DNA of 36,657 nucleotides from a virus: IMG/VR virus record IMGVR_UViG_3300021170_000044, positions 1 through 36,657 of that record. One strand, written 5' to 3'. Each line of letters opens with the position of its first letter. The stretch's first letter is position 1. Both the position numbers and the translations under genes were made by a program. Below are positions 1-36,657 of this stretch, piece after piece. The notes under the pieces were generated by a model that was not told the origin of the DNA, did not search any database, and saw only the letters and a list, made by a program, of their open reading frames with translations.

Positions 1-153
1 GAGCATAGCTGCAGGAGTTCCCGTTTGATATACCGTGAATATCTGTGATCCCGCAGAAAATAACTGCCCTGGTTCAAATACTGTTCCTGGCACAGGACTT
101 GACGGCGAATCTATGGTGCCTACCTGTATTCTCAAGCGAGATGATAGCTGGGC
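1..153. repeat. Direct terminal repeat, left copy (circular overlap)
   Basis: This stretch is repeated at the right end of the window (36505-36657) with two differences: position 8 is G here and T at 36512, and position 133 is C here and A at 36637. The nozzle/stabilization reading frame continues through it, so it is most simply the overlap left when a circular or terminally redundant genome was assembled. Both differences change an amino acid of that protein (Ala/Asp and Leu/Phe). They could be real variants or errors at contig ends. Confidence 0.93.
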
Positions 154-330
154 AATTGTTTGGCTCACATCTCCATTCATTAATCGTGAACCAAATCGCT
201 TACGCACCCTCCCTCGATAGATATAACAATTATCCATCTCTTCGAATGCATCGTCCGGAATTAACCACGGCTTTAAATCATTCTGAAGGCCACCCTCCAT
301 GGGTGCTATGAGAAATCTGTCGTATGCCAT
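1..330 (-). CDS. Nozzle/DNA-stabilization protein, N-terminal part (continues across the circular junction)
   Basis: This is the first 110 codons of an 821-codon gene whose remainder lies at 34369-36504. The start ATG (328-330) follows an AGGG ribosome-binding site inside the end of the fibre gene, with one base between the two genes. The protein begins MAYDRFLIAPMEGGLQND. A conserved-looking stretch (FEEMDNCYIYRGRVRKRFGS, about residues 29-48) follows. I know this kind of opening from large tail-hub proteins of podophages, but cannot confirm it by search. Codon phase is kept exactly across the join (330 + 2136 nt = 822 codons). Confidence 0.85.
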   Translation of the reverse strand, partial: MAYDRFLIAPMEGGLQNDLKPWLIPDDAFEEMDNCYIYRGRVRKRFGSRLMNGDVSQTIAQLSSRLRIQVGTIDSPSSPVPGTVFEPGQLFSAGSQIFTVYQTGTPAAML

Positions 331-331
331 G

Positions 332-958
332 TTAATACCCTATCGCCCACCAAGTGAACCCACATGAACCAGCACCTGTTGATGTACGAGCGGAGCAATA
401 AACCTGAAAGTAGTTATTGGCGGGTATAGACCATCCCGCTACGAGTCGCACAAAGCTATTTGAATCGCTTGTTGATGATGCTTCAACAATAGGAAAGGCA
501 ACGATCATAAAAGTAAAATCAGGGCCATTTCCGGAACCATTTACCACCACATTAGTTAGCCCATTACCATTCTGACTGGGTCCCCACTTAAGAAGAAGTC
601 CTGAGGGTAAATAGGTCCATCCCGCGGAGAGTGCTGTGGGGGTGGCATTGGCACTTAACACTGAAGCAGTAAAAGGGATATCTGCCGTTGTTGCGCCGGT
701 AATCTTGTGTATATATGTTTCATTTGTTGAAGTAGTTGCATAATTGAGATTGTAAAAACCGGTATCACCTGTTGCAAATGTAGGAACAGAACCCTGAACT
801 GGAAAATCAACTAAGTTGTGCTTTCCCTGGTTACCAGACCCATCATTGTACGTCACATGGTTAATACCAAATGCGGTATTTATAGTAGAAAAGTTTGCCT
901 GGATAAGTGATTGAGTTTGCCCAAGGCTTTGAGTTGATAGTGGAACGTTATTTAACAT
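332..958 (-). CDS. Short tail fibre / receptor-binding protein
   Basis: A 208-aa protein with a helical N-terminus (TQSLIQANFSTINTAFGINH) of the kind that attaches short phage fibres to the tail. A Gly/Ser/Thr-rich beta body follows, and the C-terminus ends FTWWAIGY. An aromatic 'F.W.AIGY' ending is common at the tips of trimeric phage fibres. The start ATG is preceded by GGGAG seven bases upstream. It lies between the adaptor gene and the nozzle gene, so it is a virion gene. Host specificity is inferred from fold type only. Confidence 0.7.
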   Translation of the reverse strand: MLNNVPLSTQSLGQTQSLIQANFSTINTAFGINHVTYNDGSGNQGKHNLVDFPVQGSVPTFATGDTGFYNLNYATTSTNETYIHKITGATTADIPFTASVLSANATPTALSAGWTYLPSGLLLKWGPSQNGNGLTNVVVNGSGNGPDFTFMIVAFPIVEASSTSDSNSFVRLVAGWSIPANNYFQVYCSARTSTGAGSCGFTWWAIGY

Positions 959-967
959 GATATCTCC

Positions 968-1996
968 CTAATAAGGCCAACCGACAGAGCCCCAGCCAAA
1001 ACCTAAACCACGACTACCTTCATTGTGGTAGATCGTTTTACTTCTTTCATTTGCCATAACTGTTGAAGTTGCAGAAATAACAAGACCCTCTTGCTCTTTT
1101 ATTGATGGCATTAGAAGGTTAATACTGTCATAATCCATTCTGTCCTCAAATATTTTCTTCGCGGTAGAAAACGCAATATATTGCCACCATTGAGATATAT
1201 CGGGAGCCTGACTTGATGCTAATAATTCAGTTGGCAATATATCTACTTGCATGGTCACTGAGTAAGCGATATCAGGAACCGGCCTAATGGTGAATTTTTG
1301 ATCATAGAAAAGGATTGCTGTTGGTTTGCCTGCTTGATAGGGAACTGTGGTGGCAGTTATTACATTGCCGTCAGTTGTTGCTGCGGGAAATGTTACCGAA
1401 AACACGCCGGTTAAGTAGTTAATAGAACCAAAGTTTGCAAGGGCAGTCGGAGCAGTATTGGCATAGCCGAGTAATCCAGATTCACCATTTTGGGGATAAT
1501 CTACCAGTGTCATTGCAGTATTGTTGGTGGTTATCGTTGAAAATATCACATTGTTTTGTAGCAAGGGAAGTGTAGTGAGAGTGCCAGTAAATGGTCCCGT
1601 TGTTCCATCGGCGAGTGCCGCTTGATTATCGATAAAGTTGTATATTGGATAGGTTCCATAAAAGTAATCACGGTCTTGCGTGTAGAATACCGGAACACCC
1701 GCTATGAATACCTGGGGATGTATTGCTACCACCCTGTTTTTAAAATCATACAGAGGATCGTTTACATCGGTACTTTCTGTCTCATACACATCAACATTGG
1801 GCTGCGTATAAAAAGTAAGCGTAGAGCGCAAATTATAGAGCCTTACATGTTGTGCAAAGTCATATAAGACGAATGTGTTTATATATTGATTAAGATCAGC
1901 GGTTGAAAGAGAGTTCTCTGAGGGGCTCCGCGTTAATCGACGGACCTTTGTTTGTATAGTGCTCAGTGAAGAACTTGCAACGGTAGGCGTGGCCAT
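968..1996 (-). CDS. Head-to-tail adaptor-like protein
   Basis: 342 aa. The N-terminal 60 residues are helical (IQTKVRRLTRSPSENSLSTA, then DLNQYINTFVLYDFAQH), and there is a second helical block near residues 265-315 (WWQYIAFSTAKKIFEDRMDY). Two helical ends around a beta-rich insert are typical of podophage connector adaptors such as P22 gp4 or T7 gp11. The central 140 residues (Thr/Asn/Gly-rich) look like an inserted beta domain. The C-terminus is Gly/aromatic-rich (GLGFGWGSVGWPY). Synteny (capsid, adaptor, nozzle) supports the role. AGGAGA precedes the ATG. Assigned by position and shape, not by a diagnostic motif. Confidence 0.55.
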   Translation of the reverse strand: MATPTVASSSLSTIQTKVRRLTRSPSENSLSTADLNQYINTFVLYDFAQHVRLYNLRSTLTFYTQPNVDVYETESTDVNDPLYDFKNRVVAIHPQVFIAGVPVFYTQDRDYFYGTYPIYNFIDNQAALADGTTGPFTGTLTTLPLLQNNVIFSTITTNNTAMTLVDYPQNGESGLLGYANTAPTALANFGSINYLTGVFSVTFPAATTDGNVITATTVPYQAGKPTAILFYDQKFTIRPVPDIAYSVTMQVDILPTELLASSQAPDISQWWQYIAFSTAKKIFEDRMDYDSINLLMPSIKEQEGLVISATSTVMANERSKTIYHNEGSRGLGFGWGSVGWPY

Positions 1997-2004
1997 AATA
2001 TCTC

Positions 2005-2397
2005 CTAAGTGTAGGGCAATACGTTTTTGGTAGATTGAGCAACGCTTGAAGTTACTTCACCAACCGGAACTACTTGTGCGACAGTACCAAAATTACCCGG
2101 TTGGATTGCCGGTATGACAAAAGGATCTAAGTTGATTGCACTCACATCCATGGAGAATGTGCTTGAGGTTAAGACAGTTATTGGCCCTGTAAATTCATTA
2201 AGTGCAATCATTCCAAATCCTCGTGGTATCAATAATTGGACTATCAATCCTGTTTCATACTGATTATCCCCTGAAGTAGTACCATCAAACGTGGTAGTGA
2301 TTACAATCGGGTCTGTTTGTGTGATAGACAATATAAATCGCAGAGCAGGTTGGTAGATAGGGTATTCAACAGAATTGAAACGAGGATCGATAGACAT
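2005..2397 (-). CDS. Small beta-rich virion protein related to the C-terminal domain of the 3027-4049 protein
   Basis: 130 aa, almost all beta strand. Residues about 48-113 (YETGLIVQLLIPRGFGMIAL to AQVVPVGEV) can be lined up with the C-terminal domain of the head-associated protein at 3027-4049 (YTVGQRVNIIVPSTVWGTIE to AQVIPLGET). Both share Y..G..V...IP...G...LN, a Gly-Pro/Gly-Thr-Ile turn, and the closing AQV.P.GE. The two are therefore paralogous domains. It lies between the adaptor and the 2407-2913 gene, in the virion operon. Likely a head or tail-neck structural component. The exact role is unknown. Confidence 0.6.
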   Translation of the reverse strand: MSIDPRFNSVEYPIYQPALRFILSITQTDPIVITTTFDGTTSGDNQYETGLIVQLLIPRGFGMIALNEFTGPITVLTSSTFSMDVSAINLDPFVIPAIQPGNFGTVAQVVPVGEVTSSVAQSTKNVLPYT

Positions 2398-2406
2398 ATT
2401 TATTAC

Positions 2407-2913
2407 CTACTTGGTTTTATTATCAACCGAAAGGGATACTTGTGTTATTTCAGGTGCAATATCATCAAAGTCATCCATATAATCGAGACCGAGAGCCTGG
2501 AATCGGTATAACTTTTTAGATGCAGTCATCGCTTTTTTTGAATACTCATTATGCATACCAGCCTGAACCGCGAACTGGCCTTCCATGCCGGTAAGTGGTT
2601 GGTATACAAGGCTGTAACAACCTTTAGCAATATGGTCTCTGACGCCGCGTTTTACTTGATATACTTCACCATCAAAGAACTCGTACTTCTCCCACGGGTC
2701 TTGCGCATATCTCTTATATGAGAAGCGAAGTACTCCGCCAGGTGTCTCAAGATTCTTAAACTTAATCACAACTAACTCATTGTCTCGTGCTCGACGACGT
2801 TCAAGTTCTTTTTTAAGCTCGGTACGATCTTTTCTGATACCCATGTCCATATGGGCAAAGTTATCAATACGACCATTGTTATATGTACGGGTATCTGAAT
2901 TTTTTCTCGACAT
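2407..2913 (-). CDS. Conserved-type virion-operon protein, unknown function
   Basis: 168 aa with a strongly charged N-terminus (RTELKKELERRRARDNELVV) followed by a compact domain with LETPGGVLRFSYKRYAQDP and a Cys-Tyr pair (GCYSLVYQPL). The C-terminus is acidic then basic (DYMDDFDDIAPEI). Ribosome-binding site AAAGGAGAG lies before the ATG. It sits downstream of capsid and head-protein genes and after a pair of matching hairpins. I do not recognise the family with certainty; small proteins of this type occur beside N4-gp56-type capsid genes. A role in head completion is inference from position. Confidence 0.55.
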   Translation of the reverse strand: MSRKNSDTRTYNNGRIDNFAHMDMGIRKDRTELKKELERRRARDNELVVIKFKNLETPGGVLRFSYKRYAQDPWEKYEFFDGEVYQVKRGVRDHIAKGCYSLVYQPLTGMEGQFAVQAGMHNEYSKKAMTASKKLYRFQALGLDYMDDFDDIAPEITQVSLSVDNKTK

Positions 2914-2944
2914 CTTTCTCTCCTTTATTTCTATGACTCTTACT

Positions 2945-2973
2945 TGAACCCGTGACGAAAATTCACGGGTTCA
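2945..2973 (-). other. Hairpin 1 of a matched pair (CCGTGA/TCACGG stem)
   Basis: Inverted repeat with an 11-bp stem (TGAACCCGTGA / TCACGGGTTCA) and a 7-base loop, CGAAAAT. No long T run follows on either strand, so it is not a classical intrinsic terminator. A second hairpin with the same core and loop lies about 20 bases away. Confidence 0.75.
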
Positions 2974-2993
2974 GTGATCATTCTATTCATTTC

Positions 2994-3018
2994 AGTCCGT
3001 GACGAAAATTCACGGACT
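2994..3018 (-). other. Hairpin 2 of a matched pair
   Basis: Inverted repeat with a 9-bp stem (AGTCCGTGA / TCACGGACT) and the same 7-base loop CGAAAAT as hairpin 1. It starts nine bases after the stop of the head-associated protein on the minus strand. The pair could protect the 3' end of the capsid mRNA, allow processing, or partly terminate transcription. Confidence 0.75.
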
Positions 3019-3026
3019 CTTTTGAT

Positions 3027-4049
3027 TTATTGGTTAAATGATTTACCCGCAATCCAGGTAATAACGTTGGTTGATACACCAGCTGGGCTTGATGCTCCTG
3101 CTTGAAGTAACATTCCTCGTTGTCCTGTATTGATAGTTGCATCACCAATAACATTTACTCCTGAAGCAATAGCTTGTGCGGTTGTTTCTCCCAAAGGAAT
3201 AACTTGTGCAGGGCTAAAGCTTGGACCGCCAGTAACTGGGAATGTAAATGTCGTGAAGCTTGCTGAGTTAACGTTAATATCGATAGTATTCGTTGAACCA
3301 TTCGCATCAGCGATTCCAACTGCAACGATCGTACCGTTAACGTTATTAAGCTCTATCGTGCCCCATACTGTTGATGGAACGATGATATTAACGCGCTGGC
3401 CAACCGTGTAGAGAACGTTACTTACGCCCATCGTAATACGAGTTGTGCCCGCAGGAACTGTGCCCACACTTGATAGTTGTATGTTGGTGATATCTCGTTC
3501 GGGTGGATAGAAGTAAGCAGGGCTGATAACGCGGAAGTTACCTGCAGTAGCAGCTGCGCCCAACGTTGACATATTAGTAAGACTGAATGTCGTACTGCTA
3601 AGAACGGTGATTGAGAAATCATATCCATTTAACTGATTTGCACCGGTAACATCGTATAAACGAACAATGTTTCCTGTTGCCATACCGGCAGTTGAGCCCG
3701 TAGTAACAACCGGAGGTGTTGCAGTTGATATTGCAGTAATAGCAGTTGAACCGTTATTAAGCACACCAAATGTAGGAATAGTTGTATCCATGAAATAGAA
3801 GCCTGAAGCGACTGCTATTTGACTTGGAACTAACGCACCAATTGTTGATTCTTTTGTATAAATTGTTCCGCGGCCTACGGTGTCCCCGTTAACCCATTCA
3901 AACTTGGCTCCGCTTCCTGCGCCAGATGCATAAGAAACTGTTTCATTGGTAACAACCATCCAATCAACACCAGAAGGCAATGGTATGAATGTTGCAGCGC
4001 CAGTCGAAACAAAACGGCCACTAAATGTACCTGAAAATAATACTGACAT
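3027..4049 (-). CDS. Head-associated (decoration-type) protein with E1_FCCH-like domain
   Basis: 340 aa, directly downstream of the capsid gene. The N-terminus (MSVLFSGTFSGRFVSTG, then IPLPSGVDWMVVTN) is typical of phage coat-associated proteins. Residues about 115-175 contain a repeat type often reported as the 'ubiquitin-activating E1 FCCH' fold in phage proteins (NIVRLYDVTGANQLNGYDFS, then SSTTFSLTNM). The C-terminal domain (about 205-300) is paralogous to the small protein at 2005-2397. AAGGAGAG precedes the ATG. Decoration of the capsid is inferred from its place and beta-rich repeat make-up; a tail role is possible. Confidence 0.6.
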   Translation of the reverse strand: MSVLFSGTFSGRFVSTGAATFIPLPSGVDWMVVTNETVSYASGAGSGAKFEWVNGDTVGRGTIYTKESTIGALVPSQIAVASGFYFMDTTIPTFGVLNNGSTAITAISTATPPVVTTGSTAGMATGNIVRLYDVTGANQLNGYDFSITVLSSTTFSLTNMSTLGAAATAGNFRVISPAYFYPPERDITNIQLSSVGTVPAGTTRITMGVSNVLYTVGQRVNIIVPSTVWGTIELNNVNGTIVAVGIADANGSTNTIDINVNSASFTTFTFPVTGGPSFSPAQVIPLGETTAQAIASGVNVIGDATINTGQRGMLLQAGASSPAGVSTNVITWIAGKSFNQ

Positions 4050-4058
4050 AGTCTCTCC

Positions 4059-4466
4059 TTATGCAAGCGTTGTACGCATGTTAATAATCCATAAATCTTG
4101 CAAGATTCGAGGAACTTGTGCCATCGTCCAACCCAATGTCCAGTTTTGGAATAATGCGTCAGAGAACTCAGGTCCGCGGTATAAAATACGCGCAGAGAAG
4201 TTATCTTGTTCTACTACACCAAGTGCTTCAAGACCTTGAATGAATATGTTGTATACATTGTTACCCATACCAGATGCGTAAGGAGATATACTGCCCACGG
4301 AACTAGTTAAGAAGCGAACGTTATTAACCGCGCCCCATTCTGAAGGCAATGTAGCTGCATCAGGATTTGGATAATTCCATTTAGGCAAGAATCCATTAAG
4401 TGATTCAAGCTGTCCTGATATATCTGTGTGACACATGGCTATGTATGCATCACGTAGAGGCCCTGT
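4059..4466 (-). CDS. Major capsid protein, exon 2
   Basis: C-terminal 135 codons plus stop of the capsid gene. Exon 2 begins at the ACA codon after the intron's final G and reads TGPLRDAYIAMCHTDISGQL. Joined to exon 1 this restores FGTGPLRDAY, the usual joined motif of this capsid family. The frame upstream of exon 2 is closed by a TAA nine codons before (in the intron), so this is not an independent gene. The rest of the exon has the conserved capsid core (SEWGAVNNVRFLTSSVG). Confidence 0.85.
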   Translation of the reverse strand, partial: TGPLRDAYIAMCHTDISGQLESLNGFLPKWNYPNPDAATLPSEWGAVNNVRFLTSSVGSISPYASGMGNNVYNIFIQGLEALGVVEQDNFSARILYRGPEFSDALFQNWTLGWTMAQVPRILQDLWIINMRTTLA

Positions 4467-4689
4467 CTTTGGGTTAATCTGTTACTTTTGTGACCATTTG
4501 TATTTAAATGGCGGGGAGTCTTGTTATTCCTCCCTCTCTGGGTTTCCTCCAGAGTTCGGACTATCGCATCACCTTTCGGTGTTTTCTCACTTAGTCTCTC
4601 AGCGTCCCTTGCGGGTTCGCCCCTGTCACCGGCTCTTACGCTACGGCTTCCAAGTCAATCAGAGAAAATTTTAATTCGGCACAAAGTTT
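4467..4689 (-). ncRNA. Group I self-splicing intron in the major capsid gene
   Basis: A 223-nt insertion with no ORF for an endonuclease. P1: the exon end ATTCGGT (4690-4696) pairs with GCCGAAT (4674-4680) over 7 bp, giving the obligatory U-G pair at the 5' splice site. P3: TTTTCTC (4662-4668) with GAGAAAA (4582-4588). P7: GACTA (4592-4596) with TAGTC (4559-4563). P8: CACC-GAAA-GGTG (4570-4581). P9: CTCTGG/CCAGAG (4536-4554). A short P10 (TGT with ACA of exon 2) is possible. The intron ends in G at 4467. Exons of 537 and 408 nt, both multiples of three, join in frame. Splicing is inferred from structure. Confidence 0.9.
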
Positions 4690-5226
4690 ACCGAATCTAT
4701 CTTCACCGCGTTGATTACGCAATATCATCCACGCATCATTAGTTTGAAGTTGGGTAGTTACCGCAGTAATGTCAGAAAGTGAAATATTTGATGGATCATC
4801 ACCATTGTTACCACCACTACAGTAGTACACGCTAGCAGTGGCTGCCAACATGTCTCTCGTTAGTTGATCTTCGGTCATTCTCATCGATAGACCAAGCAAT
4901 TCTGCCATATTTGTCAAAACTGCATCTTGGTTTTGCAATGTGATTGTTTGATTCAATGCCATGAATTGGCCATAGAAAGAAACAGTTGCGTCAATATCGA
5001 TTCTTGAAGGTGATATCGCCGGAACTTCAGCACCAGTTAAAGGAACAGGAGCTGTTGGTAATCTATCATAACGATAGTACCTTAATGTGGTACCTTCTCT
5101 TGAGCGTAATACCGAACGTTGAGCAGCAACATTATGAATGAGGTCAGGTGTCTTGATAGACAACATGGTGTCATGCACAGATTGTTGTACTAACGGCGGC
5201 AATTGAGTTTGCGTAGTTAATGCCAT
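4690..5226 (-). CDS. Major capsid protein, exon 1 (N4-gp56-type)
   Basis: The first 179 codons of a 314-aa spliced capsid protein. The chosen start is the ATG at 5226 (MALTTQTQLPPLVQQS), eight bases after GGAG; an open frame extends further upstream but has no site. Features typical of the N4-gp56 capsid family: an arm followed by EGTTLRYYRYDRLPTAPVPL, then ATVSFYGQFMALNQTITLQN, and LLGLSMRMTEDQLTRDML. Exon 1 ends GEDRFG at 4690. Without splicing, translation reads 25 intron codons and stops, giving a truncated protein lacking 135 residues. Scaffold lies upstream and the head-associated protein downstream. Confidence 0.85.
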
Positions 5227-5553
5227 CGAGATACTCCAATAAAACACGTGTGTTTCGACACAATCGTGCCCGTGGATAAATATAGGTGAACAGTAATTGA
5301 AGGAGGACGGGGCTTCATAGATATTTCTATCTTACGTCCCTGGCTCGGCGAACACCTCGTACCCCGATGAGCATGCGACGCTCAATACGCTACAGCTGAC
5401 GATGCTGCGGGTATCATTGATACCTACGTCAGAGGGATGTTACCACAAACAAAATACAATACAAAATCAGTCTCAAGTCCCCCGATTGAGCGTCGGGGGA
5501 TCAAGAACACCAAGGAGGAGCACGCCTTGGTATGTAGAAAGGAAACTTGGGTA
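5227..5553 (-). other. Gene-free capsid leader with several inverted repeats
   Basis: 327 bases between scaffold and capsid with no convincing ORF. It contains: a GC-rich hairpin CCCCCGA-TTGAGCG-TCGGGGG (5480-5500); a nested stem with outer CTGACG/CGTCAG (5396-5401 with 5427-5432) around the 15-base inverted repeat GGTATCATTGATACC (5410-5424); an 11-base inverted repeat between 5376-5386 and 5485-5495 that would pair over 100 bases; and GGACG/CGTCC near 5305-5340. The capsid ribosome-binding site is at its end. It could be a structured 5' leader, an attenuator, or a site for processing of the scaffold-capsid mRNA. Confidence 0.6.
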
Positions 5554-6324
5554 TTATTCTCTTCTGTACTTTATTTCTTCTTTAGATCGTGCAAGATTCT
5601 GGCGAATTCTTTCTTTCATATCTTCAGTAAGTACTCTGCGTTCAAAGTCACCTACACGAGAAAGGGGGGTATCTCCTGCGGTGGATGGAGAAGCAGCAGC
5701 TGCGCGCGGCTTTAACTTATTATCTTCCATACGACGATCGACATCTCTATTTGGTTGCTTACGATCAGCAATGCCAAAGTTAACAATATTTGTATAAGCA
5801 CTCTTCATACGAGCATACACATCAGGATTTGATATGACCGATGAATATTCCTCCGGATAGAGTGTCTTAAAGTTATTAACGTTATCCTCACTGAGCACCA
5901 CATCCGCATCAGGATAACGAGAGCGCAGGGTTCTCTCAGCAGTATCAATATTGGTTTGTGCTTTGATCTGCTGAAGCTCACGGTCATACTTCTTCGTAAC
6001 ATTACCTATATATCTCTTAAGATGTTTACCCTCAATGAGTTCTTCATCACCAATACTCAATTCTTCGTCTACCTGTGGCGCAATACTTGGCTGCCTTGGT
6101 TCACTGTATTCTGGTGGCGAATACTGTTCTCGCTCTTGTATTCTCTTTTCAAGTTCTTTTGCTTTTTTCTCAGCCGCTAGTGCACGTTCTCTGAGTATCC
6201 GCATATTATCTTCATACTTAACATTATGTATCGCCTCAGTTGATTCTGCTGGTTTTGCTTCGACTGGCGCTGCTACTTGCTCAACTGTCGACGAATTGTC
6301 CACGGTTGTATTGTCATCCATCAT
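5554..6324 (-). CDS. Scaffolding protein
   Basis: 256 aa, very hydrophilic. The N-terminus is acidic/Ala-Pro rich. A charged coiled-coil stretch lies at about residues 40-66 (MRILRERALAAEKKAKELEK). A middle acidic segment and a helical C-terminus (LTEDMKERIRQNLARSKEEI) follow. A basic helical C-terminal end is how P22-type scaffolds bind coat subunits. It lies between portal-side genes and the capsid gene, the normal scaffold position. AAGGAGAG precedes the ATG-ATG start. It overlaps the previous gene by 11 bases. Assigned by composition and synteny. Confidence 0.7.
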   Translation of the reverse strand: MMDDNTTVDNSSTVEQVAAPVEAKPAESTEAIHNVKYEDNMRILRERALAAEKKAKELEKRIQEREQYSPPEYSEPRQPSIAPQVDEELSIGDEELIEGKHLKRYIGNVTKKYDRELQQIKAQTNIDTAERTLRSRYPDADVVLSEDNVNNFKTLYPEEYSSVISNPDVYARMKSAYTNIVNFGIADRKQPNRDVDRRMEDNKLKPRAAAASPSTAGDTPLSRVGDFERRVLTEDMKERIRQNLARSKEEIKYRRE

Positions 6325-6814
6325 AACTACTCTCCTTGGGTCTCATGACCATATTTTGATTTGGGCCATGTTCTTTATTTATTCTTTTTACTTGATCAAG
6401 AAGTTGTCCACTTTCATATGCTATACAGAGCTCAACTTGCTGTCGTTGCAATGGATCTAAGAGCAGTTCCTTTGAGTTCTGTAAGTAGTGCAAGTGTTTG
6501 TATTGAGTGGGTATGGTCCACATCCATGTAACCTGCTTCTTGGTATGGTCATAGATAAATACGTGCTGGTTGTAAACGGGGGTGGGACAAGAGTGGCGGG
6601 TAATAATTAACGGAGGAATCTCCAGTTTTCCCGTAAGCTTGTTTCTTCTGATTATTGGCACAAGATAAAAGTCTTTATTTCTGAATGCTTCAAGTTCAGA
6701 TGTTTCATAGGCCTTTAATTGTATCTGATTCCAAATATATTGATTTATATTAATAGCATCATGCTGGATCTCATCAGTTATCTGACCCCAGCTCGCTTCT
6801 ACTGATTGCTTCAT
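6314..6814 (-). CDS. Unknown protein upstream of scaffold
   Basis: 166 aa. Helical N-terminus (WGQITDEIQHDAININQYIW), then a beta-rich centre (DFYLVPIIRRNKLTGKLEIP; TWMWTIPTQYKHLHYL) and a helical C-terminus (LDPLQRQQVELCIAYESGQL). The final 11 bases overlap the scaffold start, so the two are probably co-translated. It is the first gene after a strong terminator pair, which suggests its own promoter for the scaffold-capsid unit. I do not recognise the family. Confidence 0.6.
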   Translation of the reverse strand: MKQSVEASWGQITDEIQHDAININQYIWNQIQLKAYETSELEAFRNKDFYLVPIIRRNKLTGKLEIPPLIITRHSCPTPVYNQHVFIYDHTKKQVTWMWTIPTQYKHLHYLQNSKELLLDPLQRQQVELCIAYESGQLLDQVKRINKEHGPNQNMVMRPKESSYDG

Positions 6815-6861
6815 TACTACCCCATACTCACTCTACTCTCATCTCCGGGGCAGATTACCAC

Positions 6862-6895
6862 AAAAAAAACCTGGGACAAAGTAAATTGTCCCAGG
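6862..6895 (-). terminator. Intrinsic terminator (minus strand)
   Basis: Perfect 10-bp stem CCTGGGACAA/TTGTCCCAGG with a 6-base loop, followed on the minus strand by eight T. It closes the interval between the small basic protein cluster and the 6314-6814 gene. Confidence 0.9.
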
Positions 6896-7024
6896 AAGTG
6901 CTTGATGTACATGTATCAAGGAAAATACACATATCTTCTCTATGAGTGCCGCTACAACAATCGTAAAGCGGAGTGATCATAACATAAGTTGTGCTGATTG
7001 AGTAGTTGACTACAAGATTAGCAC
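6896..7024 (-). ncRNA. Possible small RNA between two terminators
   Basis: About 130 bases with no ORF, bounded by terminators at 7025-7052 and 6862-6895 on the same strand. It can form at least three short stems: GTAGT-TG-ACTAC near 7007-7018, CCGCT/AGCGG near 6949-6973, and CTTGAT/ATCAAG at 6901-6920. A leftward transcript starting here would end at the second terminator. It could instead be a promoter and leader region for the scaffold-capsid genes with some read-through. No clear promoter hexamers were found. Confidence 0.3.
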
Positions 7025-7052
7025 AAAAAACCCCCGCGGAGCATCACGGGGG
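7025..7052 (-). terminator. Intrinsic terminator (minus strand)
   Basis: Stem CCCCCG/CGGGGG with a 10-base loop followed by six T on the minus strand. It lies about 35 bases after the stop of the DUF6496-like gene and ends the portal/small-protein transcript. Confidence 0.85.
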
Positions 7053-7087
7053 CCGGAGTAAACGAGCAGTAAGCGATAACAGTCTCG

Positions 7088-7300
7088 TTATTTTTTCTTT
7101 TTACTCTTCTTCTTTTTGGGTGATTTTTTGTTCGACTGACCAGACATCGAAAGCCCTATCGCAATTGCTTGCTTTGGATTAGTCACGACCGGGCCAGTTT
7201 TTTTTCCAGAATGCATTTTGCCCTCTTTAAAGGCTTCCATGCGCTCCTTCATAACTGCTTTCTTCTTCTTCTTAGAATCAGATTTTTTAGCGTAAGGCAT
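7088..7300 (-). CDS. Small basic DUF6496-like protein
   Basis: 70 aa, about 36% Lys. The centre, KMHSGKKTGPVVTNPKQAIA followed by IGLSMS, matches the short 'GK(L)HSGSKKGPVV..RKQAIAIALS' signature of DUF6496 proteins. These occur in phages and bacteria and are of unknown function, possibly nucleic-acid binding. Lys tracts lie at both ends. The ATG overlaps the stop of the next gene upstream (TAATG), with GAAAGG upstream. A DNA-associated or virion-internal role is inferred from charge only. Confidence 0.75.
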   Translation of the reverse strand: MPYAKKSDSKKKKKAVMKERMEAFKEGKMHSGKKTGPVVTNPKQAIAIGLSMSGQSNKKSPKKKKSKKKK

Positions 7301-7509
7301 TATTTACCTTTCTTCTTACGAAGGCCCTTAAGGGTTTCAGCTAAGCGTGCTCTTTTACCCTCTATGCCTTTAGATTTAGCAGCTTTTTTTAATTGAGCAG
7401 CTGGTATCTTCTTGCCTTTGGGTACATGAAGTTCTTCATGAAGAGCACCGGGATGTTTAATGGCTTTTTGTATCCACTTTTTAGGTGATGCTTTTTTCTT
7501 AGCGGCCAT
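7300..7509 (-). CDS. Small basic protein with KHPGAL motif
   Basis: 69 aa, pI clearly high. The core WIQKAIKHPGALHEELHVPK, then GKKIPAAQLKKAA and GKRARLAETLKGLRKKK, resembles a recurrent small phage protein ('KNPGALRK.L...GEKIP...L..A...GK.ARLA.TL'). Ribosome-binding site AAAAGG lies inside the end of the preceding micro-gene, and its stop overlaps the next start. Function unknown; DNA binding is plausible. Confidence 0.75.
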   Translation of the reverse strand: MAAKKKASPKKWIQKAIKHPGALHEELHVPKGKKIPAAQLKKAAKSKGIEGKRARLAETLKGLRKKKGK

Positions 7510-7510
7510 A

Positions 7511-7570
7511 TTACGCCTTTTTACATTTGCATTTCATTGATTTGCATTTTTTGCACATCATATTTTTCAT
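7511..7570 (-). CDS. Cys/Lys-rich micro-protein (19 aa)
   Basis: A 20-codon ORF encoding MKNMMCKKCKSMKCKCKKA, preceded by a strong AGGAGA six bases before the ATG and separated by one base from the next gene. Four Cys are arranged C..C....C.C among eight Lys, so a small metal- or nucleic-acid-binding peptide is possible. A longer open frame through the same stop extends to 7768, but its N-terminal part covers a terminator and another gene, so the short version is preferred. Confidence 0.55.
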   Translation of the reverse strand: MKNMMCKKCKSMKCKCKKA

Positions 7571-7609
7571 AGTATCTCCTGTGACACAAGTGTCTGATAC
7601 AAGTGTCTT

Positions 7610-7647
7610 AAAAAAGGGGGGTTTTAGGTCATGGACCCTGGCCCCCC
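7610..7647 (-). terminator. Intrinsic terminator within the small-protein cluster
   Basis: Stem GGGGGG/CCCCCC followed by six T on the minus strand. The loop holds a further small stem (GGTC/GACC). It follows the stop of the 50-aa gene, so the three genes after it may need their own promoter or read-through. Between it and the micro-gene are a palindrome GACACAAGTGTC (7582-7593) and a second copy of ACAAGTGTC. Confidence 0.7.
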
Positions 7648-7661
7648 TCCATCGAGTAATA

Positions 7662-7814
7662 TTACTGACTGTATAGAGAGTCTCTTCGCCAGCTATTCGT
7701 TTGCTTTTCAGTGGGCTTTTTATGCTCCTGCTGCAATTGCTTAGGTGTCTTGAGCGCTTTATATGCAATCTTCATCAGCTTGATATTTGGTCGTATGGTT
7801 GCAACTGCTGCCAT
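7662..7814 (-). CDS. Small basic protein (50 aa), unknown
   Basis: A 51-codon frame starting MAAVATIRPNIKLMKIAYKA and ending SWRRDSLYSQ. TAGGG lies before the ATG. The middle is Lys/Gln-rich (LKTPKQLQQEHKKPTEKQTN). It belongs to the run of short basic proteins between portal and scaffold and is followed at once by a terminator. No family recognised. Confidence 0.55.
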   Translation of the reverse strand: MAAVATIRPNIKLMKIAYKALKTPKQLQQEHKKPTEKQTNSWRRDSLYSQ

Positions 7815-7829
7815 AATAATCCCTATATC

Positions 7830-8165
7830 CTAGAATTTACGACGGCTGCGTTCACGACGAGCGGTAGATGATTCATTGCTCATCTGACGATTAACACCAG
7901 AGAATAACATTGGTGGCGCATCTTGAATGCCGTAATCCACACGAGGCCAATCTTTATTCATCGTACCTTGTGGAACCAATGCTGGCTGACTCCAATCTGC
8001 ATGGATCATTCCGCGGTCCATATGACGCATGCTTTCAGCACCATCATACCGAGATAAACCATGAGAATATTCAGCTTTATGCATCGGTTTGCGCTCATAG
8101 CGCATTGCACTGTGATCTTCTTTTGAATATGCCATCATTTTGTGATGGTGTCTTTTGGCTGCCAT
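7830..8165 (-). CDS. His/Met/Arg-rich small protein, unknown
   Basis: 111 aa. N-terminus is rich in His and Lys (MAAKRHHHKMMAYSKEDHSA). A central segment, ALVPQGTMNKDWPRVDYGIQ, precedes a basic C-terminus (SSTARRERSRRKF). The arrangement 'P..(V/T)M...(Y/W)P.V.Y......(D)...G(I/V)(D/N)' followed by a basic end is one I have seen in small proteins near portal genes of related podophages. AAAGGAG precedes the ATG. Function unknown; possibly virion-associated. Confidence 0.6.
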   Translation of the reverse strand: MAAKRHHHKMMAYSKEDHSAMRYERKPMHKAEYSHGLSRYDGAESMRHMDRGMIHADWSQPALVPQGTMNKDWPRVDYGIQDAPPMLFSGVNRQMSNESSTARRERSRRKF

Positions 8166-8254
8166 TGGCGAGCTCCTTTATGTACTGCGAACCGAAATAT
8201 CTTCGTCGCAAGGTTAATAATACCTCTACTTAGAGGATTCAGTTTAAATCTTAT

Positions 8255-8410
8255 TCACGCAGAAGGTGGCGTAGTTGGTGGCGTAACTGCCGGCGGTGTA
8301 TAAATTGATTCTGCAAGTGATGCGAGCTTTTCAACAAGCGTAACCACTGAATCAATATTATCTGCCGTTATCACCTTAGATATAGACTCTAATAACATAA
8401 GAAATTGCAT
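8255..8410 (-). CDS. Small protein with Thr/Pro tail (51 aa)
   Basis: Start ATG at 8410 follows AGGAGATGAT, an excellent ribosome-binding site, just after the portal stop. The protein is MQFLMLLESISKVITADNID, then a helix (SVVTLVEKLASLAESIY), then TPPAVTPPTTPPSA. The helix plus proline-rich tail is similar in style to small phage assembly helpers. No family recognised. Confidence 0.6.
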   Translation of the reverse strand: MQFLMLLESISKVITADNIDSVVTLVEKLASLAESIYTPPAVTPPTTPPSA

Positions 8411-8434
8411 ATCATCTCCTTTAGGTACGCGACC

Positions 8435-10552
8435 CTATTGAACAGAAAGCCGAGAACTCAAACTACCATTATTCTCTACAGGCTGATCTAACTCTTTGAG
8501 CATCTTAGATATTTCAGCCATTCGATGCAACTGTTCTATATCCAATCCTTGCAGTTCTTTTGTTGCCCGGACAAAGTTAAGCAATGCTTGTTCATGTTCC
8601 CGCTCAGCAGAAGCCTCATCTCTTTGAGCTTGCGCACGACGTTCAACGGCAAGCGCCTTATTTTCCTCAACCCGACTAATACGCTCAAGCCCAAGCCCTT
8701 GATCTGCCACCGAGCGTGCTTTCGTAAGTTCAACCTGTGCTTGACCTTGTTGCATTTGCATTTGCATTTGCATCTGCTGCATTTGCATCTGCATCTGTTC
8801 TCTTTGTTCCATCATTTGTATGAGTTCAGTTTTGTTCTGGATGGACGCTGCTTCAATCAGTGCTTTGTTTGGTATATCAATACCCGCTTGTTTAAGTTCA
8901 AAAAGCTGTGCAAATTGTAGTTGTTTCTGGCTATCAGTACCGTAGCCTTCTTGTACCATACAGTGATACTTACCAAATGCTTTATTGTGGAACTGCGGAG
9001 TTGGCTCCTGTCCTTCAAGTATCATCCTGATTTTCATAGGGCCATAGTTAGCGGTAAACATCTTTACACTGAGTTCACCAATTGCCTTTAAGGAGAAATC
9101 TGCATTATCAAACAATGGCTGAAGTGCAATACTTCCTGCAATCTGACGTATCGCTGTCTTGAACCCTGAGGCATTCTCATCCACCGTGTAACCCATGTTT
9201 TCCTCAGTAATCCCGGAGACCTTGTGCATTTCATTTGAAAACACATCCATCTGGGTAAACATAGAGGTATCAATATGTGGTGGCTGTATCGGCACAATAT
9301 CACTCATCTGCGCTTCATCTTTTAACGGGATGATTCTGCCCTGACCTGTTTGAAAGAGATGCTTGATATCAACGACTGAACCAACCTTAAATATATAGCC
9401 AGAGTTCGCGACAGACTCAAGAAGATCAGAGGAAAGCATAATACGTCGGTTGAGCATTGCTTGTGGACTCCGTAACGATCTACAGATGCCCTGTATCCTA
9501 CTGTAGTAGTACGGCATCATCGGATTGTAGTACCCAATGACCGGTACGAAATTGAAACAATCGATTCCGAAAGGGTTCTGACCGTCATAGAATACTCTAT
9601 CTTGTATGAGGATTGCCAAGCGAACCGTAGGTATAGTTTGAGTTTGTACTTCAAGCTGTGGATAATTAGCCATCATGAAATCAAAGTCATGTGTTTCCAT
9701 CTGTTCTTTAGTAATCTCCCGCCACATGCCCGATTCTTTATCAATGAGTATTTCTCTCGTTCTAAAATCACGATAATAATACTCATCGTAAGCTAAGAGG
9801 TTTTGTCCTGCCACTCCATAAGACTGCGGCATGTACATAAACCGTCCATCGCGACCTGCACCCGTAGGATTACCAGGAAGACCCATAATCTCATCAGCGA
9901 ACTGAGGCATGAGTGCCGCCGCTGCAGAGTGCGTGAGATACGAGCGTATCCAGACAAAATTGCAGTCTGATAGTGATTTATCGCGGAAATATGGATCAAT
10001 GAAGAACTGGTTATAGGTAAGATTTTTATATTTAATATCACCAAATATAGGGTCGTCAGTGAAGTCGAGGTACGCTTGTATTAGGTTCATACCGGTAATG
10101 CAGGCACCTTGATGGAATGCCTCTGAAAAGATATCATCGAACTGATTATTCTTATGTATATGCATTAATACTTTGGTCATCTGATCTGCGGTAAGTTGAT
10201 CACCATTTTCAAGCGGAGCGACAATAAGAGACTTCCGCTGTTGTCGTTGCTTACCAGAAACCATGGCGCACATTGGTCGAACTCTATTACAGTTAACAGG
10301 GTCCCTGCTTCCATTGTAAAACTGTGGCGATGAATTGGTATCGAGATTATTAGCTACTTCTCCTGCCTCAAGGCGGCTGTCTATCGTTGCTTCAATTTGG
10401 TGGGACATCCATAAAGTCTGATTGGCAAGGTAACATGCATCTATTTTCTTTTTAATATCACCATAGTCACCGACAAATGCTCCACGCTCTCCTCGTTTGG
10501 CTTCGCGTGAGACTACTGACTCAGGCAATCTTGATAGGGGCTTCACTAGCAT
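8435..10552 (-). CDS. Portal protein (P22-like)
   Basis: 705 aa from the ATG at 10552, which has AAGGAGA eight bases upstream; a longer frame from a TTG has no site. Length fits the P22 portal (725 aa). NCNRVRPMCAMVSGKQRQQR near residue 90 is the typical podophage portal start of the wing domain. Further matches: KVSGITEENMGYTVDENASG, then FKTAIRQIAGS. The C-terminal 160 residues form a helical barrel with a Met/Gln tract (about residues 593-615). The portal is the dodecameric DNA channel at the packaging vertex. Terminase lies upstream and scaffold/capsid downstream. Confidence 0.9.
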   Translation of the reverse strand: MLVKPLSRLPESVVSREAKRGERGAFVGDYGDIKKKIDACYLANQTLWMSHQIEATIDSRLEAGEVANNLDTNSSPQFYNGSRDPVNCNRVRPMCAMVSGKQRQQRKSLIVAPLENGDQLTADQMTKVLMHIHKNNQFDDIFSEAFHQGACITGMNLIQAYLDFTDDPIFGDIKYKNLTYNQFFIDPYFRDKSLSDCNFVWIRSYLTHSAAAALMPQFADEIMGLPGNPTGAGRDGRFMYMPQSYGVAGQNLLAYDEYYYRDFRTREILIDKESGMWREITKEQMETHDFDFMMANYPQLEVQTQTIPTVRLAILIQDRVFYDGQNPFGIDCFNFVPVIGYYNPMMPYYYSRIQGICRSLRSPQAMLNRRIMLSSDLLESVANSGYIFKVGSVVDIKHLFQTGQGRIIPLKDEAQMSDIVPIQPPHIDTSMFTQMDVFSNEMHKVSGITEENMGYTVDENASGFKTAIRQIAGSIALQPLFDNADFSLKAIGELSVKMFTANYGPMKIRMILEGQEPTPQFHNKAFGKYHCMVQEGYGTDSQKQLQFAQLFELKQAGIDIPNKALIEAASIQNKTELIQMMEQREQMQMQMQQMQMQMQMQQGQAQVELTKARSVADQGLGLERISRVEENKALAVERRAQAQRDEASAEREHEQALLNFVRATKELQGLDIEQLHRMAEISKMLKELDQPVENNGSLSSRLSVQ
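8751..8797 (-). repeat. ATGCAA/ATGCAG hexamer tract in the portal gene
   Basis: Tandem six-base units (ATGCAA, ATGCAG, CAG) encode the Met-Gln run QMQMQMQQMQMQMQMQQ. Such a tract can change length by slippage without breaking the frame. It lies in the C-terminal barrel helix of the portal. Confidence 0.75.
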
Positions 10553-10651
10553 TACTAAGTTCTCCTTGATACTTGTGGATTCTCTCGAAACTATATGTGA
10601 TGCTAGGGTAGAGGATGCAGACGCGCTGAGCAAATTATAAGGAGATTTATT

Positions 10652-10897
10652 ATGACAACTATATCTTTTAAAAAAACACTCCTGCTTATTTCATGTCTCA
10701 TGATTGCCACACCAACTCAAACTCTCTTCCATAAAAGCAAATCATTGAGGAAGCCGGCTATCATCGCAGGCATATCCCTTACGGCCATAATTGCAATAAT
10801 GGTGCTCTACATAAAGCTTCAAAAGCGGTACTCACTCATCAATCTTAATGAGAATGACGTGATACCCAAAAAAGATAAACGGATATTTAAGAAATAA
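10652..10897 (+). CDS. Small membrane protein on the opposite strand
   Basis: 81 aa with TAAGGAGA before the ATG. The N-terminus is a signal or first membrane segment (KKTLLLISCLMIATPTQTLF). A second segment follows (AIIAGISLTAIIAIMVLYIK), then a basic C-terminal tail (NENDVIPKKDKRIFKK). It is the only rightward gene inside the leftward late block and is closed by its own strong hairpin. Two membrane segments and a basic tail would fit a holin or a lysogenic-conversion/exclusion cargo gene. No diagnostic motif. Confidence 0.65.
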   Translation: MTTISFKKTLLLISCLMIATPTQTLFHKSKSLRKPAIIAGISLTAIIAIMVLYIKLQKRYSLINLNENDVIPKKDKRIFKK

Positions 10898-10912
10898 CCA
10901 AGATAACTAAAC

Positions 10913-10958
10913 AAGACTCTTATTATCATTTTTCCATCTTTTCGATAATAAGAGTCTT
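10913..10958. terminator. Bidirectional terminator
   Basis: Perfect 15-bp stem AAGACTCTTATTATC / GATAATAAGAGTCTT with a 16-base loop, followed by TCTTGTT on the plus strand. It closes the rightward membrane-protein gene and faces the leftward transcript leaving the 11023-11202 gene. Confidence 0.8.
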
Positions 10959-11022
10959 TCTTGTTATCACCACTGACGAGTCTTTCTATTTCCGCCACTT
11001 GCTTGATTAATCGGTGCAAATA

Positions 11023-11202
11023 TTAAACTATCTCGATATCTCCATTTTTTATATATTCTTCTTTATGCTTCAAGCAGCACAAGAGAATACCGCCGAGAAA
11101 ATTAGTCTCCTCGGCCACTTCATTTCCACAATCAAGTTGTTTCTCACCGAAACCATCATCTTCTATAAATAAATCAATAATAAACTTCATTCTTATTTCC
11201 AT
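11023..11202 (-). CDS. Small acidic protein downstream of terminase (55 or 59 aa)
   Basis: Open frame MEIRMKFIIDLFIEDDGFGE, then a Cys-containing middle (LDCGNEVAEETNF) and GGILLCCLKHKEEY. Two in-frame ATGs exist: 11202, without a clear site, and 11190, with GGAA six bases upstream, which I prefer. It lies between terminase and the bidirectional terminator. No family recognised. Confidence 0.5.
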   Translation of the reverse strand: MEIRMKFIIDLFIEDDGFGEKQLDCGNEVAEETNFLGGILLCCLKHKEEYIKNGDIEIV

Positions 11203-11239
11203 AAAAGACTAAAAACAATAATAACGTCATTTATTATTA

Positions 11240-13450
11240 TCATAGATACCCAGTCTTTCTATTGCTCGTATTTGGTTGGTTGAAAGGATATGGCAAGTTT
11301 GGCTGCCTGCCCATCAGCGCTTCCATTCTTTTCTTATCAAACTCTTCTGATGTAATGCCCTTTGATGTTAAGTGTATAGCTTGAGCCATATACCTGAGAG
11401 CATCGCAGTTTTTAACAATAGCCCCATTTGAAAGTGAAAAATGACCTACACCTGGAACATTTATACAATAAACATCCTCAAGTTCTCTCAAGCTTTCTAC
11501 GGATTCTACCCGTGGTAGATCAACACACAAGTAGTGCCATGCCAACTGTAAGGCTGCTGCTTCTAATGATTGCCTCGAATTCTTTTTTGCAGTACCCACA
11601 ATTTCTTGTCTCTTTTTTCCAACTATCCCAAGACTTGAGTCGAGTCGCTTGCTCTCTGTGCCACCCTCTTCCTTCTTCTGATCCATGCCATTTAATTGCA
11701 CCTTGTCGACAGGCATCAGAGATTCCGGGGTTTCTGATTTTTGGAATCTTTCTATGGTCTTCCGCAGCCAAACATAACAAGTTCTCCAGGCTATTATTGG
11801 CCACATTCCTATCGATGTGATGGATATGACACCCTGGTGGTATCTCTCCGAAAGCTCTTTCCCATACAGCTCGATGCATGAGGATGCTAAATGAACAGAA
11901 GTAGATTGAGTTTTGATATAATCTGTAGATTTTCCCATCGAAGTATTGGATCCACTTATCAAGGATGATCGGATCATGGAACCCTTCTGTAACTTGTCTG
12001 CGGATATCCACTCGTTGTTCATCATGAATAAATGATCCGGCGTACATTTCACCTTCGTACCGTCTTCGAATTTCACTTCCACAAGATTCGCATTTTTTCT
12101 TGTCATGTACGACTTGCTGCACTTTGACCACCCCTTTAGAGTTAAGACTTCGTCACCATCTTTAACATCTATTATCTGACGCATTCCGTTACGCGTCAAT
12201 ATGGGAGTAGATCCAACAAAACAGTAGTCACTTGCCCAGTTGTGCACTGGTTCACGGCCATACGTTCGCTTTTGCTCATCCCATTCTTTGTAATAGTTTT
12301 CAATGGCATCAACGAGTGATTTACAATTAACCTGGTCTATCCAGAATTTAGGAAAGTGAGTCATAGTGTTTTCAATTGAATCTTGTATGTCAATCTGTTG
12401 AAGTATGGTGAAGGTTATACCAAGTTGTCGTGCCTTCTCGTAACGAGTAACTGCACCACCACCCCATTCGCGCACTGCAAGATCGTGTGGTGCAAAGAAT
12501 TTACCCATACGACCCCAATATGGCTTCTTCTGCAATATCTCCACATAATGATCAAGACCAAGGTTTCTATTTGAATAACAGTCTATAATTCTAATTACTG
12601 CACCATCACCTGCAGTCTGAAACCATATAATAGTCGTTTGATCATTAACTCCAATATCAATAGCACAATGCACCAGAAGTCCTGGTTCATACATGATATG
12701 AGTAATCTGGCCGCGCTTCTTAATATCTTCAAGGCACGTACCAAATACTGCTCCATTTTGTCCACGCTCAAAAGAACACATGTATTCTTGTTCAAATAAC
12801 TCAGGGCTCATCCTTTTTTTCTCTGACTCAAGGTCATCCTCATTTATATGATTAGTTTCCTCGCTGGTCTTTCGATATACAAACCAATCGGGCATCTCTT
12901 TGGCGATAGTGTATTGCTGCCAAAAGTGATTTTTTCCATACGGGGTCGATGCCATAATCACGACGCCCCCATTACCCGCCAAAATAGGACTAACTGTATT
13001 ATAAACATCCCCATCCATATATGCATATTCAGATAGGATTACCATATAGGGGTTCGTACCCCGAATTGAGACGTTATGCGTATCGCCTGCCACGCATTGC
13101 AATACAGAGTTGTTCTTGAACACAACCTTCATCTCTGAAGTGTTGATACTCTTTATAAGTTTGGGGGGTATATAGTCTATAAACCTTTCCCCCGTAGAAC
13201 TGATTGCGGAGAATATTGCTCTGTTTGCTTGGCCGTAGGTAGGTAAAACATAGTGCACCAGGCATATCCTGCGCAGGCATTGTCTAATGGCGAGATTCCA
13301 TAAAGTGATGTCCTTACCGGCGCGTCTGGGGAGGACCACTATTACTTTTCTATAGCCTTTATTCTCAATTGCATCCCATATGGGTTCTTGGTAGGGTCTT
13401 AATAAAAACTTGTCTAATGTGATTATACTTTCTACATCTAGATTATTCAC
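11240..13450 (-). CDS. Terminase large subunit interrupted by an intein
   Basis: 736-aa precursor; about 464 aa after splicing, a normal size for a large terminase. ATPase: Walker A VVLPRRAGKD (residues 38-47), Walker B MVILSEYAYMD (136-146), coupling motif MASTPYGKNHF (166-176). Nuclease: CAIDIGVND (Asp265) and IIDCYS (Asp290). The third nuclease motif is HNWASDY | CDALRYMA, split between residues 409 and 682 by a 272-residue intein. Start is GTG at 13450 with GAAGAAGG upstream, overlapping the DUF551 gene by 8 bases. It drives DNA packaging and cuts the concatemer. The intein breaks the nuclease site, so splicing should be needed for cutting. Confidence 0.92.
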   Translation of the reverse strand: MNNLDVESIITLDKFLLRPYQEPIWDAIENKGYRKVIVVLPRRAGKDITLWNLAIRQCLRRICLVHYVLPTYGQANRAIFSAISSTGERFIDYIPPKLIKSINTSEMKVVFKNNSVLQCVAGDTHNVSIRGTNPYMVILSEYAYMDGDVYNTVSPILAGNGGVVIMASTPYGKNHFWQQYTIAKEMPDWFVYRKTSEETNHINEDDLESEKKRMSPELFEQEYMCSFERGQNGAVFGTCLEDIKKRGQITHIMYEPGLLVHCAIDIGVNDQTTIIWFQTAGDGAVIRIIDCYSNRNLGLDHYVEILQKKPYWGRMGKFFAPHDLAVREWGGGAVTRYEKARQLGITFTILQQIDIQDSIENTMTHFPKFWIDQVNCKSLVDAIENYYKEWDEQKRTYGREPVHNWASDYCFVGSTPILTRNGMRQIIDVKDGDEVLTLKGWSKCSKSYMTRKNANLVEVKFEDGTKVKCTPDHLFMMNNEWISADKLQKGSMIRSSLISGSNTSMGKSTDYIKTQSTSVHLASSCIELYGKELSERYHQGVISITSIGMWPIIAWRTCYVWLRKTIERFQKSETPESLMPVDKVQLNGMDQKKEEGGTESKRLDSSLGIVGKKRQEIVGTAKKNSRQSLEAAALQLAWHYLCVDLPRVESVESLRELEDVYCINVPGVGHFSLSNGAIVKNCDALRYMAQAIHLTSKGITSEEFDKKRMEALMGRQPNLPYPFNQPNTSNRKTGYL
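11408..12223 (-). mobile_element. Intein in the terminase large subunit
   Basis: Residues 410-681 of the precursor. N-terminal block A: CFVGSTPILTRNGMRQI, starting with the nucleophile Cys410. Block B: KVKCTPDHLF, with the T..H pair. C-terminal blocks: VYCINVPGVGHFSLSNG, then AIVKN, ending in Asn681, with Cys682 as the first downstream residue. The penultimate residue is Lys instead of the usual His, seen in some active inteins. The host motif SDY-CDALRY is restored exactly by excision. The centre (about residues 492-640) resembles nothing in this frame because the endonuclease is encoded in the -1 frame. Confidence 0.9.
11520..12047 (-). CDS. HNH homing endonuclease in the -1 frame inside the intein
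   Basis: Stop at 11520; the first ATG of the frame is at 12047, after GAAGGTGAA (frame open upstream to 12131 with GTG). From ATG it is 175 aa. Core: LMHRAVWERAFGEIPPGCHI, then HHIDRNVANNSLENLLCL, with the His-His-Asp and Asn residues of HNH endonucleases. Next come AIKWHGSEEGRGWHREQA and a CGYC zinc half-knuckle, common after the HNH core in phage enzymes. The matching second Cys pair is not present in this frame. It is read -1 relative to terminase. It could start internally, be reached by frameshifting, or be a remnant. Confidence 0.75.
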   Translation of the reverse strand: MYAGSFIHDEQRVDIRRQVTEGFHDPIILDKWIQYFDGKIYRLYQNSIYFCSFSILMHRAVWERAFGEIPPGCHIHHIDRNVANNSLENLLCLAAEDHRKIPKIRNPGISDACRQGAIKWHGSEEGRGWHREQATRLKSWDSWKKETRNCGYCKKEFEAIIRSSSLTVGMALLVC

Positions 13451-13829
13451 TTATTATACCTTCTTCTTTATCTGGATTTGGTGGTAATGGCATCCAGTGG
13501 GTTATCGAAGTAAGTCCATAACAAGTATCATCACCACGAAATTCCCCAGGACAATAATAAATGAATTTCCAAGAGCACTGATTAATTTCCGCAGATATAC
13601 CACAAGTCTTCGATGGTATATAGTTTCTATTGAGAGTTTGGCATAAAGTGCATTCTCTATACCACTTGCCACACTTGCACTTATCTCCATTTTTATAGGG
13701 AGATTTTGTGTACTCGCAAATACATACATTACTCCAATCATTAATACAATGACCATAATATCGATCAAAAACAAAATAGGATGCTATAGTTTGATCTGGC
13801 AATCTATCTTTAACGCTAATCCACTTCAC
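13443..13829 (-). CDS. DUF551 protein with Cys-rich insert
   Basis: 128 aa. Ends match DUF551: MKWISVKDRLPDQ at the start and ITHWMPLPPNPDKEE at the end. The centre (residues 28-103) has 11 Cys, including CIC, CKC, C..C and single Cys, so one or more zinc sites are likely. DUF551 proteins are common phage accessory proteins of unknown function. GTG start at 13829 with GAGGGG upstream. The stop overlaps the terminase GTG start by 8 bases. An unrelated hydrophobic frame runs through the same DNA and is judged a shadow. Confidence 0.75.
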   Translation of the reverse strand: MKWISVKDRLPDQTIASYFVFDRYYGHCINDWSNVCICEYTKSPYKNGDKCKCGKWYRECTLCQTLNRNYIPSKTCGISAEINQCSWKFIYYCPGEFRGDDTCYGLTSITHWMPLPPNPDKEEGIISE

Positions 13830-13842
13830 TTTATAACCCCTC

Positions 13843-14133
13843 TTACCTCAATCTTCTTTCTGCTAATACACACATGAGTGCGCGACGACTATATATAAAC
13901 TTACCATTCACTTTACTCAAGCCATTCTTATCTAAGAGTTCTTGTATGCTCTCAAAGTTTGTGTCTTTTTTTTTGAGCCAGTGACTTCGTAGATGCCTTC
14001 TTGAGTGAGCTTCGCTTGATGCCTGATGTCGGCTCTGCGGGTAGCTATATCTTCTTTGATTTGCTGCGGCAGTAAGTTGTAAAGTGAAAAGTGTAAGAGT
14101 GCTGAAAAGAATGGTGGAAACTTTGTTCATCAT
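13843..14133 (-). CDS. Exported basic protein, unknown
   Basis: 96 aa with a signal peptide (MMNKVSTILFSTLTLFTLQL then TAAAN) and an Arg/His-rich mature part (RRYSYPQSRHQASSEAHSRR). The C-terminal 45 residues look like a small folded helix-strand domain (FESIQELLDKNGLSKVNGKF then IYSRRALMCVLAERRLR). AAAGGAGA before the ATG-ATG start. A periplasmic location is inferred. It lies in a run of membrane or exported small genes, so a lysis or superinfection role is possible. No family recognised. Confidence 0.6.
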   Translation of the reverse strand: MMNKVSTILFSTLTLFTLQLTAAANQRRYSYPQSRHQASSEAHSRRHLRSHWLKKKDTNFESIQELLDKNGLSKVNGKFIYSRRALMCVLAERRLR

Positions 14134-14212
14134 AACAATCTCCTTTGGTGTAGTAGTTGTTAATCTAAAATAAGTGTACCACTAATCTCTTTATTTAACG
14201 CCACTCATTACC

Positions 14213-14404
14213 CTAAAAATGGTTAAGCAACCAATATAGGTAGAACGCTCCACCTATCAGCATAATAAGCGGCAAGAGCAGTAATACGCATAACGCGCAA
14301 AACAGTTCACTGCCAATATTAGTATAGAAGGATGGATCTTCTAATGCACAACACACTCTCCACACCAACAAACAAATGATAATAACGGGAAGGATTAATA
14401 ACAT
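14213..14404 (-). CDS. Two-segment membrane protein (holin candidate)
   Basis: 63 aa made almost entirely of two membrane segments (LLILPVIIICLLVWRVCCAL and ALCVLLLLPLIMLIGGAFYL) joined by a short polar loop (EDPSFYTNIGSE). AAGGAGC lies before the ATG. Size and topology fit class II holins, which release endolysin at the end of infection, but charge at the ends is low and there is no family motif. The endolysin is about 4 kb away and on the other strand. Confidence 0.55.
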   Translation of the reverse strand: MLLILPVIIICLLVWRVCCALEDPSFYTNIGSELFCALCVLLLLPLIMLIGGAFYLYWLLNHF

Positions 14405-14474
14405 ACGAGCTCCTTAGTAGTAAGTCCTAATTATTAACCCTAACACGCTCACCACATGGGGCGTCAAGCTTTTC

Positions 14475-14834
14475 TTACTCCGCGCTCCGATCATTACCTT
14501 TTCCACGAGGAACCTTCTTCTTATCTTCTGTAGCTTCTGGTGGCTTAACAGGCGGAGTTCCAGTGGATACCGGATTGCGCTCTCTATTCAATTCAATAAG
14601 TTTTTTCAATCGATTAATTTCATCGGTAAATGACGCCATCTTCTCATCTCTCTCTTCTATCTTCTTTGCATATGTTCCCAATATCTTCGCGTGCTTCATA
14701 CGAAATTCAGCAGTATCATTTAATAATTTTTCACGAGAAGCCTTCAACTCACCTAACTCTCTCCTTAACTCTTTATTTTCAAACTCAAACCTCTTGTTCT
14801 GACGAAACCCATTAAACCACTCAATTAAACTCAT
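14475..14834 (-). CDS. Coiled-coil protein, unknown
   Basis: 119 aa from the ATG at 14834, placed seven bases after GGAGG (a GTG six bases earlier is too close to the site). Residues about 15-85 are a continuous charged coiled coil (RFEFENKELRRELGELKASR through DEINRLKKLIELNRERN). A Pro/Thr linker and basic tail follow (TPPVKPPEATEDKKKVPRGK). No membrane segment, so not a spanin by itself. It is downstream of two micro-ORFs and could act as a partner protein. Confidence 0.6.
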   Translation of the reverse strand: MSLIEWFNGFRQNKRFEFENKELRRELGELKASREKLLNDTAEFRMKHAKILGTYAKKIEERDEKMASFTDEINRLKKLIELNRERNPVSTGTPPVKPPEATEDKKKVPRGKGNDRSAE

Positions 14835-14846
14835 ACTCACTCCTCC

Positions 14847-14924
14847 TTATATTTCATATCTGTCAATTATCATAGCGACCACACTCGCGCAAACTATAAC
14901 CAAAAAGATAAGTGTAATAATCAA
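14847..14924 (-). CDS. 25-aa single-span membrane micropeptide
   Basis: TTG start (14924) after GGGGAG at eight bases. The peptide has a hydrophobic stretch IITLIFLVIVCASVVAMII and ends DRYEI. It overlaps the stop of the preceding 31-codon ORF by four bases (TTGA), and its own stop lies 12 bases before the next gene start, partly overlapping that gene's ribosome-binding site. Translational coupling on both sides supports it. Function unknown. Confidence 0.4.
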   Translation of the reverse strand: MIITLIFLVIVCASVVAMIIDRYEI

Positions 14925-15016
14925 ATAAAAGCTCCCCTGAAATTATCAGAATCAAAATTAAAATATTGCCATTCGATCGATCTAGTAATTGATTTGACGT
15001 AGGTGATCTTGCTCAT
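14921..15016 (-). CDS. 31-aa micropeptide coupled to the upstream membrane gene
   Basis: Starts at the ATG in ATGA shared with the stop of the gene at 15013-15342 and encodes MSKITYVKSITRSIEWQYFN then FDSDNFRGAFI. It ends in the TTGA overlap with the 25-aa membrane peptide. Evidence is only positional (4-base overlaps at both ends). No family. Confidence 0.35.
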   Translation of the reverse strand: MSKITYVKSITRSIEWQYFNFDSDNFRGAFI

Positions 15017-15342
15017 AATGCTCGCTCAACGATGTAAGTCACCCCACCTATAAACAGAATAATGATGACTACGCAGCATCGCTTCTTAAAAGAACAGAAT
15101 CTACTATGAGAACGACGAACCATTACCATGGGATCTCGGTAGACGGTAATCACTGGAACTATGAGCTCAGTTGGTTGTGGTTGTAGTGGTGGTGTATAGG
15201 GGTTTTGTAGATCGCGCAAGTTGAAGATTTCTATACCTGTCCAGTCAACAGAAGAGCTCCAATCGATAGCAGTTGTCCGCTGGTGTGCAGTGCTTAAAGT
15301 GGTAAGTAGTAAAAGAAGTAGGATAAGTACTTTCTTGTTCAC
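15013..15342 (-). CDS. Membrane protein with N-terminal signal and C-terminal anchor
   Basis: 109 aa. N-terminal hydrophobic signal (KKVLILLLLLLTTLSTAHQ), a Pro-rich external linker (NPYTPPLQPQPTELIVPVIT) and a C-terminal membrane segment (CCVVIIILFIGGVTYIV) preceded by a basic patch. This two-ended layout resembles unimolecular spanins, which join outer and inner membranes in lysis, but there is no lipobox Cys after the signal, so the match is incomplete. GTG start at 15342 overlaps the previous stop (GTGA) with AGAGG upstream. Confidence 0.55.
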   Translation of the reverse strand: MNKKVLILLLLLLTTLSTAHQRTTAIDWSSSVDWTGIEIFNLRDLQNPYTPPLQPQPTELIVPVITVYRDPMVMVRRSHSRFCSFKKRCCVVIIILFIGGVTYIVERAL

Positions 15343-15854
15343 TCCTTATTCCTCTCTGGTACCTCTGGGCTAGATGGTGCCTGCACCATCTGCAATATAA
15401 ATGTCCCTGAGCCCTCTTTACCCTCATCACCTATCTTCGCACGCCACTCAAACTCTTTGCGCCAATCTGCATCATATTGCGTTTGGTGCTTATCGATATA
15501 ACTTGCATCATACTTACGGGTAATAGCCCCTTTATCTCGACGTGATGCTATACGTGCTTTCACAAAGGCATGTGCCTCACGCATAAAGTCATGCTTCTCC
15601 ATCCACCGGTGCATCGTTTTTTCTGTTATATTTCTCTCAAGATAAAAATCTGACATTCGCAGAGAGTCATCAAGCTTCGCCCACTCCACCCAATCCAGTG
15701 CCAATCTCTTGAGAAAACCTATCGCCACCGGCACCTGCTTGAAGTACATCATATCAGTGTAAAAATCGATTATCTTTGGAGAACTGTCCTCTTTTTCCCT
15801 TTCAATGGGGACTTTGTTATGTTTAACTGTTTTGCTTTTTGACAACTTGTTCAT
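15339..15854 (-). CDS. Putative terminase small subunit
   Basis: 171 aa. Residues about 65-90 form a helix-turn-helix (LRMSDFYLERNITEKTMHRW). A long basic helix follows (REAHAFVKARIASRRDKGAI), and the C-terminal part has QTQYDADWRKEFEWRAKI with a disordered tail. An HTH followed by oligomerisation helices is the plan of small terminase subunits that recognise the packaging site. It is encoded upstream of the large subunit in the same operon and overlaps RusA by 4 bases (ATGA). Another DNA-binding role cannot be excluded. Confidence 0.5.
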   Translation of the reverse strand: MNKLSKSKTVKHNKVPIEREKEDSSPKIIDFYTDMMYFKQVPVAIGFLKRLALDWVEWAKLDDSLRMSDFYLERNITEKTMHRWMEKHDFMREAHAFVKARIASRRDKGAITRKYDASYIDKHQTQYDADWRKEFEWRAKIGDEGKEGSGTFILQMVQAPSSPEVPERNKE

Positions 15855-16333
15855 TTTAACTCCACTACTCTAAACTCTGTGCGGGGGTTCTGAGAATACA
15901 CCTTACTAATCAGCACGGTCACCGTGGTTTTGTCGTCATCATAAAGTACGGTATTACAGGTATCGAGAATGAGCTTGCAGCAATTATCCGCATCGGGGCG
16001 GTAGTAATACCAGCTGTCTTCCCACCGAGCAGGATCTTTCTTCATTTGCTGATTGAATGGAAAACAAAACTTGATATCCAATAAAAGTGGCCCTTGATAG
16101 AGTGGCCTTCCTTGATGCGCTCTTTGTATAAACAATCCAAGATGCATCTTCAACTTCTTCTGTGAATCCCACATACCATGCACCCTTGACGGTACTGCAC
16201 GGGCCCAAGACACGGGGTCCTCAGGTATCATATACGTCGGGGCATCTCGAGGAATTCTATATTGCACCGTGACAACTTCCTCTTCCCCTTGAATTTCAAC
16301 GCTACGTGAATATTTCTTCCCATTCAGACTCAT
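15851..16333 (-). CDS. rusA: RusA-family Holliday junction resolvase
   Basis: 160 aa. The RusA signature is clear: RPDADNCCKLILDTCNTVLY with Asp114 and Asp116, then DDDKTTVTVLISKVYSQNPR with further Asp residues near 132-134 and the conserved Lys before VYS, ending RTEF. RusA enzymes cut four-way junctions and debranch DNA before packaging. AGGAG lies ten bases before the ATG. The gene overlaps the winged-helix gene upstream by 32 bases and the HTH gene downstream by 4. An unusually long N-terminus (about 70 residues before the core) is seen. Confidence 0.88.
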   Translation of the reverse strand: MSLNGKKYSRSVEIQGEEEVVTVQYRIPRDAPTYMIPEDPVSWARAVPSRVHGMWDSQKKLKMHLGLFIQRAHQGRPLYQGPLLLDIKFCFPFNQQMKKDPARWEDSWYYYRPDADNCCKLILDTCNTVLYDDDKTTVTVLISKVYSQNPRTEFRVVELK

Positions 16334-17666
16334 TATACCACTCTCCTGGTTTTGATTCGTCTAATTCAATCCTCGTTGTGGATTCCGGGATGTATGTGTC
16401 TTCGAACTCCGCCGTTTTGGGGGCGGGCGCAACTACTTCACTCACTAATTTTGGCACAATTTCAGAGATCCGTCGAGGTCCCACAGGAGGAGTGATAGTT
16501 AATCCCCCGATGGCAAGCTGTCTTCCCGCTACCTGTGCCAAGTACTCCCGCTGTGTTGTGGGGAGAGTGCTTAAAGGGAGTGGTTGTGGCTCAGGTTCCC
16601 CTTTTTGGAATTCGAACGACTCGTGATTAATAGAGTCACTGCAATCTTGCCCAAGACGTGGCTCTTCAATACCCACCGTTGCCCATGGTAACTTGAGTCC
16701 TTCACGGTGAGCCTTGATATTATCCAGCCATCTTGTGCGATAGGTGTACACTTTCAATACTTCGCTATAAGGGCGTGGATCATTGAGTATTGCTTGCTGA
16801 GCTTCTTCAGAATCACCCTTCACACCCAACACACGAGCAAGACTCTTCTTTTGTCGATACTCAAACGAGTCCACTTGTATCTTCACTTCTCTTTCTTTTA
16901 ACCCACCAGCACTTCTCGGCGTCAGTTGAGGACTGCCATCACGAGCTGCATGCTTCCTGCAAACTCCCAGCAAGTAACCTACCGGTGATTGTATGTCTCT
17001 CTGGCGCTGCAACTGTATCAGCCCATAACGAATAGTGTCCTTGGTGTACTGCGCAAGCTGCATCTTCTGCTGAACGGTGAGCACAGGGCTCTGAATGTCT
17101 TCCACATAGTCCGGTATCAGTGTTTGCACTCGGTTCTCCGTTTTTTGCACCCGTTCTCTCGCGCGCACACTCGCGTTAGAGTCACTTGTGTTTAGTTTAG
17201 AGTGTAAGTAGTAAGTAGTATTTAAAAAATACTGTATAGAATTAGTTTGTGTGACATTTTCTTTAATACTCGAGCCAGAGCCTGTTAATAGCGCAAGGGG
17301 AAATATAAAAAGTGCATGAAAATAAGGGGCTAATTGTGCCCGTATTTGAGGGTCCATAAAATAGGACGCAACTTGATACATACATGATGTTTTATGGCGA
17401 TAATTGGATGCTATAAATCCAACCTCTTCAAACTCTTTAAGTGTTCTATTAACATGCTCACGACTTTTATACCCTGCTCTATGTGCAAGTGTATCCTGCC
17501 GTATATATATCGGTTTGCCCGCAAGCTTAAACTTAAGTAAATGATTCAAAAGTATACGCTTACGCGCAGTGAATTTTTCAACATATCCAAGAAGATCATC
17601 TCTGATTTCTTGACATACTTGCGGATCTATTTTATGAAAGTCTTGCAATGTCGTACGAGATCTCAT
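16302..17666 (-). CDS. Winged-helix replication-type protein
   Basis: 454 aa. The N-terminal 100 residues hold a winged helix (IRQDTLAHRAGYKSREHVNR, then TLKEFEEVGFIASNYRHKTS), the layout of phage and plasmid replication initiators that read 'D.LA...G.SR..V.R.L..L...G.I'. The middle contains Arg/Gln-rich helices (MQLAQYTKDTIRYGLIQLQR, then SPVGYLLGVCRKHA), similar to the C-terminal part of DnaD/O-type proteins. The rest is a Pro-rich, probably disordered tail ending acidic. AGGAGA precedes the ATG; the start overlaps the preceding stop (ATGA). Origin recognition is inferred; a regulatory role is possible. Confidence 0.6.
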   Translation of the reverse strand: MRSRTTLQDFHKIDPQVCQEIRDDLLGYVEKFTARKRILLNHLLKFKLAGKPIYIRQDTLAHRAGYKSREHVNRTLKEFEEVGFIASNYRHKTSCMYQVASYFMDPQIRAQLAPYFHALFIFPLALLTGSGSSIKENVTQTNSIQYFLNTTYYLHSKLNTSDSNASVRARERVQKTENRVQTLIPDYVEDIQSPVLTVQQKMQLAQYTKDTIRYGLIQLQRQRDIQSPVGYLLGVCRKHAARDGSPQLTPRSAGGLKEREVKIQVDSFEYRQKKSLARVLGVKGDSEEAQQAILNDPRPYSEVLKVYTYRTRWLDNIKAHREGLKLPWATVGIEEPRLGQDCSDSINHESFEFQKGEPEPQPLPLSTLPTTQREYLAQVAGRQLAIGGLTITPPVGPRRISEIVPKLVSEVVAPAPKTAEFEDTYIPESTTRIELDESKPGEWYNESEWEEIFT

Positions 17667-17839
17667 ATACTAAAATCTCCTGGATTTGTTGAAATTATCG
17701 GTAATTCGATATGCTCGAGTGGATTAGGGTTTTCAGGTTGATAATTACAATCTGGATTAGCTAAACCCGTAACCAAACGACTGTAGCTAGGTCCTTGGTT
17801 TTTAATGAAGTCTCGTAATTCACTTATTCTCGAGCCCAT
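17663..17839 (-). CDS. Small leader-proximal protein (58 aa)
   Basis: Open frame MGSRISELRDFIKNQGPSYS, then RLVTGLANPDCNYQPENPNP and a C-terminal part ending NPGDFSI. Its TGA overlaps the ATG of the winged-helix gene, which implies coupling. The ribosome-binding site is weak (GAAAGA). First gene of the leftward late block. No family recognised. Confidence 0.5.
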   Translation of the reverse strand: MGSRISELRDFIKNQGPSYSRLVTGLANPDCNYQPENPNPLEHIELPIISTNPGDFSI

Positions 17840-17923
17840 GTGCTATCTTTCGGAGTTTATACTCAGCTTGATATTTCATGTGTGTTATCTTTCATAGGTT
17901 GGTTGGACCTTCGAATAAAAATT

Positions 17924-17960
17924 TAGAAACTCTGGGCACTAATCAGGGTTTCTATTTTTT
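17924..17960 (+). terminator. Terminator-like hairpin in the divergent region
   Basis: Stem TAGAAAC.CTG / CAG.GTTTCTA with one internal mismatch, followed by six T on the plus strand. It lies upstream of the endolysin and, on the other strand, in the leader of the late block. A further small stem, CGAA-GTAGC/GCTAC-TTCG, follows at 17970-17992. It may be an attenuator for the endolysin leader. Confidence 0.5.
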
Positions 17961-18034
17961 AATTTGAGTCGAATGTAGCCAATGCTACTTCGGAATCAAA
18001 AATTAATCAATGAAAACGCAAAGGATGCTTCATT

Positions 18035-18376
18035 ATGCAGACCCTCTCGCAAAAGCAACAATTATTTTCTCTCAATGCCAGCAAGCTTATTACTTATATC
18101 TATGCACAAGGATACGCCTGCACCTTTGGAGAAGCATACAGAACCCCTGAGCAAGCACTCATCGATGTGCAAAAGGGCACCGGTATTGCCGATAGCCTTC
18201 ATTGCATACGGTTGGCCATAGACCTTAATTTGTTTAAGGGCGAAGAATACCTTACCGACAAAGATTCATACCAACAGTTTGGTACCTACTGGAAATCCCT
18301 TGACCCACGTCATCGCTGGGGTGGTGATTTCCCCCACCTAGTGGACTCTAATCATTTTGAAATGCAAAATATCTAA
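18035..18376 (+). CDS. Endolysin, M15-family peptidase (VanY/L-Ala-D-Glu type)
   Basis: 113 aa. Zinc and catalytic residues are visible: SLHCIRLAIDLNLF with His56 and Asp63, and the closing DSNHFEM with His107; FGEAYRTPEQA carries the conserved Arg. The spacer RHRWGGDFPHLVD matches the family's WGG.F. These enzymes cut peptidoglycan cross-bridge peptides at the end of infection. The usual Gly between His and Asp is Arg here, a small oddity. AAAGGA lies nine bases before the ATG. No signal peptide, so a holin is needed for release. Single rightward gene in a leftward neighbourhood. Confidence 0.88.
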   Translation: MQTLSQKQQLFSLNASKLITYIYAQGYACTFGEAYRTPEQALIDVQKGTGIADSLHCIRLAIDLNLFKGEEYLTDKDSYQQFGTYWKSLDPRHRWGGDFPHLVDSNHFEMQNI

Positions 18377-18444
18377 ATTCGTGATTCCTTGTTTACATCT
18401 ATAGTTAACGTAGAGGGTAAAATTCAGCAAGGATGAATGAAATG

Positions 18445-18471
18445 GGGGTGTGTATAATATTTGCACACTCC
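18445..18471. terminator. Terminator between convergent genes
   Basis: Stem GGGGTGTG / CACACTCC with one mismatch, followed by T-rich TTTATTGTTT on the plus strand. It separates the rightward endolysin from the leftward repressor operon. Confidence 0.55.
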
Positions 18472-18472
18472 T

Positions 18473-18670
18473 TTATTGTTTAATGTGCTTATTTAATTCA
18501 TCTAAGAAGATCATAAGCTTATCTTCTAGGCCACACTGATCAATAAATACCTTCATCTGTGCACACATGATAATGGCCATCTTGTATTGATCAACATCTG
18601 ATCTTTTACTCTCAGACAATCCTTTTCTGATCACTTCCACATATTCATTAAATGATTCCCTTGTAGACAT
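18473..18670 (-). CDS. Small helical protein, unknown
   Basis: 65 aa, all-alpha by composition (MSTRESFNEYVEVIRKGLSE; DQYKMAIIMCAQMKVFIDQC; LEDKLMIFLDELNKHIKQ). AAGGGA lies before the ATG. Last gene of the leftward repressor operon. The middle resembles the 'MAIQARLYLEAMGKMHSFID' segment of the first early gene (19287-19586) in pattern, so the two may be distant relatives. Function unknown. Confidence 0.6.
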   Translation of the reverse strand: MSTRESFNEYVEVIRKGLSESKRSDVDQYKMAIIMCAQMKVFIDQCGLEDKLMIFLDELNKHIKQ

Positions 18671-18683
18671 AATTAGTTCCCTT

Positions 18684-18902
18684 TTATTTCTTTTCTTCCA
18701 TTAACCGTTTGACGTCCTTAGCTTGTGATTCCAATAGTCGTGTGATCTCCCGGACAATCCTTATGTAATACTCATGCGCATCAGATATCTCACTGTGCGA
18801 TCGCTCAATAGCCACAAGCTTCTCTTGGATAACCCAAATACGACTAATCAGAAATCCCACAAGAAGCGCTAGTGCGGTGTAGCCTATACAACTTATTAAC
18901 AT
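18684..18902 (-). CDS. Membrane-anchored coiled-coil protein
   Basis: 72 aa from the ATG at 18902, which overlaps the end of the repressor gene; a longer frame from 18950 lacks a site. N-terminal membrane segment (MLISCIGYTALALLVGFLIS), then a charged coiled coil (EKLVAIERSHSEISDAHEYY; LLESQAKDVKRLMEEKK). The plan (N-in membrane anchor plus external coil) resembles a very short inner-membrane spanin, but co-transcription with a repressor makes a lysis role uncertain. Confidence 0.55.
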   Translation of the reverse strand: MLISCIGYTALALLVGFLISRIWVIQEKLVAIERSHSEISDAHEYYIRIVREITRLLESQAKDVKRLMEEKK

Positions 18903-19153
18903 ATACTTAATCTCTTTTCTTCTTTTGCAATCCAATCTTCCAGTACACACAACGATTTATATGAAGTCTTGCGCGCACCAGTAATAAAACTCACTATCAA
19001 ATCCCGCGATACTTCCATCTCACGAGCAATCTCCTGCATATTGCGTGGATCCCGCAGCATAATTGCATGAAATCGCTCCTTTAAATTCAATGTAAATTCC
19101 TTCATCCGTAACTCCTGCATGACCTTGCGTTCTTTTTCAGTGATCTCTTTCAT
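18896..19153 (-). CDS. Small HTH repressor (Cro/CI-like)
   Basis: 85 aa. Residues about 38-63 form an HTH (NMQEIAREMEVSRDLIVSFI then TGARKTS), close to the Xre pattern of Q.IA.E..VS...I..F..G. No dimerisation or peptidase domain is present, so it is Cro-sized. GGGGAG lies six bases before the ATG. It is transcribed divergently from the early block from a promoter that shares its -35 with the early promoter. It probably regulates that region. The C-terminus overlaps the next gene. Confidence 0.75.
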   Translation of the reverse strand: MKEITEKERKVMQELRMKEFTLNLKERFHAIMLRDPRNMQEIAREMEVSRDLIVSFITGARKTSYKSLCVLEDWIAKEEKRLSIC

Positions 19154-19190
19154 TATACTCCCCTTAATGCTTCATACTTCCTCACCTTAT

Positions 19191-19210
19191 TACTATACAA
19201 TATTATACAA
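19191..19210. promoter_or_regulatory. Tandem 10-bp repeat, candidate operator
   Basis: Two adjacent copies, TACTATACAA and TATTATACAA (9 of 10 identical), cover the -10 region of the leftward repressor promoter and the bases just downstream. A regulator bound here would block the repressor promoter directly and could affect the early promoter 36 bases away. Confidence 0.45.
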
Positions 19211-19229
19211 CTTTATTCATTACTTGCAA
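19202..19229 (-). promoter_or_regulatory. Leftward promoter of the repressor operon
   Basis: On the minus strand: -35 TTGCAA (19224-19229), 16-base spacer, -10 TATAAT (19202-19207), a perfect consensus -10. It drives the HTH repressor and two downstream genes. The -35 hexamer is palindromic and is shared with the rightward promoter. Confidence 0.6.
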
Positions 19230-19251
19230 TCTTTTGTTTATTTGTTATGAT
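19224..19251 (+). promoter_or_regulatory. Rightward early promoter
   Basis: -35 TTGCAA (19224-19229), 16-base spacer, -10 TATGAT (19246-19251), then about 36 bases to the first early ATG. Same -35 bases as the leftward promoter, so both polymerases cannot bind at once. Confidence 0.6.
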
Positions 19252-19286
19252 AGTAAAACATTAGTTAAGCAACACCGGAGTACAAT

Positions 19287-19586
19287 ATGGAAGATCAAAA
19301 TACAATTTTACATCATGAAAGATATGAATTTGAAATGAAAAAGCTTGAGCTGTTCCTCCTCAGATTAAGCTCCGACAAGCAGCATGCATTCCGCGTCGCA
19401 GTGAGTATGGCAATTCAGGCACGGCTCTATTTGGAGGCGATGGGCAAAATGCATTCCTTTATTGATTGGATTGAAGGCGTTAAGCGGGGATGCAAGATAT
19501 GCGCAGAAGAAAGAGAAGTTGAAGCTGAGTTGAAATTCCAGTCACAATATGAAGAATATAAAGAGGGTGGATTCACAAATGAATAG
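19287..19586 (+). CDS. First early protein, helical, unknown
   Basis: 99 aa, mostly alpha (ERYEFEMKKLELFLLRLSSD; FRVAVSMAIQARLYLEAMGK), with a C..C pair (GCKICAEE) near residue 70. CCGGAG lies before the ATG. It is the first gene after the early promoter, so it is expected to be made at once on infection, a place often held by host-takeover proteins. No family recognised. The next gene overlaps its end by 8 bases. Confidence 0.65.
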   Translation: MEDQNTILHHERYEFEMKKLELFLLRLSSDKQHAFRVAVSMAIQARLYLEAMGKMHSFIDWIEGVKRGCKICAEEREVEAELKFQSQYEEYKEGGFTNE

Positions 19587-19860
19587 CTACGAAAAAGCGC
19601 ATCAATTTCTTTGTGTATTACTTGAAAAAGAGTTTTATCTCTTGTGGAGAGATCCCAATATTGCAAAGGATAATTGCAATAAATACATAGAAAGAATATT
19701 GAATTTGAAGTACTACGCGCCCTGCTTTGAATTAGCACTCCAACCATACTGGAATAGGTATATAGCCCTACAGGAGGGGCCGCATCACGTACAAGGATGC
19801 TTTAAAAACATCAATCCCGATGTAGATATTGATTGTAGGTGCCAGGATAGAGAGGACTGA
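19579..19860 (+). CDS. Early protein, unknown
   Basis: 93 aa from the ATG at 19579 (MNSYEKAHQFLCVLLEKEFY), with GGTGG upstream. A frame open further upstream lies inside the previous gene and is not used. Helical with several Trp/Tyr (WRDPNIAKDNCNKYIERILN) and a C-terminal C.C (DCRC). No family recognised. Confidence 0.6.
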   Translation: MNSYEKAHQFLCVLLEKEFYLLWRDPNIAKDNCNKYIERILNLKYYAPCFELALQPYWNRYIALQEGPHHVQGCFKNINPDVDIDCRCQDRED

Positions 19861-19861
19861 T

Positions 19862-19990
19862 ATGTTTGATAATCAACCAACAACTTTAATGCAAATATTT
19901 CATGTGTTATGTCCTCTTGCGTCCCTCATCATTGGCTATCTCTTGGGAATATTGGAGATGGAGAGATTTTGGGAAAAGAACAAGAAATAA
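19862..19990 (+). CDS. Small membrane protein (42 aa)
   Basis: MFDNQPTTLMQIFHVLCPLA, then a membrane segment (SLIIGYLLGILEM) and a charged end (ERFWEKNKK). GAGAGGA is six bases upstream; starts one base after the previous TGA. A single-span small early protein. Function unknown. Confidence 0.5.
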   Translation: MFDNQPTTLMQIFHVLCPLASLIIGYLLGILEMERFWEKNKK

Positions 19991-20094
19991 TCCAGTGCTC
20001 AATCTGTGGATATAGTGTAGATCTGCATAGTGTAAGTGAGTTTAAGGGTATGGATATAGTAGACATAGTTAGGGGCAATTGTCATGGACGATAG
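19969..20094 (+). CDS. Small CxxC protein (41 aa)
   Basis: Probable TTG start at 19969 with GGAG five bases upstream, inside the end of the preceding gene. MGKEQEIIQCSICGYSVDLH, then VSEFKGMDIVDIVRGNCHGR. The pattern C..C with a later Cys-His looks like a tiny zinc finger. The end overlaps the next gene by 11 bases. Confidence 0.45.
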   Translation: MGKEQEIIQCSICGYSVDLHSVSEFKGMDIVDIVRGNCHGR

Positions 20095-20206
20095 CAGAAT
20101 ATTTAAATGGGGCTGTATTATTTTACTAGCATTCCTTTCTTCACTCGCTGTATTTATTTATTTTGGCTATAAAAACTGCATGGAAACAGCCTGCATTCAT
20201 GGGTGA
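20084..20206 (+). CDS. Single-span membrane protein (40 aa to the TGA)
   Basis: MDDSRIFKWG followed by a membrane segment (CIILLAFLSSLAVFIYFGY), ending CMETACIHG then TGA. AGGGG lies nine bases before the ATG. The frame remains open for 62 more codons after the TGA, and the final stop overlaps the next gene start. The intact ancestor was probably about 103 aa. See the entry for 20207-20395. Confidence 0.5.
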   Translation: MDDSRIFKWGCIILLAFLSSLAVFIYFGYKNCMETACIHG

Positions 20207-20395
20207 AGGCTACTCGAAAGAGAAATAAAATACTCACGTTCTACCGAGCACAGGCTAACAATTTGGGATGCGGGCAAATACGGAACCCTCGTCAGTGAAG
20301 ATGAATGTGTATTCAGATGGGCAAAAGATAAATCAATACTGATACTTAGTGCCCCTGATAATGATTGCACTCATATATTGGGAATAAAAATATGA
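20207..20395 (+). pseudogene. In-frame continuation after an internal TGA
   Basis: 62 codons in the same frame as the membrane gene, with no usable start codon, so it can only be made by read-through or was lost by a nonsense change. The translation looks protein-like: RLLEREIKYSRSTEHRLTIW, then DAGKYGTLVSEDECVFRWAK and LSAPDNDCTHILGIKI. Its TGA forms ATGA with the next start (20392), the normal coupling in this operon. TGG to TGA is the simplest change. Confidence 0.5.
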
Positions 20396-20967
20396 ATATT
20401 CAGTGGATAGATGTGATGAAGCGGCTGCCCAATGAGCAACAAATTTGTGTGGTTATTGGTGGGAAGTATATAGGAGACAGAGAGAGCCTCTGCTTTGCTC
20501 GATATCTTGGTCCCGATGAAGGGTGGGTATCCTTATACAAGTCTAAGTTCTTTTGTGGGATTATTATAAAGAAATCTCGTGGCAACCAATATCTTCATCA
20601 ATCTAAGTTCTATACTGTCTCACTATGGGCACCAATAGCAGCATTTATGCCCTATCTTGAATATACATTTAGTAGGAATCCTGGCCTTCTAAGTGAAATT
20701 GAAAGTGTTAAAATGACCAATATCACCTATAAGGAATTGACTCATGCCACCCAAAAGTATTATCCAAACTTGAGGCGAAGAGGAAAGAATTATTATGTAG
20801 GAGACGACTCCGGGCTATATCCCAAAAAAACATTGGTTCTTGATGATAATCCCCTCTGCCAACGGTGCAATGCTGAGTTAAATGGAGCAAACAAGGGTTA
20901 TTGGAGTGGAGATGGAATAGGGATATGCAGTACATGCGTCCCCATAAAGAAAAGAAATGATTTTTAA
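20392..20967 (+). CDS. DUF551-like N-terminus joined to a zinc-finger C-terminus
   Basis: 191 aa from the ATG at 20392 (MNIQWIDVMKRLPNEQQICV); the opening W(I)(S/D)V..RLP matches DUF551. Residues about 165-185 hold two C..C pairs (LCQRCNAELNGANKGYW then GICSTC), a zinc ribbon. The middle is unclear and includes TYKELTHATQKYYPNLRRRG. It is the second DUF551-like gene in the window (the other is at 13443-13829). It could be a fused or remodelled accessory protein. Confidence 0.55.
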   Translation: MNIQWIDVMKRLPNEQQICVVIGGKYIGDRESLCFARYLGPDEGWVSLYKSKFFCGIIIKKSRGNQYLHQSKFYTVSLWAPIAAFMPYLEYTFSRNPGLLSEIESVKMTNITYKELTHATQKYYPNLRRRGKNYYVGDDSGLYPKKTLVLDDNPLCQRCNAELNGANKGYWSGDGIGICSTCVPIKKRNDF

Positions 20968-21244
20968 AAAACACCAGGGCATATCTCTCTTAATAGCCAT
21001 GCTCTTATTATCTACATACATTACAACTAAGGATAAAAAAATGAATATAACCACTGGAGATATGTACACCGAACATGAAAAGGGATGCAAAGGGCTTGAG
21101 CTATTAAAAACAGAAGAAAGAAGAGTCCTCACCCTCCTTGATTTGGAAATACGTGGATGTAAGAATATCGTATGGTGGATATACGATGGAAATGAATGGG
21201 TAAAAACAGAGAGTTGGCTAAACACAAAGGAAGACAATGTTTGA
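20957..21244 (+). CDS. Membrane-anchored early protein
   Basis: 95 aa. N-terminal hydrophobic anchor (GISLLIAMLLLSTYITT) and a mainly charged outer domain (ELLKTEERRVLTLLDLEIRG, then NIVWWIYDGNEWVKTESWLN). A site AAAGAAAAGAA lies before the ATG. It overlaps the previous gene by 11 bases and the ERF gene by 8. A later internal ATG (residue 29) is possible but has no better site. No family recognised. Confidence 0.55.
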   Translation: MIFKKHQGISLLIAMLLLSTYITTKDKKMNITTGDMYTEHEKGCKGLELLKTEERRVLTLLDLEIRGCKNIVWWIYDGNEWVKTESWLNTKEDNV

Positions 21245-21893
21245 ACTACAATCACCTGAGATAGATAAGATCATGGATGCTATCGCCGCATGTCATGATA
21301 AGCATGGAGTTACCATAGAAAAAGATGCAAAGGGAGCGCGCAATGCAACCTATGCAAAACTTGATAACATACTCTTTGAGATACACAAGCGATGCTCTGA
21401 GTTTAAACTGACGCTTATACAACGAAAACTTATATCAGAAGACAATAAAGAAGCGCTAGAATCAATGCTATTTCACCGAGAGAGCAAACAGTGGTTGAAG
21501 TCGTTATCATTGATCCACACCAATCCTCAAGCTCAATCACCAGATCAAGTTTGGGGTGGCTCTGATACCTATCATCGCAGATATGATGCCATGGGACTTC
21601 TTGGCTTGTGCTCAAGTGATGACCCTGCTGATCATGATGGATGGAAAGACCATGCACCACAGAGCTCACAAGAGCCACATGCCGCGCGTGCATTGTTTGG
21701 ACAGTCAGAAGTAGTGGAAGAAAAGAAAAGTCCCTATATCAGTGAAAAGCAGCAAGGATTCCTGAAGGTGCAGCTCAATGGCAACAAAGAGCTTGCAGTA
21801 AAAATATTGGCTAAGTGGAATATAAGCAAATTATCTGATATTCCTTGGAGACAATTTAATGATGTATTAGCATTTGTTAAAGAGAATTCTTAA
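21237..21893 (+). CDS. erf: ERF-family single-strand annealing protein (copy 1)
   Basis: 218 aa. ERF signatures: NATYAKLDNILFEIHKRCSE (YA.L..I) and the conserved centre GGSDTYHRRYDAMGLLGLCS, then SDDPADHDG, matching G..(T)YA.RY.L..LLG(I)..D.DD(D)G. The C-terminal 50 residues (ISEKQQGFLKVQLNGNKELA then VKILAKWNISKLSDIPWRQF) are a separate small domain common after ERF cores. ERF proteins anneal complementary single strands in phage recombination. It acts with the RusA resolvase encoded in the late block. Confidence 0.85.
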   Translation: MFELQSPEIDKIMDAIAACHDKHGVTIEKDAKGARNATYAKLDNILFEIHKRCSEFKLTLIQRKLISEDNKEALESMLFHRESKQWLKSLSLIHTNPQAQSPDQVWGGSDTYHRRYDAMGLLGLCSSDDPADHDGWKDHAPQSSQEPHAARALFGQSEVVEEKKSPYISEKQQGFLKVQLNGNKELAVKILAKWNISKLSDIPWRQFNDVLAFVKENS

Positions 21894-21903
21894 GGAGATT
21901 GCA

Positions 21904-22020
21904 ATGCCAGAATCTATCTATACTTCATTGGGTAATATTGTAGAGGTTGTGACGTGTATTTTGGCAGTTACTACAATCCTCTTTACACTGTTATTTGTTG
22001 TATTTAGTAAAAATATCTAA
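21904..22020 (+). CDS. Single-span membrane protein (38 aa)
   Basis: MPESIYTSLGNIVEVVTCIL, then AVTTILFTLLFVVFSKNI. One long membrane segment. AAGGAGA is six bases before the ATG, and it ends nine bases before the next start. One of several tiny membrane proteins in the early block. Function unknown. Confidence 0.55.
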   Translation: MPESIYTSLGNIVEVVTCILAVTTILFTLLFVVFSKNI

Positions 22021-22029
22021 GGAGAAGAG

Positions 22030-22359
22030 ATGAGCGACCTACCACTTAATAGATCACTTTCTTTAATACAAGAACTTGATGAAGTATTGAGAACTGCACA
22101 TCAAAACTACTACCGCACGAATGATGAGCTGAAAAAATATGCAGGAAAAATACTCAAGGGCGACGAACTTAAACAAGCAGAAGAGCTTGCAATAAATATG
22201 GAAATGATCTTCAGGGCAGACATGGAACCAATTGCAAACTTTATTTCCGTACGCTCGAAGGATCTCCTTCAGATATCACATAAACACCAAGAATGGCGCG
22301 AGGCAAATATCAAGGCCAATGAAAATACATCAATAATCGATCCAAATGCGGTGCATTAA
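22030..22359 (+). CDS. Helical early protein, unknown
   Basis: 109 aa, charged and alpha-helical (LIQELDEVLRTAHQNYYRTN; GDELKQAEELAINMEMIFRA; DLLQISHKHQEWREANIKAN). AAGGAGA is upstream. It lies between the two ERF genes and so may belong to the recombination module. No family recognised. Confidence 0.65.
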   Translation: MSDLPLNRSLSLIQELDEVLRTAHQNYYRTNDELKKYAGKILKGDELKQAEELAINMEMIFRADMEPIANFISVRSKDLLQISHKHQEWREANIKANENTSIIDPNAVH

Positions 22360-22454
22360 TGGCGAATAAGGGTGCGCCATCGAAGAAGCACGAGGGACCC
22401 TAAGGACATATGAAACACTACTAAATGAGATTGAAGTACTCATAAGGGGAAAGA

Positions 22455-23120
22455 ATGGAGAGTCAGTACAGAAGTACAGAGATCAATCACATAGCATTAG
22501 CGATGGCAAAGGCTCAAGGTGCATACAAACCACTGAGGCCAAACCAAACATATAAAGGGGAAAAATATGCGAACCTTGAGGCTATTTTAGCAGCAGTGAG
22601 AGAGCCCCTTTCAATAAATGCACTGGCATTCTTTCAGCATGATGAACTCATGGATACGGGAAGTGGTGCCGCAATCCTGAAGACAACTATCATGCATGAA
22701 AGTGGTCAGTGGATAAGTTCATGGGCAAGAATAGTAAGTGGAAAGACAGACAAGGAAACAGGAACCATCTATGAGTTCAGAGCTCGACAGCATGCAGTAC
22801 GGTTGCTGGGAATTGCACCAAGTTCACATGATCCTTATTTGTGGGATGACAATGGTGAAATGCAAGCAGAAACTACTTTGCTTGATGATCTGAGCAAGCC
22901 AAAAGAAGTGAGAGTGAGAGAAAAGGGACGACGAGAGGCCGCTATCACCAACCAACAGTACAATCAACTCAATACCGTACTGAGAGGGCATTCAAGACTA
23001 GCTCAAGATATAATGGATAAACACCAAATTGAATCACTTGATGAACTTCCTGAAAATGTATTTCTCACTGTTTTGCAACGAATATACGACATAAAAAAGA
23101 TCGAAGAAGATGGAAAATAA
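22455..23120 (+). CDS. ERF-family annealing protein (copy 2)
   Basis: 221 aa. ERF-type core: KYANLEAILAAVREPLSINA (YA.LE.I), then KTTIMHESGQWISSWARI and EFRARQHAVRLLGIAPSSHD, where other ERFs have the (T)YA.RY.L..LLGI motif. The C-terminal domain (ITNQQYNQLNTVLRGHSRLA then QDIMDKHQIESLDELPENVF) aligns with that of copy 1. The core motif is diverged and lacks the D.D.DG end, so it may be a sub- or neofunctionalised copy. AGGGGAAAG lies before the ATG. Confidence 0.75.
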   Translation: MESQYRSTEINHIALAMAKAQGAYKPLRPNQTYKGEKYANLEAILAAVREPLSINALAFFQHDELMDTGSGAAILKTTIMHESGQWISSWARIVSGKTDKETGTIYEFRARQHAVRLLGIAPSSHDPYLWDDNGEMQAETTLLDDLSKPKEVRVREKGRREAAITNQQYNQLNTVLRGHSRLAQDIMDKHQIESLDELPENVFLTVLQRIYDIKKIEEDGK

Positions 23121-23343
23121 AAATAAAGCCCACCCCTATGCAACCGCAATAGTTATCATGTCACTCTCAGGAGCGCTCATAGTTCTTGGTATTGCCTATA
23201 ATTCTCTCAGGAATGAAAATCAATACCTTGGACAGGAAGTATCCTATCTTGAAAGCTATATAAGTGATGATGCAGAAACTTTTGAAGATGTTATCAAGAG
23301 GTTAAGTAAATTAGAATCAGCAGTGTTTAAAAAATCGAGGTAA
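23110..23343 (+). CDS. Membrane-anchored coiled-coil early protein
   Basis: 77 aa. Membrane segment (TAIVIMSLSGALIVLGIAYN) followed by a coil (SLRNENQYLGQEVSYLESYI; TFEDVIKRLSKLESAVFKKS). Same layout as the 18684-18902 protein. It overlaps the ERF gene by 11 bases. No lipobox or spanin partner seen. Function unknown. Confidence 0.6.
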   Translation: MENKNKAHPYATAIVIMSLSGALIVLGIAYNSLRNENQYLGQEVSYLESYISDDAETFEDVIKRLSKLESAVFKKSR

Positions 23344-23349
23344 ATTGTA

Positions 23350-23646
23350 ATGCAGTCTCAACCGATACTACCACTGATAAAATATACACGACCATCATCT
23401 TATGATTTCGAACCATATCTTACCCAATGGGTGTTTAATGAAGACACCGCAAAAGAAGTGTATATACAAATGAGCCAAGACGAAGAGCGTCCTCATTGGG
23501 AGCGCGCAGGCTCAGTCCTTGAGTGCGCATTCTATGACTTTCTTCCAAGAAAAGAGTTTATGGAAGAGTGCCTTAGGTTATTTAAATATAAACAAGAAGA
23601 TCCCCTTTTAAAGATCACCGAAATAATACGCGAGCAACAACGGTAA
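23350..23646 (+). CDS. Last early protein, unknown
   Basis: 98 aa, mixed alpha (FEPYLTQWVFNEDTAKEVYI; RPHWERAGSVLECAFYDFLP; FMEECLRLFKYKQEDPLLKI). GAGGTAAATT upstream. It ends six bases before the palindromic hairpin that closes the early block. No family recognised. Confidence 0.6.
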   Translation: MQSQPILPLIKYTRPSSYDFEPYLTQWVFNEDTAKEVYIQMSQDEERPHWERAGSVLECAFYDFLPRKEFMEECLRLFKYKQEDPLLKITEIIREQQR

Positions 23647-23651
23647 TAAAA

Positions 23652-23677
23652 TACCCTGTATAGCGCTATACAGGGTA
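23652..23677. terminator. 26-bp perfect palindrome between convergent blocks
   Basis: TACCCTGTATAGC / GCTATACAGGGTA with no loop bases. On the minus strand it is followed by TTTTATT, so it best fits a terminator for the leftward fibre operon. It also stops the rightward early transcript only if other signals help. Such a perfect inverted repeat could alternatively bind a dimeric protein. Confidence 0.6.
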
Positions 23678-23706
23678 CCAAGAAGAGAAGAGTAGGAGTA
23701 GATTTT

Positions 23707-25296
23707 TTATGGTAACAATCCATAGAGAGTGAAGTTTCCTGAAAATGATGTTGCATCTGAAGTTACAACCCTGAAAGCATTAACCGCTTGACCTGCAACG
23801 GTATATGCTCCTGCGCTCACCTGTGTTTGAGCAGTCGGCCCCGAAGTATCATAAATGGTATAGGTTCCACCACAGGATATAATGCCCACACCTGAAGTAA
23901 GATTATATAGCGTACTATTGAATCCAGCAGTAGCCGTTGAATCGGTTATGCCTCCCACACCCATTCCAGTGGTAATGCCACTACCAACATATGCCGTCGA
24001 TATATAAGTAGCGCCACCATCAATTGATAGCTGAATTGCGATCACCGTAGTTGAAGCAGACGCATCGGTTATTGAGTCTCCCACAAATAAATAATTGGGA
24101 TAGGTAGAACTAATTCCGGTAGTGAAGGCAAGTGATGCTTGCGCCGTGGCAGTTTTCTTCTGAATTAATACTAACCCACCACTTGGAACTGCTGTTGATC
24201 CCAGTTGCCCCGTAGAGGTATTAATAGTAACCATATTAGTATTTGCCACCGAAACAGAAGCAATACCATCTATAAAGCATTGTGTCGTTGTTCCTGTGTT
24301 GCCAATACGAGTAACACCGCTCTCACCGAGTGTTCCTAATTTATATCCAATGAGAATATTGTTTGACTCGGAGCTCGCATAATTAGCGCCGGATGATTGA
24401 CCAATTGAAACATTATTTGTTCCTGAGGTTATAAAGCTCAGAGATCCGTAGCCCATTGCAGTATTGAGTCCAGAACCGGTGGAAAGTGCATTGAGTGAGA
24501 CCGCGCCAGCCGCACAATTTTTAGGGGATGTGGTTAATCCCGCAAGTGCACCTAAGCCAAATCCCGAGTTATTCGCTGAGGAAGCAGTAGTGAGTGAACT
24601 GTTTCCTGAGTTTTGGCCAACAAAGGTATTATTTGTTCCATATTGGCTCACAAACCTAGATGCATTAAAGAATATTACACCTTGAGTCCCCGCAGTATTC
24701 GTCGCAGGAAGAGACAGGCTGCCCGCAAGAGCGGTGATATTACCCGTGCTTGTTGATATGCCAGTTCCCGCAGTAATAGTAGTGCCCGCACTCATAGAGC
24801 CAAGCGTTGCATTAATATTTCCTGCGGTAGCGCTGATATTTCCCGCAACTGCGACAATTCCACCAGAAGTGGTTGATATGCCAGTCCCTGCGGTAAATGA
24901 CCCCGAAATAGACGGAGAGCTGTCTAAATTAATCGTTGCAGTACTACCCGTACCTGATGTATTAATATTGCTTCCACCAGCTAGGGTTATAACTCCTGCG
25001 GTAGGCGTAGCATTTCCAGAATCAGTATCAATTTGATCTAAATTACCTCCGCCAGAACCGGCAAGTAGCTCCCAGGTAGCAAGAATAAATCCCTGAGACA
25101 AAGAGGTCTGAGCAAGCGCAATAAGCTTGTATATATAGTCAGTGGTGGTATCAACCCATTCATCCCCTACAACAACATTCTGTGTGTCATATATTGTAGG
25201 AGCCCTATCGTTATACGTTACGTTTACGGGGCTTTGTGCTCTATTACCACGATAATTGGTGCCTATAGTCCCACCACCCCATGCATTATTGTTCAT
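23707..25296 (-). CDS. Tail fibre with YadA-head-like repeats
   Basis: 529 aa. N-terminal 100 residues (VNVTYNDRAPTIYDTQNVVV then GDEWVDTTTDYIYKLI) look like an attachment domain. Low-complexity Gly/Ser/Thr/Ala repeats follow (GNISATAGNINATLGSMSAG). Left-handed helix-type repeats lie at about 220-345 (NNTFVGQNSGNSSL; LNTAMGYGSLSFITSGTNNV). The end is a beta domain (about 380-529). Trimeric repeats of this kind bind host surfaces. AGGTGA upstream. Likely the last fibre in the operon. Confidence 0.7.
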   Translation of the reverse strand: MNNNAWGGGTIGTNYRGNRAQSPVNVTYNDRAPTIYDTQNVVVGDEWVDTTTDYIYKLIALAQTSLSQGFILATWELLAGSGGGNLDQIDTDSGNATPTAGVITLAGGSNINTSGTGSTATINLDSSPSISGSFTAGTGISTTSGGIVAVAGNISATAGNINATLGSMSAGTTITAGTGISTSTGNITALAGSLSLPATNTAGTQGVIFFNASRFVSQYGTNNTFVGQNSGNSSLTTASSANNSGFGLGALAGLTTSPKNCAAGAVSLNALSTGSGLNTAMGYGSLSFITSGTNNVSIGQSSGANYASSESNNILIGYKLGTLGESGVTRIGNTGTTTQCFIDGIASVSVANTNMVTINTSTGQLGSTAVPSGGLVLIQKKTATAQASLAFTTGISSTYPNYLFVGDSITDASASTTVIAIQLSIDGGATYISTAYVGSGITTGMGVGGITDSTATAGFNSTLYNLTSGVGIISCGGTYTIYDTSGPTAQTQVSAGAYTVAGQAVNAFRVVTSDATSFSGNFTLYGLLP

Positions 25297-25304
25297 AGCT
25301 TCAC

Positions 25305-26006
25305 CTATATTGTTAAGATCTTATACACAAGTGAAATGTTTATCGTATTATCGCCCGCTGCATTACCCGATATATTTGTTGATGAGTTATTGACCGCATA
25401 AACTGCAAAATTCTCATATGTATTAGATGCACCACTTATATTAACACTTGTCAACATGCCTGTTTGACTTGAGGAGGCTACAATATGTGCATTATTTAGA
25501 AATCCGCTATAGATAACTGCGCCACCTACCCCATAGGTAAGATTGATAATTTGACCGGAACTGGCGACGAATACATTGCTCCCCCCATAATTCATCTTAA
25601 CCACTGAGCTTATTAATGAGATCATATTTCCGGGACCCGGAGCCGCTATAACCGCTATAGGAGTTCCAACAAGTGCTTTAATTTGAGCTGAAGTAAGAAC
25701 TAAATTTACATATTGTAAACCTATATTTGCTGCATCAACATATGCTTTATTTGCAGCATCTGTGGTAGCAACGGGTGCATTAGATACAGTCATTGAAGTG
25801 ACGGTAGGAGTTGCAGACCATGACGGATCGGCAGCGGTATTACCGATTAGTACAGTTCCTGTTGCTCCGACTGCGGTTGTATTGATTGGACTGGTTCCAG
25901 CGCCAAGAAGAACCGCATGATTAAGAAGTGTGACATCACCGGTGCCTCCACTTGGAACAGGTACTGGGATAGTGGTAAGTTGTGAAAATTGGGTTATTTG
26001 TGACAT
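25305..26006 (-). CDS. Tail fibre / fibre-tip protein
   Basis: 233 aa. N-terminal module SGGTGDVTLLNHAVLLGAGT then PINTTAVGATGTVLIGNTA is related to repeats in the next upstream fibre (26006-28117). A short repeat (NAPVATTDAANKAYVDAANI) follows; 'ATTDAANKAYVDA' is a common linker motif in phage fibres. The C-terminal 140 residues are a beta domain of unknown type (SSQTGMLTSVNISGASNTYE). GGGAG upstream; the start overlaps the stop of the upstream fibre gene (TAATG). Confidence 0.7.
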   Translation of the reverse strand: MSQITQFSQLTTIPVPVPSGGTGDVTLLNHAVLLGAGTSPINTTAVGATGTVLIGNTAADPSWSATPTVTSMTVSNAPVATTDAANKAYVDAANIGLQYVNLVLTSAQIKALVGTPIAVIAAPGPGNMISLISSVVKMNYGGSNVFVASSGQIINLTYGVGGAVIYSGFLNNAHIVASSSQTGMLTSVNISGASNTYENFAVYAVNNSSTNISGNAAGDNTINISLVYKILTI

Positions 26007-28117
26007 TAATTAACTCCCGTCTTTAATTTAAGATCATTGAGCTCTGATCGTAGTTTTTTAATCTCATTGAGGAGTAGTATTGGTAGCTCATGATATTTAA
26101 CCGTTAACAATTCACCTTTACGGTCATTTACCGTAAAGCTTGGCATAATTTCATGTACTTCTTCAGCTATTAACCCATATTGATTTGATTTTTTAGCGTC
26201 AGCCTTATAGTTGAAGATCACTGGACGAAGAGACATGATGAAATCAGAGCTTGCGCCCATGTCCTGCACATTGTCTTTGAACTTAATAGAGGAAGTTATG
26301 GTACCAAATTGATCAGTAGATGCAGAAACTAAGACAGGTATCGCATCAGCAACACCAGTAGTTATACCCGCAACCCCCGCAATAAAGGTCTGATTTAATT
26401 GACCAGTTCCTGTGCCAGTTCCATTACCTATATAACAGACGTTGTTAGTGCTATTCTGTCCCGCAACTCCCGAACCAATGAGAATATTTGAGCTTTCAGT
26501 GCCATTAAATGAATTCCCTGCATTTGTCCCAATGAGTGTGTTATCTGTTCCATAATTAAGCCCAGCAGCACCACCGCCACCATTTGCTCCAATTATTACA
26601 TTATCATTAGCACCAACCGCAGCTCCAGCATTTACTCCAATAGCTACGTTATTTGATGAAGCGCCAACAGAAAGGGCATTGTAACCAATTGCTACGTTTC
26701 CCGCAGGAGATCCCCCTCCAATCATAGTATTGGAACCAATTGAAACGTTCTGCGTCGCGCTCAATGATTGATTGAGTGCGGCACTTCCAATTGCGATATT
26801 GTCAGTAACGGCTGTGGTTGCATTTTCCATAGCTTGGTATCCAATGGACACATTATTTGTACCGCTACTTAATTGCTCGAGACTCTCACTGCCAAAGGCG
26901 CAATTGTACATGCCTGAGGTCAGTGAGGCCATAGCATTATAGCCCACGGCAGAATTATCTCTACTTGAACTATTAGAACTAGGCATAACATCATAACCAA
27001 GACCCGTATTTTGGTTGCCCGGTGAAGGAAATGAGCCGGTGGATTCGCCGATTATAGTGTTGTAACTATTATCACTGGTTCGCAATTGTATATATGTCGG
27101 ATTGCTTCCATCGATAAGAAACTGCATGGTAGCGCCCGCACCAATAGTTGGCCCTTGTGCCAAAATAGAAACAGTTGTTCCAGTGACCGCAGTTCCCGTG
27201 TCAGCACCTACACTTGTTATTCCGCCGCCTCCACCGCCAGAGGCCTGCCACGTGGGCAACGAGGTAGAGCCAGTACTGGTTAAAACGTATCCAGAATTAC
27301 TTATACCTGTTGATGCACTTTGCAGAACTCCCGTTGTCGTGGTTCCTCCGCAAATTGGTGCATATGCAGTAAATGAAGCATCACCCGTGCCACCATTGGC
27401 AACGACAAGTGTGCCTCCGAGTGTTTCGGTAGCAGTTGCTCCTGCAAACGTAAGTCCCGTTGTTCCACCAGTAAATGTGAAACTATTTCCCGTTAAACCA
27501 CCACCACTGTCACCAGTTATCGTTATAGAACTTGCAGCGGGTGATTGCCATGTAGGAGCTGAGCCCGTAACACCAGTTAATATCTGACCTGTAGTTCCCG
27601 CAGCAGTTGCTGTAATAGCACTTGTTGTGTTTCCAAGAAGAACGCCATGTGATGTAAATGTTGCCGCCCCTGTGCCTCCATGGCCAACAGTAAGGGTACC
27701 CGTAAGGTCAACAGTTGCAGCAGATGCGGTTGTTGTAAGTCCTGTAGTACCACCGGATATGGTTACCGTCGTTCCCGTTGCTGAGCCAGCATCACCATCA
27801 AGTGTTACAATTCCGCCGCCGGATGCTGCCTGAAATGACGGCGCCATTCCTGCACCATTGCTGGTTAGTACGTATGTTGATGTACCTACAGCCGTGGTAA
27901 CTAATCTTGTACCATCATAATACACCACACCATCGGTAGTGGTCATAGAGGTAGCGTTAGTGCCGCCATCTGCAATAGATACGGGGATTGTTAAGGCAAT
28001 TGACCCGGTTGTTGTTATAGGGCTTGGCGTAAGAGTTATACCAGTTCCCGCAGTGAGCGAAGTAACTGTTCCCGAACCAGGGCCGCCTGCTATGATAAAA
28101 TTACCTGCCTGAGACAT
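26006..28117 (-). CDS. Tail fibre with S74 intramolecular chaperone
   Basis: 703 aa. Four or more copies of an N-terminal module (GGTGAATFTSHGVLLGNTTS style). YadA-head-like repeats at about 340-560 (NNVSIGYQAMENATTAVTDN; AGNVAIGYNALSVGASSNNV). The C-terminal ~95 residues form the endosialidase chaperone (peptidase S74): SSIKFKDNVQDM, RPVIFNYKADAKKSNQYGLI, AEEVHEIMP, and a terminal coil (LLLNEIKKLRSELNDLKLKT). S74 domains trimerise the fibre and then cut themselves off near the Ser before the K.K.N motif. AAAGGG upstream. Main host-binding fibre candidate. Confidence 0.85.
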   Translation of the reverse strand: MSQAGNFIIAGGPGSGTVTSLTAGTGITLTPSPITTTGSIALTIPVSIADGGTNATSMTTTDGVVYYDGTRLVTTAVGTSTYVLTSNGAGMAPSFQAASGGGIVTLDGDAGSATGTTVTISGGTTGLTTTASAATVDLTGTLTVGHGGTGAATFTSHGVLLGNTTSAITATAAGTTGQILTGVTGSAPTWQSPAASSITITGDSGGGLTGNSFTFTGGTTGLTFAGATATETLGGTLVVANGGTGDASFTAYAPICGGTTTTGVLQSASTGISNSGYVLTSTGSTSLPTWQASGGGGGGITSVGADTGTAVTGTTVSILAQGPTIGAGATMQFLIDGSNPTYIQLRTSDNSYNTIIGESTGSFPSPGNQNTGLGYDVMPSSNSSSRDNSAVGYNAMASLTSGMYNCAFGSESLEQLSSGTNNVSIGYQAMENATTAVTDNIAIGSAALNQSLSATQNVSIGSNTMIGGGSPAGNVAIGYNALSVGASSNNVAIGVNAGAAVGANDNVIIGANGGGGAAGLNYGTDNTLIGTNAGNSFNGTESSNILIGSGVAGQNSTNNVCYIGNGTGTGTGQLNQTFIAGVAGITTGVADAIPVLVSASTDQFGTITSSIKFKDNVQDMGASSDFIMSLRPVIFNYKADAKKSNQYGLIAEEVHEIMPSFTVNDRKGELLTVKYHELPILLLNEIKKLRSELNDLKLKTGVN

Positions 28118-28129
28118 ATTGTGCCCTTT

Positions 28130-28465
28130 CTAGTATGAAGCTGCGTAAATTACCACGAGATAAACCGCACCACTTGAAGGAGACCCTTTAACGTAAAAGA
28201 CAGTGCCTTGATCCACAAACAATGTGCTCTGTTCAGTTTTGTTAGTAGAAATGTCATACAAAAAGAAGCTGCCCGATGGCACAACATCCATGTCGTTAAT
28301 AGCATCAGTTGAAATGGTAATAGTAACATCAGTAGTATTAACTACTTTTATGATACGAGCAGGATTCTCAAGGGCAGTGCCCAGTGGTGTGTAAGTGCTC
28401 GAAATATCTTCATATACTTCTGTTCTGAGGGGTTCCCATCGCATTCTCTGTGAAAGTACATACAT
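28130..28465 (-). CDS. Virion protein, paralog A
   Basis: 111 aa, beta-rich. It aligns end to end with the gene at 28474-28803: WEPLRTEVYEDISSTYTPLG against WDALRTLAYGSISGTYAALG; YDISTNKT against WDIASNRV; and VFYVKGSPSSGAVYLVVIYA against TVYVKGSPGSGSVYLEVIYA. A small beta-sandwich of tail or fibre attachment type is likely. AGGAGA upstream. Function unknown. Confidence 0.7.
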   Translation of the reverse strand: MYVLSQRMRWEPLRTEVYEDISSTYTPLGTALENPARIIKVVNTTDVTITISTDAINDMDVVPSGSFFLYDISTNKTEQSTLFVDQGTVFYVKGSPSSGAVYLVVIYAASY

Positions 28466-28473
28466 ACTATCTC

Positions 28474-28803
28474 CTATGATGCATAAATTACTTCAAGATA
28501 TACTGAACCACTTCCCGGAGAGCCTTTAACATAGACAGTGGTATTTGCCTTAAGCGAAAGGTCTTCACCTGATGCAACTCTATTTGAAGCAATATCCCAA
28601 ACCGCCGCAGAAAGGGCCGGAATAACGAAGTTGTCAGTAATAGAATCAAATGAAAACGTCAGCAACGCATTAGTTCCGTTGTATATTTTCATATTAACTA
28701 CTGGAAATAATATTGCAGTTCCGAGGGCAGCATACGTACCTGATATACTTCCATATGCTAAGGTTCTGAGCGCATCCCAGGTTGCGCTTGTTTTTACAGA
28801 CAT
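28474..28803 (-). CDS. Virion protein, paralog B
   Basis: 109 aa, tandem paralog of the 28130-28465 gene (shared W..LRT, Y..LGTA, VYVKGSP.SG.VYL.VIYA). A recent-to-moderate tandem duplication. AGGGGCG lies before the ATG; one base separates it from the upstream gene's stop. Probably a small structural or fibre-base subunit. Confidence 0.7.
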   Translation of the reverse strand: MSVKTSATWDALRTLAYGSISGTYAALGTAILFPVVNMKIYNGTNALLTFSFDSITDNFVIPALSAAVWDIASNRVASGEDLSLKANTTVYVKGSPGSGSVYLEVIYAS

Positions 28804-28804
28804 A

Positions 28805-29050
28805 TTACGCCCCTACTATTTCAGGGGTAACAACTTCACTTACTGGCTCTACTGATTTTTCTTGCTCTCCTGATACTTCAGCATTCTGCTCCTGTAGTGC
28901 CATATTTCTTTTATTCACTTCAATGAGATGATTGGCAATTTCTTGCACAAAGTCCCACATCTCCTGAATGTGTGCATCTTGTGGAAATGACATCACATAT
29001 TCACGTGTTTCAATAGCTTTTCTGAAAGTACTTATAACTCTTTGTTCCAT
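28805..29050 (-). CDS. Small helical protein in the fibre operon
   Basis: 81 aa. Helices MEQRVISTFRKAIETREYVM and QEMWDFVQEIANHLIEVNKR, then an acidic tail (EVSGEQEKSVEPVSEVVTPE). GGAGAAG upstream. It might be a fibre assembly chaperone, on the grounds of small size, charge and place, but no family is recognised. Confidence 0.55.
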   Translation of the reverse strand: MEQRVISTFRKAIETREYVMSFPQDAHIQEMWDFVQEIANHLIEVNKRNMALQEQNAEVSGEQEKSVEPVSEVVTPEIVGA

Positions 29051-29073
29051 CTTCTTCTCCTTCTTTAAATTAA

Positions 29074-29099
29074 ACCCCCAGCCATCGAGAACCGGGGGT
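29074..29099 (-). terminator. Terminator in the fibre operon
   Basis: Stem ACCCCC / GGGGGT with a 14-base loop, followed on the minus strand by TTAATTT. It separates the 29121-30245 gene from the following small genes, so the first fibre-block gene may be made at a different level. Confidence 0.6.
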
Positions 29100-29120
29100 C
29101 TAGGTTGTCTTATTCAATTA

Positions 29121-30245
29121 TTAAGCATTGCTTGTGAAGTAGGTCCAGGCTCCAGCACCAGTCGCAATATAGAGTCGAGTTGTTGTTGTTGAGGCGCCTG
29201 TGTTTATGTACATATCTCCGACATTGACCGCGAGCCCTGAAGCGGGCGCACCGGCACCAGTCATAATATTTACTGGTCCAGGAAGTGTAAGCATTGTTGC
29301 CGCAGTTCCAAGAACCACGTTACCATCAAGAACGGTGAGATTGCCGACAGTTACCGCAGCGCCACCACCTGAAACAGTCAGGCCCACACCTGAATCTGGT
29401 GCAGCGATAACTACGTTCCCCGCAGAGCTAATAGACGCACGGAGTGTTGGACTTGCTGCTGCTGAATCAGGATGTGTAGAGAATTGTAAGCTTGCTGCTA
29501 CCCGGGTACTTGCAATGGTACCATTTGATACCGCAGAAATGCTTGCACCAGTCGTGTACTGCGTACCGTCATATCCCGCAAAAATAATGTTGCCAAGTGT
29601 ATCACCAGTCGTGATAACGCCACCAGTTCTGCTTTTCAGAAATTGAATGTTATTTGAAGCAGCTGATGCAGTCGTTGTTCCTGCGCTAATAGAACCATTT
29701 GTCGTAAATATATTAGTACTTACCGTAAGTACACCTGTAATTGAAGTATTTCCGGTCGCATTACCAATATTAACTGCACCTGTTCCACCCGTTCCTATGG
29801 TAGTAGTTGCTGCGCCAGATGCGTTCATTGATACAGCGCCTACCGTGGTAAGTGCGCCCGTAGTCAATAGTCCTGTAACTGTTGTGTGGCCAGTAGTATT
29901 GCCAATGTTTACTGCACCTGTGCCACCAGTGCCTATTGAAGTGGCGGCTGCGCCTGAAGTGTTAATAGTGGTTGTACCCGTAAGTGAAATAGGGCCAGGA
30001 GTAACCGTAAGCGAAGTAAATGTTCCCGCACCACCACCTGAAGGTGTCCATATATATTCACCACCTGAAATAGAGGTAAGCGTGAATACTGCATTAAGTG
30101 CTTCATTGATCCATACTTGCCCAACAAGTGCCTTATCAGTTGTACCAGGACTCGTTTGCATTAAGAGCGGTTCTGGAAATATTCCATATAAACCACTGCC
30201 ATCGCGCGTGTACGACTGACGTCTTAATATATTGTTAACTGCCAT
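29121..30245 (-). CDS. Tail fibre / distal tail protein with repeats
   Basis: 374 aa. N-terminal domain (SYTRDGSGLYGIFPEPLLMQ then GQVWINEALNAVFTLTS). Gly/Thr repeats come next (TSIGTGGTGAVNIGNTTGHT and TTIGTGGTGAVNIGNATGNT, nearly identical 20-mers). A beta domain of 170 residues ends WTYFTSNA. AAAGGAGA before the ATG. First gene of the fibre block; divergent from the RHH regulator. Likely a fibre or fibre base. Confidence 0.65.
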   Translation of the reverse strand: MAVNNILRRQSYTRDGSGLYGIFPEPLLMQTSPGTTDKALVGQVWINEALNAVFTLTSISGGEYIWTPSGGGAGTFTSLTVTPGPISLTGTTTINTSGAAATSIGTGGTGAVNIGNTTGHTTVTGLLTTGALTTVGAVSMNASGAATTTIGTGGTGAVNIGNATGNTSITGVLTVSTNIFTTNGSISAGTTTASAASNNIQFLKSRTGGVITTGDTLGNIIFAGYDGTQYTTGASISAVSNGTIASTRVAASLQFSTHPDSAAASPTLRASISSAGNVVIAAPDSGVGLTVSGGGAAVTVGNLTVLDGNVVLGTAATMLTLPGPVNIMTGAGAPASGLAVNVGDMYINTGASTTTTRLYIATGAGAWTYFTSNA

Positions 30246-30370
30246 TACTTCTCCTTTAAGAAGTTAAAGTTTGTCTTTAACCACAGAGAAGCAGATGCGG
30301 GGGTTGCGAACAATACACAAGAGATACATTCTGATATATTTATATAAGAATCTTTAAAAAAGGGGATTGT

Positions 30371-30568
30371 ATGAAGAATGATAGATTGTATGACACCAAG
30401 TCATTGAGACAGAAAACATTTGTATTCCAATTGCATGAGGATTTGCACGCGAAGCTCAAAGCAACAGCGGCAATGCGGGGAATATCTATGAGTTTGATGA
30501 TGCACAAAGCGATATATCAGTATTTGAGAAAGACAGCCGATAACGCTGAAGAAATTGACAAAGAGTAG
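30371..30568 (+). CDS. Ribbon-helix-helix regulator (CopG/Arc-like)
   Basis: 65 aa. A basic strand (QKTFVFQLH, residues 14-22), helix A (EDLHAKLKATAAMRG) and helix B (SMSLMMHKAIYQYLRK) match the RHH fold, with the usual 'L...LH..LK..A...GIS......AI..YL' spacing. GGGGATT lies before the ATG. It is divergent from the leftward fibre operon and could control it or the ejection-gene end. RHH proteins are also antitoxins, but no toxin partner is visible. Confidence 0.8.
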   Translation: MKNDRLYDTKSLRQKTFVFQLHEDLHAKLKATAAMRGISMSLMMHKAIYQYLRKTADNAEEIDKE

Positions 30569-30619
30569 AATTATATCATAATTATAGTATATACATCATG
30601 ATTTTACGAAAGAATAATT

Positions 30620-30742
30620 ATGTACACAATTCTACATCTATTTGCCGAAGTTTTTCCTTATTGGATTAAGGTAGTAATATTCTTCTCTCCAATACCTTTA
30701 TTTTTTGCACTCCAACAAGAGGTTCTGGGAAAAGGCAAGTAA
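30620..30742 (+). CDS. Small membrane protein (40 aa)
   Basis: MYTILHLFAEVFPYWIKVVI, then FFSPIPLFFALQQEVLGKGK. One or two hydrophobic segments. Only a weak GAAAGAA site lies upstream. Follows the RHH gene and faces the leftward ejection genes. Weak evidence. Confidence 0.35.
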   Translation: MYTILHLFAEVFPYWIKVVIFFSPIPLFFALQQEVLGKGK

Positions 30743-30748
30743 TACTAT

Positions 30749-31960
30749 TTATTTGAAAAACTCATCAACCGATAGCTTCTCTGGGTCATTTTCTGCCTCC
30801 TTAGATTGTTGCCTTTCAAATGCGTTATTGAACTGAATAGCATATCTGCGCGCATCAGATTTTTGATCATTGAGTATAGCTTCACCCATTTTCTTGTAAT
30901 AATTACGAGCTGGACGATTAAGCGCAGTCCTACCAACTGTTTCAAGAAGGTCTAGTGCTTGTGGTATGCCGGTATATCGAGCCTTCTTTAAAAACCAACC
31001 TGGGTCATTAAGTCTTTCTCTGATTATATTATTTGTCTTTCTATAGGTATGGAAAGAATTGGCATCTTCTAGTTTTTCTCCAAACTTAGGATTTATAGCA
31101 GAATGATCTTTTAATACCTGCTTAAGGGCATCCTGAGCTTCCCTTATATATACCTTTTCACTTTCTGTGGTTCTTTTATCTCTGTATTGCCTGCCAATAG
31201 ATTTGACATTTTCCCAACAATTTTCTATATCTATATTGCCTTTTGAATCAATATTGGCAGCAATTGTATCTGCTATTTTTTCAGCTTTATCAATAGCTCC
31301 CTTATCTGATTCTGTCTTCCAAAGATTCTTAACTCTTTTTAAAAATGACTCAACTGACCTTGCTGTACCTCTTTCAACATCAAGGCCTCTTTCTTTTCTC
31401 TTGTCATTGGAAAGAGATTTTATTGCATCATCATATAAATCGTGGCCATGCTGTTTTGTTGGTTCAAACTTCTTTCCAGTTTCTTTATTTGCTTTGAATT
31501 GCCTATATCTATCATTGGCATGAGCACCCAAACCTTCACCGGCAATATGGCCTAACCCTTGAGCCCATTCTGGGGCCCCAGCACCTTTTAAGGCTGTTGA
31601 AGCAACTTGGCCAGCACCTATACGGGTGGCAGCCCTACCAATTGACTCTTTAGCTCCGCCAGCTCTTCCCATAAGATAGCCGGGTATGGCGCCAATTGCA
31701 CCTTGTAATACCTCTTCGGCTGGACCTTGTGGCTCTATATCTTCTTGTGAGTATCCAAGGTTTTTGCGAATAAAGTTTCCAAGCCCACCTTGCTCAGGCC
31801 TAAATCCACGAAGAGATTCTTCCCCCTTTGTTTTCTTGTGGCCTATTTTTTTCAGAAAAGCCTCATGTTGGGCTTCAAGTTGTTCAAGCTGTTCTTCAGA
31901 TATACCACCACGAGTAGTAGCCTTAACCAATCCGCCAAGCAATGTACGAGCTATAGCCAT
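30749..31960 (-). CDS. Internal virion / ejection protein (large)
   Basis: 403 aa. Ala/Gly-rich N-terminal third with an amphipathic or membrane-active region (LQGAIGAIPGYLMGRAGGAK; GAGQVASTALKGAGAPEWAQ), then charged helices (SVESFLKRVKNLWKTESDKG; SEKVYIREAQDALKQVLKDH). In P22-like phages the last structural genes after the tail hub encode gp7, gp20 and gp16, ejected with DNA to cross the envelope; order and type fit here. AAGGATT before the ATG; the start overlaps the previous stop (TAATG). Confidence 0.55.
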   Translation of the reverse strand: MAIARTLLGGLVKATTRGGISEEQLEQLEAQHEAFLKKIGHKKTKGEESLRGFRPEQGGLGNFIRKNLGYSQEDIEPQGPAEEVLQGAIGAIPGYLMGRAGGAKESIGRAATRIGAGQVASTALKGAGAPEWAQGLGHIAGEGLGAHANDRYRQFKANKETGKKFEPTKQHGHDLYDDAIKSLSNDKRKERGLDVERGTARSVESFLKRVKNLWKTESDKGAIDKAEKIADTIAANIDSKGNIDIENCWENVKSIGRQYRDKRTTESEKVYIREAQDALKQVLKDHSAINPKFGEKLEDANSFHTYRKTNNIIRERLNDPGWFLKKARYTGIPQALDLLETVGRTALNRPARNYYKKMGEAILNDQKSDARRYAIQFNNAFERQQSKEAENDPEKLSVDEFFK

Positions 31961-32949
31961 TAGAATCCTTCGCTAGTATTTTTGTTTTTCTTGGAACCCA
32001 ATTCACTGACTATTCCGCGAATATTTGAGGGAATCTTGCCGCCATTGTTTTTGATTATTGATTCAACCGCATTTTCTTCTTCAAAATCAGATGCAAGCAT
32101 GTCTTTCCATATTTCAAATATTTCATCACGGCCTTCTTTTGTGTTTATCAATGAGGGAAATTGTTCAAGAAATGAGTAGGCCTCTTTTTCAGTCATTTTA
32201 GATCCAAGATAGTCTTTTGCGTACTTAAGAAATGAGACACCAATCTTGTTAAATCCCTGCGATTCTTTTGATAGCAACCAACTTAGATTTGGCCCATAAC
32301 CCTTTACTTTTGCAAAATCAATAAGAGATGCCTTGAGTGGGCCACTTAACTTGCCTGACTTATGATACTTGTACATCTTGCCAAGAAGGTTCTTTATTTC
32401 CTTGGCCTTTTTGTTTCTATTTCTTACTTCATTGACATATGTATGGGCAGATTTTGCTTCTTCTTTACTTTCTCCACCTTTTCCACCACCAAGTGCTTCA
32501 CCAAGTGTTGGTCTTTTTTGCCTTTGTTGACCTTGGCCTACTTGCTGATTATTGAACTCTTGATTGCCAACTGCTGGTTGCTGAACCTGCTGAGCCAATG
32601 GTAATCCATTTGATTCTCTACCCATTGCCCCTTGAAGCTGTTGATCAATTGCCTGTGATCCTTGTGGTCCAAGTTGTCCTTGTTGCTTTATTTGCTCTAA
32701 CCCTTGATCTTGATTGCCGCCTCCTTCATGGCCATAGCCTTGAGCCAGTTGCTGTATGGCTGACCATTGGTCTCGTTCAGGAAGTTGAAGTATTAAGTTT
32801 GAAACTTCTTCAGGAAAGAACTTGTTGAGTGTGTCTCTCTTGGGCTTCATCTCAAGATCAGCTGCTTTTGACTGAGCAACCCTGTGAAGTTTATCAAGGG
32901 CGTGCTCAGCGGTTTGCTGGCCAAGTTGAGATATAAAACTACGTGCCAT
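31960..32949 (-). CDS. Internal virion / ejection protein (Gln-rich)
   Basis: 329 aa. N-terminal helix, then a Gln/Gly-rich disordered part at about 70-150 (QQGQLGPQGSQAIDQQLQGA; VGNQEFNNQQVGQGQQRQKR), then a helical C-terminal half (IKNLLGKMYKYHKSGKLSGP; YSFLEQFPSLINTKEGRDEI). Low-complexity Gln stretches are common in ejected proteins. AAGGA upstream. The assignment rests on place and composition. Confidence 0.55.
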   Translation of the reverse strand: MARSFISQLGQQTAEHALDKLHRVAQSKAADLEMKPKRDTLNKFFPEEVSNLILQLPERDQWSAIQQLAQGYGHEGGGNQDQGLEQIKQQGQLGPQGSQAIDQQLQGAMGRESNGLPLAQQVQQPAVGNQEFNNQQVGQGQQRQKRPTLGEALGGGKGGESKEEAKSAHTYVNEVRNRNKKAKEIKNLLGKMYKYHKSGKLSGPLKASLIDFAKVKGYGPNLSWLLSKESQGFNKIGVSFLKYAKDYLGSKMTEKEAYSFLEQFPSLINTKEGRDEIFEIWKDMLASDFEEENAVESIIKNNGGKIPSNIRGIVSELGSKKNKNTSEGF

Positions 32950-32950
32950 T

Positions 32951-33814
32951 TTACATTCCTTTTGGATTGGTTATACCAAAATATTGCTTCGGTTGCACCT
33001 TAGGACTAATACCAAAGTATTGTTTTTGTTGTTGGGGTTGTTGTGGTTGTGGATTTGTTATTTGTGCACTGACCCCAGGTTGTGATTGCTTATTTCTTCC
33101 AGCAAGATAATTTTGGAATTGATCTTGAAGAACATCAATTATCTTCTTGTAATTACTTTGGCCACCTTGTTGACTTATTCCTTGATCATATTGAGGCGAG
33201 AGCCCAAGGCCAAGCTCTTTAAGTCCAAGCTCAGTATTTCTTTGTCCAAATTGTGATTCAAGTGACGCAAGGTCCGAACTTAAATCTGCCCCAGCTCCGG
33301 AAAGTTGTGATAATAATGTTCCCGATGAGGGTGCATTACTTCCACTTGCACTAAATTGATGTGTTAATGATGGCACTATGCGCTGATTGAATGTATTAAG
33401 TGCATTCTGGCGAATCGGCTCAAATCCTTGGGATGGATTATTAATCCTATTCCTTCCCGATTTTAATGCATCACTTAATGCTTGCCGTTGCTCTGGTGAA
33501 AACCTACTGATAGCTTGTTGCCCCTCAGGGGTATCGAATAACCATTTCTGAAAACTAAAGTCATCCCCACCTGATCCAGTTTGGCCAGGAGTCCCACTGG
33601 TTGTATCATCTTCGTAAGCGTTCTCAAATGCTCCTGCTATACCTCCACCAGCACCCCCCAAAAGTGCTCCGACTCCAGCAGCTGGCAAAGAGAGTGCGCC
33701 CCCTGTGGTAGCAAGCCCAGTTCCTGCGCCTGTTATAGCTCCACCCGCAGCACCTGTCGCGGCGCCCTTGCCTACATTTCCCCAGAACTTACTCCATGAC
33801 CATTTCTTTGCCAT
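32951..33814 (-). CDS. Internal virion / ejection protein (P22 gp7-like)
   Basis: 287 aa. A Gly/Ala zipper region at residues 15-62 (GKGAATGAAGGAITGAGTGL; ALLGGAGGGIAGAFENAYE) may insert in membranes. The middle resembles a helical bundle (NTFNQRIVPSLTHQFSASGS; DLASLESQFGQRNTELGLKE), often seen in phage injection proteins. The end has a duplicated motif QKQYFGISPKV / PKQYFGITNPK. AGGAGA before the ATG. First of three ejection genes. Confidence 0.6.
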   Translation of the reverse strand: MAKKWSWSKFWGNVGKGAATGAAGGAITGAGTGLATTGGALSLPAAGVGALLGGAGGGIAGAFENAYEDDTTSGTPGQTGSGGDDFSFQKWLFDTPEGQQAISRFSPEQRQALSDALKSGRNRINNPSQGFEPIRQNALNTFNQRIVPSLTHQFSASGSNAPSSGTLLSQLSGAGADLSSDLASLESQFGQRNTELGLKELGLGLSPQYDQGISQQGGQSNYKKIIDVLQDQFQNYLAGRNKQSQPGVSAQITNPQPQQPQQQKQYFGISPKVQPKQYFGITNPKGM

Positions 33815-33822
33815 ATTATCTC

Positions 33823-34359
33823 CTATAAGAATTTTACATACTCTAGAAATACTAGAGTTGTGGTGTACGCACTATAATCAGTACCACCTGTTGTTATATT
33901 TACATTAGTAGAATCAACCGTGATTTCCAAATTTGATACCACAGATGTCGCACTACTATACGGAACCGGTATAAACGATGGTGTTGTGGGATTAGTTGCA
34001 GCAGTAATAATACTGGTGAATATATAGGTTGATCCAATGCCAGAAATACCATGCGCTACCGATGTTGTTCCCGACGCCGGAAGTGCGCCAAAATTAACAA
34101 CAGTTCTATAGATAGGCCTTAGATTATTAAAATCATTTGATGTATTGAAAAGCAGTTTAGATGTATTGAATTCAGTGGTTAAGAAATACCCACTATCTTT
34201 GAGATTAAGTGCGGTGTTTATATCATTCACATTCTGATACAAACGCACTAAGATATCCCGAAACTCGGGGCTATTTAAATTAACGTCAGAAATGGCGTCT
34301 AAATCGAAGATAGCAGTGCTTGGTACATAGAGTCCAAAATCTTGAATTGTATTTGGCAT
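33823..34359 (-). CDS. Conserved-type virion protein after the nozzle gene
   Basis: 178 aa. Helical N-terminus (EFRDILVRLYQNVNDINTAL then NLKDSGYFLTTEFNTSK), then a beta domain with VVNFGALPASGTTSVAHGIS, the most distinctive motif, and ending FLEYVKFL. Proteins with a 'NFG.LP..GT.SVAHGI' core occur beside tail-hub genes in many uncultured podophages in my memory. A structural or fibre-anchor role is likely. AAGGA upstream. Confidence 0.6.
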   Translation of the reverse strand: MPNTIQDFGLYVPSTAIFDLDAISDVNLNSPEFRDILVRLYQNVNDINTALNLKDSGYFLTTEFNTSKLLFNTSNDFNNLRPIYRTVVNFGALPASGTTSVAHGISGIGSTYIFTSIITAATNPTTPSFIPVPYSSATSVVSNLEITVDSTNVNITTGGTDYSAYTTTLVFLEYVKFL

Positions 34360-34368
34360 CGTTGATCC

Positions 34369-36657
34369 TTATTGCAGTCTTGAGCTCGTGCGAATTACAT
34401 AATACAACATACCGTGCAGCTGGAAATCACTTGAAGTAATGGCGCCCTCAAGCATCTGTTCAGCTGATAGATAGAACCTCAATTGAGTAGAGGTGCCGTC
34501 TGATTGGAAGTAGACCGGGTGCCATAATCGTGCCTGTTGTTGTTCAAGTGGGTATAAGTCGTACGGAGTAGTTTCAAGTATGTTATTGCCAACAATTGCG
34601 CCATTGGCAATAGAGCTTGGTATGGTGCCATTTGTTCCGGAAGATACCTGATAGTCAACTGTTATTTCGCCACTTGATGTTCTGCCCACAAGGCAATCAA
34701 CCTTCTGCACATAGCAATTTCTGTCTTCTTGCACATAAAAGTTAAACTGCTTGGTGAGCAAGTTTATAATAGACACGCGCGCCATCGTTCCGCCACCGGT
34801 ATATACATCGCCACCATTAAGGGCGGCATAGATATCATCTGCAATGATAAGAAAATTGTTCGCATCGGTAATTGATATCACGGGATACTGACCAGTAAAC
34901 GTCCCTGTTAGTCCATTAAGGTTTTCAAGAGCTACATAATCACCTGAATATACGCCAGCAACATTGAGATTGTGGTTGATACAGTTAACACTGACCTCAC
35001 TCCCCACAAGAGTGATATTAGTTATTTGTAAGACCGATGCATTAACAGATAAATCGGGGTCTACTATAAAGGTAAATCCTTCCTGGTTTCCCGCTATGAT
35101 AACCTGACTCAATGGCTGGGTTGCACCCGCAGACCAATATACTCCCTCATCATTCCACAGTATCTCAGTATCTGCCCAGGTAACTGCTGATTGTGTTGCG
35201 GGATAATAATATCCAAACATAGTTATTGAATCGTCATTAAACGCCCACGATCCTGATTTATAATTGTATACCAGTACTTTATTTGGATAGGTAGAGCTGT
35301 ATGAGTTAGTTGTTGCGGTAGGAAAGGTCCAATATACCTGCTCGGCATAGTAATCACGAATACCTATTACCCGATCAACTTCATTTGCGCCGGTGTGAAT
35401 ATCCCATACGGTGTCAGGTATTTTTTCATCAATACGATCCACATTGGTACCAGTACATGCATGAATTCCTGTTGACCCAATACCAAGAAGAACCTTATCA
35501 AAAGGAACCGCTGAAAAGGTAGATTCTGCGCCAAGTTCCGTGTTGACCTTGTACCAACTGAATGGCTGTGCATAGTTATTTGTTTGCTTAAGGGTCCAGG
35601 TTGATCGCTCAAAATAAACAATTAATTGATCTTTTATAAAGCCACAAGAAACGATAGCTTCAGATGTTGCCGCTTCAATAAAGTTTCCATTTCCCGCAAC
35701 ATCACTTCTCCATATATTGGCATCTCCACCACTGCCAGGAATAGGATTGCCGTATCGAGCCCAACGAGCACGATTAGTGTACTGCACAGCAGAACCAACA
35801 TCGGCACCTTCTGTGGTATTCAAAGCAACCATATATCCCTTGTAAATAACAAGTATAAGTGCGGTGAAGAGATATGTTGGTGTTGAAAGTACTTGAGGGG
35901 TCATGGTAGTCCATGCTCCCAATGAAGCGCTATAATATTTAATCCCATCGGCTGCGTTGTTGTTCACTACAAAGAGTATACGATCGCTTGCAAGGGCTCC
36001 GCGCCAATTCGCGCCCCAGAAGAACTGAGAATCGTCCCCGGTAAATGCCCCGAGGCTATTCCATGTGATTGCTGTTGTCGCGGCTGCACCAGTAAATGAA
36101 TACACACCTGTTGAGGTGTTAAATGTTCCTGATCCTGCACCTGTTGTAGTAAGTGCACCGCTCGATGCTGTAACAGTAAATATTTGAGTTCCGATGGTAA
36201 ATGTTTGTCCAATGGTTCCTTGTGATCCAGAAACTGTTCCCGATGCATCTCCTGAACCATCAGTAGATCCCAAAGAAACTGCGGTACCTAATCCAGCCCA
36301 TGCACCACTCGTAAATGTATAGGCAAACTGTGTATCAAATGCAAAGGTAGGGTCAGCAGTTGAATCATCAACTTCATAGCGGATTAACCCCATTACTGGC
36401 TGTGCGGGATAAAAGTAAATAGGCGTTGATCCTGCAAGGCCTGTCCCAGAAAGAACAAATGCACCGGTAGTTGTATTGTATGTTCCTGTGCCCACTCCTG
36501 TTGCGAGCATATCTGCAGGAGTTCCCGTTTGATATACCGTGAATATCTGTGATCCCGCAGAAAATAACTGCCCTGGTTCAAATACTGTTCCTGGCACAGG
36601 ACTTGACGGCGAATCTATGGTGCCTACCTGTATTCTAAAGCGAGATGATAGCTGGGC
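34369..36657 (-). CDS. Nozzle/DNA-stabilization protein, main part
   Basis: The C-terminal 711 residues plus stop, in frame with codons 1-110 at window positions 330-1 (counting the terminal repeat once). Total 821 aa. Near the N-terminus two copies of a ~60-residue beta module are visible (SAGSQIFTVYQTGTPADMLA and TIGTQIFTVTASSGALTTTG, each followed by G.GT.NT.TG). The middle has propeller-like repeats (KDQLIVYFERSTWTLKQTNN; VDRVIGIRDYYAEQVYWTFP; NKVLVYNYKSGSWAFNDDSI) as in T7 gp12 or P22 gp10, the ring that closes the portal. Ends with a beta domain (DFQLHGMLYYVIRTS). Confidence 0.7.
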   Translation of the reverse strand, partial: AQLSSRFRIQVGTIDSPSSPVPGTVFEPGQLFSAGSQIFTVYQTGTPADMLATGVGTGTYNTTTGAFVLSGTGLAGSTPIYFYPAQPVMGLIRYEVDDSTADPTFAFDTQFAYTFTSGAWAGLGTAVSLGSTDGSGDASGTVSGSQGTIGQTFTIGTQIFTVTASSGALTTTGAGSGTFNTSTGVYSFTGAAATTAITWNSLGAFTGDDSQFFWGANWRGALASDRILFVVNNNAADGIKYYSASLGAWTTMTPQVLSTPTYLFTALILVIYKGYMVALNTTEGADVGSAVQYTNRARWARYGNPIPGSGGDANIWRSDVAGNGNFIEAATSEAIVSCGFIKDQLIVYFERSTWTLKQTNNYAQPFSWYKVNTELGAESTFSAVPFDKVLLGIGSTGIHACTGTNVDRIDEKIPDTVWDIHTGANEVDRVIGIRDYYAEQVYWTFPTATTNSYSSTYPNKVLVYNYKSGSWAFNDDSITMFGYYYPATQSAVTWADTEILWNDEGVYWSAGATQPLSQVIIAGNQEGFTFIVDPDLSVNASVLQITNITLVGSEVSVNCINHNLNVAGVYSGDYVALENLNGLTGTFTGQYPVISITDANNFLIIADDIYAALNGGDVYTGGGTMARVSIINLLTKQFNFYVQEDRNCYVQKVDCLVGRTSSGEITVDYQVSSGTNGTIPSSIANGAIVGNNILETTPYDLYPLEQQQARLWHPVYFQSDGTSTQLRFYLSAEQMLEGAITSSDFQLHGMLYYVIRTSSRLQ
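36505..36657. repeat. Direct terminal repeat, right copy (circular overlap)
   Basis: Second copy of the 153-base repeat that starts the window, with two mismatches. Counting it once gives a genome of about 36,504 bp. Whether the virion DNA has a true terminal repeat here, or is circularly permuted by headful packaging as in P22, cannot be read from the sequence. Confidence 0.93.

Follow-up and report, generated by a model that had tools for sequence, protein, structure and literature searches.

A phage terminase intein whose DNA also carries an HNH endonuclease gene in the -1 frame

This locus raises the question of why an HNH endonuclease gene lies in the -1 frame of a terminase intein whose own reading frame stays open throughout. 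The window, that is, the whole stretch of DNA that was analysed, is the IMG/VR virus record IMGVR_UViG_3300021170_000044 (36,657 nt, 36.7 kb). A sequence-only reading of this DNA had noticed the arrangement and had offered two explanations for it: a pair of compensating frameshifts, near 11970 and 11550, that uncoupled the enzyme while splicing was kept, or a true dual-coded design. Profile searches confirmed the arrangement itself, because both proteins were recognised in their respective frames (Table 1) and there was no stop in the intein frame. We consider it very probable that the locus is a terminase intein whose DNA also codes, in the -1 frame, for its homing endonuclease, and that this includes separate expression of the HNH, protein splicing, and homing.

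Table 1. Coordinates of the features of the locus in the window.
Feature	Position	Strand	Remarks
Terminase large subunit ORF, 736 aa, intein host	11240..13450	-	Terminase_6N 3.2e-5 and Intein_splicing 5.8e-13 (Pfam)
N-extein of terminase ORF	13450-12224	-	
C-extein of terminase ORF	11407-11240	-	
Intein, 272 aa, 816-bp element	11408..12223	-	Cys1, block B CTPDH, C-terminal Asn, Cys+1
Sigma-70-like element TTGACG-N17-GATAAT in intein block-A codons	12171..12199	-	Unique in the record; partly palindromic
HNH endonuclease ORF, 203 aa, GTG start, -1 frame of intein	11520..12131	-	HNH_3 1.8e-13 (Pfam)
Likely HNH start, GTG 12131 or GTG 12122, 3' of AAAGGGG	12120..12131	-	ATG at both in L001
HNH zinc-knuckle CESC, -1 reading of intein codons N-A-N-L-V	12081..12092	-	Asn AAT and Leu CTT frozen among relatives
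Intein block B VKCTPDHLF; HNH-frame reading GEMYAGSFI	12026..12052	-	Wobble bases near-invariant among relatives
Catalytic HIHHID of HNH	11828-11811	-	
47-bp inversion relative to L001	11513..11559	-	Premature HNH TGA at 11522-11520; intein frame still open

The intein and its insertion site

The residues C1, T61, H64, and N272 of class 1 inteins were invariant among the 30 inteins compared, and the +1 residue of the window is Cys. The penultimate His of block G, which is usual but not universal in class 1, is Lys in the window, whereas most relatives have His. As judged from these residues, the window carries a class-1-type intein, and its splicing is predicted.

An intein-less terminase allele (L142), 83% identical to the terminase of the window, has the same site empty. 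The empty site reads PVHNWASNY/ADALRYLAQ and the filled site reads PVHNWASDY/intein/CDALRYMAQ, where slashes mark the junctions. The empty-site sequence indicates that the insertion is exact and lies inside the motif of the terminase that we take to be its nuclease motif.

We compared predicted structures of the two proteins. In the model of the intein frame, the splicing halves mostly had pLDDT values of 91-97, whereas the linker (residues 91-233) was mostly below 50. The closest solved fold found by Foldseek for this model was the gp41-1 intein (6.5e-7), that is, a Hint fold. The model of the HNH-frame protein had a mean pLDDT of 85, and no match for the HNH was found in the PDB by fold or by profile. 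Since the linker is mostly unfolded and the halves are confident in the model, the linker looks like an HNH gene read out of frame, with no domain of its own.

Among the other ORFs of the window (968-36597), 8 of the 10 large ORFs scanned had no PHROG match. Only two were recognised, namely the portal (8435-10633) and a virion structural protein (26006-28117).

Selection in two reading frames

The search of viral contigs with the HNH query gave 9 loci, and that with the alignment query gave 449. We used the best 80 of these 449 loci together with phage isolates, so the family was sampled but not exhausted, and the relatives are mostly metagenomic contigs. The HNH was nested in an open host frame in at least 84 loci, and all of these had one register (intein frame = HNH frame +1). 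This set was reduced to 67 non-redundant relatives, which come from independent samples and include sequenced phage isolates. An intein-splicing domain was found in all 10 nested hosts scanned, and terminase models matched in 8 of them. The catalytic residues of the HNH (H104/H105, N117, and H126) were invariant. No phage match was obtained when 5 kb of the window served as a megablast query, and the sole match in the genome contigs searched was one archaeal MAG contig (L012).

The whole HNH ORF of the window is free of stops in the intein frame. When this ORF was recoded synonymously, a mean of 8.4 intein-frame stops appeared, and none of 1000 recodings was stop-free. Across the HNH genes of the 67 nested loci, the intein frame contained 0 stops against 235 expected from synonymous recoding with each gene's own codon usage and 143 expected from codon permutation within the gene, although this zero is partly given by definition because "nested" required a frame open for 200 aa or more. 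The result is nevertheless informative, because nearly all relatives found with the HNH query were nested and the free-standing ones showed no stop avoidance. That is, the non-nested HNH relatives had 77 stops (55 expected by recoding and 72 by permutation). The third frame of the 67 nested loci contained 1086 stops, compared with 1023 and 1066 expected, respectively.

Substitution rates, pooled over 11 pairs and given here for intein codon positions 1/2/3, indicate which frame is constrained in each region. Block A gave.144/.100/.328 and blocks F/G gave.123/.139/.352, as expected for the intein frame. The linker core gave.154/.401/.199, and intein position 2 is the wobble position of the HNH there. 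The fast codon position thus switches by region, which means that the frame under constraint is that of the HNH in the linker and that of the intein in the splicing blocks. The N-terminal overlap was slow at all positions (.091/.151/.216). Among 37 inteins, codon choice in NAxLVEV and block B was fixed at precisely the positions on which the HNH frame depends: Leu was CTT in 34 of 35 cases (22% elsewhere), Asn was AAT in 30 of 30, and ACG (37/37), CCG (37/37), and GAT (28/28) did not vary. Because these frozen codons encode the C-x-x-C and EMYAGS of the HNH, its N-terminus is overprinted on the splicing domain. On the evidence of codon usage and rates, the N-terminal overlap is constrained in both frames.

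We weighed these results against the explanation that the two frames arose in a single-frame HNH intein by a recent pair of compensating frameshifts or by sequencing or assembly errors. The local irregularity near 11550 speaks for it. However, the 272-residue intein of the nearest relative (L001), which comes from another metagenome, aligns with that of the window over its full length and with no internal indel, so the shift proposed near 11970 is absent. Between the two, the HNH frame is 78% identical and the linker of the intein frame has drifted; in the linker core, the identity is 82% in the HNH frame and 48% in the intein frame. The uncoupling of the enzyme by two frameshifts is contradicted by the same register in the 67 relatives and isolates and by the fixed distance of the HNH motif from the block-A element described below. 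The single-frame version that should exist among homologous inteins was looked for, and no in-frame HNH was found among the best 80 of the 449 loci and the phage isolates. Sequencing errors as the source of the two frames were rejected, since the register is shared by independent samples and phage isolates. We regard this explanation as having almost no chance of being correct. The other proposal, a true dual-coded design, is supported by the stop avoidance, the switch of the fast codon position, and the frozen wobble bases. Judged by sequence comparison, the dual-frame arrangement is genuine rather than a product of sequencing error, since dozens of distantly related phages have retained it.

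The irregularity near 11550 is real, but it is not a frameshift. It is an inversion of 47 bp (11559-11513): with the segment reversed, the identity to L001 over 115 nt rose from 62 to 89, whereas shuffled patches gave 69 at most. Another idea, that 11550 holds a frame-shifted copy of the HNH C-terminus, was superseded by this inversion. The C-terminal zinc knuckle, a feature of this HNH subfamily, is intact in L001 and partly removed in the window. Because of the premature TGA and the partial loss of the knuckle, the HNH of the window is probably already impaired, while the splicing frame survives. Homing enzymes decay after fixation, and an impaired HNH in the window fits such decay.

The block-A element and expression of the HNH

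In 41 members of the window clade, block A carries TTGAC(A/G)-N17-(G/T/C)ATAAT or a near variant of it 5' of the HNH. The spacing of the -35 and -10 hexamers is exactly 17 bp in nearly all 41, and the start codon follows at a near-fixed distance; for most clade members, the distance between this codon and the first base of the element is 62 or 68 nt. When the whole viral collection was searched with the strict pattern, 41 stretches were found, all of them in block A of terminase inteins. In the stretches that matched the standard HNH motif, this motif lay 371-374 nt 3' of the element in the -1 frame. The remaining stretches had a variant motif in the same frame, had lost the HNH (L118), or reached the end of the contig. 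The fixed element was absent from the nested relatives outside the window clade; Acinetobacter phage Highwayman and Tetrasphaera phage TJE1 are two phages without it.

The conservation of wobble bases in block A was far above the synonymous null at codons 9, 11, 13, 15, and 17 (z 16-36), and the flanks were mostly low. A search for the best promoter match in each region was weak, with scores modestly above the synonymous null (17 of 67 at p<=0.05); the position-locked wobble test was the useful one. Synonymous selection for a Shine-Dalgarno sequence gave no clear signal (strength 9.8 against 8.6 in the null). The sigma-70-like element frozen in the block-A codons lies ahead of the HNH start, and the HNH of the window clade is therefore probably transcribed on its own and translated from its own start codon.

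Two other routes to the HNH protein were considered. One is programmed -1 ribosomal frameshifting on the terminase-intein message, which would give a fusion of the N-terminal part of the intein with the HNH and would require no promoter of its own. The window and L001 indeed carry a slippery heptamer, A-AAA-AAT in the intein frame, just 5' of the HNH zinc knuckle. However, the heptamer is missing in many relatives, for example L003 and L026, and what is conserved instead are the wobble bases that give the start codon and the promoter-like element, so that we think frameshifting very improbable. The other route supposes that the block-A element is an operator, a DNA-binding site, or an RNA element and that the HNH is made by internal initiation on the terminase message; we judge it unlikely, but it deserves more weight than frameshifting. 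Spacer bases outside the promoter consensus are frozen as well (codons 11-13 and 15, z 10-36), pairing about one axis makes the site palindromic (57% of cells, compared with 14-39% for other axes), and an SD-like GGAGAGG precedes many of the HNH starts. In contrast, the nearly uniform 17-bp spacing of the hexamers and the near-fixed distance to the start are as for a promoter, and the covariation in the palindrome is weak, with a single significant pair (p=0.006). The frozen spacer and the palindrome make an operator or another DNA-level role possible, and the frozen spacer shows that the element does something beyond, or other than, the work of a promoter.

We return to the reading that the HNH has a transcript of its own, in which the locus would work as follows. 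Translation of the terminase frame would give one precursor, in which the splicing halves are joined by a linker read from the HNH gene. The halves would fold and splice out, and the terminase would be restored. The HNH would be a separate product, most likely transcribed from a sigma-70-type promoter within the codons of block A and translated from an internal start codon about 33-39 nt 3' of the -10 hexamer. It would then cut intein-less terminase alleles at the conserved site HNWASNY/ADALRY in the nuclease motif, and repair would copy in the whole 816-bp element. Splicing and mobility would thus belong to separate proteins from two frames of one DNA stretch, across distant phages. Because the host frame would be spliced out, its linker would need only to avoid stops, which would explain how an out-of-frame "hidden" endonuclease can persist.

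More tentatively, the intein may contain a self-contained gene, with promoter, palindromic operator, start, and knuckle all overprinted on the splicing-domain codons, whose HNH may bind its own operator and so limit its expression, and dual-frame inteins may be an intermediate toward split inteins. We hold this extension to be rather doubtful. If it is true, loss of the open frame would leave a split intein and a free endonuclease, as in Vibrio phage 1.238.

Related systems and history of the arrangement

Canonical homing-endonuclease inteins resemble the present one in the Hint fold, in the position of the endonuclease between the splicing halves, and in the conserved enzyme site. However, their endonuclease shares its frame and polypeptide with the splicing domain, that is, one frame and one protein serve both activities, whereas the window has the HNH in the -1 frame and would make two proteins from two frames. 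Fractured genes and split inteins whose halves are separated by a free endonuclease were reportedly described by Dassa et al. in 2009. They are similar in that splicing and endonuclease are separate at one locus, and gp41-1 was the best structural match, but their frame is broken into halves on separate ORFs, whereas the window has a single, unbroken intein frame. The broken version in the same register was found in Vibrio phage 1.238.A (L145:2101-3500), in which the order is TerL-IntN, HNH, and IntC, stops abound in the intein frame, and the C-terminal Hint part has an ORF to itself. The arrangement resembles a split intein whose halves flank the HNH, and a dual-frame intein is a possible route to such split inteins. 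The free-standing HNHs beside phage terminases (PAE1, SN1, CL2, and BP10) belong to the same HNH family and neighbourhood, but they lie outside inteins, have no need of an open frame, and mostly contain stops in both other frames.

A preprint by Gosselin, Arsenault, and Gogarten, said to be entitled "Actinobacteriophage Inteins ... Non-Canonical Architecture", may by its title cover out-of-frame intein endonucleases and may have priority. In the literature searched, the closest system is the "hidden HNH" of the ShiLan domain, or Pacc40 insert, an out-of-frame HNH in actinophage DNA methylases (PMC11855218, 2025). Both systems have a zinc-finger HNH with a GTG start in another frame of an insert that is open in the host frame, and homing is presumed in both. 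However, the ShiLan insert has no splicing domain and is thought to be retained in the protein, whereas the window has a recognisable intein with conserved splicing residues. The authors of that study raised the question of how hidden HNHs are translated and proposed leaderless initiation, whereas the window has a promoter-like element frozen inside intein codons; an internal promoter would be a testable answer to their question (PMC11855218). For the terminase inteins of mycobacteriophages, splicing and endonuclease activity are reported in a survey whose available part makes no mention of out-of-frame enzymes (PMC5050341).

Annotation overlooks HNH genes that lie within terminase inteins: in four isolate records (OP947163, HQ225832, NC_019930, and OZ038341), only the terminase was annotated at the HNH match.

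When 81 HNH proteins were placed in a tree, those of the clade whose N-terminus is overprinted formed one group (100/99). Elsewhere in the tree, nested and free-standing HNHs were mixed, and the well-supported branches force at least 4-5 changes. A mini-intein (L118, IMGVR_UViG_3300009701_000010) has lost the HNH core and kept the splicing frame; it retains the block-A element together with the beginning of the HNH N-terminus.

Two terminase loci showed unusual arrangements. A terminase-like intein host (L089:1404-3695) has a related HNH in the other register (intein = HNH frame +2), and its intein frame contains 0 stops against 11.4 expected; this may reflect either an independent origin or a change of register. 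In L083:1100-3763, one terminase ORF contains two Hint domains, one near the N-terminus and the other at the usual C-terminal site.

Free-standing HNH relatives adjoin terminase genes in several phages. The Acinetobacter phages Highwayman and BP10 (L016 and L018) have sister HNHs, one nested in a TerL intein and the other free-standing, and in this pair the free-standing HNH sits upstream of the small terminase gene.
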